DNA of 64,000 bases from a virus: positions 44,412-108,411 of the IMG/VR virus record IMGVR_UViG_3300001450_009970; one strand, given 5' to 3'. A program made the translations under genes and the position numbers. Of this stretch, positions 1-64,000 are shown piece after piece; positions within the stretch are counted from its first letter, which is position 1; the number at the start of each line of letters is the position of its first letter. Below the pieces are notes generated by a model. That model saw nothing but the letters and a program-made list of their open reading frames with translations. It did not search any database and was not told the origin of the DNA.

Positions 1-913
1 CTTCTTCATAAGCAACTACTTCCAATTTACTTGCAATATCATTTAGCTCATTAATTAAGCCGTTGATAGGATACTTTACAAGATATTCAGATTTAACATA
101 AACATCAACAAAATTATTTTTACATTTTTCTTTTAGTTGTCCTATTGTTAGTTCATGACATTTATCAAGATATAATCTAATAAATTTAGGTGAATAATTA
201 TTTTCATAAAATTCAGTTTCGCTGGTTTCAAGATTTAAACAGTGAATTCCTTTTCTGTTACCCGCATCGGATCTTGTCATTTGATATGGATTTCCAACAA
301 ATGTTACATTACCATTAGTTTGTGCATAATGAATATGACCAGAAAATACCCTTCGCAATTTTGAATATGCATTAATATCTGATCCATGTTCTATTAACCT
401 TCTAGCATCAAATCGCATTCCAGAAATATTAGCATGACAAAAACAATAATGTGCTTCAGTATATTCAAGTATGCAATCAACTTCATCCTGATGACTTTTT
501 CTCCATGGCATTAATAGGATATTATGTTCATCAATTTCAAGAATTGTAGGCTCTTTATGAATTGTAATATTTGGAAGATATTTTAAAACATCGATCGATG
601 TAATATCATTAGAATTTTTTCTTAAGATATCATGATTTCCTGCAATAATATGAATACCATCTTCAAATATTGCAGAAAGCTCTTCAAAAACTCGTAAACC
701 TTTATTCATTACCAGTAGATTTAATGATTGTCTATTATCAAATACATCACCACTATGAATAAGTATATCTCCCTTTTTATAATGTTTCTTGACTAGAGGA
801 ATAAAGAAATTATCAAAATAATTTATCATTCGATCTAGCCATTCAATAGAATTATTTCTAGCACCTAAATGCGTGTCAGAAATAATCCAGATTTTAGGTT
901 TATGATTTGTCAT
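1..913 (-). CDS. 47: SbcD/Mre11-like recombination nuclease subunit (T4 gp47), 3' end outside window
   Basis: This is a metallophosphoesterase of the SbcD/Mre11 family, the nuclease half of the T4 gp46-gp47 complex that resects DNA ends for recombination-dependent replication. I translated it directly from the minus strand. It opens MTNHKPKIWIISDTHLGARN and shows the family metal-binding motifs in order: SDTH near residue 13, SGDVFD near 55, AGNHD near 93 and SGHIHYA near 190. The frame stays open to the window edge (last readable residues VVAYEE), so about 304 residues are present and the C-terminus is missing. The start is the ATG read from 913-911, 14 bases after the preceding gene. The ATPase partner gp46 is expected just beyond the left edge. 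The family call is secure. Confidence 0.93.
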   Translation of the reverse strand, partial: MTNHKPKIWIISDTHLGARNNSIEWLDRMINYFDNFFIPLVKKHYKKGDILIHSGDVFDNRQSLNLLVMNKGLRVFEELSAIFEDGIHIIAGNHDILRKNSNDITSIDVLKYLPNITIHKEPTILEIDEHNILLMPWRKSHQDEVDCILEYTEAHYCFCHANISGMRFDARRLIEHGSDINAYSKLRRVFSGHIHYAQTNGNVTFVGNPYQMTRSDAGNRKGIHCLNLETSETEFYENNYSPKFIRLYLDKCHELTIGQLKEKCKNNFVDVYVKSEYLVKYPINGLINELNDIASKLEVVAYEE

Positions 914-927
914 TATAATTTGTTATT

Positions 928-1389
928 TTAAAATAATTTACCGCCTATTTTTTTAGTTACGGTATCATCACCATATTCCAATTCTTCAATTAATTTTTGT
1001 TTAAATGTATTGGAAAGTGAATCATAAAACTTATGATAATTAATATCAAAATATTCAGATAACATTGAAAAAATTTGAATTTTGGATACTTTTGGAATTT
1101 TATTTACTACAAAAGAATATAGTTTATTGATTTCTGCTTTACTTAATTTTTTGTATTTTCCTTCATCATTAGGTTTATTTAAAGATTCAAAATCCGATCC
1201 AAGTATACAATTTTCAATTTTAGTATAAATTAAATCATGATCAATTTGATCTTCCATTGACATTTCAGTATCTACACTTGAGTCAATAACAAAATCAATT
1301 TTTGTTGTGCTAATATCCGTAGATTCATATGAATTATCGAATATTTTTTTAACATTTACTTCACTTGTACCCTTTTTCTTTTTTGCCAT
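928..1389 (-). CDS. Acidic protein, possible late-transcription co-activator (gp33-like)
   Basis: This 153-residue protein sits between gp41 and gp47. It has a lysine-rich start (MAKKKKGTSEV), an acidic middle (residues 35-55) and a helical C-terminal half. The segment around residues 100-138 (SKIQIFSMLSEYF then DINYHKFYDSL then FKQKLIEELE) resembles the helical core of T4-like gp33 proteins, where a YxEA-type helix is followed by a helix ending KEKLKxEA. T4 gp33 and the sigma factor gp55 bind the sliding clamp through a hydrophobic C-terminal tail; here the protein ends GGKLF. This is pattern resemblance only, not a computed alignment. It begins two bases after the gp41 stop codon, so it is translated from the replication transcript. 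If it is gp33, it would help read the GATAWATAA late promoters seen elsewhere in the window. Confidence 0.4.
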   Translation of the reverse strand: MAKKKKGTSEVNVKKIFDNSYESTDISTTKIDFVIDSSVDTEMSMEDQIDHDLIYTKIENCILGSDFESLNKPNDEGKYKKLSKAEINKLYSFVVNKIPKVSKIQIFSMLSEYFDINYHKFYDSLSNTFKQKLIEELEYGDDTVTKKIGGKLF

Positions 1390-1391
1390 TT

Positions 1392-2696
1392 TTATGCGTC
1401 GTTATCATCTGTTATTAATGAGTCGGTTTCAATTAATCGCATATATTCATATAGAATATTATACATTTTGCGATAACCTCGACCATGACCATCCCTGATT
1501 TTCAGGATTTTTAGCCAGTAAATTCGATCCCTATGTTGATCCGATGTTTGAATAATTCCATAAATCATATCAGCCGTATGAGATAATCCAGCGGATTCAG
1601 CAATATGAGAAAGTGTAAGTTCAGAAGAATCATAACCACCACGAGTAATTTGAGTTGCAGTAATTATTAACCAATCATTTCTTACAGCCATTGCACGTAA
1701 ATCTTCCGCAATTTGTTTAATTTTCATGTAAGTATTTTCCGTATTAGGGTTACGGTAATTAGCTAAAATATTGATGTAATCAATTACAATTGCTTTTAAT
1801 TTTATTCCTTTAGTATCTTCAAGGTCTTTTAAATAGGATTCAATATCAGGAACCGTAGCTTGTGATGTAGGATATTCTTTAACAAATAATTGACCTGGTG
1901 GAATTATTCCACCACCAACAGCTTGTAATCGTGATTTCATATAAGCTGTATCAACAGATTTCTTATCATAATCATCCATTGAAATATTAAGAAGATTAGA
2001 TCCGATTCTTTTCATTACTTTTCTATCAGCCATTTCAGCAGATATAAAAGCAACATTATGACCTGCTTTTACAAAGTTAGATGCATCATTAGCAAGCCAA
2101 ATAGATTTTCCTATATTTTGTTCACCTGCATATACAATTAATGTTTTTGCATCGTATCCACCACCAGTACAATTATTTATGAATTCATGGCCTGAATCTA
2201 TTTTTGGATATTTTCTTTGAGTATGTGAATCTATATCAAAGAAAGATAAGCCAAGATTATTATCAAAATTGACATTGTTTCGTGTTAAAATAATATCTTT
2301 AACCTTAGCAATAATGCTATGAACATTATCTGGATTTACTTTTGTTGTTTTAACAAATTCAATTGTATCAATTAATGATGCATCAAGATTTTTCCAAAGA
2401 ATCCATGATTCAGCTGTTTCCTGTAACCAATTGTCATCATAATCAGATAATTTACTATCAAAGATTAAATCTACAATATTGTCTTTTATTTTGTCAGGAT
2501 ATTTACTTTTAACAATAGCTTTTACTTGTTCTCGTGTAGGAGTTTCTTTAAATCTTTCGTAAAATGCTTTTGTAATATATGATAGTGTTTCTAGATCAGG
2601 ATTGTCGTAAAATGATTTCTTTACGGATTTAAGATACTTTGGATTTTTAATAGTGTATATGTAAAATATTTTTTCAAAGTCGTTAGATTGTATCAT
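1392..2696 (-). CDS. 41: Replicative DNA helicase, DnaB family (T4 gp41)
   Basis: This is the hexameric 5'-3' replicative helicase that unwinds the fork and works with the gp61 primase as the primosome. The 434 residues comprise an N-terminal helical domain (about 1-140) and a RecA-like motor. The Walker A loop GEQNIGKS lies at 191-198, a Walker B strand LKAIVIDYINIL near 300, and the DnaB-type TATQITRGG segment near 350. The length is close to the 475 residues of T4 gp41. It lies downstream of uvsX and one small gene, the same order as T4 uvsX-40-41. The leader before the ATG is A/T-rich with no Shine-Dalgarno sequence. The assignment is secure. Confidence 0.93.
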   Translation of the reverse strand: MIQSNDFEKIFYIYTIKNPKYLKSVKKSFYDNPDLETLSYITKAFYERFKETPTREQVKAIVKSKYPDKIKDNIVDLIFDSKLSDYDDNWLQETAESWILWKNLDASLIDTIEFVKTTKVNPDNVHSIIAKVKDIILTRNNVNFDNNLGLSFFDIDSHTQRKYPKIDSGHEFINNCTGGGYDAKTLIVYAGEQNIGKSIWLANDASNFVKAGHNVAFISAEMADRKVMKRIGSNLLNISMDDYDKKSVDTAYMKSRLQAVGGGIIPPGQLFVKEYPTSQATVPDIESYLKDLEDTKGIKLKAIVIDYINILANYRNPNTENTYMKIKQIAEDLRAMAVRNDWLIITATQITRGGYDSSELTLSHIAESAGLSHTADMIYGIIQTSDQHRDRIYWLKILKIRDGHGRGYRKMYNILYEYMRLIETDSLITDDNDA

Positions 2697-2721
2697 ATAA
2701 TTTGAATTTAATTATTTTATT

Positions 2722-3045
2722 TCATAAATAGTCATTTGTTTCAAATCGAAGATATCTATTATGTTGTGTTTCCTTTGGAACTGTAAGTATGCCATCAATT
2801 AACATTTTTTCAATTATAGGTTCAAGCTTGCTAGCTTTTAATCCTGTTAAAGCTTCCGCATTTTGAATTGTAAAAACTGGATTTGAAATATCATCTATTG
2901 AAGTATGATTTTTTATATGAGCCCGACCACCATCTTGATAGTACCATTTTGAGACCTCATAGCAAAGATCTTCCGGTGTTGGATATTCCGGAAGATCTTT
3001 ATACATTGAGATTAAATGTTTGACTTTAATCTTGTCTTTATTCAT
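2722..3045 (-). CDS. Small protein between uvsX and gp41, unknown function
   Basis: The 107-residue product begins MNKDKIKVKHLISMYKDL and is not recognised. Its second half (residues 60-100, FTIQNAEALTGLKASKLEPIIEKMLIDGIL) has the helix-turn-helix plus wing look of a small winged-helix domain, with the segment RYLRFETNDYL as a possible terminal strand. It overlaps the end of uvsX... that is, its start codon region is shared with the last eight bases of the uvsX reading frame (3038-3045), so the two are translationally coupled. T4 gene 40 occupies the same position, but I see no sequence argument for homology with gp40. A role in the recombination-replication complex is a guess from position alone. 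Confidence 0.75.
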   Translation of the reverse strand: MNKDKIKVKHLISMYKDLPEYPTPEDLCYEVSKWYYQDGGRAHIKNHTSIDDISNPVFTIQNAEALTGLKASKLEPIIEKMLIDGILTVPKETQHNRYLRFETNDYL

Positions 3046-4261
3046 TATTATCGTCTATTTCTTCGTTTAGCATTGCATCTATTTCAGTACCAAGGTGATC
3101 GTCCAGATGACCAAATTCAAACATTGGCTTTATTACTTTTTCATCTAGTTCATCAATTATAGGTTCCCATACTTCAGGCTTAAATAATTCTGATGCTTTA
3201 CGAGCTTCACCTAAATGACGAATAACATATTTTTGTGCTGTTGCTTTTGGATAGAAATAAAAGATTTCACCTTTATGTTCAAATTTATAGTTGTTTTCTT
3301 CAGCTTGAATTTTTTCCGCATCAGTCCATTTAGCATATTGTTTTTCTGTAAAGATATTTCCTCTACCTATTCCACAATTTTCCCATGACATAAATTCATG
3401 AAGACCGATATATGGATTCATACCTTTCTTAAAATCAATATGAATCTTAACATTATGTGGTTGAGCAAATCGATTCTTCCAGCATTTAGATGTTAAAATC
3501 ATACCAGTTTGTCTTTTTGCATCATCTTTATCTTCTTTTAATTTTGCTTTTGAATAGCAAGAAATAATAGAAGCAGAATATTTTAATCCTTCACCACCAC
3601 CCATAACGACTGGATCACCATAGCCACCGATGTTTACACCAATGTGATTAGTTAACACAAATGGCACTTTACAACCAGTCAAATCATTTGTAATAATTCT
3701 AAATAAGGATCTAATTTTCTTAGCTCTTGTCATGTCGGATTTATCAGATCCACTCATGGCATCTTCTATTTCCTTTGTAGTTGCTAACATTCCAAGTGAA
3801 TCTAATGCAATAAATATTTTAGGTAATTCACCACCACTCATTTTTACATCAATCAATGTTTTAGTTACAGTAGTAATTGATGTTCTAAATTTATCAATAT
3901 CAGAAATAGGTTCATGCTGGAATTTATTAGGGTCTATGCCAAATGTTTTTGCCATATCTCTATCCACTGCACCTTCCGTGTCATAATAAATTATTGTATA
4001 TCCCATGTCCTGTGCCTGCTTACATAGATTTAATAAAACAAAAGTTTTACCTGCACCGGATTCACCAGCAAGACATATTGATCGATTATTTGGTATTCCT
4101 TTTCTTAAGCTTCCAGTTAAAGTTGCATTAAGAATATAATTACCGGTACTAATAAATTCAGAAGGTAATGCAAAATCCGATGTAGCAAGTGAATCACCAA
4201 ATGGATTTATTTTTTTCATCTCTTTAAAAAGATCTGTTACTGTTATGTTTTTCTTTGCCAT
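3038..4261 (-). CDS. uvsX: RecA-like recombinase (T4 UvsX)
   Basis: UvsX forms filaments on single-stranded DNA and drives strand exchange, supporting recombination-dependent replication and repair. The 407-residue protein carries Walker A GESGAGKT at 66-73 and a Walker B strand IFIALDSLGML near 150. The RecA L1/L2 region follows (KVPFVLTNHIGVNIGGYGDP, then VMGGGEGLKYSAS) near 198-230. The acidic C-terminus (EIDAMLNEEIDDNNE) is typical of RecA/UvsX regulatory tails. T4 UvsX is 391 residues, so the length fits. The gene follows the polymerase C-terminal half by 19 bases and overlaps the next small gene by eight. Its loading partner UvsY is encoded at 23942-24367 and the SSB gp32 at 25697-26638. 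Confidence 0.95.
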   Translation of the reverse strand: MAKKNITVTDLFKEMKKINPFGDSLATSDFALPSEFISTGNYILNATLTGSLRKGIPNNRSICLAGESGAGKTFVLLNLCKQAQDMGYTIIYYDTEGAVDRDMAKTFGIDPNKFQHEPISDIDKFRTSITTVTKTLIDVKMSGGELPKIFIALDSLGMLATTKEIEDAMSGSDKSDMTRAKKIRSLFRIITNDLTGCKVPFVLTNHIGVNIGGYGDPVVMGGGEGLKYSASIISCYSKAKLKEDKDDAKRQTGMILTSKCWKNRFAQPHNVKIHIDFKKGMNPYIGLHEFMSWENCGIGRGNIFTEKQYAKWTDAEKIQAEENNYKFEHKGEIFYFYPKATAQKYVIRHLGEARKASELFKPEVWEPIIDELDEKVIKPMFEFGHLDDHLGTEIDAMLNEEIDDNNE

Positions 4262-4280
4262 AATTTAATTTAATTTAGAT

Positions 4281-5453
4281 TTAAAAAAGTGCTGTTGTAT
4301 AAACAAGATTTCTATTTAATTGTGGTAATCCAGAAGGGACTATTATTCGATTAAGAGGTTCAAGAATAAATTTTTCAAATTGCTTTTCATATGATATTTG
4401 TGCAGCAAATTCATAAGGATAATCCCCAGCTATATAAGCAAAGACATTACAAAATGGATCATCTGTATGATAGAATCTAATCTTTTGGCCTGACGTAATT
4501 AACTGATATTTATTTTTGTATTTTGAATTATTTAATAGATAATTGTAGTATCCACCAGCCCTAACATGAAAAGGACATTTTGATGCTATTTGAAATTCTG
4601 TTTTATCATCAATTATGTATTTCTTATAGTTTGATATTGACCGATTTGCGCTTATATCTTCAATGTTAGCCATCTTAAATTCATCTTTAATATCCTTTAG
4701 AACTCCTATAAGCTTATCGGATCTTAATTCATCCTGAGCAAATATCCAGGAAACAAGATCTTTTAGTTTTTTACGAGCAAATGACGGTGTAGAAGATTGA
4801 ATTAATTCCAGACCTTTTGCTTTTATTGAAGATAAATTATCATAATGCTTACCATCTTTCCAGATTATATTTTGAACATATTTCTTTTTAGCTACCCATA
4901 TTCCGTTAGTTGCTATAGTTTCAAGTTCAAAATTTAAGAAGTTTTCTGAATTATGCTTGTTTGCATAAATTTCAAAACATTTATTTAAGTAAGGACCTAA
5001 ACGATATTCATTAAGCTTTAGAATAAAATCGATAATGCCACCAGACCAGTTAACCGCTTTCATTGCTTCATTAAAAACTAAATAACCTGAATCCGTATCT
5101 GTATAAATCCATACAGATTCTTTCATCGACGGTAATGGCTTATCATTATCTAATCCTAATATTTTATGCAATTTATAATCAGTTGGCCAAAAGTCCTTGA
5201 AATATCGTTGAACACATTTTTCAGAATATTTAATAGCATCTTGACCTTGTAATGTAATTGCTTCAGCAATATTTAAATTAAAGAAGTGAAAATATTCATT
5301 AGCAAAGGCTCCATAAATACTGTTAATTATAAGTTTTATGGCTTGTTCCTGTGTAGAGCAATCTAAAGATTCATTTTCTAGTTGAATAATATATTCCGAT
5401 AATTCAGCTTTAGTCATTCCACTAACATCCAAGATATTAGCAAATTCAGTCAT
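4281..5453 (-). CDS. 43B: DNA polymerase family B, C-terminal half (palm motifs B and C, thumb)
   Basis: This 390-residue protein is the second half of a split T4-type gp43. It begins in the helical fingers, carries motif B (K40-LIINSIYG-48) and motif C (IYTDTDSGYL, aspartates 119 and 121), and continues through the thumb. It has no exonuclease or motif A, which lie in the protein encoded at 9970-11379. Together the halves have 469 + 390 residues against 898 in T4 gp43, so little is missing. The split falls in the fingers coiled coil, between motifs A and B. The start ATG (5453-5451) is one base past the clamp stop codon, so clamp and this half are translationally coupled. The two halves must assemble to give a working polymerase, which is inference from the conserved catalytic residues in both. 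Confidence 0.92.
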   Translation of the reverse strand: MTEFANILDVSGMTKAELSEYIIQLENESLDCSTQEQAIKLIINSIYGAFANEYFHFFNLNIAEAITLQGQDAIKYSEKCVQRYFKDFWPTDYKLHKILGLDNDKPLPSMKESVWIYTDTDSGYLVFNEAMKAVNWSGGIIDFILKLNEYRLGPYLNKCFEIYANKHNSENFLNFELETIATNGIWVAKKKYVQNIIWKDGKHYDNLSSIKAKGLELIQSSTPSFARKKLKDLVSWIFAQDELRSDKLIGVLKDIKDEFKMANIEDISANRSISNYKKYIIDDKTEFQIASKCPFHVRAGGYYNYLLNNSKYKNKYQLITSGQKIRFYHTDDPFCNVFAYIAGDYPYEFAAQISYEKQFEKFILEPLNRIIVPSGLPQLNRNLVYTTALF

Positions 5454-5454
5454 A

Positions 5455-6222
5455 TTAATCTGGGGTATTTGAATCTACACCTAATGCCAAGTTAATAGCA
5501 ACTTTAGTATCCGTAGATATTGAATTACAAATTATTTTATTTTGAGCACCTGAACATACAGTTACAACATAACTTTCAGCATCGATTCTTTCTAGCTGTT
5601 TATTATGAACATGAACTTTTTCATGTACTTCAGTTACAGAATCATCAATAATATAATCGTAAGTGGATCCTTTAATATGAATTCCTTGTTCATCACCATG
5701 AATAGAAAAGATATCTGAATTACCTATTGTATTTAACGATATGATTTTCTTTAAATCGGTTTCAGTCATTTGAAATTCAAATTTCTTAGCAGTATCACTA
5801 AATGCTATATCCTGTTGAGCACTTGTCATGGAAATAAATCCTAAATCGTGATGTAAGCAATTTAATTTGATTTTTAATGTATTGTCTTGTAATTCAAGAT
5901 ATTGTACAAAATTTTCATCATTAAGTGTTTCATAAACAATATGGCCATGAATAGCCGACATGTCAAAATAATTTAATGCTTCAATAATCTTTTTGCCATT
6001 AAAGAATCCCATTTTTAAAGGAGATTCTAAATCTTGATCCAGATCAAATACATCCGCAATATTGACAGTTGTAGATTTTACAACATCTTTAGTTGGTAGA
6101 TATACATTGGAAGTTACTACTTCATTAGATAAAGTTAAATAGACCTGTGGATCCATTCGTAACATTTTTGTTAAAAGGTTGCTTAATGCATTTCCTTTTA
6201 TTCTGTTGATTTTTACTTTCAT
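5455..6222 (-). CDS. 45: Sliding clamp (T4 gp45-like)
   Basis: The 255-residue product matches the T4 clamp in layout rather than by a strict motif. The segment VNIADVFDLD corresponds to T4 NISDVIDFD, TETDLKKIISLNTIGNSDIF to the AEDLQQLLRVSRGLQIDTI helix-strand, and the last strands SYVVTVCSGAQNKIIC and KVAINLALG to the end of gp45 (228 residues). The clamp tethers the polymerase and, in T4, also activates late promoters. It has a 94-base leader with a late-promoter-like motif at 6298-6306 and a 10-base element shared with the gp32 leader. It sits directly before the C-terminal polymerase half. The clamp loader genes 44 and 62, usually adjacent in T4, are not in this window. Confidence 0.72.
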   Translation of the reverse strand: MKVKINRIKGNALSNLLTKMLRMDPQVYLTLSNEVVTSNVYLPTKDVVKSTTVNIADVFDLDQDLESPLKMGFFNGKKIIEALNYFDMSAIHGHIVYETLNDENFVQYLELQDNTLKIKLNCLHHDLGFISMTSAQQDIAFSDTAKKFEFQMTETDLKKIISLNTIGNSDIFSIHGDEQGIHIKGSTYDYIIDDSVTEVHEKVHVHNKQLERIDAESYVVTVCSGAQNKIICNSISTDTKVAINLALGVDSNTPD

Positions 6223-6316
6223 TTATTACAATTTAGTTAATTTATTAGTTATATTACTTTTTATTATTATTGTTTCACTCTTTATAACACTTACGCATTA
6301 TATATCTTAATCAATA
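6223..6316 (-). promoter_or_regulatory. Clamp leader with an element shared with the gp32 leader
   Basis: This 94-base gap contains no gene. On the minus strand it runs from the late-like motif (6298-6306) through AAAGAGTGAAACAA to the clamp start. AGTGAAACAA (6270-6279) is also found in the gp32 leader at 26693-26702, at a similar distance from the start codon (48 versus 55 bases). TAAAGAGT also occurs in both. A common regulator is possible. Confidence 0.45.
6298..6306 (-). promoter_or_regulatory. Late-promoter-like motif GATATATAA upstream of the clamp
   Basis: The minus strand reads TTAAGATATATAATGCGTAA. It lies 75 bases before the clamp start, so the spacing is not typical of the family; it is the only intergenic copy in the core replication block. 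Confidence 0.55.
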
Positions 6317-8485
6317 TTATGCGTCGCATCCACCACCCGCACAAGTAAACATTGAATTTTCTGGCCTTTTTGGTGTAGCCTTTGAAGTATTTTCCGATGC
6401 AGATAACTTTTTATTTTTATCGATTTTTGATTTTGTTCGAGTATAGTAAACACCGGTTTTTAGTCCTTTCTTCCAGGCATAAGTTAATGCACTTGATATT
6501 TTGCTATATTTAGCATCTTTATGATAAACATTCATGCTTTGAGATTGATCAACATATTGGTTTCTAATAATTGCTAAATCTAAAAGAATTTTCTGTGGAA
6601 TTTCCCAAACAGTTTTATATCTATATCTAATATCATCAGGAATTTCCTGAATATTTTGAACACTACCACCATGAGCAATTACCTTATCCCTAATATCCTG
6701 ATTCCATAATCCAAGTTCATCTAATTCATTTACTAGATATTTGTTTATAACTATAAATTCACCATCACCAACCATTCTTGTAAAAATATTAGAAGTTACA
6801 GGTTCAAAACATTCAAATGCTCCTAGTAAAATAGCACTTGATGCAGTTGGCATTAACGCAATTAATAATGAATTACGCATAGGAATAGGTTCTCCTGCGG
6901 GTGCCGGCGACCATCCTTCTATATATGTTTCTCCTTTGCTATATTTACTTCCTTCCCAAGCTGGGTAATTTTTATCTTCTTCTATTGCTAATATCATGCT
7001 TTCTTCGGCTGCAGCTTTATACATTGTTGAAAATATTTCATCGTTATATTTTTTAGCTTCTTCTGATTCAAACGATATTTTCCTTAACGCAAGAAAATCA
7101 GCCATACCAGCAACACCTATTGCAATTGCTCGTTGATCTTCTCCTGCATTTTTACTCCATTCATCAGACCATTTGTTTTTATCAATTACACGATTCAAAG
7201 CTCTTACTAAAACCTTTGTAGATTTTGCAATAGATTTCATTGTTTTATGTTCCGCTAAATTTACAGATGCTAATGTACATTGTGGTGTATAGCCAGGTTT
7301 ACTAGCTTGCATGATTTCAATGCATAAATTAGATTGTCCAATAACGCCTATGTTATCTTGCATATTTACTTTATTGGCATTATCCTTGTAGAACACGTAT
7401 GGCGTACCAGATTCAACACAGGATCTAATAATTGCATCCCATATTCTTTTAGCTGGTAATTCAGTTCCTAATCCTAGCTCAACCGCTTTATTATATTCAT
7501 CTTTTAGTTCCGATCCATGTAAATCGTAGAATGGTTTTAATCCGGCTAATTTAATATCATTAGGACAAAACACATAATACGGCGTTTCATTTGTTAAAGA
7601 TTCCATAAATATATCATCAACTGAAACCGCCGTAAATAAATCTCTAGCTCTATTTAATTCTTCACCTATTGGCAATCTTAATTCTAAGAATTCTAAAATA
7701 TCCGCATGCCAAGTTGAAAGATAAAGAGCACAACTACCAGATCTATTTCCTTGTTTATAGAATCTCATGTGCGATTGAACCATATCAGAAAATCTTACAA
7801 CACCACCAGCAAATCCTTTGAAACTTGACACCATACTTTTTGAGCTTCGTAATCTATCGATACAAAGTCCTATCCCTGATCCTTCTTTAGATCCGTGTGA
7901 AATTTTATCTAGGGTTTCATTGATTCCTTCTATACTATCATCTTTTAATGTAGTCAAGTTACAGCTAATCATTCCATTTCGTCCTTCAATACCAGAATTA
8001 GATAATGTAGGCGTAGCAAAATTTATTTGCTTTGCATACAATTGATCGAGTAATTTTCTTCTTTCTTTAAATGACTCAGGATAAAGATGATTAGCAACTC
8101 TATTATGCATCATAGATGGTATTTCAACTGGAACACCATCATCATTCTTTTTTGAATATTTTGTAAGAAACGTCGAAGCCGCAAATGAATCAAATTTTTC
8201 ATCTACAGCTTTTGTTTCAACTTCCAGTATTTTTGCCTGCCTCGTAATTAAAATTCTACCACCAAGAGTTGAATAATCTTGATGTTCGATTTGTAAATCC
8301 GCTGCTTGAAAAGCAATAATCTCATCAATATCAGTTGCAGTCATTTCATCTTTAATGTGCGGTACAACTCTTTGAAAAAGCTTGTCCGGATTAACATTAA
8401 GACCTTTTGATTGTCTTTTTAATCTTGTGAGAATTTTATTTGGCATGAACGATTGTCTCGTTCCATCACGTTTAATTATCTTCAT
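6317..8485 (-). CDS. nrdA: Ribonucleoside-diphosphate reductase class I, alpha subunit
   Basis: NrdA reduces ribonucleotides to deoxyribonucleotides together with NrdB, supplying precursors for phage DNA. The 722 residues start with an ATP-cone regulatory domain (KIIKRDGTRQ to about 85). Catalytic residues are all present: C175 in GMISCNLTTL, the thiyl-radical triad N386-L-C388-I-E390, and C403 in CTLASVNL. The C-terminal shuttle pair is C715 and C720 (CAGGGCDA), the same CxxxxC spacing as in E. coli NrdA. The gene ends just before the clamp leader and starts ten bases after nrdB. It lies inside the gap that separates the two DNA polymerase halves. Confidence 0.96.
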   Translation of the reverse strand: MKIIKRDGTRQSFMPNKILTRLKRQSKGLNVNPDKLFQRVVPHIKDEMTATDIDEIIAFQAADLQIEHQDYSTLGGRILITRQAKILEVETKAVDEKFDSFAASTFLTKYSKKNDDGVPVEIPSMMHNRVANHLYPESFKERRKLLDQLYAKQINFATPTLSNSGIEGRNGMISCNLTTLKDDSIEGINETLDKISHGSKEGSGIGLCIDRLRSSKSMVSSFKGFAGGVVRFSDMVQSHMRFYKQGNRSGSCALYLSTWHADILEFLELRLPIGEELNRARDLFTAVSVDDIFMESLTNETPYYVFCPNDIKLAGLKPFYDLHGSELKDEYNKAVELGLGTELPAKRIWDAIIRSCVESGTPYVFYKDNANKVNMQDNIGVIGQSNLCIEIMQASKPGYTPQCTLASVNLAEHKTMKSIAKSTKVLVRALNRVIDKNKWSDEWSKNAGEDQRAIAIGVAGMADFLALRKISFESEEAKKYNDEIFSTMYKAAAEESMILAIEEDKNYPAWEGSKYSKGETYIEGWSPAPAGEPIPMRNSLLIALMPTASSAILLGAFECFEPVTSNIFTRMVGDGEFIVINKYLVNELDELGLWNQDIRDKVIAHGGSVQNIQEIPDDIRYRYKTVWEIPQKILLDLAIIRNQYVDQSQSMNVYHKDAKYSKISSALTYAWKKGLKTGVYYTRTKSKIDKNKKLSASENTSKATPKRPENSMFTCAGGGCDA

Positions 8486-8495
8486 GTTTTATATT

Positions 8496-9455
8496 TTAAA
8501 ATTCTTCGTCGTCAAATATTCCTTCGTTTGATACTGGTACATCTACTCGTGTATATCCACCACCTGTTCTTCTTTCAAAGAAATTATTCTTTGAATCTAA
8601 TCCTATCTTTTTCATAAAGTCTAAAGGATTTCTTGTATTAAAATGTGTTTCGCCAGTAAAGTCATTTAAAACTATGTCTGTTACAAATTCAACATATTCT
8701 ATCATCATTTCTTTTGTCATTCCTTGTAATCCACTAGGCAAACTTTCATTTACAAATGTCTTTTCAGTTTCTGAACAGGATAAAATAATTTCTGTAATTC
8801 TTTCTTTAGATGGCTTATATTCATCTTTAACATAATCCTTAAATAGCTGTAATGCAAATTCATAATGAAATGATTCATCACTTAATATTAATTCATTCAT
8901 TTCAGCAAGTCCAGGCATTTTTTGTCTGCTTCTAAACCAGAATACACCAGCAAAAACAGATGAAAATGCAATTCCTTCAACACAAGCAAAAGCAATTAAT
9001 TTTTCTATAAATGTACCATTATCTAACCAATGTTCAGCCCATGATGCTTTTGCATTTACAGATTTATTGGTTGACATAGAATCAAATAATTCCTTCTTTT
9101 CATGCGGATCAGTAATATAGGTATCAATAAGCAATGCATATCCATTAGCATGTACTTGTTCTATAAACATTTGATGATTATAATAGTATTTAGCCTCGGA
9201 TATATCTATATTGTCTATTACATTTTTTGAAAGATTATCAATAACCAATCCGTCAGATATAGTAAAAAATGCCAATATGTTTTTTAAATAAAACTTCTCG
9301 TCATCATTTAATTCATCATAATTATCTTGTGCTAAACTTACTTCTTCAGCCACCCAAGTTTGTTTTTCTGCAGATTTATAAGCATCCCATAAATCTTGAT
9401 TCTTAATAGGAAATATTGAATATCGCTTTTCGATATCGGCGTTTTTTAGATACAT
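8496..9455 (-). CDS. nrdB: Ribonucleoside-diphosphate reductase class I, beta subunit
   Basis: NrdB carries the metal centre and tyrosyl radical that activate NrdA. The 319-residue protein is of the eukaryote/Bacteroidota type (FPIKNQDLWDAYKSAE, DTYITDPHEK). Metal ligands E99, H102, E160, E194 and H197 and the radical tyrosine Y106 can be placed by spacing (EQVHANGY, CVEGIAF, SDESFH). The first carboxylate ligand, aspartate in the usual WTAEEVDLS segment, is a serine here: WVAEEVSLAQD, codon AGT, S40. The C-terminus GIFDDEEF is the normal NrdA-docking tail. The gene is 31 bases downstream of the dUTPase and 10 bases before nrdA. Confidence 0.95.
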   Translation of the reverse strand: MYLKNADIEKRYSIFPIKNQDLWDAYKSAEKQTWVAEEVSLAQDNYDELNDDEKFYLKNILAFFTISDGLVIDNLSKNVIDNIDISEAKYYYNHQMFIEQVHANGYALLIDTYITDPHEKKELFDSMSTNKSVNAKASWAEHWLDNGTFIEKLIAFACVEGIAFSSVFAGVFWFRSRQKMPGLAEMNELILSDESFHYEFALQLFKDYVKDEYKPSKERITEIILSCSETEKTFVNESLPSGLQGMTKEMMIEYVEFVTDIVLNDFTGETHFNTRNPLDFMKKIGLDSKNNFFERRTGGGYTRVDVPVSNEGIFDDEEF

Positions 9456-9486
9456 CTTGTTAATTTATTTTGTTAGTTTATGTTAA

Positions 9487-9966
9487 TTAATAATTACGTG
9501 CTTGGCGATCTTTATTTTCAGCCGCTTTAGCAAAATAAAATGAAAAAATTTCTTCAGGCGTAAATCCAATTGATATAGGAAAGTTAAGCATGAAATGTAG
9601 AATATCTATCCATTCCATAAACAATTCCTTACGATCTCCGTCACTTAAATCACTTATTTTTTTATCTTTATATGAATCATGTTTTGATTTCCAATATTTC
9701 CAAACTGCATTACCATCACCATCTTTAATTCCTCCTAAAGCATCCATCATTTCATGCATTTCATCCTGAACTGCAAATGTATTAGTCATCCAGAAATCTT
9801 TTATTTCTCGAATTGTCATGTTTTCAAAATCAAATCCGTATGTATTTTCTTGCATTTCCTTTTGATGATTATAAATTGCAGCAAAAGTATCTACGCCATT
9901 TTTCATTGCCTCAGTATGTAATTCGTTTACTTTAAGGTCTTTGCATTCATTATCAATATTCGCCAT
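9487..9966 (-). CDS. All-alpha NTP pyrophosphatase, dimeric dUTPase-like (T4 gp56 functional counterpart)
   Basis: This 159-residue protein has the signature of the dimeric dUTPase/MazG all-alpha superfamily. It shows an E-x-x-E helix (EMHEMMDAL), the aromatic KYWKSKH segment, the ExxD helix EWIDILHFML, and the C-terminal substrate-cap segment YFAKAAENKDRQARNY, which matches the NxxRQxxGY end of dimeric dUTPases. Expected activity is hydrolysis of dUTP (possibly dCTP) to the monophosphate, keeping uracil out of DNA and feeding thymidylate synthesis. It lies between the N-terminal polymerase half and nrdB, in a nucleotide-supply block. The gap to the polymerase half is three bases. Confidence 0.8.
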   Translation of the reverse strand: MANIDNECKDLKVNELHTEAMKNGVDTFAAIYNHQKEMQENTYGFDFENMTIREIKDFWMTNTFAVQDEMHEMMDALGGIKDGDGNAVWKYWKSKHDSYKDKKISDLSDGDRKELFMEWIDILHFMLNFPISIGFTPEEIFSFYFAKAAENKDRQARNY

Positions 9967-9969
9967 AAT

Positions 9970-11379
9970 TTACTTGTTTTTAAGTTGTTCTTTTAATTTT
10001 ACTAATTCAATTTCTAAAAATAAATGTCGTTTCTTAAGTGTTTTTCTTTGACCATATAATTCACCTAGCACCTGTTTTAATATAGAATCTCCTTCATTTT
10101 TAAATACTGCACCAGTGGATGACACAATTAAAGATTTATCTTTTCGTTTTTCTTCAATTTCATTTTGATCGCTTAATTTTTCAACAAATACTTCAGGAGA
10201 TATATTTATTTGGCGCATTACGGAAGGATATAGTGAAGCAAAATCAAAGCATGCCACTGCATCATAAAGACCAGGTACTGGTTGCTTTACATAAGCACCT
10301 TCATAAGCACCTGTTACTTTAGATGTATATTCATCCGCAATAACCATATTATTTTGATAAAACTTTTTAAACATTAATGCTTCAGTAAGATTTACTGCAG
10401 AACTCGCTTTATAGATAGTTAGATTATTTAATGCCGCTACAGAAAGAATTGTATTAACAGTCTTTAGTTTTCTATGAATCAATGTTACTAATCCTGCATC
10501 AGCAGCATTATAAGCAACATATTTTAAATAGTCATTTTCATACATATCCTGTATCGATCCTTGATATTTTACTTTATTAATACCAAGAACCTGTCGGCCT
10601 GCAGTATCTAATGAATGATTTTCTTTTGGTGAAACAGTCCTATCGTATGACTTATAAATTTCCATGTAATCTATCATTCCTAGATGAATAGGCAGATCTC
10701 CGCGATATGATAATTCATTTACTGGTGATGCAATTGCTGGATCGATTCCAAGATTTCTAGCTCGTTTAGTTAAATAGGCCCAGTCAAATCTAAACCAGTT
10801 CCAACCTGTTACAAGTGCAAATTTAGGAAGCATCTTTGAAAAGAATGTATATAACATATCAAATTCAGTTTCAAAGCAAATATATTTAAATTTAAATGTA
10901 AGGCCTAATTTAGCAAAATGTTCATCAATCATAACTTGAACTCGTGATTGATCCGCTTGACTCATTGGTTTCCAACCTAATACAATAGCTTGTAAATCAT
11001 CAGTTGTTACAGCAATAGTAGTAACACGTTCTTTAGCTATTTCAGTATTCGGGAATCCATCAATTACTTCGGTTTCAATATCAATAGAACTCATCTTAGG
11101 AAAATTGACAGCCGTAATTACATCTTTATCTTCTTTAGGAAGGTTTTCAATAATTTCATAGATATCAAATTTAGATAATTTACCTTTGACTGGCCTTACT
11201 TTCTTAACTGATTTACCATCCCAGTTTTTAAATTCATCAGATTTATTTGGATCTGTATCTGCACATACTTTCCAGGATTTGAAATTAGAAATATCGAATT
11301 TTTTAATTTGCTTATTTCCTTTAGCATCAAAAAATGAAATATTCAATGCGCCATATTGTTTTTGAATATCTAATATCAT
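9970..11379 (-). CDS. 43A: DNA polymerase family B, N-terminal half (exonuclease domain and motif A)
   Basis: This 469-residue protein is the first half of a split gp43. The proofreading exonuclease is complete: ExoI D100-I-E102 (SSIDIETEV), ExoII GWNWFRFDWAYL with D199, and ExoIII Y290-NAAD-294. Polymerase motif A follows (D379-FASLYPS-386, then VMRQINISPE). The chain stops in a charged fingers helix, LYGQRKTLKKRHLF to LKEQLKNK. Motifs B and C are encoded separately at 4281-5453. Its start overlaps the preceding zinc-ribbon gene by four bases (ATGA). Four genes and about 4.5 kb separate the halves; no trace of intron, intein or homing endonuclease is visible at either break. Confidence 0.93.
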   Translation of the reverse strand: MILDIQKQYGALNISFFDAKGNKQIKKFDISNFKSWKVCADTDPNKSDEFKNWDGKSVKKVRPVKGKLSKFDIYEIIENLPKEDKDVITAVNFPKMSSIDIETEVIDGFPNTEIAKERVTTIAVTTDDLQAIVLGWKPMSQADQSRVQVMIDEHFAKLGLTFKFKYICFETEFDMLYTFFSKMLPKFALVTGWNWFRFDWAYLTKRARNLGIDPAIASPVNELSYRGDLPIHLGMIDYMEIYKSYDRTVSPKENHSLDTAGRQVLGINKVKYQGSIQDMYENDYLKYVAYNAADAGLVTLIHRKLKTVNTILSVAALNNLTIYKASSAVNLTEALMFKKFYQNNMVIADEYTSKVTGAYEGAYVKQPVPGLYDAVACFDFASLYPSVMRQINISPEVFVEKLSDQNEIEEKRKDKSLIVSSTGAVFKNEGDSILKQVLGELYGQRKTLKKRHLFLEIELVKLKEQLKNK

Positions 11380-11606
11380 ATATCTTCTAATTTATCGTTA
11401 GGAAATTTAGGAGTAAATTCATCATTTATGTGACCACAGGATGCACATGCGAGTACAGGCATAGGAACAATTTGATCTTTATCGGATGCCATTATTATTT
11501 TTGAAATTCTTCGTAAAAACGTTTTATTCTCAAATACATCATGGCTGCATTCATCACAAGTAACAGGTGTTGACATCATGATGTGTTGCATTGGATTGTC
11601 TATCAT
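11376..11606 (-). CDS. Small zinc-ribbon protein
   Basis: The 76-residue protein holds two CxxC knuckles, CDEC (17-20) and CASCGH (54-58), about 34 residues apart. This is the layout of a single zinc ribbon. The middle is basic and hydrophobic (KTFLRRISKIIMASDKDQIV). Similar short zinc-ribbon proteins are encoded near replication genes in other T4-like phages, but I know of no assigned role. It overlaps the N-terminal polymerase half by four bases, so it is probably co-translated with it. It is the first gene of the replication block after the hairpin at 11664-11690. Confidence 0.8.
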   Translation of the reverse strand: MIDNPMQHIMMSTPVTCDECSHDVFENKTFLRRISKIIMASDKDQIVPMPVLACASCGHINDEFTPKFPNDKLEDI

Positions 11607-11753
11607 ATAATTTTGATTTAATTATTATATTCCTAGCAAGCTTCTATGTTTCATCTAGACTATCAATCCTGAATAAAAAATTCAGGATTGTAGTTACTAT
11701 ATTAAGTTTATAAAAGTGTATTAGATTGTATCAGATGTCTTCATGTTACTTCA
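11607..11753 (-). other. Intergenic region separating the tagged-protein cassette from the replication block
   Basis: This 147-base gap holds a perfect hairpin (11664-11690) and no open reading frame. No late-promoter motif (GATAWATAA) is present. Since the replication block starts immediately downstream, an early or middle promoter is expected here, but I cannot point to a specific element with confidence. Confidence 0.6.
11664..11690 (-). terminator. Perfect 11-bp hairpin, probable terminator
   Basis: The arm CAATCCTGAAT (11664-11674) pairs exactly with ATTCAGGATTG (11680-11690) around a five-base loop. On the minus strand it follows the stop codon of the 11754-12392 gene. There is no strong T run after the stem on either strand, so it may be a weak or bidirectional terminator or an RNA-stabilising hairpin. 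It marks the boundary between the late tagged cassette and the replication genes. Confidence 0.6.
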
Positions 11754-12392
11754 TTAATCAATACCCATTACGTTATTAAAACCTTGCTGTTTCAAAGCTT
11801 TTATTCCGTTATCTTGATGTCTTTTATTTTCACCTTCAACTTCGTAATATCCGCCATTTGCATCAACATGAGCTTTAATTTTTTTAGATGCAAAGTATTT
11901 TTCAATATATAATAATTGTTGAGACCTATTAAAATCTCTAAATTCATTATGATCGAATTCCATTGATTCATTTACGAATCTTGAGAATTTCATAAATGCT
12001 GATTCATCTACTTCATCCTCGTCTTCATCATCAATATCGCCATTTAAGCTATGAATTTTATCACCACTTCCGTTAGGTAATCCACCGTCGGCTCCAGGCA
12101 TTGAAGTAGGACCCATTCCATTTACATTTCCTGGAGTTACTTCTTCTATCAATTGATCATTATCAAATTTTATGGCTGAAGTTGTATTATAATCACTAAT
12201 TCTTGATTTAATACCATAAAGATCCATCATCATTTTAACAACAGTAGAACCTTTCTTTTTATCTTTCAATTGAAAGTAAGTTACTTTATCATTTGATTGA
12301 GATATTATTTGACTCACATATTGACTCAACTCTTTAGAAATATCTAATGCTGAATCACCTGATAATTGTCCTTTAAAGTTTGATTCGTTCAT
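11754..12392 (-). CDS. Two-module protein with an internal capsid-targeting-like tag
   Basis: The 212-residue product is not recognised. Residues 1-85 form a charged module and 86-132 a Gly/Pro/Asp-rich linker that becomes strongly acidic (DDEDEDEVDE). At 134-143 the sequence MKFSRFVNES appears, the same tag that opens many neighbouring proteins, with possible cleavage after E142. The remaining 70 residues form a small domain (SQQLLYIEKYF, HVDANGGYYEVEGENKR). Two readings fit: an earlier gene fused in frame upstream of a tagged gene, or a precursor cut into two parts by the prohead protease. It lies six bases after the ParB-like gene and ends the cassette before the 11664-11690 hairpin. Confidence 0.75.
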   Translation of the reverse strand: MNESNFKGQLSGDSALDISKELSQYVSQIISQSNDKVTYFQLKDKKKGSTVVKMMMDLYGIKSRISDYNTTSAIKFDNDQLIEEVTPGNVNGMGPTSMPGADGGLPNGSGDKIHSLNGDIDDEDEDEVDESAFMKFSRFVNESMEFDHNEFRDFNRSQQLLYIEKYFASKKIKAHVDANGGYYEVEGENKRHQDNGIKALKQQGFNNVMGID

Positions 12393-12398
12393 ATTGAT

Positions 12399-13136
12399 TT
12401 ATTTTTTATAAGGAGCTCTAACATCGATTTTACCGCCACTTAATTCTTTTGCAACTTTATCAACCTGTTCTGGTTCAATCTTTGGCATATCCGCTCTTGG
12501 TGGTGCACCTTCTGGTGGTCCAACTCTTTGAATAGCAGCTAAGGCTTTTGCAATTGTAGCTTCACCTCTTTTTTCAAACCAAGCAATAGCTTTTTCTTTA
12601 TTATAGAATTTTTTATCCATTCCTTCACCGTCATAGATTGCAGCTTTAACATTATCCATAGTTGATGTGAAAATATTAGCATCTCCAGCAACAGCTAGAC
12701 CTCTTTTATTTCCTAATGCATCTCCGGCAGCTCTAAGAACTGGAACTAAATCACCAATATTTAATTCAGATTGTACTCCTGTTACTTTTGCAGAAGGATT
12801 GTTGAACATTGTAGCAGCCCATCTATGATGACCATCTAGAATTCTGTTATCTTGTGAAATAACAGCACCAAGATCTCCACCTTCAACTCCTACAATAGCC
12901 ATACTTAATGCCTTAGCTAAATAAACTGCATCCTGTGATGGCTTTAATGATTTAGCTGGAATAGAAGCTTTTTTAGTTACTACTACATCGTCTTGAGTAT
13001 CTCCATCTTTTTTACCAGCTTTAAAAAATTCCTTGTCATTTTTATTTCCAGGATTTGGAAATTTTGATGGATCGATTTCTTTAGTTTTTAAGCTTTCATT
13101 AATAACGAATTGCTCAAATGATATTAATTTTTTCAT
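12399..13136 (-). CDS. Capsid-tagged ParB/sulfiredoxin-like domain protein
   Basis: The 245-residue protein begins with the tag MKKLISFEQFVINES, with possible prohead-protease cleavage after INE (residue 14). Residues 60-115 carry a ParB-like fold signature: a helix (AVYLAKALSMAI) followed by ISQDNRILDGHHRWAATM, where DGHHR matches the DGxHR nucleotide/catalytic motif of ParB-Srx proteins. ParB-family domains bind CTP or act as nucleases or phosphotransferases; which applies here cannot be told. The C-terminal third is Pro-rich and charged (GPPEGAPPRADMPKIEPEQ). A late-promoter-like motif lies 17 bases upstream (13154-13162). I infer packaging into the head and delivery with the DNA. Confidence 0.8.
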   Translation of the reverse strand: MKKLISFEQFVINESLKTKEIDPSKFPNPGNKNDKEFFKAGKKDGDTQDDVVVTKKASIPAKSLKPSQDAVYLAKALSMAIVGVEGGDLGAVISQDNRILDGHHRWAATMFNNPSAKVTGVQSELNIGDLVPVLRAAGDALGNKRGLAVAGDANIFTSTMDNVKAAIYDGEGMDKKFYNKEKAIAWFEKRGEATIAKALAAIQRVGPPEGAPPRADMPKIEPEQVDKVAKELSGGKIDVRAPYKK

Positions 13137-13153
13137 GTTTAAAAGTATTTATT

Positions 13154-13162
13154 TTATTTATC
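13154..13162 (-). promoter_or_regulatory. Late-promoter-like motif GATAAATAA
   Basis: The minus strand reads AAGATAAATAAAATAAATAC. The motif ends 17 bases before the start codon of the ParB-like tagged gene (12399-13136). It resembles the T4 late promoter TATAAATA and the cyanophage form NATAAATA, and it is one of 13 intergenic copies. Confidence 0.65.
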
Positions 13163-13178
13163 TTGTTCTATATGTAGT

Positions 13179-13493
13179 TTAGTCATAAACTACTGCACCA
13201 TCATCACCATAAGTAAATACTGCGGTTTCACCTTCTAGATCTAAAGCAATTACATCTTCATCAGGCTCTAAAAAATCTCCGGCAGTTCCAGAATCGTCAT
13301 ATTTTTTAAGGTCTTTCATCTTGCCTTTAGCAATAACATTATAGACATCTCCATGATAATCCTCAGCTTTATCACCAACCTTTACTTTATTAAAAGGCTT
13401 TATTTTTTTAGCTTCATTAACTTCATCGTTAGTTGATTCTTTTAAATTATAAGATTCATTTACAAAATCTTCAAATGATTCAATATTTCTCAT
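13179..13493 (-). CDS. Capsid-tagged small beta-barrel protein
   Basis: The 104-residue product starts with the tag MRNIESFEDFVNES. A second possible cleavage site, EVNE before AKKIKPF, lies at residue 27. The remaining 77 residues look like a single SH3-like barrel (KPFNKVKVGDKAEDYHGDVY, then DEDVIALDLEGETAVFTYG). Similar KVGD-type modules occur inside the 741-residue protein next to it. It forms its own unit, with a GATAAATAA motif 19 bases upstream at 13513-13521 and another after its stop. Function is unknown. Confidence 0.8.
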   Translation of the reverse strand: MRNIESFEDFVNESYNLKESTNDEVNEAKKIKPFNKVKVGDKAEDYHGDVYNVIAKGKMKDLKKYDDSGTAGDFLEPDEDVIALDLEGETAVFTYGDDGAVVYD

Positions 13494-13512
13494 ATTTATT
13501 TATTTATTTGTT

Positions 13513-13521
13513 TTATTTATC
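13513..13521 (-). promoter_or_regulatory. Late-promoter-like motif GATAAATAA
   Basis: The motif directly follows the stop codon of the 741-residue protein gene and ends 19 bases before the start codon of the 13179-13493 gene (minus strand TTAAGATAAATAAAACAAAT). Confidence 0.65.
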
Positions 13522-15747
13522 TTAAAGTGATCTATATTTCTTTTGAATAGCCTGCCAAACTTTTTCTGGTGTAGTATTTCTACCGGTAGCAAATTTATTA
13601 ACGCTAGTAGAACCACGTTTATTAGGTGAAGTTATTGATAATTGAATGAAAGGTTTGTCACCAATTTCGTTATATTGGAATGCCCATATTAATGCTAATT
13701 CATCAACTTTAACAGTGAATTCTACTGCACCATAAAAGTTTTCTTTTACATCTTCAACCTTCATATTTCCTAAATATTTGTCACCCTTTAATAAAAATTC
13801 CGTAAAAGATTTATACCAGTCGTTCGATCTTTTTTCAAATTCTGACAACGGCCATGCTTCATTAACAGATTCAAATTTCAGATTTTGAGTAACTTCTGGT
13901 GGAAGATCGTTATATTCAGAATCAATATATTTTTCTACATTATCTGGGTCTTTAACTGCTGTTAATAGTGCTGATTCTCTTTCGTCATCACTTAATTCAT
14001 CCCATTTAATTGATTTTTGAGATTTCTCGTTTAAAAATTCGTCTAGTGATTCCGCAACTAATTTCATGTTTGGCTTTGATTTTGTCTGATTAATATTATC
14101 AAATATTCGTTGTCCAAATTTAGAAAGTTGATATGTTTTTTCACCGCTTTCATTTTTTGATACTTTAAAGTAATTCATGTTTGATTTGAACCATCGAGTT
14201 TGATTAACTGATTTTCCTAAATCTTCTTCAACACGAATTAACATATCCTTGATTTGTTCTTCGGTCATTATATTGTTACCAATATATTTGATAATTGAAT
14301 TACGTAAGGGTGCTTTTTCATTTATACGTCTAGCATCATAAATTCCATATTTACGTTTAATAGTATGTTTAGCTTCATTAACACTAACTATCTTAGCTTG
14401 TTTTATACGTGATTTATTTACTAATTCTTTTTCTTTCGTTTCAGCTTCTTCTTTAGTTTTAAATATTCCAGATTTAGCATTTTCCCCATCTTGGGTTTTA
14501 TATTCAACTCTAAAACCTTCCCCTGATTGATTAACTGATTCAGTTATAGAATTCAACATTTCCTGTTTACTAAATACTAAGCTTTTTGGATGACTTGAAA
14601 GTTCAAATGTAGTACTATACATAGCACTAAGTTTAGCACCAATTTCTTTACCATTTTTATCTGTTACGATATATTCATTGAAAGCGTTTGACTTTCTACC
14701 ATAATCAGTAACAGTATAAACATTAGTATCTGTATTAAATTTAGATCCGATTTCTATTTTATTGAAAATTTTAGTACCTAGCATACTGATTTTACTTCCA
14801 GAAATAGTTCCCTCATTTAAGTCATAAGATTCACTAAATAATCTTCTACCTGTTTTATCTTCTAGATGTAATTTTGCTTTAGGATATTTCTCTTGCATTA
14901 CATTAAATGTAGCAGGAGCAACATCTGGAGTAGAAACTGGTTCTTGATGAATTACTTTGCCATCTTGTATAACTACAATTACTGCTGGATAGCTTCCTTG
15001 AGTTGCAGCTTTATATACTTTACGTCTAGATGCTTCAGTAACTAATGATTCATCCATTACCATATATTTAGATGGAACTATAAATTCTCCTTGTCCACTT
15101 TTTACAATCATTCCTTTATTACCACGAGTCATCTTAATAACTTTATAAACATCGTCATAATCTAAAGAAACACCTTCCTTATCTAGAATTTCTTCAACAA
15201 AATGTGGAGCTCCCAGAACTACAAAATCACCTTTCTTGAATTTAGATTCGTTAATTTCTTTATTTTCCTCATTTGCTAAAGGATTAGGAATAGTAATTGA
15301 TTTACCTTGATAAAATCTCTTTTTTAGTTTATCAATAGTATCATTCTTCTTTAAATAGTAAGGATGCTCATATTGATCTGAATCATCTCCTACAATAAGA
15401 ATAATATGTTCTCCTTCATCAGAACTATATATTTTAAAGTCTGAACCTAATACTTTACCTTTTATATTCTTTTTAGCCTCATTTACAGATTCGGTATATA
15501 ATATTTCAGAATCAAAATTATATTTAGGACCATCTTGTTCAGCATCTTGTACATCTATAGTTCCGTTTTTATTAATATTGATAACTCTGAATTCAGTTCC
15601 AACTGAGGCACCTTTATGCATTTCTTCATCTCTATCATCGTCACCAGTTTGATATATTACAACAATATCACCGACTTTTGATCGTTCGCCATTGTAATAT
15701 TTTGCAGATGCCTCATTCAAGAAGTCTTCAAATTTTTCTATTGCCAT
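13522..15747 (-). CDS. Capsid-tagged polyprotein-like chain of small modules
   Basis: The 741-residue protein opens with MAIEKFEDFLNEASAKY. Prohead-protease-like sites recur along the chain: LNE|A at residue 12, VNE|A at 90, INE|S at 167, VTE|A at 238, LNE|G at 312, ITE|S at 403, VNE|A at 458, LNE|K at 574 and VNE|A at 630, with a weaker INE|K at 477. Near-identical ESVNEA hexapeptides occur at 86-91 and 626-631. Cutting at these points would release nine pieces of about 55-116 residues. Several look like SH3-type barrels (SKVGDIVVIYQTGDD; FKKGDFVVLGAPH) and one like a winged helix (460-560). The motif 15765-15773 lies 17 bases upstream. The functions of the pieces are unknown. Confidence 0.85.
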   Translation of the reverse strand: MAIEKFEDFLNEASAKYYNGERSKVGDIVVIYQTGDDDRDEEMHKGASVGTEFRVININKNGTIDVQDAEQDGPKYNFDSEILYTESVNEAKKNIKGKVLGSDFKIYSSDEGEHIILIVGDDSDQYEHPYYLKKNDTIDKLKKRFYQGKSITIPNPLANEENKEINESKFKKGDFVVLGAPHFVEEILDKEGVSLDYDDVYKVIKMTRGNKGMIVKSGQGEFIVPSKYMVMDESLVTEASRRKVYKAATQGSYPAVIVVIQDGKVIHQEPVSTPDVAPATFNVMQEKYPKAKLHLEDKTGRRLFSESYDLNEGTISGSKISMLGTKIFNKIEIGSKFNTDTNVYTVTDYGRKSNAFNEYIVTDKNGKEIGAKLSAMYSTTFELSSHPKSLVFSKQEMLNSITESVNQSGEGFRVEYKTQDGENAKSGIFKTKEEAETKEKELVNKSRIKQAKIVSVNEAKHTIKRKYGIYDARRINEKAPLRNSIIKYIGNNIMTEEQIKDMLIRVEEDLGKSVNQTRWFKSNMNYFKVSKNESGEKTYQLSKFGQRIFDNINQTKSKPNMKLVAESLDEFLNEKSQKSIKWDELSDDERESALLTAVKDPDNVEKYIDSEYNDLPPEVTQNLKFESVNEAWPLSEFEKRSNDWYKSFTEFLLKGDKYLGNMKVEDVKENFYGAVEFTVKVDELALIWAFQYNEIGDKPFIQLSITSPNKRGSTSVNKFATGRNTTPEKVWQAIQKKYRSL

Positions 15748-15764
15748 AATATAATTTTCTTTTA

Positions 15765-15773
15765 TTATTTATC
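15765..15773 (-). promoter_or_regulatory. Late-promoter-like motif GATAAATAA overlapping a stop codon
   Basis: The final TAA of the motif is the stop codon of the NMNAT-like gene (15765-16619). The motif ends 17 bases before the start of the 741-residue polyprotein-like gene, giving that gene its own late unit. Confidence 0.62.
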
Positions 15774-16619
15774 TTCAGATAGTTCGTCTTTTAATTGAGG
15801 ATAATATTGATGTGTAGTTGTATCAGTCATGGATTTGAATGATTTTATATCATCTTCTATTAAAGCTTTACGAACTTTAGATGCACTAATATTATCATCA
15901 GTACGTTTTATTTCATGAGCTTTAAATTCTGGATCTACATTTAAATCCAATCTATAAGAATCTTTTTGAATTTGACCGCTATAGGCTTTTAATCTATCTG
16001 ATCCAGTACCCCACAAAATAGGCTCATATTCAGGACGTAATTCATTATAAATTGTATCTATACCCGCTCTTGAAATAGTTCTGAATCCTTCTATAAATTT
16101 ATGTTTCTTTGCAAGATCGTTAAATATTTGCTCTATTAAACCTTCACTAAACGGTGTTTTTTCCTTGTTAATTTTCTTTGCACGCACCATAAGTACTATT
16201 ACAGGATATCCATTTTCTTCGGACAAAGATTTAAGAACTTTTATATGTCCTAGCGTCGGAGGTTGAAAACGTCCCGCAATAATATTAACTTTTTTATTGC
16301 CAGGTTCTGTTGAATCTACCTTTAAAGCTTCATTTAAAGATTCAGATATTTTTCCGGTTTTAGATACTTTATAATATGTAGGTATTTTATCCCAATCTTT
16401 ACCGTTAGTTTTTATGCCTGAATACATTTGATTTTTATCACTTTTCCATGCACCACCAGTTCCATCTTTATATTTGATCATGGTTGGTGTTTCTTCATAA
16501 AACCACCAATCGCCATCAGAATGCTGTGCTAAATATCTTGCCCAATCTGGGATATTTTTAAATTTAGGAAATTGTTTTCCTTCATTTATGAAATCAAAAA
16601 ATCTTTTGAATCTATTCAT
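15765..16619 (-). CDS. Capsid-tagged nucleotidyltransferase, NMN adenylyltransferase-like
   Basis: The 284-residue protein starts MNRFKRFFDFINEGKQF, with possible cleavage after INE at residue 13. A module of about 84 residues follows. A second site, SESLNE|A at residue 97, comes immediately before a complete HIGH-type nucleotidyltransferase domain: NIIAGRFQPPTLGHIKVL (GRFQPPTLGH at 116-125), LWGTGSDR and ISASKVRKAL (near 247), the ISxxxxR motif. This family includes NMN and pantetheine-phosphate adenylyltransferases and related cytidylyltransferases; the substrate cannot be told here. Cleavage at 97 would free the catalytic domain. It starts one base after the ligase-like gene, so the two are probably coupled. 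Confidence 0.85.
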   Translation of the reverse strand: MNRFKRFFDFINEGKQFPKFKNIPDWARYLAQHSDGDWWFYEETPTMIKYKDGTGGAWKSDKNQMYSGIKTNGKDWDKIPTYYKVSKTGKISESLNEALKVDSTEPGNKKVNIIAGRFQPPTLGHIKVLKSLSEENGYPVIVLMVRAKKINKEKTPFSEGLIEQIFNDLAKKHKFIEGFRTISRAGIDTIYNELRPEYEPILWGTGSDRLKAYSGQIQKDSYRLDLNVDPEFKAHEIKRTDDNISASKVRKALIEDDIKSFKSMTDTTTHQYYPQLKDELSEDK

Positions 16620-16620
16620 G

Positions 16621-17850
16621 TTAATTGTTTAATTTTAGAAATTCAGAAAATGATAAAGTAACATCAGATTCATTTGTATTTTTAGCTATTGTAACATTAT
16701 CAATATTTGTAATGATTTGATTGATGTCATTAATCATAGCCTTATCTATAACCTGTGTTGCTCGTTTACGTAATTTTTTAAATGTTCCAATAAGAACTTT
16801 AAAAGTATCATGATAAAGCGGCTTAGACTTTATTAATTTTAATGCTTCTTTATTATCTATAAATTTATAGTTAACTTTGAATTCAGGTATTTTTGCAAAA
16901 TCTGGAGTATCAAATTCAAATCCATCTATGACAGATTTCTTTTTAGATACAAAGTCTACAAATATCTGTGACATTAAATCGATATATCTATCGTCTTTTG
17001 TATTACCCGATATTGAATAAGAATCAACACCATTAATTCTCATAAATTCAACCATTTGCATAATAGCAATTGCCGTTGAATCCGGTGTTTGTCTTGGCTT
17101 TTGTCTGTCTTTTGATTTTAATCTAGCATTTGCAGTAAAAAGTGGATCGACCATTTTAGCACTAAATTCTTCTTTAGGACCGCTTATGAATTTAAAAACA
17201 ATTCCTTCAATAGGCTTGTCTAGATCATTTTGTAATGCAGTTTTTTTAAGCTTTGGATTAATTATAGATAGAATATATCTTACAAATGAAGTAGTTTCAA
17301 ATTTCTTAACTAGATCTTCAAATGGTGTTTGAATAAATTCCAATAGGTCTTCTCTTTGTTGTGGTTTTAATTTGCCACTAAAATATACAGGCGGTTCATC
17401 AACATTAATTATATTAGCCCATTTACTAAGAACCTTTGGATCGGTAATAACTTTCTTGGTTCTTCCACCTGAATCAACAATTTTTATATCTGTAAGAACT
17501 AAAGAATTTTTAGGCATTTTATCATATAACGTATTGACTGGCTTCTTGTTTACAAAATATTCAAATCCAAATCTAAAATCTGTTGGCAATAATTTCTTTT
17601 TAGAATCTGCAATAGCCTCAATAAATTCAATAGGCCTTTCAAATACAGACATCATAGTTCTTTCAACCTTACTAATAGGATTTTTAGGATCTCTTTTATA
17701 GAATAAAATTGATTGATCCGATTGCTTTTGAAATTCAAATCTAGTACCATCCAATTTCTCAGATACTAATACATAATTATTTAAAAGTGACTTAACAAAT
17801 TCTTCTCCTTTTTTAGAAGATATATCAAATAAGTGTGGTAATCCGGCCAT
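16621..17850 (-). CDS. Ligase-superfamily nucleotidyltransferase (RNA/DNA ligase-like)
   Basis: The 409-residue protein carries the covalent nucleotidyltransferase motifs in order: motif I EKLDGTRFEF (lysine near 33), motif III FRFGFEYFVN near 107, motif IV PIEGIVFKF near 212 and motif V-like EEFSAKMVDPLF near 226. These mark an enzyme that forms a lysine-AMP (or GMP) adduct, as RNA and DNA ligases do. There is no OB fold that I recognise after motif V; the C-terminal 170 residues are helical. It lacks the N-terminal capsid tag of its neighbours. Its C-terminus (LSFSEFLKLNN) looks tag-like but has no xxE site. Its direct downstream partner is the NMNAT-like enzyme, so an NAD- or RNA-repair role is possible. 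Confidence 0.82.
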   Translation of the reverse strand: MAGLPHLFDISSKKGEEFVKSLLNNYVLVSEKLDGTRFEFQKQSDQSILFYKRDPKNPISKVERTMMSVFERPIEFIEAIADSKKKLLPTDFRFGFEYFVNKKPVNTLYDKMPKNSLVLTDIKIVDSGGRTKKVITDPKVLSKWANIINVDEPPVYFSGKLKPQQREDLLEFIQTPFEDLVKKFETTSFVRYILSIINPKLKKTALQNDLDKPIEGIVFKFISGPKEEFSAKMVDPLFTANARLKSKDRQKPRQTPDSTAIAIMQMVEFMRINGVDSYSISGNTKDDRYIDLMSQIFVDFVSKKKSVIDGFEFDTPDFAKIPEFKVNYKFIDNKEALKLIKSKPLYHDTFKVLIGTFKKLRKRATQVIDKAMINDINQIITNIDNVTIAKNTNESDVTLSFSEFLKLNN

Positions 17851-17869
17851 TGTTTTTGTTTATGTTGTA

Positions 17870-19024
17870 TTATTTTATTTTCATTCCAATCATCATATTC
17901 TTATCGGAAATACCAATAACAATACCATCTCTTTCATATTCAGTTCCGTCAGCATAAGCACCAATTGGCTTAACATATTTAAATCCAAGATTTTTAATAA
18001 GTTTTGAAGTAATATCAAATCCTAGACTGGATTCAAATCCAGTAACTTTACCAAATCCAGTAACAAATCCTGTTTTAGCTGCAATTATACCTTTAGGATT
18101 TTTTTGAAATGCTTCAGGAGCAACAGTCTTAAATTCTTTTACAAATGCTTTCCATATTGGATCACTAGATAATGTTTTTCTGTCCCAAGTAAAATCACGA
18201 ATCATTGAAAAACTATCCGATTCAAATACTTCTATTCCATTATCACCATAGAATTTTTTAATTATATCGTAAAGATCGTCCTTTGCATCTTGATTATTTT
18301 TTATAAAAACTTTTAACGGTCTTATTAGATTTAAAAAGTTTTTTCTACTAAGCTTCATTTCTTCATCTATAAATTCAGACTCATTAATAGATTTAAGATT
18401 TAATTCAATTAAAGTATTAACACCATCTCTATGAACCTCAGAAAATTTGACATCACCAAAATCAGATAAAATATCTTTTAAAATTGTTGTATCTAATTCT
18501 ATTATCTCATCTTTTAAATGTTCATAAGCAGAAGTATAAAATTGTAATTTGCCACTTCTTAATCGTGCTATTAATATTCCAATATTTTCAACTGCTAGCC
18601 AGGCATGCCTATTTCTTTTGCCTCTTCGACTTACTTTACGAGCCATTAATTCTTCTATTAAAAGCGCTTGAAATCTAGAACTAGCCTGATCAACACCACT
18701 ATAAGTAATATTATCTGTTACAAAAAAATCATATAGTGTATCAGCTTTAAAAGTTTCATTTAATGGAAATGACCATTGTCTTGATGACATTGGTGCATAA
18801 GGAGCTAATTTCTTCCATGCCTTTTCAGCATCTTTACGTTTACCAGCTTTATCCAGATCCTGTATCATTTGATTAGTTGTTTCCCAATCAGCAATACCAG
18901 CCTTATAAGCTCTCGGATCATCACTCATCATATAAGTCCAATCCATAGATTTTAATTGTGCCTCAAGATCCTTGATAGTAACTCTTTCATTTAAGAAATC
19001 GTCAAACTTTTTAAATTGTCCCAT
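17870..19024 (-). CDS. Capsid-tagged multi-module protein, unknown function
   Basis: The 384-residue product starts with MGQFKKFDDFLNERVTI (cleavage candidate after residue 12). Two further candidates are PLNE|T at 90 and SINE|S at 225. Module 1 (13-90) is a small helical unit with a DKAGKRKDAEKAWKKLAPYA segment. Module 2 (91-225) includes a basic stretch RKVSRRGKRNRHAW. Module 3 (226-384) ends with a Gly-rich part (KTGFVTGFGKVTGFE). No enzyme family is recognised. It follows the 19039-19977 gene by 14 bases and belongs to the unit that starts at the 20437-20445 promoter motif. Confidence 0.78.
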   Translation of the reverse strand: MGQFKKFDDFLNERVTIKDLEAQLKSMDWTYMMSDDPRAYKAGIADWETTNQMIQDLDKAGKRKDAEKAWKKLAPYAPMSSRQWSFPLNETFKADTLYDFFVTDNITYSGVDQASSRFQALLIEELMARKVSRRGKRNRHAWLAVENIGILIARLRSGKLQFYTSAYEHLKDEIIELDTTILKDILSDFGDVKFSEVHRDGVNTLIELNLKSINESEFIDEEMKLSRKNFLNLIRPLKVFIKNNQDAKDDLYDIIKKFYGDNGIEVFESDSFSMIRDFTWDRKTLSSDPIWKAFVKEFKTVAPEAFQKNPKGIIAAKTGFVTGFGKVTGFESSLGFDITSKLIKNLGFKYVKPIGAYADGTEYERDGIVIGISDKNMMIGMKIK

Positions 19025-19038
19025 TGTAATTTATAATT

Positions 19039-19977
19039 TTAATTCCATCCGCCAGAATAGTAATCACTACCACCTGAAACTTTTGGTATTTTGAATGTTT
19101 TTCCGTTTATTGTAAATGTAGCTGTGTAAAAATATGTAGTAGAAAATGAAGAACTAACAACTGCGCTATGCTCACTTCCTAGCATCTTGATTTCTTTTAC
19201 ATCTATTTTATCCCACTTAACATCATCACCTTTTAGTATAATTTCTTTAATGTATGCAAATGGTTTAGCCATTGGAGGTTGAACCCATGCCAATTTACCA
19301 AGATTAGTTCCGTTTCCACCAGGTCTATCTGCAACTTTATACATGTCTGTCTTATATTCTATTAGTTCTCTGATATTGAAATCCGTCCACCAACTTCTTG
19401 CAAATTGAGCCATCTTTGGAATTCCAAATTTTAATATATGAGCCTTCTCAACATCAGTAAAAGTTTTAATTATATCATAAAGCTTGTATTTTTTGTTAAG
19501 TTCACGTCTATCTTTACTTGCAAGACCAGACCATAATGCATATATAATCTCATCATCGTCATTATCTTCAATTAGCTTAGTATATGAAGCTGCTAATCTA
19601 ACTGCTTCTTCCTTGCTTCTAGGATCTGCATTATTACGATGTGCATCTTTATAATCATCACCAAAGTTTCTGAATACCTCTGTAAATTCCTTTATCATCT
19701 TTGAATTTGGTGTTCTACCTGTTCCAGCTGCAGCTAATATATCATTTTTATCGTTTTCACCGAGTTCAGCAAATTTAGGATCTTTAACAAGCTTTGCTAA
19801 TGTTATATTTGTATCAATTCCAGCATTTTTTAATGACCAAGCAAGATCTCCTTGTTTACTTTCAACATCACCTTTACTATAAGAATTCTTTATTGTATAA
19901 ACTTTCTTTACAACTTTCATATAATCGCCGTAATAAGCTTCGTTTAAAAATTGTTCATAGGATTGTATCTTCTTCAT
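19039..19977 (-). CDS. Capsid-tagged protein, unknown function
   Basis: The 312-residue protein begins MKKIQSYEQFLNEAYYGD. Its first 14 residues are identical to those of the upstream neighbour (19987-20418), and the DNA is nearly identical too. The N-terminal 110 residues are helical and charged (AWSLKNAGIDTNITLAKLV). A helical middle follows (DDDEIIYALWSGLASKDRREL), then a C-terminal beta-rich part (SSSFSTTYFYTATFTINGKT) ending in a Gly/Tyr/Ser tail. No domain is recognised. It is 9 bases downstream of its paralogously tagged neighbour. Confidence 0.78.
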   Translation of the reverse strand: MKKIQSYEQFLNEAYYGDYMKVVKKVYTIKNSYSKGDVESKQGDLAWSLKNAGIDTNITLAKLVKDPKFAELGENDKNDILAAAGTGRTPNSKMIKEFTEVFRNFGDDYKDAHRNNADPRSKEEAVRLAASYTKLIEDNDDDEIIYALWSGLASKDRRELNKKYKLYDIIKTFTDVEKAHILKFGIPKMAQFARSWWTDFNIRELIEYKTDMYKVADRPGGNGTNLGKLAWVQPPMAKPFAYIKEIILKGDDVKWDKIDVKEIKMLGSEHSAVVSSSFSTTYFYTATFTINGKTFKIPKVSGGSDYYSGGWN

Positions 19978-19980
19978 AAT
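19936..19980. repeat. 45-bp direct repeat of the capsid-tag coding DNA, copy 1
   Basis: These 45 bases, covering the start of the 19039-19977 gene and the tag codons, match 20377-20421 with a single mismatch (g versus t at position 26 of the repeat). The coding sequences diverge right after the tag. This points to recent copying or recombination of the tag itself. Confidence 0.9.
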
Positions 19981-19986
19981 ATGTAT

Positions 19987-20418
19987 TTATTTGTTTAGGT
20001 CTTTATTAAAATCAATGTAACTATCACGATCTGTAAGTTTTTTCATTCCTTGAACCATATCTCTAGTTAATGATTCTTTATTATCGTATGCAATAACTAA
20101 AAAGAAGTCTGCGTTGTTACCACTGTCATTTTGTCTATCTGAAGATTCCCATCCCGGACCCCATTTCACCCAAGATCCATTTACTGATTCAAGATTTTTC
20201 ACATCCTTAGTATAAAGATCACCAGCAGCATTGGTTGTTAACAAATATGCAAAGTCTTCTTTATATTTGAAGTTTTTGTCTTTTGGTTCATAAACATCGA
20301 ATCCGAGTTTCTTAAGACCTTTTTTGATATTAGGCATATCACGTATAATGTAATGTGGTTCATATCTAGAAGTATTAGCTTCGTTTAAAAATTGTTCATA
20401 TGATTGTATCTTCTTCAT
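19987..20418 (-). CDS. Capsid-tagged small protein, unknown function
   Basis: The 143-residue protein starts with MKKIQSYEQFLNEANTSR, the tag shared almost base for base with the next gene. After the possible cleavage site (residue 13) lies a compact alpha/beta domain of about 130 residues (HYIIRDMPNIKKGLKKLGFD; FAYLLTTNAAGDLYTKDVKN). The spaced charged residues and the DRQNDSGNNADFFLVI segment do not match a family I know. It is the first gene after the 20437-20445 promoter motif and leads a five-gene unit down to 15765. Confidence 0.78.
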   Translation of the reverse strand: MKKIQSYEQFLNEANTSRYEPHYIIRDMPNIKKGLKKLGFDVYEPKDKNFKYKEDFAYLLTTNAAGDLYTKDVKNLESVNGSWVKWGPGWESSDRQNDSGNNADFFLVIAYDNKESLTRDMVQGMKKLTDRDSYIDFNKDLNK

Positions 20419-20421
20419 AAT
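20377..20421. repeat. 45-bp direct repeat of the capsid-tag coding DNA, copy 2
   Basis: This is the partner of 19936-19980, differing at one base. It includes the start codon and the first 14 codons of the 19987-20418 gene. Confidence 0.9.
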
Positions 20422-20436
20422 CGTACTTTTGTTTTT

Positions 20437-20445
20437 TTATATATC
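20437..20445 (-). promoter_or_regulatory. Late-promoter-like motif GATATATAA
   Basis: The minus strand reads GCAAAGATATATAAAAAAAC. The motif ends 18 bases before the start codon of 19987-20418 and lies after a terminator hairpin, so it should begin the 20418-15765 transcription unit. Confidence 0.68.
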
Positions 20446-20491
20446 TTTGCACTATCTATAGTTAAATATAAACAATTTTTTTGACATAAAA

Positions 20492-20520
20492 AAATCTGGA
20501 AGTAACGAATTTCCAGATTT
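20492..20520 (-). terminator. Rho-independent terminator after the nucleotidyltransferase gene
   Basis: The arms AAATCTGGAA (20492-20501) and TTCCAGATTT (20511-20520) form a 10-bp stem with a 9-base loop. On the minus strand a run of seven T residues overlaps and follows the stem. It ends the unit containing 21948-22391, 21505-21930 and 20560-21489. Confidence 0.85.
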
Positions 20521-20559
20521 AAATGGTCGTAACCATCCCGGTCCTAAAATCGGTTTATT

Positions 20560-21489
20560 TTATGCCATTTCACTTGGATAAGGAAATCCAGCCTTGACAA
20601 TTCCTTCTTTATATACTTTTATTATTTCACTTAATTTGTGTTTGTGAATAAATTTAGATGAATTCATCCAGTTCCAAATAGATTCGAATGAATTTAAATC
20701 ATTCACCTTTCCTTCGGGTCCTAAAACAAATTTAGCAATATCATCAATATTTTTTGTAATAGCTTTGTCTGCACCTTTAATTGTAGATGCATTTTTCTTT
20801 CTTCCCCTTTTACCGTCAAATGATTTAGTTTGTATTTTTAAACCGTCATGTGCAGTAAGAGTATATTTTTGAAAGTCTTTTACTAATCCTTCATATTCAC
20901 CGCCAAATTCTTTCTTATAGATATTTGGTTCACCATCAAAATCGATATTTTGAATAATATCATAAATAAGTTTAGTTCTATAAACTCCTTTATATTTTGA
21001 TTCTTCTTTTGTAAAGTCTGGTGAATGATAAATGAATGTTGCTAATTTAATATCATCAACAACCATAAAATCTATTTGAACAAATTTATCTGTAATCTTG
21101 CCTTTTTCATCATACTGTGGAAATTTAATGTTTGTAACACCTAATCCTTTAGTAAGATTTGTTTCATATTTAGGAAATGTTTTTGTTAGTTGATTATAAA
21201 CTTCCGTAACAACATCGCCAAATGATAATTTATTTGCAGCACCATAAACTAATCCGTTTATTGAAATATCAATATCACCAGATGTAGATCCAGCTTTCTT
21301 TTTAAATGTACTTCCTAATACACCATATTCATCTTTATTTAAACCAAGAACTGGCTTGATAAATGTCTTTAATAAAACGTCAAATGTCGGTTTTTGATAT
21401 TCCGCTGGAATAGGATGAGTGCCATTAAATGCATTACCTGATTCCAGTAATCTTTCTTCAACAAAAGCTTCAAATAATTTAAATTCCAT
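20560..21489 (-). CDS. Capsid-tagged nucleotidyltransferase-fold protein (first of two)
   Basis: The 309-residue protein starts MEFKLFEAFVEERLLESG, with candidate cuts after VEE (12) or LLE (16). A polymerase-beta-like nucleotidyltransferase core follows: YGVLGSTFKKKAGSTSGDID, with the GS motif at 59-60 and catalytic aspartates D72 and D74 (GDIDISI), and a third acidic strand FVQIDFMVVDD near 150. The C-terminal half is helical and basic (FDGKRGRKKNAST). This superfamily includes antibiotic adenylyltransferases, MNT-type AMPylating toxins and tRNA CCA enzymes; the target is unknown. A related tagged enzyme is encoded at 26799-27863. The gene lies 15 bases after the 21505-21930 gene and ends at the terminator 20492-20520. 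Confidence 0.82.
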   Translation of the reverse strand: MEFKLFEAFVEERLLESGNAFNGTHPIPAEYQKPTFDVLLKTFIKPVLGLNKDEYGVLGSTFKKKAGSTSGDIDISINGLVYGAANKLSFGDVVTEVYNQLTKTFPKYETNLTKGLGVTNIKFPQYDEKGKITDKFVQIDFMVVDDIKLATFIYHSPDFTKEESKYKGVYRTKLIYDIIQNIDFDGEPNIYKKEFGGEYEGLVKDFQKYTLTAHDGLKIQTKSFDGKRGRKKNASTIKGADKAITKNIDDIAKFVLGPEGKVNDLNSFESIWNWMNSSKFIHKHKLSEIIKVYKEGIVKAGFPYPSEMA

Positions 21490-21504
21490 TTATTGATTAT
21501 ATTT

Positions 21505-21930
21505 TTAAGCTATTTTATACAATGCCTTATATACTGTATTAATTTGCTTTTCTAATGTATTTAACTTTTTAGGATCCATTTTTTTAATAGATTCAGCAAC
21601 CCAATACTGTGTACCTTCATGACCTAAAAGAGCAACTAAGTCACCGAATGCTTTCATAGTCGAACCTGCATTAGCTTCATTTACTACATCATTAACCGAT
21701 TCATAAACATCGATTTCTGGATTTTTTGATTTAATTAATTTCTTTTCCGCCGAGTCAATAGCATCACTTAAATTATCCTGATATTCAGGATTAATAAATC
21801 CTTCCCAATCACCAGAATTTTGTAATTCAGTTAATCCAACTATACAGGCTTCTATTTCCATCTCTTCTAATTTAATATTAGATGCTTTACCCTCAGTTAA
21901 AAAGTCTTTATATGCTTTTATATTTTTCAT
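21505..21930 (-). CDS. Capsid-tagged two-module small protein
   Basis: The 141-residue product starts MKNIKAYKDFLTEGKAS (possible cut after LTE, residue 13). A second site, ESVNDVVNE|A, lies at residue 85, so processing would yield pieces of about 72 and 56 residues. The first piece is acidic and helical. The second (ANAGSTMKAFGDLVALLGHE to the end) is a helical domain rich in Lys and Leu. Neither matches a family I recognise. It lies 17 bases after the acidic repeat gene. Confidence 0.78.
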   Translation of the reverse strand: MKNIKAYKDFLTEGKASNIKLEEMEIEACIVGLTELQNSGDWEGFINPEYQDNLSDAIDSAEKKLIKSKNPEIDVYESVNDVVNEANAGSTMKAFGDLVALLGHEGTQYWVAESIKKMDPKKLNTLEKQINTVYKALYKIA

Positions 21931-21947
21931 ATTTAAAAAAATGATTT

Positions 21948-22391
21948 TTATTTAGTTGTAGAATCCATACTTGGTGTATCTTTATCACCAGTAACTTTAA
22001 ATGTTTCTCCTTCAAATTCAAATTCATCTTTACCATCATCGATAGCTTTTTGTCTAGCTGCAGAAAATGCATTACCTTCTTTTATTTTAGCTTCATTAGC
22101 TGCTTCTTCTTCTTCACTTTCACCATCACCGTATTCATTAGCTGCTTCTTCTTCTTCTTCACTTTCACCATCACCATATTCATTAGTTTTAGCTTCCATC
22201 ATAGGTTTTAAAGAATCATAAAATTTAATTTGATCCTCTTCGCTTAGTTCGCTTGGACTAGATACTTTAAACTCTTTTAATTTTTCGTTAAAAAGTTGAA
22301 TATGCTTTTTATATGCATTCTTTTTTGAAGCTTCAGCTATTGCTGCAGTTCTTTGTTTCTTGAATTTTGAAAATTTTAAAATATTTCCCAT
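21948..22391 (-). CDS. Acidic repeat protein, candidate prohead core/scaffold component
   Basis: The 147-residue protein begins MGNILKFSKFKKQRTAAIAE, a divergent tag with a possible cut after IAE at residue 20. A basic helical stretch (20-45) is followed by two tandem acidic repeats NEYGDGESEEEEEAA and NEYGDGESEEEEAA (about 72-100). The short C-terminal domain contains KDEFEFEGETFKVTGD. Small, highly charged, protease-cleaved core proteins such as T4 gp67 and gp68 are the nearest analogues, but this is by composition only. It has a late-promoter-like motif 23 bases upstream and leads the 22391-20560 unit. Confidence 0.75.
   Translation of the reverse strand: MGNILKFSKFKKQRTAAIAEASKKNAYKKHIQLFNEKLKEFKVSSPSELSEEDQIKFYDSLKPMMEAKTNEYGDGESEEEEEAANEYGDGESEEEEAANEAKIKEGNAFSAARQKAIDDGKDEFEFEGETFKVTGDKDTPSMDSTTK
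22099..22185. repeat. Tandem repeat encoding the acidic NEYGDGESEEEE units
   Basis: Two near-identical copies of 42 bases (22099-22140) and 45 bases (22141-22185) differ by one extra ttc codon and a few substitutions. Length can vary through the glutamate-coding ttc run. Confidence 0.9.
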
Positions 22392-22414
22392 TATAGTTCT
22401 TTGTTTTAATTTAT

Positions 22415-22423
22415 TTATATATC
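22415..22423 (-). promoter_or_regulatory. Late-promoter-like motif GATATATAA with a full TATAAATA
   Basis: The minus strand reads AAGGATATATAAATAAATTA and so contains the exact T4 late-promoter octamer. It ends 23 bases before the start of the 21948-22391 gene and follows the UvsW stop codon. Confidence 0.72.
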
Positions 22424-22431
22424 CTTTTGTA

Positions 22432-23940
22432 TTAATAACTTTTTGTCAAATCCACTTTAGAAATAGTAAATGGAAAGTTCTGATCATTATAAATTTCCTG
22501 TCTTGAAATAGCATGTCGAAATAAATAATTTGTAAATCCTGCAATACAGAAATTATCTACAAAATCTATAATTAATAGTTCGTCTTTATCTTCATGTTTT
22601 CTTAATCCTCTACCTATTGATTGTCGTATTATTACATCAGATTTAAATGATTCAGCAAATCCAACATTATGTAGATTTTTTACATTTATACCTGTTGAAA
22701 ATGTTCCGTAAGATGCAACTAATATTTTATCATTTCCACTTTCCATTTCTGCTTTATATTGTTCACGTATATCTTTATCGGTTTCACCTGCAATATAAAA
22801 GATTTCTCTATCGGATTTTTGCCGTAGCATATTATAAATTGCATCACCGTAATCTAATCGATAAAACAAAATCAAAGTATTATTTTTTAATGATAGAAGA
22901 ACATCAGTTATAAATTCCAATCTCATACGATTTTGAATAACAAAAGCCTGTTCTAGATTAAGCAATCTTTTCCTATCTTCTTCAGTCTTTGTTAAATCTT
23001 TAAATGCCGCCTTTACGTCCTGATTAGCATAATCCATTTCTATTATCTTAACTCTACATGGAGTTATGTGTCCTTTCTTAATAAGATAATCCGCAGATAT
23101 TTGAGTAATTACTGGACCCGTATATGCCATTAAGGTTAAATAATCTAAAGTATCTGATTTTGGAATAGTTCCAGATACACCAAATTTTCTATTAGAATTA
23201 CATTTTTCTAGAATATTTTTTATTGATGCAGATTTTGCTTTATGAGTTTCATCAACACAAATCATTCCAAATTTATCAAAATATTCTTTAGGTCGCTTTA
23301 CCAGTGATTGATAAGTTCCAATAACAATATTACAATTTGTACGTTCTTTTTGACCAGCAAATATCTGTTGAATATTAAGCTTAAGATCTGGATTTCCTGA
23401 ATTATATTCATAGAAATCTTCAGTTGCCTGAACAACTAAAGAAACATTAGGTACTATCATTAAAATCTTTTCAGTCAATTCATGTTCTAGCATATACGCA
23501 AACACAATATAAACAATTAAAGATTTACCTGCGGATGTTGCTAATTCTCCTAGACAAGATTTATATCTTAAAATTTTATATGCAGTATCTATTTGATAAT
23601 CTCGAGGAGTTAAATCATGACCTTCAAATCTTTTAGCAACCCAAGCTTTAAATTCAACTTCATCTATAGTATTATCAAATTTATCATCCAATCCATCAAT
23701 TTCAACAGGCATATTAAATCGCTTGCCAATATCTAGAATTTCATTCCAAAGGCCGGCTGGAGCAAATTTGTTATTTTTAAAATATGAAATCTTACCATCC
23801 CAGTATCCTTTCTTAACTCTTGGATCCCACTTCCAGCTAGCTATACGACGAGTTAAAGATAGATTTAATTGATCGATTTCTATCTCAGTTGCATCTACTA
23901 GAGTAAGTAATTGTTCGTTATGTGTTAATTGAAATTTCAT
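22432..23940 (-). CDS. uvsW: Recombination DNA/RNA helicase (T4 UvsW)
   Basis: UvsW is a RecG-like SF2 helicase that unwinds branched DNA and R-loops and helps shift T4 from origin- to recombination-dependent replication. The 502-residue protein has an N-terminal double-stranded-DNA-binding domain (about 1-100), a Q-like motif PRDYQ near 113 and Walker A ATSAGKS at 134-140. The DExH box CVDETHKAK lies near 225, motif III SGTIPKS near 250, and motif VI QSIGRGLRK near 450. The length equals T4 UvsW (503). It follows uvsY by one base, the T4 uvsY-uvsW grouping. Confidence 0.95.
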   Translation of the reverse strand: MKFQLTHNEQLLTLVDATEIEIDQLNLSLTRRIASWKWDPRVKKGYWDGKISYFKNNKFAPAGLWNEILDIGKRFNMPVEIDGLDDKFDNTIDEVEFKAWVAKRFEGHDLTPRDYQIDTAYKILRYKSCLGELATSAGKSLIVYIVFAYMLEHELTEKILMIVPNVSLVVQATEDFYEYNSGNPDLKLNIQQIFAGQKERTNCNIVIGTYQSLVKRPKEYFDKFGMICVDETHKAKSASIKNILEKCNSNRKFGVSGTIPKSDTLDYLTLMAYTGPVITQISADYLIKKGHITPCRVKIIEMDYANQDVKAAFKDLTKTEEDRKRLLNLEQAFVIQNRMRLEFITDVLLSLKNNTLILFYRLDYGDAIYNMLRQKSDREIFYIAGETDKDIREQYKAEMESGNDKILVASYGTFSTGINVKNLHNVGFAESFKSDVIIRQSIGRGLRKHEDKDELLIIDFVDNFCIAGFTNYLFRHAISRQEIYNDQNFPFTISKVDLTKSY

Positions 23941-23941
23941 C

Positions 23942-24367
23942 TTAAAATTTTATTGCCAACGATACTTTATTTGATATTGCAAATCCCATTTTATCTAGAG
24001 TATCTATTGTCATTTGATAATAAATTAATTGAGTTTCTAATAATGATATAGTGAGAATTGTATCTTTTACATCAGCATCAATAAATTCATTGATTTCTGA
24101 TTGATTTAATTTAATATTGTAATTTGTCTTGTAATGAATATATCTTGTTCTTCGAGTTTCCCAGCTTTGAGCCTGTTGGCTTTTAACTATATTTTTCATT
24201 TCAACTAATTTATCCACTAATTGATGTCTATAAGAAAGCATTAAAACCTGTGCTTCAGATATATTATCTACATGGCGTATCATTGCAACAAGATCTTTTA
24301 CTGTATCATTCCACTTTTTCTTTTCCGCTTCAAGCTTTACTTCAAGCATTTCTTTTTTATTTTCCAT
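23942..24367 (-). CDS. uvsY: Recombination mediator (T4 UvsY-like)
   Basis: UvsY loads UvsX onto gp32-coated single-stranded DNA. This 141-residue, mostly helical basic protein (T4 UvsY has 137) ends with the family pattern. A charged aromatic middle (TRYIHYKTNYNIKLNQSEIN) leads to FIDADVKDTILTISLLETQL and then to DTLDKMGFAISNKVSLAIKF, comparable with IKSRGFAIKHIQDMRAF in T4. Position supports the call: it is encoded next to uvsW and downstream of primase. Its start overlaps the stop of the 61-residue gene by one base (24367). Confidence 0.82.
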   Translation of the reverse strand: MENKKEMLEVKLEAEKKKWNDTVKDLVAMIRHVDNISEAQVLMLSYRHQLVDKLVEMKNIVKSQQAQSWETRRTRYIHYKTNYNIKLNQSEINEFIDADVKDTILTISLLETQLIYYQMTIDTLDKMGFAISNKVSLAIKF

Positions 24368-24552
24368 TAGAATAATGAGTTTTTAGATTTCTTAATACCA
24401 ATCGACTTGGTCTTTTTAATAATTACTTTCTTAACAGGTTTTGACACTTCAAATTCACCACCATCATATTCTAATTTATCATCAAAATCAATAGGCATTT
24501 TGATTTTACGTTTTTTCTTTGGTGCATCTTCACCTTCTAGTATATTTATCAT
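24367..24552 (-). CDS. Small basic protein between primase and uvsY
   Basis: The 61-residue product has a lysine-rich centre and C-terminus (PKKKRKIKMPIDFDDKLEYD, then KKVIIKKTKSIGIKKSKNSLF). It overlaps the primase end by four bases and the uvsY start by one, so all three are translationally coupled. No domain is seen. The ending NSLF could be a clamp- or partner-binding tail, but this is speculation. A DNA- or RNA-binding accessory role fits its charge. Confidence 0.7.
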   Translation of the reverse strand: MINILEGEDAPKKKRKIKMPIDFDDKLEYDGGEFEVSKPVKKVIIKKTKSIGIKKSKNSLF

Positions 24553-25643
24553 ATATAGTATGAGTCGAATTTGTTATCACTAAAACAACCTTCTATGAGT
24601 TTAAATCCAGTGTCTTTTTTACGATAGCAATATAATAATAGATCGTTATAGTCTTTTATTTTTCTATCTGGGATTCCAGTAGTTTCAAAGAATTTCTTCC
24701 ATAAAAATACTTTCTTTTTTATTTTTAATTTGTCATTCATGATTCCTTTACCAACCTTATCATTATCAAAGAAATATCGAGTATTAGGATTGTCATCAAA
24801 CATTACAGTATTTTTACCAGCTCCTGATATTGCTATTGAATTTCTTGGAAATAAAAAATGATCCATAGGACCTTCAAATATAGTAAATTCTTTAGTAAAA
24901 TCACAATAAAACAATCCAAAATATAATGATAATGTGTTTATTTTTTCGATATCTTCAATACCAATAAGGGCATCAGAATCCTTTAAAACATCTTTATATA
25001 TTTTTTCTATTGTATAGCTTACATATTTAGCACCATAATATTTATCATTCATATTACGGACTTGATATCCAATCACGCGATCTTCAACCATGTTTAAAAT
25101 ATACAATTTATTTTTTCTTTGATCAAATAAGAAATTATCTACCTGTTTATGTAATAATCGACATTTTAAATAATTATATGCGCTATCCGTTTTCCAAAGT
25201 GGCCTTGCTCCTAGTGCCTTTCCTAATGTTACTTTATCTATGCTTAATTTATTTAATGATTCAAATACGCTAAATTTTAAAAAGTCCGCAGTAACTACTT
25301 CAACTTTATTTTCTTTAATATATTCTAAAACATTACTTAAATCACTTAAATTATTAAATCCCTGATCAAAATCTTTTAAAAGAGTTACTATGCTTGCATG
25401 TGGTTTTGAACAACCTGCATTATAACAATGAAACATTAATGTATTCCAATATAAATTACCACGTTTTTTATGCGATGAATCTGAATCACCACAATAAGGA
25501 CAAGCAAAATTTAATCTTCCATGCTTTTTATCGCATTGAGATTTAGATCCTGTAAATTCTTTAGATAACACAGTTTCAAGGGATCTTGTAATTTTATCCT
25601 GTATTTCTGTCGTTAATTTCATGTTTTTTGTAGATATTTCCAT
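24549..25643 (-). CDS. 61: DNA primase (T4 gp61)
   Basis: The primase makes RNA primers for the lagging strand and pairs with gp41. The 364-residue protein has an N-terminal zinc-binding domain: FACPYCGDSDSSHKKRG (CxxC near 48-51) and MFHCYNAGCSKP (CxxxxC near 72-77). A TOPRIM-like region follows, with TIFEGPMDHFLFPRNS near 265 (acidic ExPxD) and FFDNDKVGKG near 300. T4 gp61 has 342 residues. The annotated ATG (25643-25641) lies just after the terminator hairpin 25653-25680, whose T run ends four bases before it. An in-frame second ATG at residue 8 is a possible alternative start. Confidence 0.9.
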   Translation of the reverse strand: MEISTKNMKLTTEIQDKITRSLETVLSKEFTGSKSQCDKKHGRLNFACPYCGDSDSSHKKRGNLYWNTLMFHCYNAGCSKPHASIVTLLKDFDQGFNNLSDLSNVLEYIKENKVEVVTADFLKFSVFESLNKLSIDKVTLGKALGARPLWKTDSAYNYLKCRLLHKQVDNFLFDQRKNKLYILNMVEDRVIGYQVRNMNDKYYGAKYVSYTIEKIYKDVLKDSDALIGIEDIEKINTLSLYFGLFYCDFTKEFTIFEGPMDHFLFPRNSIAISGAGKNTVMFDDNPNTRYFFDNDKVGKGIMNDKLKIKKKVFLWKKFFETTGIPDRKIKDYNDLLLYCYRKKDTGFKLIEGCFSDNKFDSYYI

Positions 25644-25652
25644 AATGAAAAA

Positions 25653-25680
25653 ATGCCTAGGATTTTTAAGTCCTAGGCAT
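25653..25680 (-). terminator. Rho-independent terminator after gp32, abutting the primase start
   Basis: The arms ATGCCTAGGA (25653-25662) and TCCTAGGCAT (25671-25680) form a 10-bp stem with an 8-base loop. On the minus strand the stem is followed by a T run and then the primase ATG. It should end most gp32 transcripts, with some read-through into primase, uvsY and uvsW. Confidence 0.87.
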
Positions 25681-25696
25681 ATAGTTTAGATTAATA

Positions 25697-26638
25697 CTAT
25701 GCATTAAGTCCATTAAGGAAATCATCTAGATCATCCACTGGTTTAGCAGCATCATTAACTGCATCCAATGAAGCAACAGGATCCGGTGTCGGAGTTGATA
25801 CCGGTGTTGATACCGCAACAGGTTTAACAGCTTGATTTGATGATGCTATTGCATTATAAGAAGCACCTGGATTTGATGTATCAATATCACTTAAAACGCC
25901 TGTTAATTGAACATCTTTTTCAGCATCAATTGCCTTATATTCATACATTTTAATATTTGGCGTATCACTTAAATATGCTAATGCAACTTTTTGTGATTCT
26001 GGTGTTCTTTCAATTACCGTACCATCAATTGATAATGCTGTTTTACTATCACCGAATTTACATTCATCATAATTCCAGTAACCACCTTTGACAGTAACTT
26101 TAATATTGAAGTTTTTACCTTCATATAAATCAAATACGTTACAAGGTTCTTGGCCCATTGCCATATCTTCTTTAGAAGGAGTAGTTTGTGCATCAACAAT
26201 TTTCTTGATTGTTTTTGGATAACGATAAACCTGAATTGTTCCTTCCATTTCTGGATTTTGAGGATCTTTTATGATTTGAACCAATGAGAAATAATATTCC
26301 TTTCTTTGTAATCTTTCAGCAGCTTTTTGATCCGCAGCAGATTTTGATTTTGAAAGTTTATAATATAAATCAGCAATTCTACATTTTTCATCCCATGAAA
26401 TAGATTTAGGTGAATCATAATATGATCCGTTTCCTGAACTATCTTCTAGCCAATAGGTAAATTTCTTGATTGCAGATTGTTTTGGATTTTCGACTCTAGG
26501 TAAGAATCTTACGACAGCTCGATAAATGTTGTCTTTTCCGTTTTTAGGATCAGGCTTATATAGCTGATTTCCTTTTGATTGAATTTCTTCCGTTTGAAAG
26601 TCTTCCAGTTTTAAATTGAAAATGTCTTGATTTTCCAT
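25697..26638 (-). CDS. 32: Single-stranded DNA-binding protein (T4 gp32-like)
   Basis: Gp32 coats single-stranded DNA and organises replication, recombination and repair. The 313-residue protein has the order of T4 gp32 (301): a basic N-terminal segment, FLPRVENPK, YYFSLVQIIKDPQNPEMEG, a core NVFDLYEGKNFNIKVT and GYWNYDECKF, and a Pro/Ala/Ser-rich linker. It ends in an acidic protein-interaction tail (DDLDDFLNGLNA). The zinc-binding H/C cluster of T4 gp32 (CPVC type) is absent; that region reads YYDSPKSISWDEKCRIAD. It has a 160-base leader with repeats and a distant late-promoter motif, and a strong terminator after the stop, so it is probably made in large amounts from its own transcript. 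Confidence 0.92.
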   Translation of the reverse strand: MENQDIFNLKLEDFQTEEIQSKGNQLYKPDPKNGKDNIYRAVVRFLPRVENPKQSAIKKFTYWLEDSSGNGSYYDSPKSISWDEKCRIADLYYKLSKSKSAADQKAAERLQRKEYYFSLVQIIKDPQNPEMEGTIQVYRYPKTIKKIVDAQTTPSKEDMAMGQEPCNVFDLYEGKNFNIKVTVKGGYWNYDECKFGDSKTALSIDGTVIERTPESQKVALAYLSDTPNIKMYEYKAIDAEKDVQLTGVLSDIDTSNPGASYNAIASSNQAVKPVAVSTPVSTPTPDPVASLDAVNDAAKPVDDLDDFLNGLNA

Positions 26639-26798
26639 AATACACTTTAGTTAATTTGATTATTTAATTTGTTTTATTACTCTTGATTTACTTTGTTTCA
26701 CTTTCCTTTAATTCATTCTATCTCCTTATTACATTAAAATTACACTTTATTACTCTTTACATTATTATATATCTATCCCCTTATTGATTGTACTGGAA
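26639..26798 (-). promoter_or_regulatory. Long gp32 leader with repeated AAGAGTAATAA elements
   Basis: This 160-base gap is the longest gene-free stretch of the window. The 11-base sequence AAGAGTAATAA (minus strand) occurs twice, at 26747-26757 and 26674-26684, and a partial copy GTAATAAGGAG lies between. The element AGTGAAACAA (26693-26702) is also found in the clamp leader. T4 gp32 represses its own translation by binding an A/U-rich unstructured leader. These repeats could serve a similar purpose, which is inference. Confidence 0.5.
26765..26773 (-). promoter_or_regulatory. Late-promoter-like motif GATATATAA upstream of gp32
   Basis: The minus strand reads GGATAGATATATAATAATGT. It lies 126 bases before the gp32 start codon, far more than the usual 16-23, leaving a long leader. 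Confidence 0.6.
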
Positions 26799-27863
26799 TT
26801 ATTTCAATAATTTTTTAACTAATTTATCACCACGTCTTGAATGTTCAAAGGCTTTATCTCTTGCCTGCTTTGCAGTTTTTGTAACCGCTTTATCAAATTT
26901 CACTTTATTGCGAACCTTTTCATTACGATCAAGAAAGTCTTCCTTAATTGAATCTAATAATTCACGACCAGTATCAACTTTTAATTTACCACCTAAAGCA
27001 TTATTCAAATCCATAGTTGCAGCAAATCCTTTGATTCCATTAGCTATATTTTCAAGTGTCATATCTTTGGCATTCAATCCAGGAGTCTTCTTTAAAATTG
27101 AATCTATCTTAAAGTTTTTAATATCTATATCATTATAAACAGCTAAAAATTTAGCAACATCAAGAAAAAGAGTTTTTGGATTAGATGTAATCTGTATAAT
27201 TTTAACATCCTTTCTATTTGAAAATGGAATCAATAATTCATCACGGGTCTTAGCAATAACGCCAAATTTAGCAAGATTTATGTCAAGTATTTTTGCGAAT
27301 GATGAAAATAAATTTCCAGTTACAAATCCTTTAAGATTGTATTCTGGTGTATATCTCATTTGCATCCATTCTTTATATGAAGGAAATCCAAATACAAAAT
27401 CTATTTGAACATGAACATCAGGCTCTATTTCAAATATCAATCCACTTGAACCTTTAACAAAATCCATGTATTCATCTTCTGGAATATTTTTAGGTTTTTT
27501 AGCTTCTACATAATCACCAATCAGTCTTCTATATTTTCTTTCTATTTTACCTGAATCTGCTCTAAATTCTTCAAATGATGGATATTCATTTCCAGGTAAA
27601 ATTACCAGATAATCAACATCGCCATAAATTCTATCAGGGGTTTCTTCTAGATCTCTATCAACATATCCACTTGAACCATTAGCTTCTACAAATTCTATAG
27701 GAGCTTCACCTTTTGATTCCAGCCATTTATTAAGATTCTTTCCAAATGCCTCAAATTGCTTTATTGATTTTTTAACTAGAATTGGATTTAAAACTGTATT
27801 CTGTGTCTTAGTAGTTTGCCATCCTCCTTCATTCAAGAATTCATTGAATCTTTTAAATTTCAT
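26799..27863 (-). CDS. Capsid-tagged nucleotidyltransferase-fold protein (second of two)
   Basis: The 354-residue protein begins MKFKRFNEFLNEGGWQ, with a candidate cut after LNE (residue 12). The nucleotidyltransferase core shows FVEANGSSGYVDRDLEE (GSSGY 63-67), catalytic aspartates D82 and D84 in YGDVDYLVI, and the third acidic strand VHVQIDFVFGFPSY near 150. The C-terminal 100 residues are basic and helical (KFDKAVTKTAKQARDKAFEH). The order of motifs matches the tagged enzyme at 20560-21489, so they are likely paralogues with diverged ends. It has its own late-promoter-like motif 21 bases upstream. Confidence 0.8.
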   Translation of the reverse strand: MKFKRFNEFLNEGGWQTTKTQNTVLNPILVKKSIKQFEAFGKNLNKWLESKGEAPIEFVEANGSSGYVDRDLEETPDRIYGDVDYLVILPGNEYPSFEEFRADSGKIERKYRRLIGDYVEAKKPKNIPEDEYMDFVKGSSGLIFEIEPDVHVQIDFVFGFPSYKEWMQMRYTPEYNLKGFVTGNLFSSFAKILDINLAKFGVIAKTRDELLIPFSNRKDVKIIQITSNPKTLFLDVAKFLAVYNDIDIKNFKIDSILKKTPGLNAKDMTLENIANGIKGFAATMDLNNALGGKLKVDTGRELLDSIKEDFLDRNEKVRNKVKFDKAVTKTAKQARDKAFEHSRRGDKLVKKLLK

Positions 27864-27884
27864 AATAAATATATTTTTTCTAAA

Positions 27885-27893
27885 TTATATATC
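27885..27893 (-). promoter_or_regulatory. Late-promoter-like motif GATATATAA
   Basis: The minus strand reads TCATAGATATATAATTTAGA. It ends 21 bases before the start of 26799-27863. The 95 bases between it and the RuvC-like stop codon (27894-27988) hold no gene and no convincing hairpin. Confidence 0.65.
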
Positions 27894-27988
27894 TATGAAA
27901 AATTAAGTTAAAATAATTCTTATAATTGAAACATATCTGCCTCGATTGAATATAATAATTATCAGTTGTGTTAAGGAATTTAGTATAT

Positions 27989-28633
27989 TTAAGAGTGACT
28001 ATAATCTGTCACTAGTTTTCTAAGAATTGCGAATGAATCGACTAGATCGTCGAAGGGTTTTGCTGGATCGGCACCATCTAATATTTCCAGTGAAGAACAA
28101 TGTTTCCAGATCGCATCTTTACATAATCTTTTATCATCAACATTTAAGAATGATTCAAACATCTTGTTTTTACCACAGTTACCCTTGCCAGTAAAATCCT
28201 TTTTTATTTCAGACGGTGAATAAACCTTTATTTCTGTAATTCCTGCAGTAACCAGTAAAGATTTTAAAGTAGAATTATATGCAATTAAATCTATGAATGA
28301 TCGTCCTTTAGATCCATAAGAGAATCCTTCAAATGCGACAATAATTCTATCGTCCTTGCCTGCAATATCCTTGATTTTTTCTATGATTTTTTGTGCTATT
28401 CCGTAAGCATTATTAATCTTGTATTCCTGTTCATCTGAATATGACGTCTTAGGAACCTTACGTTCATAGCTTTCTATATGAACATTTTTAAAATCTTTAA
28501 TTATATTATGCTGTATGAAAGGCTTGTTGCCATATTTGACATTAGCGGCAAAATTCAACCAAATGAATTTGTCGTTTTTTAAAATAGTAACGCCAGTTGA
28601 ATTAATAGAAAAATCTATTCCTACATATATCAT
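27989..28633 (-). CDS. RuvC-like Holliday junction resolvase
   Basis: The 214-residue protein has an RNase H-like core with the RuvC acidic tetrad: D7 in YVGIDFSINSTGV, E102 in VAFEGFSYGSKG, and D195/D196 with D199 in KPFDDLVDSFAIL. The KKDFTGKGNCGKNKM segment near 145 matches the TGxGxAxKxxM stretch of RuvC nucleases. It should cut four-way junctions and resolve replication intermediates before packaging, the job of endonuclease VII (gp49) in T4. It follows the glycine-zipper gene by 10 bases and shares its late promoter. Confidence 0.82.
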   Translation of the reverse strand: MIYVGIDFSINSTGVTILKNDKFIWLNFAANVKYGNKPFIQHNIIKDFKNVHIESYERKVPKTSYSDEQEYKINNAYGIAQKIIEKIKDIAGKDDRIIVAFEGFSYGSKGRSFIDLIAYNSTLKSLLVTAGITEIKVYSPSEIKKDFTGKGNCGKNKMFESFLNVDDKRLCKDAIWKHCSSLEILDGADPAKPFDDLVDSFAILRKLVTDYSHS

Positions 28634-28643
28634 TTAAATAATT

Positions 28644-28994
28644 TTAAAAGAATTTCTTACCCATAGAAGAACCTAATGCAGCTCCAACTAATCGTGAAGT
28701 TAATAGATCGTAAAATACACCAGATTTAATTCCTAATGCTTTAGCAATCATTTTACCTACAGATTTTCCTAATGCAAATCCAGTAAGTCCACCTAGTAAC
28801 GATCCAAAGATACCTTCATTGGTAAGCTCATGTTCCAATTGTTCCAGAGTCATTTCACTTTCAATAAATCTTTGATATGCCTGTTCAACCAGTAACTCTT
28901 CTTCGGCTGTAATTCCCTCAGTAAGATTTTCCTTGAACGATGGAATTAAATCTAATTCTTTATCTTCATTAATTAATTCTTGAAATGTTTTCAT
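28644..28994 (-). CDS. Capsid-tagged precursor of a glycine-zipper membrane peptide
   Basis: The 116-residue protein starts MKTFQELINEDKELD, very close to the T4 IPIII tag MKTYQEFIAE, with a cut candidate after INE (residue 10). A second is LTE|G at 26 and a less typical one TNE|G at 60. Residues 61-116 form a hydrophobic glycine zipper (GIFGSLLGGLTGFALGKSVG, then RLVGAALGSSMGKKFF). Such zippers insert in membranes and oligomerise. Release of this part in the mature head would give a peptide that could act on the host membrane during DNA entry; that is inference. The late motif 29011-29019 is 16 bases upstream. Confidence 0.8.
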   Translation of the reverse strand: MKTFQELINEDKELDLIPSFKENLTEGITAEEELLVEQAYQRFIESEMTLEQLEHELTNEGIFGSLLGGLTGFALGKSVGKMIAKALGIKSGVFYDLLTSRLVGAALGSSMGKKFF

Positions 28995-29010
28995 GGTCTG
29001 TATAATTTAT

Positions 29011-29019
29011 TTATATATC
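29011..29019 (-). promoter_or_regulatory. Late-promoter-like motif GATATATAA with a full TATAAATA
   Basis: The minus strand reads AAAAGATATATAAATAAATT. It ends 16 bases before the start of 28644-28994 and should drive the glycine-zipper and RuvC-like genes. Confidence 0.72.
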
Positions 29020-29021
29020 TT

Positions 29022-29588
29022 TTAGTCTACGTCTAGCGAAGATTCAAATGTGTTATATGTGAATGTGCATTCAAAAGTACTAAATTCACGAATATTATTT
29101 GCATAGGATAATTCAAATTCACTCATACCAGTAAATAATACATTAGTAAATTTTGCAGTATACATGATTATTCCATTATCATCCAGTATTCTAACAGGTA
29201 TGTCACACGTATATGTCTGTCCAGCCTTATAGTAATATTCATAGATTTCATCCATTATCCAATAATTAAAATATCCGTTAAGCATTTTAAATGTTATTGT
29301 GAATGTTTTTTCTCTTAAATTCTGTCTATGGATCGATGACCTAAATGATCGAGTTCTTCCACGAGATTCAGGATCTCTATCGTTTTTGGCATGTGTTTGT
29401 TCAACCGGATCATAAGATTTTGGCGGAATAGTAATACTTTGAATAGTCAGATTTATTAGTTCTGGAATACTCTTTACTATATTTGGCAATCTTTCATGAT
29501 AAGGCTTGTACTTATCAGAAATATGCTTTGGAATAAATGCCTTAGGTATCTCAACTCTAAACGCATCCTGTTGACTATCTAAATACAT
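29022..29588 (-). CDS. Tail-tube-fold structural protein (gp19-like superfamily)
   Basis: The 188-residue protein has the alternating strands of a contractile-tail tube or tube-initiator protein: NLTIQSITIPPKS, KTFTITFKMLNGYFNYWIMD, and near the end FTGMSEFELSYANNIREFST then FECTFTYNTFE. The last pattern (strand, Asn-Asn-x-x-E-F, strand with YN/YW) is common to gp19-type tube proteins. T4 gp19 has 163 residues. Whether it is the main tube subunit or a baseplate tube piece (gp48/gp54) cannot be told. It is the last gene of the long tail operon, four bases after its neighbour. Confidence 0.55.
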   Translation of the reverse strand: MYLDSQQDAFRVEIPKAFIPKHISDKYKPYHERLPNIVKSIPELINLTIQSITIPPKSYDPVEQTHAKNDRDPESRGRTRSFRSSIHRQNLREKTFTITFKMLNGYFNYWIMDEIYEYYYKAGQTYTCDIPVRILDDNGIIMYTAKFTNVLFTGMSEFELSYANNIREFSTFECTFTYNTFESSLDVD

Positions 29589-29591
29589 AAT

Positions 29592-31790
29592 TTATTTCCA
29601 TTTGTTTCCACCTTTCTTAACTGTCTGTGCATTAATAGCTACATCCGCTTCTATTTGCGTAGTCGATTCAGGTCGTTTCTTTTTATTACCAGCACTAGTA
29701 ATTCCTCTAGATTGTTTGAATTCTGAAATTACCTTGTCTAGTTCTGTTTGATTATCCGCATCAGTTTTATAATTATCTGTATATTGCGGATCATTTACAT
29801 TAGGAGCTTTTGGCTCAATAATTTCATTATCACTAGTTCCAATATTATTTTCTAGATTGAATATTCTTCTCTTATATTGCGATAAAACTACAGATACTTT
29901 ATTTATGTAATTCTTTAATTCTTCTTCAGCTAATCTTTTTTCAATAATAGTATCTTCAGCAGATTTTAATTTTTTACTGGTTTCTAGATTATCATTTCTT
30001 AATGATCGAATTGCGTTATTTAAATTTTTATCTATTTGATCTGTGCCAGGTCCTGTATATTTAGCTTTGTAAACTACAGTCTCAGGTCCACCTCCTTCAG
30101 GTTTTGCAGATACATAAAGCATTTCATTTGAAGATCCGACAAGTTCTTTAGCTTTGTCCGCAGCAATCTTAAATATGACTTCACCTTTTGATTTATTAGC
30201 TCCTGAATTATCCAGTTCAGCTATATCAAATTTCTTATCATTATTTGAGAAAAATTGAAGTGTTAATTTTCCAATTCCATTTAAATTCATTTGAGTTTTT
30301 TGACCTAGTTTATCATCAGTATAAATTATGAATCTATAATAAGAATCAGTTCTATTTATGTCTAGGAATAATTCTCCTTGACCATGAATTTCCGTGTCAT
30401 TAATTGATGCATTTTCTTTTGCAACAAATATAGTTTCACCATTTACAACTCGTTGAAATACTGTATCACTAGATAATCCAACATTAGCTGTATTTATAAA
30501 TGATGTCACATATTTAGTATATCCAGAAGCCTTAACTAGAGATTCATCTGCAGTTAATTCACTTCCAACCTGTAATGTTTTTTGAATTATATTATTATAA
30601 ACATTTGCAATAATAGGATTAGTTCCAATATTTAATTTATTTAAATTTTTTGCATATTTCATTACATCAGTATTAATCTTAGTTGCTTTCTTCCAGATCT
30701 GAGTATTATCATTTCTATTATATAGTCTAGCAACATAATCAATCCGGTAGCTTACTGCAACAGAGCCATTTTTTATAATAGGTCTAAATGTTATTGCTTC
30801 ATCAAAACTATCTATTTGAGCAATCTGTAAATCTTGAGTCTTGGTAAAACCTGTACTTGGAATCTGTTCAAATACTGCAATATCATGCAAAATAATATAG
30901 TCACCGCCGTCGTTATTTAATCCAATTATATAGTTTTCAATATTTAATAAATTATAAAGAGGTTGTAATTGATAGTAATCTCCGTCTGCTGCTTCCTCAA
31001 CAGATGCAGTAACACCGCTAAATTGATCGGTTTTATTTAATGAGATAGTATCCTGATAATATGAATATAAAAATGTATTTCCATTTATTACTTCAACCTT
31101 TTCAATAAATCCAAATTTAAATGTAATAGGTTTTGTTAATGAATATCCAATTGGTGATATTTTATAGGCTGCAAAATCATTAGAACCACCAGCAACATAA
31201 TCTGCCTGATAGTCAGAAATTAAATTAACTAATGCTGGAATTTCTATATGAATAAATGATGTATATTGTCTTCCTGCAAATAAAAATGGTGATGCATTTA
31301 ATTGTGCATAATTATCTTCTTCAAGATATGCAATAGATCCAAGAATCTGTCTATTATTTTGTGCATCATCAATACTGGCTTCAAGAATTAATCCTTCATT
31401 CTGCTCAAAATTAAATCCTTGAGTAAAATGTAAAATAATTTTATCATATACAATAAAGTCTGCTGTCGTAGGACTATTAGGTAAACTTGCAGTAGATGTT
31501 AAATTAGTATCTATATCATTATAAGCACTAATCCCATCTATATTTAAATATGCATATTTTCCGGTAGTTTGATCTATAAGAGTAGCAGCTCTATCTCTAA
31601 CATTATTAGTAGTAGCTTCGGCTCCATCAGTATTAAAAAAATGATCAACTCCAGTATAAGCATTAGCCATTTTTAAAATACCTAAAGTACTGGTATTTCG
31701 ACGATGTGATGCTAGATCTGCTTGATCTGCATATTGGTATTCCATCAATACTGATGAAGATAATTGTATAAATTTAGAGCTAGCTGCCAT
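29592..31790 (-). CDS. Large virion structural protein with coiled-coil C-terminus
   Basis: The 732-residue protein is not recognised. Residues 1-560 are beta-rich and fibre- or baseplate-like (DFIVYDKIILHFTQGFNFEQ; RTDSYYRFIIYTDD). Residues 590-660 form a coiled coil (NLETSKKLKSAEDTIIEKRL), and the tail is basic (KGGNKWK). Its start overlaps the stop of the membrane-anchored protein gene by one base (31790). Its place among fibre genes supports a tail role. Confidence 0.7.
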   Translation of the reverse strand: MAASSKFIQLSSSVLMEYQYADQADLASHRRNTSTLGILKMANAYTGVDHFFNTDGAEATTNNVRDRAATLIDQTTGKYAYLNIDGISAYNDIDTNLTSTASLPNSPTTADFIVYDKIILHFTQGFNFEQNEGLILEASIDDAQNNRQILGSIAYLEEDNYAQLNASPFLFAGRQYTSFIHIEIPALVNLISDYQADYVAGGSNDFAAYKISPIGYSLTKPITFKFGFIEKVEVINGNTFLYSYYQDTISLNKTDQFSGVTASVEEAADGDYYQLQPLYNLLNIENYIIGLNNDGGDYIILHDIAVFEQIPSTGFTKTQDLQIAQIDSFDEAITFRPIIKNGSVAVSYRIDYVARLYNRNDNTQIWKKATKINTDVMKYAKNLNKLNIGTNPIIANVYNNIIQKTLQVGSELTADESLVKASGYTKYVTSFINTANVGLSSDTVFQRVVNGETIFVAKENASINDTEIHGQGELFLDINRTDSYYRFIIYTDDKLGQKTQMNLNGIGKLTLQFFSNNDKKFDIAELDNSGANKSKGEVIFKIAADKAKELVGSSNEMLYVSAKPEGGGPETVVYKAKYTGPGTDQIDKNLNNAIRSLRNDNLETSKKLKSAEDTIIEKRLAEEELKNYINKVSVVLSQYKRRIFNLENNIGTSDNEIIEPKAPNVNDPQYTDNYKTDADNQTELDKVISEFKQSRGITSAGNKKKRPESTTQIEADVAINAQTVKKGGNKWK

Positions 31791-32560
31791 TATCGTTTAA
31801 ATAATTTTTTTATTGACTTATTAAAATTGTAACTTATGGCTACTCCTATTTGAGGACCGTAAGTAACATTGTTATTTACAAATTGAAGTCCGTATCCAAT
31901 AAAAGGACCCGCAACCCATGAACTTTCATTGGATTGAATCATGCTCTTATCTATAATAGCTCCTTCAATTTTACCGACCTTAAAATTAGGATAATCTGAT
32001 GTAACAAATATTTCATAATTTCCATTCTTCTCGATTATTCCAGTTTTAAATGTCATACCAAAACTATTAGTATTTAATGAAGCACTGGCATCATAGGATC
32101 CTGTTGAATCTATTTTAAATCGAGTAATTCCTTCAAGTTTTTGAAAATTACCTTCAGAATATATCGAATCATACTCCCATTTAATTCCATTGCTTCCGTC
32201 AGAATATTTTATAATTTCGGTTTCTAATAAGGTAGTATCATGAATTATTATTGTCTCGGTCTTTATAATAACTTTAGGGTTATTCTTAAGATCTTTTATA
32301 TCATTATATAAAGCCTTATTTAAGTCTTTTAATTCTTTCTTAGAAGCAATGAGAATACCCTTCTCATATACTAGATCACCATTTCTAGACCTATAGGTTT
32401 TAATGCTATCGCTTAAAGCTGTTGAATTATTTATAGTAATTGCAAGCTCATCATTAATATTAGAAGATATATTGCACTGTCTGAATAGCAAGATTGCCAA
32501 TATGACAATTGCTATCCAGGTAATTATATTTAAGCTCGTTTTTTTCATAAAATTATTCAA
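31790..32560 (-). CDS. Membrane-anchored coiled-coil protein with a beta-barrel-like C-terminus
   Basis: The 256-residue protein has one N-terminal transmembrane helix (NIITWIAIVILAILLF, residues 12-27) with a short basic inside end, a coiled-coil stretch (50-95), and a C-terminal half of alternating strands ending VTYGPQIGVAISYNFNKS. Proteins of this kind, a TM anchor plus coiled coil with an outer-membrane-like end, occur in Bacteroidota and their phages. A spanin-like or envelope role is possible, but there is no direct evidence. It overlaps the fibre gene by eight bases and the next gene by one, so it is made with the tail proteins. Confidence 0.7.
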   Translation of the reverse strand: MNNFMKKTSLNIITWIAIVILAILLFRQCNISSNINDELAITINNSTALSDSIKTYRSRNGDLVYEKGILIASKKELKDLNKALYNDIKDLKNNPKVIIKTETIIIHDTTLLETEIIKYSDGSNGIKWEYDSIYSEGNFQKLEGITRFKIDSTGSYDASASLNTNSFGMTFKTGIIEKNGNYEIFVTSDYPNFKVGKIEGAIIDKSMIQSNESSWVAGPFIGYGLQFVNNNVTYGPQIGVAISYNFNKSIKKLFKR

Positions 32561-35500
32561 AACGTTGTTCTTTAAAATTCACAGTACATTGCGCACTACC
32601 AGTACTTCTTCTACCTACTACAAAACAACGCCATTTACATCCAGCAGGCACATACATTGACATTGTGCCAAGGTTACCCTCAATTTCAGCCATTTGTTCA
32701 AAACCATAAGGCACCGCACCACTGCTAATATAATATTTTCCAAAATTTCCGCCTGGTCCATTTTCAAGATAAAAGGCAGCACGAAACATTCGAGCCGCAC
32801 TATTACCACCGGTAGGGTGATTCTGACTAGACATAGTTATTATTCTATCATAAGTTCTAGAAGGCATATCATTAACAGTTGCATTATTAAAAACTGAACT
32901 TCCACCGTAAAAGTTATAACTAGAACTAAGGTAATTATATGTTGTTGGTTGAGGACTAGTTACCGACGTACTTGTTGTTGTACCAACCGTTACCCATGCT
33001 ACTGTTGTAGTAGTTGTAGTAGTTGTAGTTGCTTTAGTATAATTAAGAATAGCGTCATTACTAGTAAATGTAGATTTCATTGTTGACGAAGTATTAGTTG
33101 CTACTTGGGTTTGCCACTTAGCAGTTCCGTCAGAAGCAGTACACGTCAATATTTTATTGGCTCCAGGATTAGTAGTTCCTCCAGAAATTTTAATAGTATC
33201 TGTGGTAGTTAAATTTATAGCTGATGATGCACCGCTAGTTTGAATAGTAATATCTCCTTGATTTCCACCCGTCGCAGTACCGTTACCATAACTTTTTATT
33301 ACAATATCTCTATCAGCTAATATTTCAATATCATTACTAGATCCACCTGTAGCATTCAATTTTATGTCATCTTTCGAATCTATAAGTATATCTTTTGCAG
33401 CATAAAGATAAATTTCATCAGCAGAATCTAAATAAATAGAACTTGAAGTATTAGTAGTACGAATTACCATATCTATTAATGCACCACCTGCAATTCCAGT
33501 AACGGCTCCTGAAGAAAGGAAATTTCCGGAAGATTCTATGACAAATCGTCCGTGATAACCAAAATCAGTACTACTAGCACTTCTACCACTTTGACCGCTA
33601 CCTTGTTCTATAAATATCTTCCCATACATATTTATAGGATTTAATGTATGTCCACTAACAGTCATCGAATCTCGTTTATCCCATAATGTAATAGCTGAGC
33701 CTCCGTTTTTGATTCCAGTAGAAGGAGAATAAATATTTAATTTTCCATAAGGATTTGGCGCATAAGCATAAGTACTACCGGATCCTAAAGATGTATGTAG
33801 ATTCATATCATCTTTAGGATCTTCAGTTTTACTTCCTAAATATAATGTAGATCTATCATTACCATCGCCATTAAACATTATATCACTATAATGCTTTCCA
33901 ATATTAGTATATTGATTTGTACCAGTATCAAATCCAGGAGAATTTGCAGTCAATTTAATACCACCTGCAATATTTACTTTATCTGTTGTATATTTGGTTC
34001 TAGTATATGTAATACCAGATCCAAAATTAAATACTACTGGTTTAGTAGCAGGTGAGCCTGAATAACCTGGAACACCGTTAGGCAAACCAGATACCGTACC
34101 CCAAGTAAAATTATTTGCTGTAGTAGGAACGGTACTGTCATAACTACCATATATTGCCCCAGCAGCATCACTCGTAGTACCATTCCGTTTAACCTGCTGT
34201 ATTGCAGTATAATTATTAATATCATATCCTAGAGCCATTCTTGGTCTTATAGAATCATTTCCACTTCCAATAAGAAGAGTTTTATATTGTTGTCCACCAG
34301 CAGCAATATCACCGGTTAAAAAATTACTCGGCATACTATGTTTTCCAATAGTAACTCCTTCAAGAATATTATTATCATCCTGTAATTTTATTCTACCATC
34401 GTAACTTCTTATTGCAATAGGTTCTAATAATTTAGTCGAACTAGAACCTAAATCCGTTCCAGCTGCAGTTGGTGTAAAACCAGTACTTGTTCTACTATCA
34501 CCAGCAACATAAATTTTAAATTCACTTTCATACAATTCACCTTGCCCTGGTCGATTCATATGAATTCTCCAGCCAGCACCAGATTCTTCATTCTTCCAAT
34601 AACTATCCCAAAGAATATTGCTACTTACTGCTTCACCACGACCCATAGATAAAGCACCATTTAAAATTTTGACAGAATATTGCCAGTGTATACCTGGAGA
34701 AGTTGTTAAAGGATCCCCAATTTTTAATGTATTTCTTATTGCAGCTTCACCGCCACGAGTAATACGAAATTGTTCTACTAACGAAGAACCATTCAAAGTT
34801 GTATAATTTATTTTCGCTTCATCAAGAGTAAAATTCTCATCTCGAGTTCCAGTTAATAGCCTTAAATTAATATCTCCGTTCGATTTTTCTGTTTGTATTC
34901 TTATAGTACCGGTTCCAGATGTGTCACCTACACTTATATTTGCATTTTGATTTTTTGCATTCAAAAATACTTTTCCTGATGGTCCCTTTGCATTTAATGT
35001 AATATCTCCTTCAGATCCACTTATACTATCAGTTCTAGTACTATCAATAGTAAATCCTGATGCTCCTTTAAAAATATTTGCATACTTATTAAAATCTGGA
35101 CTTCCGATAACTGCATCACCAGAAGTATATTCACCACCTAGTCCTAAATAAATACCGGCATTTAAATTAGATTGCATTATTAATGCAGTTGGTTGCTCAC
35201 TTGGACCAGGGGCATTACTAGCAGTTACAGCATCTTCTAAATGTCCAAAAACATGTACATTAACTCCGGCTTTATTTCCATCGTTAAACCCAAAGAAATC
35301 CGGCGTATTACGATCATTAAGAGGGGTGGCAATATCCGTTGCAACATATTCACCACCATTAAGAACACCTTGATATCTTTTTATATCTGCTGAAACTCCG
35401 TCAGCACCAGTATCTCCTTTGACACCTTTTATATTTATAGTAGATACCCAAGTTGAACCAGTATAATTCCAAACAGTCCCACCAATATCTAATACTTTAT

Positions 35501-35735
35501 CATTAGCTAATGAAGTACTTAAAAAAGTAGCACCACTTGTTCCACTAACATTGCTAGTATTCCATTGAGATCCTCGAACCCCGTTAGCACCATTAGGTCC
35601 TACGGGTCCTGCAATTCCAATAGGTCCTGGGGGTCCGCCTCCGCTCAATATTAATTGATCAAAGTTAAAATTAAGTTTTTCTATTGCCTGTGATAACGAA
35701 TCCGATGAGATAAGTTCTTTAATTTGTATTGGCAT
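32553..35735 (-). CDS. Tail fibre/adhesin with collagen-like repeats
   Basis: The 1060-residue protein begins MPIQIKELISSDSLSQAIEK, a likely attachment domain. A collagen-like stretch follows, seven Gly-x-y triplets from about 34 to 55 (GPPGPIGIAGPVGPNGANG), and a second short one near 103 (KGVKGDTGADG). The middle holds long beta-solenoid sequence with repeated GDITL/NINLR strands. Near 900 there is a run of eight threonines (KATTTTTTTT), coded by a tandem 9-base repeat at about 33003-33030. The C-terminal 150 residues form a compact domain (NNATVNDMPSRTYDRIITMS to KEQRFE) suited to receptor binding. No peptidase S74 chaperone is seen. Confidence 0.85.
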   Translation of the reverse strand: MPIQIKELISSDSLSQAIEKLNFNFDQLILSGGGPPGPIGIAGPVGPNGANGVRGSQWNTSNVSGTSGATFLSTSLANDKVLDIGGTVWNYTGSTWVSTINIKGVKGDTGADGVSADIKRYQGVLNGGEYVATDIATPLNDRNTPDFFGFNDGNKAGVNVHVFGHLEDAVTASNAPGPSEQPTALIMQSNLNAGIYLGLGGEYTSGDAVIGSPDFNKYANIFKGASGFTIDSTRTDSISGSEGDITLNAKGPSGKVFLNAKNQNANISVGDTSGTGTIRIQTEKSNGDINLRLLTGTRDENFTLDEAKINYTTLNGSSLVEQFRITRGGEAAIRNTLKIGDPLTTSPGIHWQYSVKILNGALSMGRGEAVSSNILWDSYWKNEESGAGWRIHMNRPGQGELYESEFKIYVAGDSRTSTGFTPTAAGTDLGSSSTKLLEPIAIRSYDGRIKLQDDNNILEGVTIGKHSMPSNFLTGDIAAGGQQYKTLLIGSGNDSIRPRMALGYDINNYTAIQQVKRNGTTSDAAGAIYGSYDSTVPTTANNFTWGTVSGLPNGVPGYSGSPATKPVVFNFGSGITYTRTKYTTDKVNIAGGIKLTANSPGFDTGTNQYTNIGKHYSDIMFNGDGNDRSTLYLGSKTEDPKDDMNLHTSLGSGSTYAYAPNPYGKLNIYSPSTGIKNGGSAITLWDKRDSMTVSGHTLNPINMYGKIFIEQGSGQSGRSASSTDFGYHGRFVIESSGNFLSSGAVTGIAGGALIDMVIRTTNTSSSIYLDSADEIYLYAAKDILIDSKDDIKLNATGGSSNDIEILADRDIVIKSYGNGTATGGNQGDITIQTSGASSAINLTTTDTIKISGGTTNPGANKILTCTASDGTAKWQTQVATNTSSTMKSTFTSNDAILNYTKATTTTTTTTTVAWVTVGTTTSTSVTSPQPTTYNYLSSSYNFYGGSSVFNNATVNDMPSRTYDRIITMSSQNHPTGGNSAARMFRAAFYLENGPGGNFGKYYISSGAVPYGFEQMAEIEGNLGTMSMYVPAGCKWRCFVVGRRSTGSAQCTVNFKEQRFE

Positions 35736-35743
35736 CTATTAAT

Positions 35744-38700
35744 TTATTTTTTTCTTAATAATACCTTAAGGGAAATTGAAGTTAATTTCCTTTCTTCTGG
35801 TATGTTATATATCAATTTAAAATTCAAATTAGAATTAACTAGATTCTGAGTTCTAAAGTTTCTTGTATTTTGAAAACTATATATTCTTCTATCAGTATCA
35901 TTAAGGCCTAATTCTAATAATTCAAAGCTATTGATATTATTTCTATATCGTAATTCACTTAATTCTATTGTGTCTATAGAATATACTTTTAAAATATTTT
36001 GTTTAATATATGATTTGACATCATCATTTATAGTATCTTTTAATCCTGTTGATAATGCTGGATTAACAAATGTAGTAAATACTGATGAAATATTATCACC
36101 TATTAAATATTTTTCTAAAGCCTTTTCAATATATACCCATAATTCAACTATTGGCGGATTATTAAATGCCAAAGTAGTAGAATCATTATTTGTTCTTCCT
36201 GTATTTCCAGAAACTGTTGTATTTTCACCAGTATTTTGAATTCTACTTACAATATCAAAATCAAGATCAGACGGTAAAAATAATTCTCTACCTCCTATTT
36301 TTGAATCATTAATATCTATATCATTGAATGATTCTAGCTCTATAGTTTCTGGAAGATTCATTATTTTAGATCCGTAAAAAGATCTTTTTTCAAGCATACT
36401 ATGAGTACCTTTAATTTTTTTGAATGATGCCTTATCATCATATCTTAAGAAATAATCGTTGCTCCAATTAGATAAAGTTGTATCAAAATCAAGATAATTA
36501 ATAGCAATCTCATTAATCTTTGGATATACTGGATTGAATCCATCTATACGAGTAAGTTCAAGTAATCCTTTAGGATTGTTTTCATTTACCTTATTATGAT
36601 ACATGTTTTTTATTTTTGCAAATCCTTCAGCGGCAGTATCAAATGTTACATTATCTATAATACCGTCGACCTTATCAGCAGCTATTCCTTGATTTGTTAA
36701 TGCAGGTTTTAATGTAGTAACATCATTCTTATAGAATAAAACATCTTTAAATCTTGGCGTATAATTACCATTATATCTTGTAATAGGAGCAACATAAGTT
36801 CTATTAAGAAATTCTAATGTAGATCCAATAGAATCCGATGTAGTAGAAAATGTTGTAGGTCTATTAAAATCTTCAATCGATCCAAATGTAGTTACTTTAT
36901 TTTCCTGCTCAGGTTTTAATAGCTCAATTAAATATGAATTAGATTTAGCAGCTACGCCAGTAGAACCAACGTCCCAGTATTCTATAACTGGATCTCCACT
37001 ATTAATCTTATCAGCTATTGTTGCAAATGAGATATTATTCATCATTCGTTTATGTGCATTAAATCCACCAGGATAAATTGGCGCAGTTGCAACTCTATTA
37101 TTTAATGAAAGTGGTGATCCACTTGCCCAAATATCATTTGTAATATCAGTAGTAACACCACTAGTTTCAAGTTCAATAGTTTTACAAATAATAGAATTAG
37201 TATAAACTTTTTTAATTCCTTTATATGTAAGCTTATCACCTGAAAAATATGTAATAATAATATCACCATATTCACCACCAGCACTTGCATTTATGTCATT
37301 TGAAAAATTTGGAATAGATTTATCGAGTCCATCAACTCTACTTAAACCTGGTATTTTAAGTAATCCAAAAAACGGATCTAATACATCTGTTATTCCATAA
37401 CAATCTCGTGGTGATCTTGGATCTATTACTGTAAGGCTACCATAAATTTCTAATGTTCCTGATACTTCAATTGTTTTATATACTGTTGGATCATTTATAT
37501 CCCCAGTAGCATATAATGCAGCTTTATCATATTTGTGATCTGCAGTATACAGTATTGTCCGATCAAAATATCTTGACGGTGTACTGGTTGCACTAGCACC
37601 TACTGTCGGTTCAAATAATTCATCCTCAAATCCAATACCAATTACAAAAGTTATATGCTTAAATGTATCATTCTTAATAAATCTATATCTTAAATTCGAA
37701 TCATCGTCAAATACAAGAACTGCACTAAATTTATAATCATTAAATTTGTCAGTTGCTTCAGTAATTATATCATTAATATTAAATTTAATCTCTTGATCTG
37801 TATTACTTTTTTCAGATATTTTAACTTTAATTCCTCTAAAAAATGTTTCTGCAAAATTAGCAGTATCACCACCACTAAATATCGAATATTTAAATTTAGT
37901 TGGAAATTCTACAGATCCAGCCTTATCTTGTGTGAAATATTCAAGAAATTTATCAACAGTTACATTATATAAATCTACAAGATCTAATTCGCTATCAAAA
38001 TAGCTATATGATTTTTTCTTTTCATCATCAGTCATATATGCAGGATAGCTCTGAAGATAGTACCATTCATGTGTATAGAATTTTGGATCCTGATTAAATG
38101 CATTAAATGAAGGAGAAAAATTAGAATATCTAAATGCTTCAGATACATCAAATCTATAGTCGTTTTCTCTAACATCTTTACCTTGATCGTCATAAACCCA
38201 TTTATTAATAAATGGAATTATTCGTGATTGAGTCGATAAATTAAGATTAATATTTTCATTTAATCTGTCATATTCATTAACATTATTTAATGTCATTTCA
38301 CCGCTAAGTTCGTCAATATCACCAGCTAATTTAATAAATCCACCAGAAGTTATAAACTGTGAAGTAGGTCCTATTAATTTATTTATCGCTGTAACACCAG
38401 TACTTCCTATAGCAGCAGCTTCTTGATAAGCTAATAAACTTGTAGGATTTGAATCAACATCGTTAGTATAATCAGTATTATGGAAATCAAAATCGAAATC
38501 TTTTACTGGATACATACTTAAAAATCCAGTTCCATTTTCAACCGTATCATATAATGTAATTTTACGTCCGCTATTAATTGAAATTACTTGATCCGCATCT
38601 TCAATTTGAACAACTCGATATTTATCAAAGTCATTTAATTTTATTATATCAGATCCAAGAGGACCGAATGAAGGATTATCTAAATAATGATTTACACTTT

Positions 38701-40525
38701 TTATTTTACTCCATCCAGTCTGAGTTTTTAAATATTTATCAGTTGTAAGTACAACAATATCTTCACTATTTACTACAACATAATTTTCTTTGGAATCTGT
38801 TCCGCCAGTAAAAGTCGTTTTTGCAACAAATCCTGTAGTTTCAAGAGCTGTTGATGGTATTACAGTTGAATAACTTGCGCCTATCGCTGGTACATAATCA
38901 ACACCAAAAATATTTATTGTATCTGATGAATTTAATTTATATGATTGAATTTCTATTTTATTCCAAATGGTATTAACAAATCTTGAATAAACAATAACTT
39001 TAGTTCCTACTTCAACTGCTCTAAAAATTTCACGATCACCATCTAATTTAATTATATTATTCAGTGCCTTTCTTAAAGCAATTGCCACCTGTTCTTTAGT
39101 TCCATTTAAACTATATGTTCTTCCAGCAATAGTACCAGCAGGTAATCCTGAAGTTGCTGTAACCGTATGTGATAATACTGAATCTTTATGCGTACCATAA
39201 TCAGAAGGATTATCATAAATTTCTTTTACTCTAATTTGATCACCGCTAAAAGGATTATTTGTTATATCAATTATTGCATAAGGGCGACCATAATCTTTTG
39301 GTCTAAAAGCATCTATAGAATCAATAGGCTTGGAGAATCCTGTAAATGATTCCCAATTTACAGTTTTATCATCTATTCTTAATTGAGTGTTATCATCCCA
39401 TAGACCACCGTTCTTTAAAGAATATAATTTTCCTGTTTTATCTTTTACAAATCCAAATCGTGGAATATTATCAAAATATTCATCTTTTGGAATAACTCCA
39501 GACTGTTTATCCAGATAGATTTTTATTCCATTTTCATTTGTTTGTATTTGGGATTCTATATTATCAGCATATCCAACAGTATCAGATTCCGGCTTTGGTA
39601 ATTGAATAACTTCATTAGTCCTATCTGCAAATAATGCAGCCCCATTTAATTTAAATTTCCCAATTTCTTCTGCATTACAGTAGAATCCAAAATATCTATT
39701 TATTTCATATTTTTTTGCATCAACATCATCAAATAGAAATTCCATATTTAAGATATTTGCACATACTATTCCGTTAGTTTGAAAACCATTTGTAATTAAA
39801 TTTTCTATTTCCATGATTGTCTTATCACGAATTAAAAGATCCTCATACATGAATGCCTTTTTCTCTGTCATTTCACCTCTATCAAATGATATTCCGTTCC
39901 ATGTGGTAAATTCATTTTTTACAAAATTTATATTTATAGGAGCTTCAGGAAACAATTCATCTTTTACATGCCTTCTAATATATCTTCCAATATTTGTATT
40001 TTCTGTAAGGTCTATAATAGCATGAATTTTACTAGATTCTATAATATTTTTATAAAAATCATTATCAATACTAGTAGCAGTTGCTGTATATCCGACAGGA
40101 TCTGGATTCTTAAATACTACGAAATAATCAGGGATATTAAGCGGTTCTAACCATAACGGCGCAAATACTGCAAATTCTTCATTATATAATTTTGAAATTT
40201 TTGGATATGCACCGGCGGAATAAGTCATATCATATTGTTCCTTAAAATTAGATTTAACAGATAAACTATCATCTTTAATTACGGGTGAATATGCTATAGC
40301 TTTAGGGAATTTTCCTTTATCGTAAAAGTTAAAAAGATCTTGTGAATAACTTCCACCACTTACTTTAAAACCTTTGAATCTTGCATCCGATAATTCTTCA
40401 GCTTCATCAAATGATTCCAGAAAGATTTTATCTTTTGAATCTACTACAACTTTAATATTGGTAGTAAGCTTTGAATTAGTTCTAGTCATCCCAAAGCTTA
40501 CTTTTTGTAAAATACGTTTAGCCAT
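35744..40525 (-). CDS. Giant tail/baseplate structural protein
   Basis: This 1593-residue protein is the largest in the window. The N-terminal 300 residues (KRILQKVSFGMTRTNSKLTT; FAPLWLEPLNIPDYFVVFKN) look like a conserved attachment part, and the rest is a series of beta-rich segments. I do not recognise a domain. The C-terminus returns to strand-rich sequence (LNFKLIYNIPEERKLTSISL). It lies between two other very large genes with gaps of 2 and 8 bases. A distal baseplate or long-fibre role is inferred from size and position. Confidence 0.75.
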   Translation of the reverse strand: MAKRILQKVSFGMTRTNSKLTTNIKVVVDSKDKIFLESFDEAEELSDARFKGFKVSGGSYSQDLFNFYDKGKFPKAIAYSPVIKDDSLSVKSNFKEQYDMTYSAGAYPKISKLYNEEFAVFAPLWLEPLNIPDYFVVFKNPDPVGYTATATSIDNDFYKNIIESSKIHAIIDLTENTNIGRYIRRHVKDELFPEAPININFVKNEFTTWNGISFDRGEMTEKKAFMYEDLLIRDKTIMEIENLITNGFQTNGIVCANILNMEFLFDDVDAKKYEINRYFGFYCNAEEIGKFKLNGAALFADRTNEVIQLPKPESDTVGYADNIESQIQTNENGIKIYLDKQSGVIPKDEYFDNIPRFGFVKDKTGKLYSLKNGGLWDDNTQLRIDDKTVNWESFTGFSKPIDSIDAFRPKDYGRPYAIIDITNNPFSGDQIRVKEIYDNPSDYGTHKDSVLSHTVTATSGLPAGTIAGRTYSLNGTKEQVAIALRKALNNIIKLDGDREIFRAVEVGTKVIVYSRFVNTIWNKIEIQSYKLNSSDTINIFGVDYVPAIGASYSTVIPSTALETTGFVAKTTFTGGTDSKENYVVVNSEDIVVLTTDKYLKTQTGWSKIKSVNHYLDNPSFGPLGSDIIKLNDFDKYRVVQIEDADQVISINSGRKITLYDTVENGTGFLSMYPVKDFDFDFHNTDYTNDVDSNPTSLLAYQEAAAIGSTGVTAINKLIGPTSQFITSGGFIKLAGDIDELSGEMTLNNVNEYDRLNENINLNLSTQSRIIPFINKWVYDDQGKDVRENDYRFDVSEAFRYSNFSPSFNAFNQDPKFYTHEWYYLQSYPAYMTDDEKKKSYSYFDSELDLVDLYNVTVDKFLEYFTQDKAGSVEFPTKFKYSIFSGGDTANFAETFFRGIKVKISEKSNTDQEIKFNINDIITEATDKFNDYKFSAVLVFDDDSNLRYRFIKNDTFKHITFVIGIGFEDELFEPTVGASATSTPSRYFDRTILYTADHKYDKAALYATGDINDPTVYKTIEVSGTLEIYGSLTVIDPRSPRDCYGITDVLDPFFGLLKIPGLSRVDGLDKSIPNFSNDINASAGGEYGDIIITYFSGDKLTYKGIKKVYTNSIICKTIELETSGVTTDITNDIWASGSPLSLNNRVATAPIYPGGFNAHKRMMNNISFATIADKINSGDPVIEYWDVGSTGVAAKSNSYLIELLKPEQENKVTTFGSIEDFNRPTTFSTTSDSIGSTLEFLNRTYVAPITRYNGNYTPRFKDVLFYKNDVTTLKPALTNQGIAADKVDGIIDNVTFDTAAEGFAKIKNMYHNKVNENNPKGLLELTRIDGFNPVYPKINEIAINYLDFDTTLSNWSNDYFLRYDDKASFKKIKGTHSMLEKRSFYGSKIMNLPETIELESFNDIDINDSKIGGRELFLPSDLDFDIVSRIQNTGENTTVSGNTGRTNNDSTTLAFNNPPIVELWVYIEKALEKYLIGDNISSVFTTFVNPALSTGLKDTINDDVKSYIKQNILKVYSIDTIELSELRYRNNINSFELLELGLNDTDRRIYSFQNTRNFRTQNLVNSNLNFKLIYNIPEERKLTSISLKVLLRKK

Positions 40526-40527
40526 TA

Positions 40528-43500
40528 CTATTTAGATATGTTTGGTTGACTGCTTAATGTAGTAGTCAAAGAATCATTCAAATCATTTATAGTATTTTGG
40601 AAAGATTTTACTGGTGTATCAGTTACATCTAAATTATTCGATTTATACTTAGCAGTAACAGTGACATCAAAAGAAAACCGTTCATCTAATCCATAAAAGA
40701 CATCGATTCCAAGTGTTTTATTATATATCAATTGATCCAGTTTCGCATTAAGTTTACCACCAACTAACCCAAGTTCATCAGTACCATCACCAAAGAAATC
40801 AGTCATTCTATATTGAAATACTAGTGGAATACTTAAGCTTTTAGTATTTCCAAAGCTTATTTTCTTTGTTGATTTTGAACTGCTACCAGCAACACGACCA
40901 AATTCATGATCTTGCATCTTAGGAAAGAAGTAAGCACCACAGCTACGACCACCTAATAAATATTGATCATTGCTATCAAATCCAGATTTAACACCTCGAT
41001 TTAATGTGGTATCATAAAATAATGCTGCCTGTTTATTACCATTTGTTTCGGCATTATCTAATCGAGATAATATAGTATTTCTGAATTTTATAGGGAATGC
41101 TGCTTGCATCAAAAGTGTAGAATATCCAGTAGCAAGGCCAGAATCATATCCTATCTCTTTTGCATCTATAGCAAAAAACGGATGTAATTTATGAACACCT
41201 AAAAGTATATCATAATTTAATATACCAGTTGTAGAATGTTCACTAAGTGCTTCATCTATAGTAGCTAATGTTGTAGAAGTACCAACCAATGGAGAAATCC
41301 AAAAGTTCGAACTACTTCTATCAAATGGCGTAGTTCCAACAGGATAATCAAATTTATCTTCTAAATCATCTACGCTTGAAGCTGGTAATGTAGTAAAATT
41401 ACCATTGGCGTCATTCGCTTTAGGCACACCTGTATCATCAATATCACTATATAGCGACGAAGTTCCGTCTATATTTGAATATCTAAAATTTATGAATTGT
41501 CCTAATGATTGAGAAGACTGAAATGGTAATTCAGACCTAACTGTAGCAAATGGATTAGGTGCTCCAGTAGTATTAGTAAGTTTCTCAGAAATATTTAATT
41601 TATCAATAAGCATAGGAACAACATCATATCTATCCTCAACATTATATGCCGAGTCATTACCGTTATATTTGTAATTTCCTTGTAGTGGATCAATAGTATT
41701 CCAAGATGCAATAGGTTTTCTATTAACAGGACCGAAGATTCTAGAATAAAGTTCCATTTCTGAAGCTCTTTCATTTTCAATAGTTAAGAAATATGTCTTG
41801 GTAATAATTACGCCTTTACTTATGCTTAATGCGGCTACTTCATCTTTATAGTTAGGCGCATTAATATATAGTTTTCCATTATTTTCTGCACGATATTCAT
41901 TACCACTTTCATCGATTATTCTAATATTAAGCTGGCCTTTAGTTCTTTCAATTAAATCTCTAACTACTTGCAATTCGTCCTGAATTGACTTGATTTTTTC
42001 AAACATTGAAATAGGTGTTTGCTGTTCATCAACAAAACCAGAAGCTAATTCCAATCCGCTATGAGCAAAATACCGTCCGTTAGATTCAGTACTTTCTGAT
42101 ACGTGCCTATAAACACCTTTGGTTTCTAGATCCTCTTGTAATTCAATTCGTACACTTTCTTTAGTAGCTTCTTCTGTAATATCATCAACACTTATTTGTG
42201 ATTCTAATTCATCAGGGAAATCTACACGAATAATTTCAGTATATGCAGATTTTGTAGGATTTGCAGGATATCCTGCTTCAGAAACAGATTTAATTCTAAA
42301 TTCTATTCCTTCACCTCCTTTAATAGCAAGGTCTAATTGATTAATATTTACCGAATCTGAATTTTCATTTTCTTCTACAACCCAACTTACCAATCCGGTA
42401 TTAGGATCTGTAACTCTTTTTCTAACTGGAGTTTTAATTTCATTCCAAGTAGAAAATGAACCACGTCTTGTAGAGCCATCAGCCTCAGTAAATTCAATTT
42501 GATCAGCTGAATTAGCACCACCATCTTTTGTTACATATCTATATTGAATTTCAAATTGTACTACTTCCTGTGGTGTAGTTTGATTTGAAAATTTAGCATC
42601 AGGCAATGGCCAGAATCCACGTAATCTATATTTTGGTGTTGTACCCGTAATATTAGATTCAATTGTTTTTGTATTTATATCTCTTACTGAAGATGCATAC
42701 AATTTTGAACGTGAACTTCTTTGACCTATAAGAGCATTTAATTCATTTCTATCCGCATCTCTTTCAACTTTAGATTTATATTTTTTATTTCCTAGCTGAG
42801 ATTGCTTTTTATTAATTGCAATATCAAATTGTGAAATTTCATTTTTAAGTTTTACCTTTTCAGAATGTAATTTCTTGATTTCATCAATTATTGGCGTATC
42901 TGTAATGTGTCTATTAATTTGTGTTACTTTAAAATCTGTAGCTGTAATTAATGGTGAACTAGGTATTTCTGCTAAAATAGAAGGCACTGTTCCTTCTTTA
43001 GCCATTGAAAAAAGAAATGCACCAAAATCTACAACATCATCTTTATAATACTGATCTAGTGTTCTTGTAGTATTTCCATCATCAATAGTTAAATCATTTG
43101 AAAAATATCCAACACCAGGCGACCAGTTAGTTGCTTTAATTTCTGAATCTGGATCGATTGGCTTTATAAACATTACTGTTCTTTCATTAAAACCTACATT
43201 AACTTCTACAAGACTTGCAGCATTATTATCACCAAAGAAAATAAGATTATCATTTCCAATAGATATTTTTTCAAATCCTTCAAGTAATTCAACAGAAACT
43301 GTAGAAGTTCCTTCGTCTATTGAAGTAATTTTATATCGTGTATTTCTTGATTCAGAATTAATTACAATAGAATCATTGATTTTCAATTGTTGTGTATTAA
43401 TATATCTTGAATCTCTATCTGAATATGTTAATTTATCTAGCTTAAATTTTAAATCACGTTTAGTAATTTCCTCACCATTTTCCGTAACTGTTATAGGATT

Positions 43501-44160
43501 ATCTAGAATTCTAATTACACTAAAAGTACCGTAAAATTTAAGGTCTCTTGGCGGAAGATTAATTACATCTTGATCTAAAAAGAATAATATTCCTTCCTGA
43601 AGTAATGAACTTAAAAATGTATCGTAATCCAGGTTTGATTTTCCTTGAAAATTCTTTTCAAAAAAATCTAATTTTTTATCTGTATCTAATGTTAAAATAT
43701 ATCTTGCGGTTTCTACTCTTTCAGTATTTGATTTAATTTGAACACCAAAATCGAATGAAACAAAAAGTAAAGGATTTAAAAATGATTCAAAAAACCAATT
43801 TGCTCTTGATCCAAAAGATGTCGGCGTAGAAATAGTTTTAATATCATTAGCTTCCTTTTTTAATGAATCCTGTAGAACTTTTCTAAAAGATCCGTCAGCT
43901 AATTGTAATACTGAATTTGAACTACCTAACCCTGAAAGAGACTCAACATTTTGATCAAGTCTTTCAATTTGTGATTGTAATTTTCCAAATGATGGAATTA
44001 CAACTTTTTTAATTACATTATTTTCATCAAGTATATCAATTTCTACAGTATCAGATTTAGATGAAACTACATCAGATAACTTGTTAACTATTTCTAACCC
44101 GTTTTTCTGAACTTTAATAAGATCAGAAAGTAAAGTAGATAATGAATTTTTAGTAGGCAT
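40528..44160 (-). CDS. Very large tail structural protein with central coiled coil
   Basis: The 1210-residue protein has a helical N-terminus (LSTLLSDLIKVQKNGLEIVN; QSQIERLDQNVESL), beta-rich domains to about 400, a coiled coil near 420-480 (LHSEKVKLKNEISQFDIAIN), a fibronectin-like segment near 520-650 (VQFEIQYRYVTKDGG; GIEFRIKSVSEAGYPANPT), and a C-terminal domain. The FN3-like part could bind surface carbohydrate. No T4 counterpart is recognised. It lies in the tail operon, 17 bases from the next gene. Confidence 0.75.
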   Translation of the reverse strand: MPTKNSLSTLLSDLIKVQKNGLEIVNKLSDVVSSKSDTVEIDILDENNVIKKVVIPSFGKLQSQIERLDQNVESLSGLGSSNSVLQLADGSFRKVLQDSLKKEANDIKTISTPTSFGSRANWFFESFLNPLLFVSFDFGVQIKSNTERVETARYILTLDTDKKLDFFEKNFQGKSNLDYDTFLSSLLQEGILFFLDQDVINLPPRDLKFYGTFSVIRILDNPITVTENGEEITKRDLKFKLDKLTYSDRDSRYINTQQLKINDSIVINSESRNTRYKITSIDEGTSTVSVELLEGFEKISIGNDNLIFFGDNNAASLVEVNVGFNERTVMFIKPIDPDSEIKATNWSPGVGYFSNDLTIDDGNTTRTLDQYYKDDVVDFGAFLFSMAKEGTVPSILAEIPSSPLITATDFKVTQINRHITDTPIIDEIKKLHSEKVKLKNEISQFDIAINKKQSQLGNKKYKSKVERDADRNELNALIGQRSSRSKLYASSVRDINTKTIESNITGTTPKYRLRGFWPLPDAKFSNQTTPQEVVQFEIQYRYVTKDGGANSADQIEFTEADGSTRRGSFSTWNEIKTPVRKRVTDPNTGLVSWVVEENENSDSVNINQLDLAIKGGEGIEFRIKSVSEAGYPANPTKSAYTEIIRVDFPDELESQISVDDITEEATKESVRIELQEDLETKGVYRHVSESTESNGRYFAHSGLELASGFVDEQQTPISMFEKIKSIQDELQVVRDLIERTKGQLNIRIIDESGNEYRAENNGKLYINAPNYKDEVAALSISKGVIITKTYFLTIENERASEMELYSRIFGPVNRKPIASWNTIDPLQGNYKYNGNDSAYNVEDRYDVVPMLIDKLNISEKLTNTTGAPNPFATVRSELPFQSSQSLGQFINFRYSNIDGTSSLYSDIDDTGVPKANDANGNFTTLPASSVDDLEDKFDYPVGTTPFDRSSSNFWISPLVGTSTTLATIDEALSEHSTTGILNYDILLGVHKLHPFFAIDAKEIGYDSGLATGYSTLLMQAAFPIKFRNTILSRLDNAETNGNKQAALFYDTTLNRGVKSGFDSNDQYLLGGRSCGAYFFPKMQDHEFGRVAGSSSKSTKKISFGNTKSLSIPLVFQYRMTDFFGDGTDELGLVGGKLNAKLDQLIYNKTLGIDVFYGLDERFSFDVTVTAKYKSNNLDVTDTPVKSFQNTINDLNDSLTTTLSSQPNISK

Positions 44161-44177
44161 GTAAGGTTGTTTTTATT

Positions 44178-46199
44178 TTATTTTATTACATCAATATGAA
44201 ATAAATATTTAATATCGTTTGCGCAAATTACATCAAAAACTGGTTTAGTTGAGATGATATTTATATTATCTATCACACCAATTGTCTTGCCGTATTTACC
44301 TAGATTAAATTTATTTGCAGCATCCGTAAATAATACAATTCGCTTTCCATTTAAATTTATATCATTTTCAAAAGATATTCTTAAAGTTTGACCTTGAGAC
44401 CAGCTAGTACTTAAGTCAGAAATATTAATTATTAGATCTGTAGTTAACGTTCCTGTAGCACTTGTATTTTTAAAATAATTAGAAAACTTACCAAGTGTTA
44501 TAATATTGTTTCTTTCAGCATAATTACTGTCGTTGATATCAAAAACACCATTATCAAGTCCGTAACTTAAAAATCCTGTAGATGTTGAAATTTCAGGAAA
44601 TGAAGAATACGTTTGATTTTTATTAATAATTTTTGCTTTATTTGGAACCGATCTATCGATTGAAATACCATCACCAAAATCAAGTACATTAGAATCAATT
44701 GTTAATGTTAAAGGAAGTTGACCGCCAATAATTTGATTTATTTTATCTGAATTATTTCCAATTAAATCTAGTATTGAAGTATTATCTTCTAGCGCAATAC
44801 TGGCATTATTAATTTTACTTTCTAATGCAGCAATTTCACTTGTTAAGGTTTTTATATTGTCTTGAGTATAAATTAATTTTTCTAGATTATCTAATCTAGA
44901 CATTAAACTAATAGTATCTAGCTTTTGAGTTAGAAACATATCAGTTGTTTCCTGTAATCTTGTCGATGCATCAACAAAAATATCCATTGAGAATGTATTG
45001 TAATCATTGATAACAGTAGTAATTCCTACATTATCCGTTGATGTATCAAATTTAACATTCAATTTTAATCCATATGAATTACCATTTAATTTAGTAACTG
45101 GATTAGGTTTAAATTTAGCAAAGCTTTTTAATGCACCAATACCTCCAGCAGAATTCTTATAATCGTCAAGAACCAATATCCCGTAAACATTGGTTGCACT
45201 TTTAGATGGATTTGATGCACTATATACATCATAATATAAAAGAACTGCATTGAATTCAAAATCACTTGCAGCATCGGAAGAATTTAATTCTGAAATAGAA
45301 TTTAAATTTGGATTAGATGCAATGGGGGTATAATTCTGTGGATCAAAATCTAATACAACACCAGCCATATCAGATTTAAGTACTGGTTTACTATTTGCTG
45401 TTACTCCTGTATTTGTAACTAATCCAAATGTTGTACCAGTAGAATAACTATTGTCTCCATCATCATCATAATATGCGGTAAGTGATAATCCAGCAGGATG
45501 AGTTCCACTTCTATCGTTTATATCTTCCTGTGATGTATTAATAAATTTTATATTTGCCTTATAATTATCGTCGGCAAATTCCTTGAATAGTACTAATGGT
45601 GTATTACCATGACCTGTTGGAATATTTATATATAGTTCTGTATATGTATGTCCTCCTCTAGAAACAGTATTTATAATATCTAAATCACCGATATATTTGA
45701 CAACACTATCATAGCGTTGAGTTCCTATATTGGTTTGTGTTTCTTCTTTAAATCGATTATTAACTGTAGCTTCTGTAGGAAATGCAGAAGTTTGAAATCT
45801 CATAGCACCTAATTCAATAAGCCACTTCCAAAAAATTCTTTCAGATGCTGTGGCAAATTCACTATCATCATATTCAATACCTGTACTGTTCTTGCTATTT
45901 AAAACAAGATCTTCAATATTAAGTGCATAGTTCTGTAAAGATTTAGCAAAATTTACATTATGATCTATAGATAATTCAGAAATAGCACCTGAAGCTGCCA
46001 TACCAGCGGCTTCCCAAACAACATTATTTTGTTTATTTGTAGGAGTTTCTACATCTGGAATATCCAGACATACAAATTTAGAAAACACAAATCTTGCATC
46101 ATCATCAGTAAAAGTTTTAGAAATATCCGATGCCGCAGAGCTAAACGTATAGAACGTTCCACCTTGAACTTGCAACGGCTTTATGAGTGGAGTAGCCAT
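44178..46199 (-). CDS. Virion structural protein (wedge/fibre attachment region)
   Basis: The 673-residue protein begins MATPLIKPLQVQGGTFYTFS, a start style common for T4-like baseplate wedge periphery proteins. The first 420 residues are beta-rich with Asn/Asp loops. A coiled coil spans about 430-490 (SLMSRLDNLEKLIYTQDNIK, then LTSEIAALESKINNASI). A C-terminal beta domain follows. It might occupy the place of T4 gp8-gp10, but no sequence link is visible. Confidence 0.72.
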   Translation of the reverse strand: MATPLIKPLQVQGGTFYTFSSAASDISKTFTDDDARFVFSKFVCLDIPDVETPTNKQNNVVWEAAGMAASGAISELSIDHNVNFAKSLQNYALNIEDLVLNSKNSTGIEYDDSEFATASERIFWKWLIELGAMRFQTSAFPTEATVNNRFKEETQTNIGTQRYDSVVKYIGDLDIINTVSRGGHTYTELYINIPTGHGNTPLVLFKEFADDNYKANIKFINTSQEDINDRSGTHPAGLSLTAYYDDDGDNSYSTGTTFGLVTNTGVTANSKPVLKSDMAGVVLDFDPQNYTPIASNPNLNSISELNSSDAASDFEFNAVLLYYDVYSASNPSKSATNVYGILVLDDYKNSAGGIGALKSFAKFKPNPVTKLNGNSYGLKLNVKFDTSTDNVGITTVINDYNTFSMDIFVDASTRLQETTDMFLTQKLDTISLMSRLDNLEKLIYTQDNIKTLTSEIAALESKINNASIALEDNTSILDLIGNNSDKINQIIGGQLPLTLTIDSNVLDFGDGISIDRSVPNKAKIINKNQTYSSFPEISTSTGFLSYGLDNGVFDINDSNYAERNNIITLGKFSNYFKNTSATGTLTTDLIINISDLSTSWSQGQTLRISFENDINLNGKRIVLFTDAANKFNLGKYGKTIGVIDNINIISTKPVFDVICANDIKYLFHIDVIK

Positions 46200-46217
46200 T
46201 TAGTAAGTTTTTAATTT

Positions 46218-46733
46218 TTATGCACTTGTAACTTGTTCCCAAGCTGAACCATTCCAAAATTGTAGTTTTCCGCCAGTAATCATAAGTGGATTAGATCCTG
46301 CTACCGGAGCAGTAAGCGTAGCAGTTGCCCCAATTGGAATTCCAATTGCTGATGCACCAACAGTTAAAATCGGTGTAGTTTGAACTAAAGAATATATTAA
46401 ATCTGCATCCTGAATACTTATTTTACCAGCACTTATATCTACATCACCTGAAGTTACAGTTAAATTACCTGAGTCTAATTCAAAATTGCCAGAATTAATT
46501 TTTATAGTACCATTTTGAACTGTAATTCCTGAAGTAGTAACAATAATACCGTTAGTCTTAACAATATTACCAGATGTTCCATAAATTGAATTATCAAATT
46601 CTCCGGTACTTGTATCAAATGCATCCAACACATCATTGACAGATTCTTTAATAGTATTAATATTGTCATTGATAGTTATTCTTGATGCTGAAACTGAATC
46701 AGTTCCCAAGATGTCTTTTGTTGTAATAGCCAT
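46218..46733 (-). CDS. Short beta-solenoid fibre protein
   Basis: The 171-residue protein starts with a helical trimerisation-like segment (ISTINDN-type: ASRITINDNINTIKESVNDV). A repeated pattern of short strands follows (KTNGIIVTTSGITVQNGTIK, then NSGNFELDSGNLTVTSG), which folds as a beta-solenoid in fibre proteins. It ends with a tip that contains GGKLQFWNGSAWEQVTSA, common in tail-fibre C-termini. It lies three bases after the gp7-like gene. Confidence 0.8.
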   Translation of the reverse strand: MAITTKDILGTDSVSASRITINDNINTIKESVNDVLDAFDTSTGEFDNSIYGTSGNIVKTNGIIVTTSGITVQNGTIKINSGNFELDSGNLTVTSGDVDISAGKISIQDADLIYSLVQTTPILTVGASAIGIPIGATATLTAPVAGSNPLMITGGKLQFWNGSAWEQVTSA

Positions 46734-46736
46734 TTT

Positions 46737-49700
46737 TTAAATTATTTTTATGAATTCATTCTTAATTATGTTACTTTTGTTACCATTAGTATCTTCTAGT
46801 TCCAATGAAAAGGTATAACTTCCTTTTTGATTGAATAAATAAGATAGGTATTCATTTCTGTAATATATATCTACCCATTGATTATCGTTTTCCTTTGTGA
46901 TTTTCCATACTGGTTTGACTCCTCCTGGCACAGAAGAATTATCATAAGTAAAATTACCTCGTACAAGATTCTTTAATGTATCAGAATATTTTATACTTCT
47001 TAATGTGTCGTAAGTAGGATTTGTGGTAATATTTCTACCATAAGACGTTCCTATCATTGTCGATCCATATTGAATATTGACAGTATCATATGAATTAAAT
47101 CCTTTATCTGTAGCTATTATTTTATTAAACGCATTACCAGCTAATGTCATACCAGTAGCACCAGTACCTAAATGTGTACCACCAGTATATCCAGTAATAA
47201 CAGTATAATCAAACTTAGATATTTCAGGACCAGTAGATAAATTTAGTTCATCGGCTAATATTGAAAGATCAGTTACCGTAGAACCTACAGTAAAAACCGT
47301 ACCGTTATTAATACTAAATGTGGATCCGACTGGAGCTGTATAAATTTCAAATCCTGTCGGAATGTCTCCGAGTGTTTGTACATTTGCGTGATACGGACTT
47401 GAATCACCTGTTATATCAGTATATGTTATTTCTATTCTATTTGGAACTTCAATATTTTTTGAAATGGCCTTTATAGACGGAACAAAATTATGTGAATGTA
47501 CTCCAGTTCCAAATGCATTATCATATTTAAAATCATAATGAAATATAAATATATCAAATAAATTTACGGTATCATCTCCAACAGGACCAATTAAATTTGT
47601 ATTGATTGCAGATGCACCTACATTTTCATTTAATTGTTTTACTGCATTTTTAAATTTATCGTATGGATCTGTTCCAAGATTATCAAATGTGAATGCGCTT
47701 TTCTTTCCAAGAACTGGATGAGTTAATGTAATAGTAGGCGTTGTCGAAGTTATAGTATCAATTGAAAATTGAACTAAAGTTGGATCGCAATAATCCCAGT
47801 ATAATGCTGATGTATCATCCCAAGTTGATTGTTCTCCTAGATTATTCCAGAAATAAGGTGTAATATCAATTCTAGGATCTGTAGGAATCTCATTAAATTG
47901 TCTTTGAGCAAATTCTATTTTATCAAGAAATTCATAAGTCATTTCCGCCATATCAAGCTCCTCATTAGGATGAACAGGAATATTCCAGCTAGAATTGTAA
48001 TCGTTCCAACTAAGCATATTAGATAGCTTGTTATCGTTAATGGCTTTTGTTTTTCTTGGTTCTCTCGTATCATCCCATGTATATTTAGGTTTTATAGATT
48101 CATGCCAAGCAATAAAGTTTGGCTTTTTAGCTTCAACTTCAACAAAATTATCTGTTTTAAGATATGTTATTCCATTAAATAAATCTCTCATTCGCATTTC
48201 TAATCTATACTTTCCAGTATATGGAAGTACAAGTGGATATTTATCTAGCAGATCTATTGATTGATATCCAGTATCATGAACCCATCCGCTTGCACCAACT
48301 GTATTGGATTCTGTACAGGTAACAACCCATTGCATTTCATAGAAATTCATTCTTTCTACATTATACCATTGATATTGAGCAGATGAAGGGGTGGTAGCAT
48401 AAATACCGGTTGGAAATCCTGCTGCGGGTACCGGTGTATAAGTTGATCCAGCACTCACAGTAAGACTTGAAAACGAAGTTGTAAAAGGTCCATATAAAGG
48501 CAATCCAAAATTATCGGAGCCTGATGTTATTTCAGTTTCATCTAAAGAATTCCAAGTAAGAGTCATTTCATCCCAAGGGATAGTTAATGAATTATTGTCT
48601 AGTACTATTGGATATCCTACAGGAATTCCTTCAGCATCACTTAATTCATTTACTGGAATTTGAGCTCCAGTAAAATATCCAATAAAGCAATCAGCATAAT
48701 CACTTATTGCCGATGCACCCATAAATAATTCAGTTTCAACTATAGTAGATGGCGTTCCTGAACTAGTGCCCTGAGTAATATCAAAAACATAATTAAATGT
48801 AGTCGGATATTGTTCAACTACTCGCATTACACCATTAGCAGTAGCACCAAAAGGATAAACTTTAAAATTAATAAATGGATAATTTGGTGATGCATTCCAA
48901 GCATCAACTAATCCTAATAATGTTTCTGCATCATTTTCAGAAAACTGAGTAGTATATTCTATTGAGTTATTTGTTGTTGTATCTCTAATTACAAATTTGT
49001 CACCTTCATCCGCATTAGCAATAGTAAAATTATAAATATGTAAAGAATGAGTTCCACCAATACTAAGATCTGGTGCTATAGGGCAACCTAAATGATTAAG
49101 CGGTCTTAAATCTTCAATATATCCAAAATCTGAAGGAAGTACCTTAACATCAGGCCTAATATTTAAATCGATTTTATCTATTCTTGTTTGATCGACCCAG
49201 CTATTAATATCATATTTAGTAAAGTAAATTGCTTCACCAATAATATCAACAATACGGGCATTCATTGGAAGAAAATGAGTCTTCAATTTTTGCTTTAATG
49301 CAAATAACTTGATTAATACTTCTTCTAGGCTAAATTCATTTGATTCTATTACTGTTGGTAATCCATCGTCATCATATTTACCATCCCATTCTGTAATATT
49401 ATAGAACAATCCAAATTTAGAAGTCTTCTTATAAAATTTATTTGGTATGAATTTTTCACTGACATTTGGATCGCCATCATTAGAAAAAATATCTACAATA
49501 TCTGTATGTCTATATTTTCCAAAATTTACAGATTCAATTTCAATATTCTTCCAGTATTCTTTTAGCTTAACATTGTCATATCCAAAATATTTTACAATAT
49601 TAATTAATGCCTTGTAGCTACCTAAATACGGAAATATATTTTCAAATTCTAATAAAAGTTCTTTTCTTTTTGTATTTAATTTTTGATTGTCTGGAATATC

Positions 49701-50342
49701 TTCATTAATGTCAGTAGATTGAAATATTTTGAAATCTCTAGCATTAATGTTCCAGCCAAAATTATCAAGCATTACTGCTAATCTTTTATCTTCTTCAATA
49801 CCTTCACCATAGAATGTTATTTTTGCAAATACTTCATTAGTATGTGAATCCTTAAGCTGAAGTACATTTTCATATGCAATATCCTGTTTAGGACAAAATC
49901 CAATATTTAATGCTATCACATTATCTGTAATATTAGATGTAATTTTCATTCCAGTTGCACCAGTAGTTTCTATAGTTTCGGTAGAATCTATATCAAATGT
50001 AACTTCCTGTGAAGTTGATTTTGTTAGTAAAATATTTTCGGCAGTTGCATCAAAAGAATATAAAAATAATTCTGGAGTTTTATCATCGACCCAAGATACA
50101 TTTACTGCAGATGTAGCACCAGCACCATTAAAAATATGTGGTAATCCAAATGTCGTAGTTGCTGCTCCAGCAGAAGCTTTAAATTCTTCAGAAATAAATA
50201 TTTGATAACTTTCAATTAAGTCTGTAGATACTTTTGGAATATGAACTCTACCTGTTAGTAGCCCTAAATCTGAATCATAATCTAGATTCAGATTGTCTCC
50301 ACTTTTATTGTAGAAATTAAGAAATTTATATTTAGTAGCCAT
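46737..50342 (-). CDS. Large baseplate wedge protein, gp7-like by position
   Basis: The 1201-residue protein follows the gp6-like gene (with one small gene between) as gene 7 does in T4, where gp7 has 1032 residues. Visible parts are an N-terminal beta domain, a helical section with LEFENIFPYLGSYKALINIV near 235, several Ig-like domains (near 600-720), and a C-terminal Ig-like end (GSYTFSLELEDTNGNKSNII). I could not match any single motif to gp7. Its size, wedge context and multi-domain build support the call only moderately. Confidence 0.6.
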   Translation of the reverse strand: MATKYKFLNFYNKSGDNLNLDYDSDLGLLTGRVHIPKVSTDLIESYQIFISEEFKASAGAATTTFGLPHIFNGAGATSAVNVSWVDDKTPELFLYSFDATAENILLTKSTSQEVTFDIDSTETIETTGATGMKITSNITDNVIALNIGFCPKQDIAYENVLQLKDSHTNEVFAKITFYGEGIEEDKRLAVMLDNFGWNINARDFKIFQSTDINEDIPDNQKLNTKRKELLLEFENIFPYLGSYKALINIVKYFGYDNVKLKEYWKNIEIESVNFGKYRHTDIVDIFSNDGDPNVSEKFIPNKFYKKTSKFGLFYNITEWDGKYDDDGLPTVIESNEFSLEEVLIKLFALKQKLKTHFLPMNARIVDIIGEAIYFTKYDINSWVDQTRIDKIDLNIRPDVKVLPSDFGYIEDLRPLNHLGCPIAPDLSIGGTHSLHIYNFTIANADEGDKFVIRDTTTNNSIEYTTQFSENDAETLLGLVDAWNASPNYPFINFKVYPFGATANGVMRVVEQYPTTFNYVFDITQGTSSGTPSTIVETELFMGASAISDYADCFIGYFTGAQIPVNELSDAEGIPVGYPIVLDNNSLTIPWDEMTLTWNSLDETEITSGSDNFGLPLYGPFTTSFSSLTVSAGSTYTPVPAAGFPTGIYATTPSSAQYQWYNVERMNFYEMQWVVTCTESNTVGASGWVHDTGYQSIDLLDKYPLVLPYTGKYRLEMRMRDLFNGITYLKTDNFVEVEAKKPNFIAWHESIKPKYTWDDTREPRKTKAINDNKLSNMLSWNDYNSSWNIPVHPNEELDMAEMTYEFLDKIEFAQRQFNEIPTDPRIDITPYFWNNLGEQSTWDDTSALYWDYCDPTLVQFSIDTITSTTPTITLTHPVLGKKSAFTFDNLGTDPYDKFKNAVKQLNENVGASAINTNLIGPVGDDTVNLFDIFIFHYDFKYDNAFGTGVHSHNFVPSIKAISKNIEVPNRIEITYTDITGDSSPYHANVQTLGDIPTGFEIYTAPVGSTFSINNGTVFTVGSTVTDLSILADELNLSTGPEISKFDYTVITGYTGGTHLGTGATGMTLAGNAFNKIIATDKGFNSYDTVNIQYGSTMIGTSYGRNITTNPTYDTLRSIKYSDTLKNLVRGNFTYDNSSVPGGVKPVWKITKENDNQWVDIYYRNEYLSYLFNQKGSYTFSLELEDTNGNKSNIIKNEFIKII

Positions 50343-50351
50343 CTAATGTAT

Positions 50352-50594
50352 TTATTTAACGTCTTTTTGATCCTGTTTTATAGTATAATTTACGAATGTT
50401 TTTATTCTTTTAACTGATTCAATAGCTTCAAATAGAATATCATTAATATATCCTAAAAATCCTTCCGCAATTGGATTTCCTGCAAAAAATCTAGGAGATA
50501 AAGAATTCTTCATTAAAGATTTACTATAATCATATCCAGTTTTATTCTTATCAGATCCAAATGACCAGGTCTCATCGTATAATTTCTTTGCCAT
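50352..50594 (-). CDS. Small tail-operon protein, unknown function
   Basis: The 80-residue protein (MAKKLYDETWSFGSDKNKTG) has a polar N-terminal half and one amphipathic helix (GYINDILFEAIESVKRIKTF). It lies two bases after the gp6-like gene and nine before the gp7-like gene. A small wedge component or assembly factor is likely, but not shown. Confidence 0.65.
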   Translation of the reverse strand: MAKKLYDETWSFGSDKNKTGYDYSKSLMKNSLSPRFFAGNPIAEGFLGYINDILFEAIESVKRIKTFVNYTIKQDQKDVK

Positions 50595-50596
50595 AA

Positions 50597-52375
50597 TTAA
50601 AATGATTTTTTTACATCAGCTTTACGCTGTCTTGTAATTTGTGAATTGATATCTTCAATAATCACATCCTTGATTATTACATTCAATGAGCTAAATTCTG
50701 CATCACTAGCAGTATCTTCAAAATAAACACTATTTCTATCTGACCAACCACCACGTATAATTGGAAATTCATTTTCACCAATGATTATATCATTAAATTC
50801 ATCAAGTCCTAAAGACGGATCTTCACCTTTAGCTACCGGTATTTTTTCAACTATTTCCTCTTTAATTGAAGTCAATCTATTTACTTTAAATGATTTCTTC
50901 CAGTAGTATCCATTTGCAATTGCCTCTTCATTTTCTTGGGATACAAATTTAACATTAACAGAATCAACACCAGAAACTCCTTCAAGTATTTCAATAATAT
51001 CTGACTTTGGAATTTTATCTCGCCTTTTAACATTAACAAAATATTCACCGAGCCTTGCAACAATATCCGCCTTTAATACCGATTCATCCGCAGTATCAAA
51101 TATTCTTAAATAAATATTAAGCAAATATCTTTTAACTATTGGATCCTGTATTTTAACTTCTGTAGTTACAATTTGTCTTCCACTTTTTTGAAGAACTTTT
51201 TTAAGCGCAGATTTTTCATCAGCATCAATATAAAAGTTATCTACGTTTGTAGAAAAATATTCTGAACTTGCATCAAGTTTCTTTTTAATATTAGGAATCA
51301 AGAACAAATAAATAATATTGTCATCATCAAGATATTCATCATCAAATGTAGTATAAGCATCTATAAATGAAAAGGAATCATACCGTGATAAAAAGTGAAT
51401 ATAATTACGCGGGTGTGCGAGAACTAATGACCTAGAATTTGATCCAGCTATAAGCCTTGTTAAATCTAAATCTTCACCGTCAGATCCGAGCAAGAATTTT
51501 TCTTCAACCGACACAAACATTACTTCATTTAAATCGATTTCTTCACCTAAAATTCCAGTTGCATCATCCAAAAATTCCCATTCAATTGTAGTTGCCTTTG
51601 AACTTATAATTCCAATAGCACCAGCTGAAATAATATATTCAATTTTTATAGTAGCACCAGAAGGAGGAATAGTCCCGTAATCTTCATTGCCAAAATAAAC
51701 ATCAATTCCAGCAGTAATAGAAGTTTTTACAATTACCGCTTTATCACCTTTATTCATATCATATAATGATTCTACAATATCATATTTTTCACCATTAACA
51801 TAAACAAAAACATGTTCATTTTCAATTTCACCATTCCCACGAATAAAAACATTAAATGATTGTAATTCATCACCAGTACTAATTCTATTTTGACTTTCTA
51901 ATTTTCCTTGAATAGCCTTTAAAGATAATTTTTGTGATGAATTTTTATCCCATCTAATTCTCTCAGAATCTAACATAATCAAATATTCCTGACCATTTGT
52001 TTTGTTATTTATTGATGTGAAATTATTAATAAAGAAAAAGTTTGATTCTATATCCGAACTTGCCCCTGGTTTTAATTTAAGTCCTAGCATTCCTTGAGCA
52101 GAAATAGCTCTTGTCGGATTATGACCACTTAATCTAGCCATCCCATAAATAGAATCAGCTTTACTAGCTTTAAAAATATTTAATTCTGTTATAGAATCTT
52201 CAATATATAAAAGAATTAAATCTACATATTCACTTAATACTTGAAGTATTTGTCCATATGCAGACGAAGGCGAAAATACTTCACCTGTTTGTCTATATTT
52301 ATTTACTAAATATTGTAAAGATTGATTTTTTAATTCACTAACCTTTACTTTTGCTTTATCTAAAAATCCAGCCAT
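50597..52375 (-). CDS. 6: Baseplate wedge subunit gp6-like (baseplate J family)
   Basis: Gp6 joins baseplate wedges in a ring and triggers sheath contraction. The 592-residue protein opens with the family-typical helical part (LKNQSLQYLVNKYRQTGEVF; QILQVLSEYVDLILLYIEDS), then KADSIYGMARLSGHNPTRAI near 95, a signature of gp6-type wedge proteins. A beta-rich middle follows, and a C-terminal baseplate-J-like section includes the gp6 segment SDIIEILEGVSGVDSVNVKF near 460. T4 gp6 has 660 residues. It comes 8 bases after gp25. Confidence 0.82.
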   Translation of the reverse strand: MAGFLDKAKVKVSELKNQSLQYLVNKYRQTGEVFSPSSAYGQILQVLSEYVDLILLYIEDSITELNIFKASKADSIYGMARLSGHNPTRAISAQGMLGLKLKPGASSDIESNFFFINNFTSINNKTNGQEYLIMLDSERIRWDKNSSQKLSLKAIQGKLESQNRISTGDELQSFNVFIRGNGEIENEHVFVYVNGEKYDIVESLYDMNKGDKAVIVKTSITAGIDVYFGNEDYGTIPPSGATIKIEYIISAGAIGIISSKATTIEWEFLDDATGILGEEIDLNEVMFVSVEEKFLLGSDGEDLDLTRLIAGSNSRSLVLAHPRNYIHFLSRYDSFSFIDAYTTFDDEYLDDDNIIYLFLIPNIKKKLDASSEYFSTNVDNFYIDADEKSALKKVLQKSGRQIVTTEVKIQDPIVKRYLLNIYLRIFDTADESVLKADIVARLGEYFVNVKRRDKIPKSDIIEILEGVSGVDSVNVKFVSQENEEAIANGYYWKKSFKVNRLTSIKEEIVEKIPVAKGEDPSLGLDEFNDIIIGENEFPIIRGGWSDRNSVYFEDTASDAEFSSLNVIIKDVIIEDINSQITRQRKADVKKSF

Positions 52376-52383
52376 CTCTTTAA

Positions 52384-52746
52384 TTATTTTATTGCTAGTC
52401 CAAGTAGTTTAGCACCGTTTATTGCTATATCTATTACAGCAATATCTTGAAAATTTATTTCTTCTACTGTTGCATATATTTCAACATCATAGTTAACTCT
52501 ATATGAACAATATTTATTTATTTGTCGCATTGCCTCGGCTTCTAATTCAGGGCCAGTCTTACCAAAACTCCATAAATAAGTATCTAAAGAAGCTCCATAA
52601 TCCGGATCACCCATAACCGATCCTTTTGGTGTAAGAAGAACCATTTCAATTTGTTGTAGAAATAAATCTAGCTCTTCTGAAATTTCTGCTCGACCTTCTT
52701 CATAAGTAGGATCCGTTGAATTACGTAAGTAAATATCTACAGCCAT
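52384..52746 (-). CDS. 25: Baseplate wedge subunit gp25
   Basis: Gp25 nucleates sheath assembly on the baseplate. The 120-residue protein shows the gp25/GpW pattern: an acidic helix EISEELDLFLQQIEMVLLTP, then GSVMGDPDYGASLDTYLW, then helix and the terminal strands NYDVEIYATVEEINFQDIAV. T4 gp25 is 132 residues. It lies directly upstream of gp6, an arrangement kept across contractile phages. Confidence 0.9.
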   Translation of the reverse strand: MAVDIYLRNSTDPTYEEGRAEISEELDLFLQQIEMVLLTPKGSVMGDPDYGASLDTYLWSFGKTGPELEAEAMRQINKYCSYRVNYDVEIYATVEEINFQDIAVIDIAINGAKLLGLAIK

Positions 52747-52759
52747 TTTTATTTATATT

Positions 52760-53509
52760 TTATTTACCGCCAGTCATTACAAACCAGTCCATTCCTTCAT
52801 CATTTTTCAATTCTTCTTCAAGCTTTTCCAGTTCTTCAGAACCTTCTTCTTTATATGAATCAAAATTAATTGTAATTCCACCAGGCAATTTGAAATCAAA
52901 TGCACCTAACATTCTAGCTAATTGAGTTTTACTCTTAGCTACACAATATCTATAGAATATTTCATCATCCATCAAAAATTCTAAAGGAACTTTATTATAA
53001 ACCTGAAGTACCATGTCTGTCTGTGGTGTTTCACCTAAAATTACAAGGTCTCTAGTAAGTCTGCTAAAATTATAAGAAATTGGATGATACAAAATATGTC
53101 TGCTCAAATCTATAAATGATTCTTGCATTACATATTCCATTAATGCTTCAGTTGAATTTGAAATATCACTTACATCTTTAAATAATGCCTTTTCTAATGA
53201 AAAATCTGCCATATTACTAAATGGTGATGCAGATCCTCCGCCTTGGCCATTAGTTTGTGAAATTGAATTTACTGAATAAATACAACTCGGTAATGTAATA
53301 GTCCTGTATTTTGTAAAATTGGAATCGCTAAGCTGTGATTTTTTTATAATATAATATCGTTCTTCAACGGCTTCTTCATATTTCTTGTAGATCCATTTTT
53401 CCGCATATTTTAATATTCTTTCAATCTCGGTTTTTGGCACATTAAATGGAAGAGAACATCCAACTGTAATCTCATCCTGTATTTCTTTTATAAATTCATC
53501 TTTAAGCAT
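52760..53509 (-). CDS. Structural protein beside gp25, unknown role
   Basis: The 249-residue protein starts MLKDEFIKEIQDEITVGC. A conserved-looking region follows, with SLPFNVPKTEIERILKYAEK and AVEERYYIIKKSQ. The middle contains Gly/Ser loops (NGQGGGSASPFSNMADFS) and the C-terminus is acidic (EELEKLEEELKNDEGMDW). The composition fits a neck or baseplate connector, and it stands next to gp25, but I cannot name a T4 counterpart. It is one base from the next upstream gene. Confidence 0.7.
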   Translation of the reverse strand: MLKDEFIKEIQDEITVGCSLPFNVPKTEIERILKYAEKWIYKKYEEAVEERYYIIKKSQLSDSNFTKYRTITLPSCIYSVNSISQTNGQGGGSASPFSNMADFSLEKALFKDVSDISNSTEALMEYVMQESFIDLSRHILYHPISYNFSRLTRDLVILGETPQTDMVLQVYNKVPLEFLMDDEIFYRYCVAKSKTQLARMLGAFDFKLPGGITINFDSYKEEGSEELEKLEEELKNDEGMDWFVMTGGK

Positions 53510-53510
53510 A

Positions 53511-54824
53511 TTAGTATACTTTTAATTTTGTTGGTTTTATCTTTGTATATTCAACAACTTTTACATTGCTTTTAAGTGAAGCACTATCGCTAATATTTCC
53601 TTCTCTAAAAATACCGCCATTCATAGTTCCATTGAATATTGTTTCCTTACCGTTAACATAACAATCAAAAATATCTACAGTGGAATTGCAATATGAATTT
53701 TTAAGTTTTGAATTTTTAATTTCTGTATTTGCATAAATATTGTTTACTTCTATATTAGAATTAATTACAGTACATTTATATAAATTACATTTATTTAATA
53801 CTGAATCATAAATTTCTGAATCAACAACTTCAATATCTCTTAGATTTAATGATTTAAATTTTGCATCCTTGATTTGCATCCTAGATAAAAATGTATCATA
53901 ATTAATAGAGCCTGTTTTTAAATTGCTATTAACTAATATACAAAAAATTTTATCTTTAATTTTTGGCCAATGAGTTTTTAATACCTGCTCATTATCATTA
54001 AGATCGACTGTTAATTTTAATTCTGGAAATTCCTTTTTGAATTTCATCGGTGATTCATAACCTATTAAAACATCACGTAAATCATCAAGAATTAATTCTA
54101 ATTTAATTCTATTTTTTTCAGTATATTCATTAGAATTTAAAGTTGATGCTAAACTTATCATATAATAGTCTACACAATCTAATGCCTCATTTATTTTCTT
54201 TTCATATTTTTCACCACCAATATAGTTAAATCCTATTTGATTAGTCAATATGCCAGTATAATCAATTCCGTACAAATTACTATTAGGAAGTTTATATCTA
54301 GTAGAATCTATAGTTTTTATATTATCAACAATTTTATTTACAGGTACAATATGATACATCGAACGCACAAATGGAGAGTCCTTCTGTAGTTCAAATTTTG
54401 ACCATATAAGACTCTCATCAAAATTCAATATGTACCTTAATCTATCTATATTTGATACATCAGGGATCAACTGTGAACCTTCTGCAACACTTAATTTGAC
54501 TCTAAGAAATGTTTTAGGATCTGTATAACCAAATTCACGTATTTTTTCAAATACTTTAATAATTGTTAATCTAGCAGTTTGATAATCTAGATTGCCTGTT
54601 ATTAATTGTACGTATGGATTTAAAAATGCATTATTGAATTTCAATTTATATGTGTAATCATCACATATTATATTGTCTTCGTTATCTTTAATTATTTCTT
54701 TGTTAAGATGATCCTTTAGAATTTGTACTGTTTTATCAACGCCATAATAAGAAAAGAATTCAAATTTTAATTGAATTTCAAACTGATTATAAACTTTGCT
54801 ATATTTTACAGGATCAAATGACAT
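53511..54824 (-). CDS. Protein with helical body and C-terminal beta-helix
   Basis: The 437-residue protein has an N-terminal alpha/beta half (FEIQLKFEFFSYYGVDKTVQ) that I do not recognise. From about 325 it has a repeated short-strand pattern (DAKFKSLNLRDIEVVDSEIY, then SVLNKCNLYKCTVINSNIEV), a pentapeptide-like right-handed beta-helix that runs nearly to the end. It opens the long tail operon from the motif at 54843-54851, directly before the gene at 52760 and gp25. An adaptor in the tail or a chaperone is possible. Confidence 0.72.
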   Translation of the reverse strand: MSFDPVKYSKVYNQFEIQLKFEFFSYYGVDKTVQILKDHLNKEIIKDNEDNIICDDYTYKLKFNNAFLNPYVQLITGNLDYQTARLTIIKVFEKIREFGYTDPKTFLRVKLSVAEGSQLIPDVSNIDRLRYILNFDESLIWSKFELQKDSPFVRSMYHIVPVNKIVDNIKTIDSTRYKLPNSNLYGIDYTGILTNQIGFNYIGGEKYEKKINEALDCVDYYMISLASTLNSNEYTEKNRIKLELILDDLRDVLIGYESPMKFKKEFPELKLTVDLNDNEQVLKTHWPKIKDKIFCILVNSNLKTGSINYDTFLSRMQIKDAKFKSLNLRDIEVVDSEIYDSVLNKCNLYKCTVINSNIEVNNIYANTEIKNSKLKNSYCNSTVDIFDCYVNGKETIFNGTMNGGIFREGNISDSASLKSNVKVVEYTKIKPTKLKVY

Positions 54825-54842
54825 GGATATATTACGTTTAAG

Positions 54843-54851
54843 TTATATATC
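54843..54851 (-). promoter_or_regulatory. Late-promoter-like motif GATATATAA at the head of the tail operon
   Basis: The minus strand reads AAGTAGATATATAACTTAAA and ends 18 bases before the 53511-54824 start. No other intergenic copy occurs until 29011, so it may drive about 25 kb of wedge and fibre genes. An internal copy at 35805-35813 may add transcripts. Confidence 0.68.
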
Positions 54852-54872
54852 TACTTTGCTAATTGATGAATT

Positions 54873-56351
54873 TTACTTTACCTTGATTCCGTATGTTTTA
54901 TCAGACTTAGCTAAGGCTGTATCGTATTTTCCATCAAACCCGCTTACAACAAAAGTTTTTTGTGGATTGACAACGACTCCTATTTTTTCCATCAATTCCC
55001 TATTAATAAGCATAGGAGTAGATTTAGATGAACGATCAACAACGCTAAAATGCATTTTACTATATGATATTCCTCTAAATTTAATATCAAGTTCTATTAT
55101 AGGACGTTTTGTAACCGTATCACCTACTTCGGCATTAGCGTAACCAACAATTTTTGATTTCATTTTTTTATTTCCAGCAGACCAATTTAAATAGCCATTT
55201 TTTTCTGACATTTTATCCGCATGAACTGATGACGATTTAGTACCGTTTCCACTATCAAATTTAGCAACATATTCACCAAATCCAGTAAGATTAACAACTT
55301 CCATATATCCTATTTCAGTAACATTGACAGACCAATTAGATTTATCTTTTATGAAATCTATAATATCTTGTAATATAGATTTTCCAATAACTTTTTTAAT
55401 TCCTTTAGTCCCAGGAGAAGCATTTACTTCAAGTATATAATTCTTTTTAGTTTTATCATCAACAATAATATCAACACCACACCAATGACATCCCATAGCA
55501 TCTGCAGCCTTAACTGCTAAATTAATTTGTTCTTCAGTTAATTTTACATTTTCAACAGATCCACCAAGTGAATGATTAGTTCTAAAATCTTTTTTGTCTC
55601 CTCTATTACGTCGCATATATCCAATGATTTTAACATTGTCTTTATTGTTTCCGTGATAGTCAAATCTTTTAGTTAAGACCTGAATTCTAATATCGTAATC
55701 CGAATCAATTTTTTCTTGAATTAAAGTTTCAGTATCAGAAAGTTTCCACATTGTCTGTAAAACAGATTTAAGCGATCCTTGTGAATCAATAATAGAAACA
55801 CCTATTCCTTGAGATCCTGAAAGAGTCTTTAAAATTATAGGAAATTTTCCACCTATTTTTTTAATTGCATCATCTAATGAATCTATACTAGGAACTAATG
55901 CCGTTCTAGGCGTCGGTAATAAATGCTGCTCTAGTTTTTGTGCAGTTAAATATTTATTTTCACAATCCAGGATTGAAGATAATGAATTAATGCAGAAGAA
56001 TCCATTACTTTCAAATAATGATAGAATTCCACGAGTATATGTGTTTTTTACAACACCACGTCTAGCTATTATAACAGTATTTTCTTTATTAATAACAAAT
56101 CCTTTTGATTCACCTTTATTTGTTAGCGTAATATTTCCATCATCATCTGGATCACTAATAGTACAGTCTTTTAAGCAAAATAAAAATCCGTTCATTCCAG
56201 AATTTACAGCCTTTTCAATTAAAAACTGTGGTGTATCTTGTGAATCTGGATCTACTGGCGTATTTGTCATTACAACAAGATTTAATTTATTACCTAGCTG
56301 AACTGCTTCAGTTAGCATATCATCAAATCTCTTGAACCTTATATTTTGCAT
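54873..56351 (-). CDS. Capsid-tagged RimK-like ATP-grasp ligase fused to a RimB-like retropepsin domain
   Basis: The 492-residue protein starts MQNIRFKRFDDMLTEAVQLG, matching the capsid tag with a cut candidate after LTE (residue 15). Residues 25-330 form a RimK-type ATP-grasp enzyme: K175 and GSQGIGV 179-185 (ATP loop), LIQEKIDSDYDIRI, GVDIIVDD, and metal ligands in ILEVNASPG (E308, N310). RimK adds glutamates to the C-terminus of ribosomal protein S6. Residues 350-492 resemble the RimB retropepsin-like domain (EYVAKFDSGNGTKSSSVHAD with D366; FSVVDRSSKSTPMLINRELM). The variant FDSGNGTKSSS for the usual DTGAxTSS keeps the Asp. The gene is monocistronic with its own promoter motif. Confidence 0.87.
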   Translation of the reverse strand: MQNIRFKRFDDMLTEAVQLGNKLNLVVMTNTPVDPDSQDTPQFLIEKAVNSGMNGFLFCLKDCTISDPDDDGNITLTNKGESKGFVINKENTVIIARRGVVKNTYTRGILSLFESNGFFCINSLSSILDCENKYLTAQKLEQHLLPTPRTALVPSIDSLDDAIKKIGGKFPIILKTLSGSQGIGVSIIDSQGSLKSVLQTMWKLSDTETLIQEKIDSDYDIRIQVLTKRFDYHGNNKDNVKIIGYMRRNRGDKKDFRTNHSLGGSVENVKLTEEQINLAVKAADAMGCHWCGVDIIVDDKTKKNYILEVNASPGTKGIKKVIGKSILQDIIDFIKDKSNWSVNVTEIGYMEVVNLTGFGEYVAKFDSGNGTKSSSVHADKMSEKNGYLNWSAGNKKMKSKIVGYANAEVGDTVTKRPIIELDIKFRGISYSKMHFSVVDRSSKSTPMLINRELMEKIGVVVNPQKTFVVSGFDGKYDTALAKSDKTYGIKVK

Positions 56352-56368
56352 GTGAATACTTATTTTAG

Positions 56369-56377
56369 TTATTTATC
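56369..56377 (-). promoter_or_regulatory. Late-promoter-like motif GATAAATAA before the RimK-like gene
   Basis: The minus strand reads ATTTAGATAAATAACTAAAA and ends 17 bases before the start of the RimK-RimB-like gene. It follows the terminator of the S1-like gene. Confidence 0.65.
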
Positions 56378-56386
56378 TAAATTAAA

Positions 56387-56412
56387 AATGGAGGAAACTT
56401 AATTCCTCCATT
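56387..56412 (-). terminator. Rho-independent terminator after the S1-like gene
   Basis: The arms AATGGAGGAA (56387-56396) and TTCCTCCATT (56403-56412) form a 10-bp stem with a 6-base loop, followed on the minus strand by T-rich sequence. It isolates the S1-like gene as a single-gene unit. Confidence 0.85.
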
Positions 56413-56416
56413 GATT

Positions 56417-57559
56417 CTATAATTTAAAAAATAGCTTTTTTGATTCTTTATCTATTCGATACAGATCGACTGTTATATCATCACCCTGTTCGAGTTCAAT
56501 ATTAAGACCTTCATATTCAGATTTATGAAGCAGTCCTGTTATTTTAGGTTCTAGTTCAACAAATAATCCGAATCGAGTTATATTTCTAATTTTACCAGTA
56601 ACGCTACTAGGAACTTTATATCGTTTTTCAATATCATCCCAAGGATCAAGTTCTTCAATTATTTCTTTTTGAGTAAGAACAATTCTAAATGCATCTACAA
56701 CCTCTTTAATTTTAAATTCTATTGAATCTCCTGGCTTGATACTTCTACTATTAAATTCTTCAAATGATTTCGAATCTAATTCAGATTTATGAATTAATCC
56801 AGTAAGACAACTATCAAATTCTACAAAAATACCTATCTTTGATGCGCCTGTTACAAATCCAGTTTTAGTCTCACCTTGAACGAGATTTGCTGCAGCTTCA
56901 GGAACCTGAGTTTTTAGAAATGCTCTATGTGAAACTACAATATAATTTTTACCTGAATCATAATTGATAGGACATACATAAATATCTTGTCCTAATAAAG
57001 ATTCAAAGTTTGTTAATTTATTCATACCACCTTGTGATCCAGGCATAAATACTTCAATACCTCCTATATCTAGAAAATATCCACCGTAAACTAGGGTTTT
57101 AACTTTTGCAGGATATGCAAAATTAGCACCAATATTAGATTTTATTTCTTCAAACCTACGTTTCTTAATACCGTCAGTATAGGATCCTACAATATTATAA
57201 TTTTTTGATTTTTGCTTATTTGAAACTTCTTTTAATAAGACTTCTATTGAATCACCTTCATTAAGATCCTCAATAAATTCTGGACTTTCTTTTGATAAAT
57301 CTAGATATGCTGATTCTCTCCAGTTAATGTCTACTTCTAAATAGCCATTACTCTTTTTTACTATTGTTCCTTGTGTAATTGTTTTGCTAGAAGGTTTTTT
57401 GAAATCTTTGCCTTCCCAGTGAGATGTTAATGTGTCGTAATATTCTTGTGCATAATCTTCTTTTGAAAGAATTTTTTCACCATTAGATGTTATTACTGTT
57501 GAGGTTTTTGTTGACCAATCGAAATTATCAATTGGTGATACATGATTGTACGCTGACAT
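56417..57559 (-). CDS. Ribosomal protein S1-like RNA-binding protein with four S1 domains
   Basis: The 380-residue protein consists almost entirely of S1-type OB folds, at about 48-116 (GTIVKKSNGYLEVDINWRES), 140-205 (AKVKTLVYGGYFLDIGGIEV), 222-292 (GFVTGASKIGIFVEFDSCLT, then GLIHKSEL) and 312-380 (GKIRNITRFGLFVELEPKIT, then GLLHKSEY). Domains 3 and 4 are the clearest, with GxFVE and G-L-x-H-x-S motifs. Bacterial bS1 unfolds mRNA and brings it to the 30S subunit. In a phage whose genes lack Shine-Dalgarno sequences, a private S1-like factor could favour phage mRNA; that is inference. It has its own promoter motif (57592-57600) and terminator. Confidence 0.88.
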   Translation of the reverse strand: MSAYNHVSPIDNFDWSTKTSTVITSNGEKILSKEDYAQEYYDTLTSHWEGKDFKKPSSKTITQGTIVKKSNGYLEVDINWRESAYLDLSKESPEFIEDLNEGDSIEVLLKEVSNKQKSKNYNIVGSYTDGIKKRRFEEIKSNIGANFAYPAKVKTLVYGGYFLDIGGIEVFMPGSQGGMNKLTNFESLLGQDIYVCPINYDSGKNYIVVSHRAFLKTQVPEAAANLVQGETKTGFVTGASKIGIFVEFDSCLTGLIHKSELDSKSFEEFNSRSIKPGDSIEFKIKEVVDAFRIVLTQKEIIEELDPWDDIEKRYKVPSSVTGKIRNITRFGLFVELEPKITGLLHKSEYEGLNIELEQGDDITVDLYRIDKESKKLFFKL

Positions 57560-57591
57560 TTTTTTAAGTTTAAGTAAATAATTAATATAGG

Positions 57592-57600
57592 TTATATATC
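57592..57600 (-). promoter_or_regulatory. Late-promoter-like motif GATATATAA before the S1-like gene
   Basis: The minus strand reads CTAGGGATATATAACCTATA and ends 32 bases before the S1-like start codon, a longer spacing than for most copies. Confidence 0.62.
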
Positions 57601-57607
57601 CCTAGTA

Positions 57608-58060
57608 TTATTTGAATTTCTTTATAAGATCTGTAATATCAATATGAACACCTACCATTCTTACCGGCTTATCATCATCCCATTCACAAACACAACCACG
57701 ACACAAAATATCTACAGTATGTCCTAATTTATGTTTATATCTAGATATAACTTCAAATTTAATTTTTCCTTTTGATTTTACGTGATCTGCAAATTGTTGA
57801 AGAGCATCAGTTAAATCATCCGAATGAATTAATTTCATCCATGTACTGGTTGAATTTTCTAATTCACTGTCGCTATATCCTAATTGATTTTTCCATGAGG
57901 GACTTAAATATTCATAGTTAGTAACAATATTCCAATCCCAGTATCCATCTAAAGTATTATCAAGTACATCGGTTAATGTCTGATTTTCGCTAGCAAGATT
58001 CAACTCTATTTTATTTAAAGTATCTGTTAGCTCTTTTATTTTTTTTAAATTATCTGGCAT
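57608..58060 (-). CDS. Stand-alone PAS-domain protein
   Basis: The 150-residue protein is a short coiled-coil lead (5-28) followed by one PAS_3-type fold (28-145): LDNTLDGYWDWNIVTNYEYL, SPSWKNQLGYSDSEL, WMKLIHSDDLTDAL, then DILCRGCVCEWDDDKPVRMV and GVHIDITD. There is no kinase, cyclase or DNA-binding part. PAS domains sense ligands or redox state or mediate dimerisation in host signalling proteins. This one could bind and poison host PAS kinases, or sense a ligand in the virion or cell. It lies two bases after the TM coiled-coil gene, in a three-gene late unit. Confidence 0.88.
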   Translation of the reverse strand: MPDNLKKIKELTDTLNKIELNLASENQTLTDVLDNTLDGYWDWNIVTNYEYLSPSWKNQLGYSDSELENSTSTWMKLIHSDDLTDALQQFADHVKSKGKIKFEVISRYKHKLGHTVDILCRGCVCEWDDDKPVRMVGVHIDITDLIKKFK

Positions 58061-58062
58061 AT

Positions 58063-58422
58063 TTAAAAAATTTTATCTTTAAAAAAGACTATAATAACCC
58101 AAAGAACCTGTACTGCAATTCCAACTCCAACAACTAATTGCCATTTAGATTTTTGATGATACAATTCATCTTTTGCTTCTTTCATTTGAGATGGCGACCA
58201 TACTTCATTAACCTTTTCCTTGAATTCTTTAAGTTCGTTTACTTCTCGTTCAGTTGTCTTAAAATCTGATAAAGTCTCATTAATTTCTTTAAATCTTTTG
58301 TCCATATCAGCACGAAGTCGTTCCTGTCCTGTAGTCAATTGCTCTAATTGAGCGAGCACTAATCGTCCATATTCAGACCATCCGTTTTTTGGAGTATTTT
58401 TATTTTCGTTAGACATAATCAT
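58063..58422 (-). CDS. Coiled-coil protein with C-terminal membrane helix
   Basis: The 119-residue protein has a polar N-terminus, a coiled coil (residues 25-75: QERLRADMDKRFKEINETLS) and a C-terminal transmembrane helix (LVVGVGIAVQVLWVIIVFF, about 95-114) with a short basic end. The layout resembles XhlA-type lysis accessory proteins and tail-anchored signalling adaptors. It overlaps the upstream 71-residue gene by four bases. With no lysozyme in the window, a lysis role is only possible. Confidence 0.72.
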   Translation of the reverse strand: MIMSNENKNTPKNGWSEYGRLVLAQLEQLTTGQERLRADMDKRFKEINETLSDFKTTEREVNELKEFKEKVNEVWSPSQMKEAKDELYHQKSKWQLVVGVGIAVQVLWVIIVFFKDKIF

Positions 58423-58634
58423 TGAGATGAAAGCAATGCAAGTAACCTATTACACATATTCTCATAATGTTTAATTTTTGTACCGGGTTTTTCAAGTGTT
58501 GCAATTATCTTCATTTCAGCATGAAGTAAACTTTGAATATCATTAAGAATTTCCATATATCTAGGAGAATCATTTGGATAGTTTTCTAACGTATCCAACA
58601 ATATTCTTAGATTTATGATATTTTCACTTGCCAT
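58419..58634 (-). CDS. Small helical protein, unknown function
   Basis: The 71-residue protein (MASENIINLRILLDTLENYP) is predicted all-helical with two amphipathic helices. It is the first gene after the motif 58643-58651 and overlaps the coiled-coil membrane protein by four bases. No family is recognised. Confidence 0.65.
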   Translation of the reverse strand: MASENIINLRILLDTLENYPNDSPRYMEILNDIQSLLHAEMKIIATLEKPGTKIKHYENMCNRLLALLSSQ

Positions 58635-58642
58635 AATATGAT

Positions 58643-58651
58643 TTATATATC
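58643..58651 (-). promoter_or_regulatory. Late-promoter-like motif GATATATAA, short spacing
   Basis: The minus strand reads CTTTAGATATATAAATCATA and ends only 8 bases before the 58419-58634 start codon, so transcripts would be nearly leaderless. It should drive the 58634-57608 unit. Confidence 0.58.
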
Positions 58652-58657
58652 TAAAGT

Positions 58658-58900
58658 TTATGTTATAACTCCTATACTGCTTCCAGTACCAGCACCTACT
58701 TGAGCTACTGCTGATCCTGTAGTAGCAACAACTGTTAATATCGGTACTGTTATTGTTTGTGATCTTATATATGCATCTATTGCGGTTGCTAAATCTGCAG
58801 CAACTTTGTCAATGGCAGCTTTTGATTTTGTATCTGGTGCATCAAGACTACCTAATGCTGCTGCTATTTGAAGTTCGAATGGTTTTTTTATTAGTGGCAT
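58658..58900 (-). CDS. Small protein of the hub region, unknown function
   Basis: The 80-residue protein starts MPLIKKPFELQIAAALGSLD and has an Ala-rich helical middle (KAAIDKVAADLATAIDAYIR) and a Gly/Ala/Val-rich end (ATTGSAVAQVGAGTGSSIGV). It follows the gp5-like spike gene and is probably a small virion or assembly protein. Confidence 0.65.
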   Translation of the reverse strand: MPLIKKPFELQIAAALGSLDAPDTKSKAAIDKVAADLATAIDAYIRSQTITVPILTVVATTGSAVAQVGAGTGSSIGVIT

Positions 58901-58928
58901 AATTATATGATTTAATTTAATTTAATTA

Positions 58929-59738
58929 TTATGATTTTGATGGACCGTCGACAGAAACAGTATTACTTCTTGTCTGTGGTATTTCTTTTGAATCTATAGA
59001 AGTAAGTGCAGGTGTAATTGGTGCTACTGCAGCCAATAATGCTGCATATTCAGGTACTAATCCTGTAGTAAATGGGACTGCACCAGCCGCGGCTCCATTT
59101 TTTGTAGCAAATTCAATTACTGCATCATTCAATGCTTTTAATTGATCAGATAATGCGGTTAATGCTGTTACATTTTTTTCACCTAAAACTGCGGGTTCAT
59201 CACTAATGGTTTCTGTTCCAATGCTAATATGATCTTCCTGTATATGAACTACCTTTCCAGCCGCATGTTCAAGATAAATTGTATTATCTGGTCGTATATT
59301 TATTTGGCTTAAATTATAGTCAATCATTAAGCCCTTTTCTATAGTGTAAAATATTTTAAGACCGCCTTCAATCTCGGTATCATACATTAATACTTGAGCA
59401 GTTGCATAATTATCACCTGTTATTTCAGCAGATAATTCTTCAGACAAATGTTGAATATATGTATAGATTGGCGTATATAAATTACTATTTTCAAATTGTA
59501 CATTAACAATCGATCCGATCTTGGGTAATGAAAATTGACCCGAGCCTGTAGCACTTCCTGCACTTGTCATAAATCCTGAAGGACTTGCCCATGGAATTTG
59601 TGCATCTTCTAGTTTATCAAATTTACCAAAAACTTTTACGCGTACGCGACCTTTTTCTAGCGGATCTAATATATCAACTACTTCACCTAACCAGTCCATT
59701 TGACCGATCTTATCGTTTGTCATTTCTGATGTCTTCAT
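58929..59738 (-). CDS. Baseplate hub spike protein, gp5-like OB fold and beta-helix, no lysozyme
   Basis: The 269-residue protein has an N-terminal gp5/GpV OB fold (WLGEVVDILDPLEKGRVRVK, then IPWASPSGFM and SLPKIGSIVNVQFENSNLYT, about 15-110). A short strand-rich section follows (GLKIFYTIEKGLMIDYNLSQ; PDNTIYLEHAAGKVVHIQED), fitting a spike beta-helix, and then a C-terminal helical tail. T4 gp5 has 575 residues with a lysozyme domain in the middle; none is present here. The start overlaps the preceding gene by one base (59738). Confidence 0.82.
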   Translation of the reverse strand: MKTSEMTNDKIGQMDWLGEVVDILDPLEKGRVRVKVFGKFDKLEDAQIPWASPSGFMTSAGSATGSGQFSLPKIGSIVNVQFENSNLYTPIYTYIQHLSEELSAEITGDNYATAQVLMYDTEIEGGLKIFYTIEKGLMIDYNLSQINIRPDNTIYLEHAAGKVVHIQEDHISIGTETISDEPAVLGEKNVTALTALSDQLKALNDAVIEFATKNGAAAGAVPFTTGLVPEYAALLAAVAPITPALTSIDSKEIPQTRSNTVSVDGPSKS

Positions 59739-61066
59739 TATGGATAAACTGTTTTAGGCGATACATCTGAATCAGTATCATTATTTAAACTAGGTCCAGA
59801 AGTATTATTTCCACTAGCTGTAGTAGTATCATTATTTAAACTAACACCTTCGGTATTATTTCCATCTGCTCGATCAGTTCTATTTGCTAAGCTAGCACCT
59901 TCAGTATTATTTCCACCTGCTCGATCAGTTCTATTTGCTAAACTTCCGCTTTCACTATTTGAATTTTTAGGACCATTTGGACCTCTTAATTTATTTGTAA
60001 TGTTATTTAATGATACAGATTCACCACCGATAGCATCTAATACCATACTAGCAACACCAATTTTTGCAGCATCAACCTTTTCGCCTATAAATCCACGAGC
60101 TAAACTTGTTGCAATTCCAGTAGCTTTATCTGCAATAAAATCACCTAGATTTGAATCATCAGGCTTATCAAATGCAGCTATATCCAATCCACCGGTAACA
60201 ATATCAGCAATTTTTTCATTACCAAATATCATATAAACATTTTCTTCTACGATGCTTTTTGTATTGATTTTTATTGATTGAATACCGGTTGTCATTGCAT
60301 CGCCTTTATTATTTAAAGACGCAAATATACCTGATCCACTTTCTAAATCAATAGTACATTTATGTAATGAAAATAGCATTCGAGTCGTATTTTCCATAGA
60401 TGATTGTTTATCATTAGGTCCTGTAATTTTAGACCAGATTCCTTTAGCGGCCTTTCCAAAGTCAGTGCCCTTTACATCATTAAATTTAGATTTTACATTT
60501 TTACCTGTAAATTCACCAAAAGGATTTTTAGGGTACGGATCACCAACAAATGTAGAATTGAAAACATATACACCCATATTGAATTTACGTAAATTATGAG
60601 GAACTACTTCTCTAATATTTTCAAAATCAAAACAAGCCTTACGATATAAATCTATAAGTCCAGTCATTTTAAATGTGACATCATCGAGACATTCAATTGT
60701 AATATCTTTTGATACTACTGGATTTGAAAAATCTCGTTTCCAGATTTCATCTAATCCTTCGATAGCTTGGAAATACCAAGACATATCATTACTTATAAAC
60801 TTAAGAACTTCAACAAAATGCTTTAAATATGCAGCTCGTTCTAATTCATTAATTGACAATAAATATGAATGTGCAGTATTTTTATTTGTTTCATCTATAG
60901 TTAATAAAGGACTTGTATTAAAATCAAACATCAAACGAAATGCAATTATTGATGGATCCTGAGTAGTCATAAAAGTATTAGTCTCAAAAAATAAATTAGT
61001 TTTTTGAAACCTCGACATTTCAGGGTCCTTATATTTATTTAAAAGAAAATCGTCAATTAATGCCAT
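59738..61066 (-). CDS. Hub/tail-tube associated protein with 17-residue C-terminal repeats
   Basis: The 442-residue protein begins MALIDDFLLNKYKDPEMSRF. Residues 1-360 are mixed alpha/beta (SIIAFRLMFDFNTSPLLTID; TRMLFSLHKCTIDLESGSGI), probably tail-tube or hub related. A Gly/Ala-rich helical section follows (FIADKATGIATSLARGFIGE). From about 375 it has tandem 17-residue repeats (SLANRTDRAGGNNTEGA, then SLANRTDRADGNNTEGV, then a diverged SLNNDTTTASGNNTSGP). No family is recognised. It lies 14 bases after the gp27-like gene and overlaps the spike gene. Confidence 0.72.
   Translation of the reverse strand: MALIDDFLLNKYKDPEMSRFQKTNLFFETNTFMTTQDPSIIAFRLMFDFNTSPLLTIDETNKNTAHSYLLSINELERAAYLKHFVEVLKFISNDMSWYFQAIEGLDEIWKRDFSNPVVSKDITIECLDDVTFKMTGLIDLYRKACFDFENIREVVPHNLRKFNMGVYVFNSTFVGDPYPKNPFGEFTGKNVKSKFNDVKGTDFGKAAKGIWSKITGPNDKQSSMENTTRMLFSLHKCTIDLESGSGIFASLNNKGDAMTTGIQSIKINTKSIVEENVYMIFGNEKIADIVTGGLDIAAFDKPDDSNLGDFIADKATGIATSLARGFIGEKVDAAKIGVASMVLDAIGGESVSLNNITNKLRGPNGPKNSNSESGSLANRTDRAGGNNTEGASLANRTDRADGNNTEGVSLNNDTTTASGNNTSGPSLNNDTDSDVSPKTVYP
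59780..59949. repeat. Tandem 51-bp repeat, about 3.3 copies
   Basis: Units at 59780-59830, 59831-59881 and 59882-59932, plus a partial fourth, encode the 17-residue repeats at the C-terminus of the 59738-61066 protein. Units 2 and 3 are the most alike; unit 1 is more diverged. Copy number may vary between strains. Confidence 0.88.
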
Positions 61067-61080
61067 AAAAGTTTAATATT

Positions 61081-62571
61081 TTAGTAGTCTATGTTTTCAA
61101 CTGGAATTGGCCATTCACGACGTAAACAATTAAGTTTCATTCCTATACCAGCTCCTTTATATATGTATTCAATTGAATCTATTACATAATATCCACTTAG
61201 AAATTCATTCTTTGTTTTTGCTCCTGGAGTTTCTGTTGAATCTTCAGTTTCGTTATCTTTAGTTTCTTCCTCGCCAAGCTCTTCGTCTCGTTTTTCATTT
61301 AATCTTTTAGTATTAGGATCACCATTATAAATGCTAATAGGAATTCTTTGATACCTATAAAGATTAAAATTCATATTTGGCATTTCAACGGTCAATGCCA
61401 TTTTATTAATTTCTTTTAGATTTTGATAATTCAAAATCTGTGCAAAAATATAATTTTCATGCATATTATATCCATCAAGTTGTGTTCCGCCTGATACTTG
61501 TTTACCAAGATATTTATACTTTACTTGAGATTCATAAAATGTTTCATCCGCACGACCCTTTTGTAATATTAAATCTTTTTCTGCTCCTTCAGTTGTTAAC
61601 GGATCTACAAAAAATTCATTCCATTCTCTAACAAAATCATCATAATATTGACAGTATCTTTTATAGCCATTCATTCTCCAGGTCTTTCCAGAAATATTAG
61701 TCAAACCGTAATTATTAATGTACATGTCTGAATCACGTTTAGCTTCTTCATTTGATAAAAATAAAGTTGTTAATGAACTAGCAGGTTCTCCTGTCACAGT
61801 TCCGTCCCTATTAGGATTTTGTCCTATTGAAATAGTCGCATCTTCAAATAAATCTTCTGTACTAAATTGCTTATTAATATTTACAAAACATAAATAATAA
61901 TACGGATCGATATATGACGTCCAAAAACTATCATCATCTTTATATGCCTGTAATGTCAAATCATTTATAAACTTTAAATTTGTATCATACGGTCTAATTC
62001 TCACCATTGGATCTAATGTTTCAGATTCATTTGATGCATATCCAAGACCTAGATTATCAGCCACTAAATTAATTTGAGCAAATGTAGATGCTTCTTCAAA
62101 TGCTTCACAATCCTCAGCATGAAGATTTGGTACCTTCATTGAACATTCTAAAGTAAATAAATTAGGATTGCTAGAAACAAATTTTATTGAAATTATATCA
62201 AAGTCTATTCTTATTTCTTTAAATACTTCATCATCAGGCGGTTTAATAAATACGGATACAATATCACCATCTTTAGGATAATCTCTATCACCAAATCTAT
62301 TACTAACATCACTAATTACTAGTTTTGCACTAGGCAAAAATCCACTAATACTAATTGAAAAAAATGAAATTTCTTCCTGTTTTAATTGTGTAGAATTAAT
62401 TTGAATCAATGGAATAACTGTCCCAGAAATCTGCGAAGCTTTATTCATGGTCGGGCTAGAATTTGCATTTCCGCTACCTTCATCAGGACTTTCAAAATCC
62501 TCAATCGACATAGGATCTAATGCTATCGTAGGATCCGTTAATGGTAATATTTGTCTATCTGTATTTGCCAT
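61081..62571 (-). CDS. Baseplate hub protein, gp27/late control D-like
   Basis: The 496-residue protein has features of the hub subunit that forms the collar around the spike. Strands early in the chain (VIPLIQINSTQLKQEEISFF, then SAKLVISDVSNRFGDRDYPK) are followed by DIVSVFIKPP, and the DNLGLGYASNESETLDPMVR and KFINDLTLQAYKDDDSFWTS segments near 170-210 match gp27/GpD-type hubs. It ends with an insert of Glu-rich sequence (DEELGEEETKDNETEDSTET) and a final barrel strand set (FLSGYYVIDSIEYIYKG). Its place between the LysM-like and gp5-like genes supports the call. Confidence 0.68.
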   Translation of the reverse strand: MANTDRQILPLTDPTIALDPMSIEDFESPDEGSGNANSSPTMNKASQISGTVIPLIQINSTQLKQEEISFFSISISGFLPSAKLVISDVSNRFGDRDYPKDGDIVSVFIKPPDDEVFKEIRIDFDIISIKFVSSNPNLFTLECSMKVPNLHAEDCEAFEEASTFAQINLVADNLGLGYASNESETLDPMVRIRPYDTNLKFINDLTLQAYKDDDSFWTSYIDPYYYLCFVNINKQFSTEDLFEDATISIGQNPNRDGTVTGEPASSLTTLFLSNEEAKRDSDMYINNYGLTNISGKTWRMNGYKRYCQYYDDFVREWNEFFVDPLTTEGAEKDLILQKGRADETFYESQVKYKYLGKQVSGGTQLDGYNMHENYIFAQILNYQNLKEINKMALTVEMPNMNFNLYRYQRIPISIYNGDPNTKRLNEKRDEELGEEETKDNETEDSTETPGAKTKNEFLSGYYVIDSIEYIYKGAGIGMKLNCLRREWPIPVENIDY

Positions 62572-62574
62572 TGA

Positions 62575-63120
62575 TTATGACTTTTTAGATTTATGTGCAC
62601 TAAGTTGTATTGATCCGCCACCAAATGTAAATGCATTTTCACCAGCACGTTTTAAATTTGTAGGCTTAACTTCACTAGCACCGTTAGCCTTTTTAGCGGC
62701 CTGTTTTTGAAGATTTTTAATTCTTGCAATATCTTTTTTACTAGCTCTATCAGGATTCAGGAATAATTCTTTAGTAACATCAATAGCAGCTTTAGGTTTC
62801 TTAGGACTTCTATAAAATTTCTGTGCAGCATTCTTATCTAGAATAATTAACACATCACCAATATCAATAGAAAACGGATTAGAAATATTATTTGCTTTAA
62901 GAATAAGGTCTACATGATCTGTAGATCCATATACCGCAAATGAAATAAGATCTGGTCTCATGACATATTGTTCATTAACGACAATAAGTTTTTTCACAAT
63001 AAATGATGCTGAATTATCATCAATAATGAGAGTCGGTTCCTGTAAGTCTAAAATAGTTTCACCATTAAATTCTTTAGTTCCTTTTAAATTTGTAGTTCTT
63101 ATATCCATTATGCATTCCAT
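62575..63120 (-). CDS. LysM-like baseplate protein (gp53-like)
   Basis: The 181-residue protein has a LysM-type domain near 45-95: EQYVMRPDLISFAVYGSTDH, then VDLILKANNISNPFSIDIGD and VLIILD. This RPDL-x-YG-NNI-NP-GD pattern is that of baseplate LysM proteins such as gp53. The rest is basic (KKPKAAIDV; IARIKNLQKQAAKKANG). The likely start is the first of two nearby methionines (MECIMDI), overlapping the upstream gene by 13 bases; the second, four residues later, would overlap by one, so it may be the true start. Confidence 0.7.
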   Translation of the reverse strand: MECIMDIRTTNLKGTKEFNGETILDLQEPTLIIDDNSASFIVKKLIVVNEQYVMRPDLISFAVYGSTDHVDLILKANNISNPFSIDIGDVLIILDKNAAQKFYRSPKKPKAAIDVTKELFLNPDRASKKDIARIKNLQKQAAKKANGASEVKPTNLKRAGENAFTFGGGSIQLSAHKSKKS

Positions 63121-64000
63121 TTTCGTTTTTCTTCAACTATAGTAGGACTCCAATTTCCAAATCTATTTAAACTTGCTAAGTTTGCATCTAAAGGATTATC
63201 ATGTAAAGTTTTACCTTTACCACCACCTTTAGATTTACTTAAAGATTTATTACCGGCATAAGATTTAGAACTCGGTTCAAGAACTGGTAATTTTATATTT
63301 CCATTTCCAAAGCTGAACATAGCCTGTATTCCAGATCTATCTCTAGGCATTGCTGGTTTTAATGAACAAGTAAGTTTAAGTTTAGATGGGAATCCGTCAA
63401 CTCCTATAGGACCGCCTAATTCAAATTTAGAATTTTCTAACATAAGATTTCCTACTACCATTATAGGGTACAAAGGATTTCCAATTGTTAAATGCCATTC
63501 ACCTGTATCTTCACCGCTTAATAAAGCTTGAAATCCTAGAATTTCTGGTCGACCCATTTCATCTAACGCCATACCACCTAACATATTAGCAATATTTCCA
63601 CCAATATTCTTAGCCATATTTTTTACTCCTTCTATTGATGCACCTTTCCCACCTGTTAATTTTTCAAATCCCGAAGTCATACTTTTCATTGCGCTATCAA
63701 CATAACCAGCTAAATCACCACTAGCAAGTTTTGAAGGATCTCCAAGAAATCCAGGAGCTTTTTTACCTAGAAGACGATTTGCACCTCCCCAGAAATCTCC
63801 TCTGTTATAAGTTAATAAAAGAAGATTTGTTAAAAGATCTAGCATCGCAGCTCTAGGATTTACACCATCAATAGATTTTAATTCATATTCAAATATAAGC
63901 TCAAATGATTGCTCATGCTCTAGTCCACGATCTCTAATATGTAAATTATCTACAACATCTATAGGACCATATACCGTATTAGTATATGTTGCTACTGGAT
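63108..64000 (-). CDS. Tail/baseplate structural protein, 5' end outside window
   Basis: The reading frame is open from the window edge through 63108. The codons above the ATG at 63845 continue in frame (DVVDNLHIRDRGLEHEQSFE, then LKSIDGVNPRAAMLDLLTN), so that ATG is not the true start and the N-terminus is missing. The visible 297 residues include FWGGANRLLG, a Gly-rich helical region (KLTGGKGASIEGVKNMAKNI) and a strand part (GNPLYPIMVVGNLMLENSKF, then KLKLTCSLKPAMPRDRSGIQ). It looks like a tube- or hub-associated protein. No T4 counterpart is recognised. Confidence 0.8.
   Translation of the reverse strand, partial: PVATYTNTVYGPIDVVDNLHIRDRGLEHEQSFELIFEYELKSIDGVNPRAAMLDLLTNLLLLTYNRGDFWGGANRLLGKKAPGFLGDPSKLASGDLAGYVDSAMKSMTSGFEKLTGGKGASIEGVKNMAKNIGGNIANMLGGMALDEMGRPEILGFQALLSGEDTGEWHLTIGNPLYPIMVVGNLMLENSKFELGGPIGVDGFPSKLKLTCSLKPAMPRDRSGIQAMFSFGNGNIKLPVLEPSSKSYAGNKSLSKSKGGGKGKTLHDNPLDANLASLNRFGNWSPTIVEEKRKWNA

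Follow-up and report, generated by a model that had tools for sequence, protein, structure and literature searches.

The T4 gp22 scaffold is a head protein that is cut many times. In phiKZ and SPN3US, long propeptides of head proteins are cut several times (PMC9026906, PMC10052503). The internal proteins of T4 are organized with one tag and one product per gene (PMC9026906, PMC3012670). Large multidomain chains packaged into phage heads, and thought to be released by an embedded peptidase, have been described as polyvalent proteins; the authors compare them with the polyproteins of RNA viruses (Iyer et al. 2017, PMC5512222). Open-access papers yielded no description of a chain that is delivered by a tag and split into several internal proteins by the prohead protease, with subscription papers and preprints lying outside the search.

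The window analyzed here, a stretch of 64,000 nucleotides, is part of a 108,411-base virus record, and the same phage is also represented by a 166,532-base record with an identical gene. A 741-residue open reading frame, which a sequence-only reading of this DNA had reported without its strand, proved to be genuine: on the minus strand, it runs from an ATG at 15747 to a stop at 13522 and is open throughout. The gene and its tag are located as follows (a slash marks a predicted cut):

13522..15747, minus strand: polyprotein ORF P0001, 741 aa; open frame, identical copy in IMGVR_UViG_3300025168_000033
15712..15747, minus strand: N-terminal tag, residues 1-12, MAIEKFEDFLNE/A; form shared with about 30 tags of the phage and with T4 IPII/IPIII

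In the absence of virion proteomics, we consider it probable from sequence data that P0001 is a modular internal-protein polyprotein of a T4-like phage, delivered by its tag and cut by the prohead protease. Tags resembling MKNLQSYDEFLNE/A open about 30 ORFs of the window phage and are similar to the T4 IPII/IPIII tag. The P0001 gene sits amid replication and repair genes outside the head operon, and the T4 ip genes are likewise found outside it. Searches of Pfam, PHROGs and PDB sequences with the whole chain gave no significant family match, and no peptidase domain was detected in it. Met561, considered as an internal restart, has no clear ribosome-binding site; the main start likewise lacks one. 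As a separate observation, a family-B DNA polymerase is apparently split on the minus strand into 9970-11379 (469 aa, DFASLYPSVMR region) and 4281-5453 (390 aa, KLIINSIYGAF), and the approximately 4.5 kb between the halves carry ORFs that, read off the sequence, resemble ribonucleotide reductase subunits and a sliding clamp.

All of the sites listed by the sequence-only reading (12, 90, 167, 238, 312, 403, 458, 574 and 630) are present, and ESVNEA indeed occurs verbatim twice, at residues 86-91 and 626-631. Cutting at these sites would yield the following predicted pieces:

15478..15711, minus strand: piece 1, residues 13-90, end TESVNE/A; site motif only, relatives outside the same phage not found
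15247..15477, minus strand: piece 2, residues 91-167, end KEINE/S; site motif only, no relative found
15034..15246, minus strand: piece 3, residues 168-238, end ESLVTE/A; no relative found, C-terminal border set because the N-terminal border of piece 4 fixes it
14812..15033, minus strand: piece 4, residues 239-312, end YDLNE/G; about 74-92% identity to nine other loci, fold 253-308
14539..14811, minus strand: piece 5, residues 313-403, end NSITE/S; 84% identity to the final module of a tagged protein (191 aa) in L018/L019
14374..14538, minus strand: piece 6, residues 404-458, end VSVNE/A; 78% identity to L013 177-221, fold 409-455 with pLDDT 79-91
14026..14373, minus strand: piece 7, residues 459-574, winged-helix-like, with a tag-like end MKLVAESLDEFLNE/K; 26-33% identity to four relatives
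13858..14025, minus strand: piece 8, residues 575-630, end FESVNE/A; site motif and exact ESVNEA repeat, low model confidence
13525..13857, minus strand: piece 9, residues 631-741; single alpha/beta unit 634-738 modelled with pLDDT 54-66, no relative found

The strict motif [ILV][NT]E[AGSK] occurs nine times in the 728-residue body, compared to 0.49 in shuffled sequences (0/5000 reach nine), which corresponds to an approximately 18-fold excess. Its density per 1000 aa is 12.4 in P0001, 2.0 in other tagged bodies (n = 22) and 0.43 in untagged proteins (n = 75), so that P0001 shows 29 times the rate of untagged proteins of the same phage. The loose pattern [ILV]xE alone is not enriched (16 vs 13.2 in shuffles), as would be expected if common motifs merely happened to recur in an unrelated multidomain protein. 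The excess of the strict motif stands against this explanation, which we find hardly credible.

Two additional sites were absent from the sequence-only reading, RINE/K at 477 and LVAE/S at 566. The first fits the motif and is counted among the nine strict occurrences, but it is probably a chance match, because it is not conserved in four homologues of its module, piece 7; the second is a possible extra cut site. At site 574, P1' is Lys, which departs from the T4 consensus, and NE/K is also found in tags of relatives. Homology supports six of the nine sites (the tag site, 238, 312, 403, 458 and 574), whereas 90, 167 and 630 rest on the motif alone. The proposed number of nine pieces is therefore provisional, a best count and not a result.

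When 2.9 million viral contigs were scanned with the whole chain, no full-length relative emerged save the phage itself, and a tblastn search of 50,697 phage records recovered nothing related to P0001 or to a polyprotein in the related genome G004. Single pieces did match in the contig scan: residues 236-307, alone or slightly extended, in seven loci and residues 410-454 in one. Single-module scans with pieces 1, 2, 3, 7 and 9 returned the same phage only; the relatives of piece 7 emerged from sister genomes. In bacterial and archaeal genomes, piece 4 was not found (390 pattern matches, 0 confirmed).

Piece 4 stands immediately after the N-terminal tag in five loci (L006, L009, L010, L011, L012). 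In four others, L007 (1247 aa), L008 (at least 1315 aa), L083 (1016 aa) and L086 (1163 aa), it sits inside the chain with a site on either side. When ten loci were aligned by the piece's own sequence, P1 was always Glu and P3 Ile, Leu or Val at both ends; P1' was Ala at 10/10 left borders and Ala, Gly, Ser or Asp at the right borders, while P2 and the spacing varied. An invariant P1 Glu and a hydrophobic P3 next to a variable P2 point to a protease pattern and not to a generic linker. The other pieces with relatives show comparable borders. Piece 5 in L018/L019 begins VNE/ADISGSK and meets a stop codon after NSITI where P0001 has NSITE/S, and piece 6 in L013 is flanked by MNE/G and NLNE/E. Piece 7 comes first after the tag in three relatives and is internal in the fourth, its end always being LNE or INE. 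Since one and the same module can follow an N-terminal tag here and an internal site there, the two kinds of site are interchangeable.

For a test of the borders, all tagged or site-rich proteins of the window phage, seven relatives and one short fragment were compared uncut. In these comparisons, 73 of 155 internal local-alignment ends lay no more than 8 residues from a site, where 21.6 would be expected (0/20000 simulations reach 73), a coincidence of homology borders with sites that also contradicts a chance run of motifs. The remaining 82 ends had no regex site nearby, in part owing to the strictness of the regex and the ragged ends of local alignments. As the relatives have modules in common, their alignments are not fully independent, and the probability should be taken as indicative only.

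Exchange of single modules is also directly visible. Single-module tagged genes have counterparts inside longer chains: an 89-aa tagged gene of the window phage (G001_5386) matches residues 702-788 of the G004 polyprotein, and the gene at 11754-12392 matches its residues 851-942. The chains of L007 and L083 have the same start and end with a different middle and one moved module, their junctions falling at linkers, and one module is present twice in the L008 chain. Linker DNA is often nearly identical within a chain, for example GAATCAGTAGTTACTGAA in G004 and L086, which would fit linkers acting as recombination joints, although no comparison with codon bias was made. The proposal of a single gene that delivers several small internal proteins by means of one tag thus gains support, as the predicted pieces behave like independent evolutionary units whose borders fall at the predicted sites in several other phages.

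Residues 561-575 of P0001 (MKLVAESLDEFLNEK) and a stretch of G006_11815 (MKNLKSLTDFSVNEA) look like complete embedded tags, which suggests that fusion of tagged genes may be one source of such chains, although there are only two clear cases and the effect is not significant. As a general rule of origin, embedded complete tags were rejected (6 in 26 kaa vs 22 in 246 kaa, not significant). The two stretches could also be taken to mean that P0001 is a multidomain head protein of the polyvalent type that loses only its tag and is packaged as one chain, the internal sites being relics of fused tagged genes or flexible linkers; polyvalent proteins have 2-15 domains, and examples packaged uncut are known (PMC5512222). 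However, the statistics of embedded tags are weak, and most internal linkers retain only the cleavage-like part without the targeting part. In addition, P1 Glu and the hydrophobic P3 are kept at both borders of piece 4 in all ten loci, where P2 and length are free to vary. We therefore regard an uncut chain as unlikely, without dismissing it.

AlphaFold2 gave the full chain a mean pLDDT of 50 and a pTM of 0.26, with units at 253-308, 409-455 and 479-554 and, less surely, at 634-738 (pLDDT 54-66). The model drops below pLDDT 50 around sites 312, 403, 574 and 630, and site 458 lies at the edge of such a stretch. Predicted domains spanning the sites would have refuted the sequence-only reading; the four modelled domains end before 312, 403, 458, 574 and 630, while 90, 167 and 238 are outside the reach of the model, in which residues 1-242 are of low confidence and uninformative. 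The winged-helix-like module was recovered when piece 7 was modelled alone (core pLDDT 80-88). Its best PDB matches are winged-helix regulators, but they are weak (E 2.8e-3, TM about 0.47) and suggestive only. No confirmation was obtained for several SH3-like modules, since residues 1-242 are without homologues as well as poorly modelled.

The window phage encodes a Peptidase_S77 protein of the T4 gp21 family (PF03420, E 6.2e-11) and a Gp23 major capsid protein (PF07068, E 6.1e-36), both above the Pfam cut-off, and their genes adjoin a T4-type portal. The S77 protease is present in G001, G005, G008 and G010. Protease and capsid genes were not found in G003, G004, G006 and G007, of which G004 is a 19-kb fragment, G007 ends inside the portal gene, and G003 and G006 are probably fragments. 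Two relatives carry such modules within the head operon: the G004 polyprotein, which bears piece 4, starts 21 bases behind the portal gene, and the ORF of L013 bearing piece 6 lies between portal and S77 protease. Furthermore, a module of L007 (residues 177-278) has relatives (H1-H35) among genes with a prohead protease, portal or major capsid annotation in halovirus, Synechococcus, Roseobacter and other phages. In HGTV-1 it is located inside the protease gene, in S-CBS1 near the start of the capsid gene, and in Salicola phage SCTP-2 it stands by itself. The distribution of this widespread head-associated domain, which has no Pfam match, supports, without proving, that such modules work inside heads.

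The place of the G004 polyprotein directly behind the portal is that of core genes in T4, and in giant phages the prohead protease makes several cuts in long propeptides (PMC9026906, PMC10052503). Both points would fit a scaffold-like prohead core protein, chopped like T4 gp22 into fragments that are mostly waste, expelled or degraded in maturation, instead of functional cargo. However, the modules are diverse folded domains (winged-helix-like here, cytidyltransferase-like in a neighbour) and not a coiled-coil scaffold, and they are exchanged singly and also occur as stand-alone tagged proteins such as the 89-aa product above. In the window phage, moreover, a core-like gene is present separately and the protease has a long C-terminal extension, and we judge the scaffold explanation very improbable. 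The S77 protease, at L003:13343-15232 (minus strand), is longer at its C terminus by some 400 residues, which hold repeated VAESVDNSIEYSK-like units and several tag-like sites; this suggests a putative protease-scaffold fusion; its best full-length relatives are in the huge uncultured phages LR756500 and LR756502. About 40 kb of head region from each of two huge-phage genomes and from Lak-A1 contained no polyprotein of the P0001 kind.

Genes around P0001 carry tags or modules of this type:

15765..16619, minus strand: upstream neighbour, a two-module version with tag, module, SESLNE97/A and a cytidyltransferase-like module; nucleotidyltransferase match for the latter
13179..13493, minus strand: downstream neighbour, single-module tagged protein of 104 aa with a second site, DEVNE27/A; ORF and site motif
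11754..12392, minus strand: nearby gene; residues 1-88 show 45% identity to the internal module 851-942 of the 1315-aa G004 polyprotein (E 2.6e-18)

In the upstream neighbour, homology to G006_11815 begins at residue 95, beside the site, with 51% identity. Other tagged proteins were noted in passing. A 492-aa product (54873-56351, minus strand) has a RimK-like ATP-grasp domain and, behind it, a weak match to the 'ATP-dependent zinc protease' (aspartyl-protease-like) family and is apparently an enzyme addressed to the head. A 245-aa protein (12399-13136, minus strand) has a ParB-like DGHHRWAA motif and a phrog_2859 match; ParB-like domains also occur in head-packaged polyvalent proteins (PMC5512222). 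In L002 (17022-17687, minus strand), a tagged 221-aa protein carries a zincin-like HEIEHLTQ motif, and a related ORF, L083:1604-2617, has HEIEHITQ and no evident tag.

For the preferred reading of P0001 as a cut polyprotein, we propose the following course, in which the tag, the sites, the protease gene and the borders and exchange of modules are seen in the sequence, and packaging, cleavage, ejection and the functions of the pieces are inferred. The 12-residue tag would act as a capsid-targeting sequence that brings the whole 80-kDa chain into the assembling prohead core. There, the gp21-type S77 protease would cut after Glu in the tag and in the tag-like linkers ([ILV]-x-E/A, S, G or K), stripping the tag and releasing up to nine small folded proteins that would remain in the head with the DNA. 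The released pieces would probably be ejected into the host, like T4 internal proteins; both ejection and an anti-defence function are suggested only by analogy to T4 IPI (PMC3012670). The linkers would double as joints for the gain, loss and exchange of modules between phages. Only tentatively, and short of favouring it, we extend this to an uncultured T4-like phage lineage with a cassette system, in which the protease-site linker is the recombination joint. Small effector modules would be added, lost, duplicated and reordered in polyproteins of up to 1300 residues or more, delivered together and each freed by the head protease. A polyprotein of the P0001 kind, with or without such a system, would open a large catalogue of small head-delivered, probably anti-defence proteins to reading from sequence alone, and points to a plug-in format by which several foreign proteins could be packaged into T4-like heads.

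Comparing P0001 to known systems, it is similar to T4 IPI/IPII/IPIII (and Alt) in the form of its N-terminal tag (MKTYQEFIAE/A vs MAIEKFEDFLNE/A), the gp21-type protease, the small, folded and diverse cargo and the gene position outside the head operon (PMC3012670, PMC9026906). Two criteria for a T4-type internal protein are met, a short N-terminal targeting sequence ending in a gp21 site and the presence of a gp21-type protease and Gp23 in the same phage. However, a single tag is shared here by up to nine modules, linked into one chain by additional cut sites. With nine predicted pieces and borders backed by exchange, the criterion of one product per gene is unmet, and P0001 is therefore not a plain T4-type internal protein. 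In T4 gp22 and the phiKZ and SPN3US propeptides, a gp21-like protease cuts many times after Glu within the prohead, as proposed for P0001, but those cuts remove scaffold or propeptide, whereas the cuts in P0001 would separate folded, individually exchanged modules. Polyvalent proteins likewise combine several unrelated domains per chain and are mosaic between phages, a criterion that P0001 meets with its shuffled modules; unlike them, it has no detected peptidase or other listed domain, its pieces are mostly 55-116 aa, and its likely cutter is the separate prohead protease. The criterion of cut sites between domains is met by homology borders at 238, 312, 403, 458 and 574 and by model confidence at 312, 403, 458, 574 and 630. 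P0001 differs from RNA-virus polyproteins in that it shows no homology to them and belongs to a DNA phage, with a protease acting in trans and cutting probably confined to the prohead. What it would share with them is a single translation product from which a viral protease releases several mature proteins, and the polyprotein version would mean that a DNA phage uses this trick of RNA viruses for injected cargo.

What the first reader, a model, noticed from the sequence alone, without database searches (positions are those of the whole stretch)
54873..57559. A phage ribosome-targeting pair: capsid-tagged RimK-RimB fusion next to an S1-like protein
Seen: a RimK-type ATP-grasp enzyme with a RimB-like retropepsin domain and an N-terminal capsid tag; the adjacent upstream gene encodes four S1 domains. 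Each has its own late-promoter-like motif. Known: RimK glutamylates ribosomal protein S6; in Pseudomonas RimB works with RimK; S1 brings mRNA to the 30S subunit. Inference: ribosome modification from the first minutes of infection (packaged enzyme) plus an S1-like factor that favours phage mRNA lacking Shine-Dalgarno sequences.
Basis: partly seen in the sequence, partly recalled or inferred. Interest (0 to 1): 0.8.

Follow-up and report, generated by a model that had tools for sequence, protein, structure and literature searches.

The report
Phage head-packaged RimK-RimB enzyme, unpaired S1
This phage carries an enzyme, probably packed inside its head and injected with its DNA, that should add and trim amino-acid tails on a bacterial protein such as a ribosomal protein; a mimic of ribosomal protein S1 is encoded next door, but the two genes were found side by side only in this phage.

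Summary
ORF 54873-56351(-) is a RimK-type ATP-grasp ligase with a C-terminal RimB-like retropepsin and an N-terminal T4-type capsid-targeting tag. ORF 56417-57559(-) has four S1 folds matching domains 1-4 of ribosomal protein bS1. Both have a strand-specific late-promoter-like motif, and the phage's genes lack Shine-Dalgarno (SD) sites.

The "pair" is not supported. The S1 gene is fixed in the baseplate module in 79 of 79 other loci examined; none has RimK there. RimK-RimB belongs to a family common in marine phages, usually beside a RegA-like gene, in genomes that use SD sites. Two related S1-bearing phages also carry RimK-RimB, about 8 kb from the prohead protease gene.

The packaging idea is strongly supported. 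The tag is present in 74 of 76 relatives with a readable N-terminus; its glutamate is invariant in 42 of 42 aligned proteins; a gp21-type prohead protease is encoded; and the YerA41 homologue was found in virions by mass spectrometry.

The substrate is unknown. It passes the general RimK cut-off but fails the S6-ligase model. Best reading: an injected glutamate-tail editor, perhaps of bS6, plus a separate late S1 mimic. New variant of a known kind.

The parts
54873..56351 (-). CTS-tagged RimK-RimB fusion, 492 aa
   Evidence: PF08443 E=8e-34; TIGR00768 159 bits over cut-off 143.4; AlphaFold model mean pLDDT 84, best Foldseek matches are RimK structures, E 5.5e-23
56304..56351 (-). N-terminal capsid-targeting-like tag, residues 1-16 (MQNIRFKRFDDMLTEA), with an LxE site like the T4 gp21 cleavage site
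   Evidence: PWM +11.3 bits, 1 of 1728 interior windows as high; Glu15 invariant in 42 of 42; compare T4 IPII/IPIII MKTYQEFIAEA; model disordered over its first 19 residues
55332..56285 (-). ATP-grasp ligase module, residues 23-340
   Evidence: Z about 30 to RimK and to ArgX/LysX
54942..55325 (-). RimB-like retropepsin domain, residues 343-470
   Evidence: catalytic-motif Asp366 at 55254-55256 invariant in 42 of 42
56369..56377 (-). late-promoter-like motif GATAAATAA at -26 of RimK-RimB
   Evidence: GATAAATAA/GATATATAA found 39 times on the coding strand and 0 on the other
56384..56411 (-). hairpin (TGGAGGAA/TTCCTCCA) followed by a T run: probable terminator between S1 and RimK-RimB
   Evidence: read directly from the sequence; no terminator program was run
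56417..57559 (-). S1-like protein, 380 aa, four S1 domains (residues about 60-112, 149-201, 231-289, 318-370)
57592..57600 (-). late-promoter-like motif GATATATAA at -41 of the S1-like gene
53511..54824 (-). 437-aa protein of unknown function whose homologue directly follows S1 in 79 of 79 other loci
   Evidence: no PHROG at E<=0.001
58929..59738 (-). baseplate hub/OB protein upstream of S1, found upstream in 65 of 79 loci (in the rest it was not matched, many being cut by contig ends)
   Evidence: phrog_37871 baseplate protein 1.7e-34

Best explanation
The two genes are independent, translation-linked genes of one phage. (1) RimK-RimB is made late, drawn into the prohead by its N-terminal tag, freed by the gp21-type prohead protease, injected with the DNA, and at the start of the next infection edits a C-terminal amino-acid (most likely glutamate) tail on a host protein: the ATP-grasp part adds residues, the retropepsin part trims them or stimulates the ligase. 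A ribosomal protein, most likely bS6, is the leading but unproven target. (2) The S1-like protein is a shortened bS1 (domains 1-4), untagged, made late from the baseplate gene block, and probably helps late SD-less phage mRNAs reach the 30S subunit. Shown by sequence: the domains, the tag, the protease gene, the lack of SD sites, the synteny. Inferred: packaging in this phage, timing, chemistry and targets.
For: The tag is statistically strong and present in 74 of 76 IMG/VR relatives with a readable N-terminus; a PF03420 prohead protease is found in 9 of 9 phages tested, T4 control included; the YerA41 homologue (YerA41_066; the 2020 paper's g112 'Ribosomal protein modification protein*', matched here by gene order) is an LC-MS/MS phage-particle-associated protein; in three related contigs RimK-RimB lies about 8 kb from the prohead-protease gene, amid other tagged ORFs. 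RimK subfamily cut-off passed; invariant ATP-grasp and DTG/DSG residues. A RegA-like translational-repressor motif lies just upstream of RimK in 62 of 70 loci, in a frame that overlaps its start in 54. S1: collinear with bS1 domains 1-4 by sequence (NF004952 E=8.7e-48) and structure (9guv/9gut); S1-bearing phages show SD at or below shuffled background.
Against: The S6-ligase model is not met (95 against 331 bits), and the MptN and LysX models score higher (122 and 110 bits). The one tested bacterial RimBK hybrid trimmed but showed no glutamylation of the RpsF tested (passages). The YerA41 protein has no obvious tag, and its gene peaked in the middle class, not late. In marine relatives the gene sits in a regA/DNA-polymerase neighbourhood, not a head operon. 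Fixed synteny in a baseplate block leaves open that the S1-like protein is a virion part.
Confidence: 0.5

Rival explanations
1. RimK-RimB is a packaged enzyme but its target is not the ribosome: it tags or trims another host protein (a defence protein, RNA polymerase, a carrier protein) or a small molecule, as LysX/ArgX, MptN and CofF do.
For: Sequence scores are higher for MptN (122 bits) and LysX (110) than for the S6 ligase (95); fold matches to ArgX/LysX are tied with RimK (Z 30.3 and 29.5 against 30.2).
Against: RimB-type peptidases are linked to poly-Glu on RpsF; a RegA-like translational-repressor motif lies next to RimK in 62 of 70 loci.
Confidence: 0.35
2. One reading: RimK-RimB and S1 form a dedicated pair, for example RimK modifies the phage S1 or both act in one complex.
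For: Adjacent here with similar promoter motifs; both present in two other phages.
Against: 0 of 79 other S1 loci have RimK beside S1; RimK-RimB abounds in phages where no S1 was found and that use SD sites; the phage S1 does not end in acidic residues.
Confidence: 0.08
3. The S1-like protein is a baseplate or tail component that re-uses OB folds and has no role in translation.
For: Locked in the baseplate block in 79 of 79 loci.
Against: Sequence similarity to bS1 over four domains at E about 1e-48; best structural matches are bS1 on the 30S.
Confidence: 0.2
4. RimK-RimB modifies a phage virion or injected protein (for example trims a tail inside the head) and not a host protein.
For: It would be packaged with many other tagged proteins; one tagged ORF ends in an acidic tail (G001 65681-66160).
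Against: Only 6 of 208 ORFs have an acidic C-terminus or a Glu run by the filter used.
Confidence: 0.15

Closest known systems
Bacterial RimBK hybrid (Desulfotalea psychrophila DP2392) and Pseudomonas RimABK
   Same: RimB retropepsin and RimK ATP-grasp domains in one polypeptide or one system; RimB removes Glu from polyglutamylated RpsF and stimulates RimK (PMC11957791, passages).
   Different: Domain order is reversed (RimK then RimB); a capsid tag is present; phage-borne. No glutamylation of SBW25 RpsF was seen for the bacterial hybrid.
T4 Alt and internal proteins IPI-IPIII
   Same: Prohead-core proteins carried in the head; [quoted passage not shown] IPs are targeted by a short N-terminal sequence (PMC9026906, passages).
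   Different: Different chemistry (amino-acid ligation/peptidase, not ADP-ribosylation) and a probably different target.
YerA41 g112 (YerA41_066)
   Same: RimK-RimB homologue, 35.5% identity over residues 82-463; mass-spectrometry phage-particle protein.
   Different: No obvious tag at its N-terminus.
Phage rpS1-like proteins of huge phages (Al-Shayeb et al. 2020, PMC7162821)
   Same: S1 proteins in phages that rarely have SD sites; the translation-initiation role was already proposed there (passages).
   Different: This phage contig is 166.5 kb, and the gene is shown here to be fixed in the baseplate block.

Membership tests
RimK family alpha-L-glutamate ligases (TIGR00768) | score over curated cut-off | tested here: met
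   159 against 143.4 bits
RimK family alpha-L-glutamate ligases (TIGR00768) | conserved ATP-grasp residues | tested here: met
   K133, K175, D294, E308, N310 and others invariant in 42 of 42; their catalytic roles are recalled family knowledge
Ribosomal protein S6--L-glutamate ligase (NF007764) | score over curated cut-off | tested here: not met
   95.2 against 331 bits
RimB / PF05618 retropepsins | Pfam gathering score | tested here: not met
   window protein 20.5 against 27 bits; 35 of 42 relatives match at E<=0.01, best 1.5e-9
RimB / PF05618 retropepsins | D-[TS]-G catalytic motif | tested here: met
   Asp366 42 of 42; aligned to DTG of 9g58
RimB / PF05618 retropepsins | cleavage of poly-Glu tails, as a dimer | not testable with these tools
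   needs biochemistry
Bacterial RimBK hybrid | RimB domain N-terminal to RimK | tested here: not met
   order is tag, RimK, RimB; bacterial order
T4-type tagged internal head proteins | N-terminal targeting tag with [LI]xE cleavage site | tested here: met
T4-type tagged internal head proteins | cognate prohead protease in the genome | tested here: met
   PF03420 45 bits in G001
T4-type tagged internal head proteins | presence in the virion | not testable with these tools
   only the YerA41 homologue has mass-spectrometry support
Ribosomal protein bS1 | S1 domains in bS1 order | tested here: met
   collinear with domains 1-4
Ribosomal protein bS1 | 30S ribosomal protein S1 equivalog cut-off | tested here: not met
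   best model NF004952 163 against 524 bits; TIGR00717 148 against 577
Ribosomal protein bS1 | association with the 30S subunit | not testable with these tools
   needs infected-cell ribosomes
Conserved RimK-S1 pair | adjacency kept in relatives | tested here: not met
   0 of 79

The most novel reading that the evidence does not exclude
Head-packaged RimK-RimB enzymes are a widespread class of injected ribosome editors. On entry they rewrite the C-terminal tail of bS6 on existing 30S subunits. In SD-less hosts of the Bacteroidota type, bS6 lies with bS18 and bS21 in the pocket that hides the anti-SD (PMC9976891, passages), so the edit would change which mRNAs the old ribosomes accept before any phage gene is expressed.
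Probability: 0.13. Interest if true: 0.9.

Novelty: new variant of a known kind. Interest (0 to 1): 0.62.

Why it matters
T4 Alt shows that phages inject enzymes that modify host RNA polymerase. A packaged ligase-peptidase aimed at translation would be a new kind of instant takeover, and the family is common: 537 relatives in one capped scan of IMG/VR (not all of these were checked for the tag or the RimB domain). Cultured relatives exist (Pelagibacter phage Mosig with tag and RimB domain, Yersinia phage YerA41 with the RimB domain but no obvious tag, Methylophilales phage Melnitz with tag but no RimB domain), so the idea can be tested now. The S1 synteny also makes a testable question of whether a baseplate-block S1 is a translation factor or a tail part.

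Tried and rejected
The S1-RimK pair was tested by synteny and rejected as a conserved unit. In one search no positive control was among the 12 records, and the largest (G025, 94 kb) has no match to a conserved gene of the tail module, so its zero is weak evidence. A poly-Glu substrate within the phage: 6 of 208 ORFs with an acidic C-terminus or a Glu run, none compelling. A conserved small gene downstream of RimK as acceptor: several different small ORFs, none universal. Cellular relatives in genome contigs: 3 loci, one on a 13-kb contig labelled Thaumarchaeota that may be phage DNA, two Idiomarina RimK-like; the search is pattern-based and limited. Host: the contig is not named to me; the lack of SD, the A-rich leaders and a distant S1 in Prevotella Lak phages suggest Bacteroidota, but this was not tested; an N-terminal FDW motif shared with Bacteroidota bS1 is recalled, and a search with the first 100 residues of one relative gave only one insignificant PDB match. 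The retropepsin part was not compared by fold: the ATP-grasp domain filled the list, so that is inconclusive. Papers: RimK + phage + ATP-grasp gave 4 papers, RimK + pelagiphage 0, RimK/bacteriophage/virion listed 25 of 8,238, S6 modification/phage/AMG listed 12 of 872; apart from the YerA41 table entry, none of the titles and abstract openings listed describes a packaged RimK-RimB. PaBG mentions a RimK-related lysine biosynthesis protein (passage). All papers were seen as listings or passages, none in whole.

Full report
What is there. The window lies in a T4-like phage contig; the same sequence is held in a longer 166,532-base IMG/VR contig (G001). On the minus strand, an S1-like gene (56417-57559) is followed by a hairpin with a T run and then by RimK-RimB (54873-56351).

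RimK-RimB. The ATP-grasp part is clear by sequence (PF08443 E=8e-34; TIGR00768 159 bits) and by fold (RimK structures at E 5.5e-23; Z about 30 to RimK and equally to ArgX/LysX). The C-terminal part is a RimB-like retropepsin: below Pfam's cut-off in this protein, but matched by 35 of 42 aligned relatives and by a solved member (9g58, E=2.8e-6), with the motif Asp invariant in 42 of 42. The order RimK-RimB is the reverse of the bacterial RimBK hybrid (passages of PMC11957791).

The tag. The N-terminus resembles the T4 capsid-targeting sequence of IPII and IPIII. In the same contig 29 of 207 other ORFs carry the strict form, against 2 of 1728 interior windows and 4 of 4160 shuffled N-termini; RimK ranks just below these 29 and above every other N-terminus. 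Of 80 IMG/VR relatives kept, 76 had a readable N-terminus and 74 carry the tag; 39 sequences remain after thinning near-duplicates. The tag's Glu, the position at which the T4 protease would cut, is invariant in 42 of 42 aligned proteins. A gp21-type prohead protease is present in 9 of 9 phages tested, T4 included as positive control. The YerA41 homologue is listed with the asterisk that marks mass-spectrometry phage-particle proteins (passages); g112 corresponds to YerA41_066 by gene order. That protein has no obvious tag, which counts against the tag being necessary.

Where RimK-RimB travels. A RegA-like translational-repressor motif lies upstream in 62 of 70 loci, in a frame that overlaps the RimK start in 54 (identified by motif and by the Mosig annotation). 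In the phages nearest to this one (G004, G005, G025) RimK-RimB lies about 8 kb from the prohead-protease gene among tagged ORFs. A tree puts the window protein with these and with L059 (5 rows, support 100/98); placement inside that group is weak.

The S1-like gene. Four S1 folds align with bS1 domains 1-4 (NF004952 E=8.7e-48; 9guv/9gut), short of the ribosomal-S1 cut-offs. It has no tag. In 79 of 79 other loci it is followed by the homologue of 53511-54824 and then of 52760-53509, with at most 406 nt between the S1 match and the next, and 0 of 79 has RimK there. Several of the surrounding genes are baseplate genes.

Are they a pair? Of 23 S1-bearing records, 3 hold RimK-RimB (G004, G005, G009; the proteins read from G005 and G009 are identical), tens to hundreds of kb from S1; two more have only weak ATP-grasp matches. 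Of 12 RimK-bearing records, 0 hold S1, but these are mostly short and the largest has no match to a tail-module gene. In the complete records Mosig, YerA41 and Melnitz, RimK is present and S1 absent; in LR756500 the reverse. So adjacency was seen only in this phage.

SD use separates the two. S1-bearing loci show SD at background (7 of 202 and 32 of 807 genes; shuffled 3.5% and 4.3%), while the RimK loci L022-L098 use SD (238 of 588, 40.5%, shuffled 18.5%). In G001 1 of 150 genes has a weak SD. The link between S1 and missing SD was reported for huge phages in 2020 (passages of PMC7162821). RimK-RimB therefore does not depend on an SD-less system.

Mechanism. Made late from its own promoter-like motif, packaged by the tag, freed by the prohead protease, injected, and active at once: these steps follow from T4 (passages of PMC9026906) and are inferred here. 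RimB trims poly-Glu from RpsF and stimulates RimK in Pseudomonas, so an add-and-trim editor of a Glu tail is the simplest reading, with bS6 the first candidate. Against this: the S6-ligase model is not met, MptN and LysX score higher, and the bacterial hybrid did not glutamylate the RpsF tested.

Verdict. Observation confirmed; packaging strongly supported; ribosome targeting plausible and untested; pairing not supported. A new variant of a known kind.

Noticed in passing
window 12399-13136, 13179-13493, 13522-15747, 15765-16619, 17870-19024, 19039-19977, 19987-20418, 21505-21930, 26799-27863, 28644-28994: Ten further ORFs with the capsid-targeting-like tag (12399-13136 in a looser form); the whole contig has about 30. 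Of 20 tagged or near-tagged proteins scanned, one had a Pfam match over its cut-off (a nucleotidyltransferase, 15765-16619). A large set of putative injected proteins of unknown function.
   Followed up: partly
window 57608-58060: A PAS-domain protein (PF08447 E=1.8e-15) in the variable stretch between the baseplate hub gene and S1.
   Followed up: no
L006 9247-9630 (-): In huge phage LR756500 a tagged ORF lies between S1 and the next conserved gene, the same place where RimK sits here; possibly a cargo insertion point.
   Followed up: no
L059 / L191: A 592-aa relative in which the retropepsin motif FDTGN is degraded (FDSDK), suggesting loss of the peptidase.
   Followed up: no
L003 6004-7389 (Mosig), L005 82-1131 (Melnitz): Genes of cultured marine phages annotated as glutathione synthetase or RimK-like begin with clear tags; Melnitz lacks the RimB domain.
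   Followed up: partly
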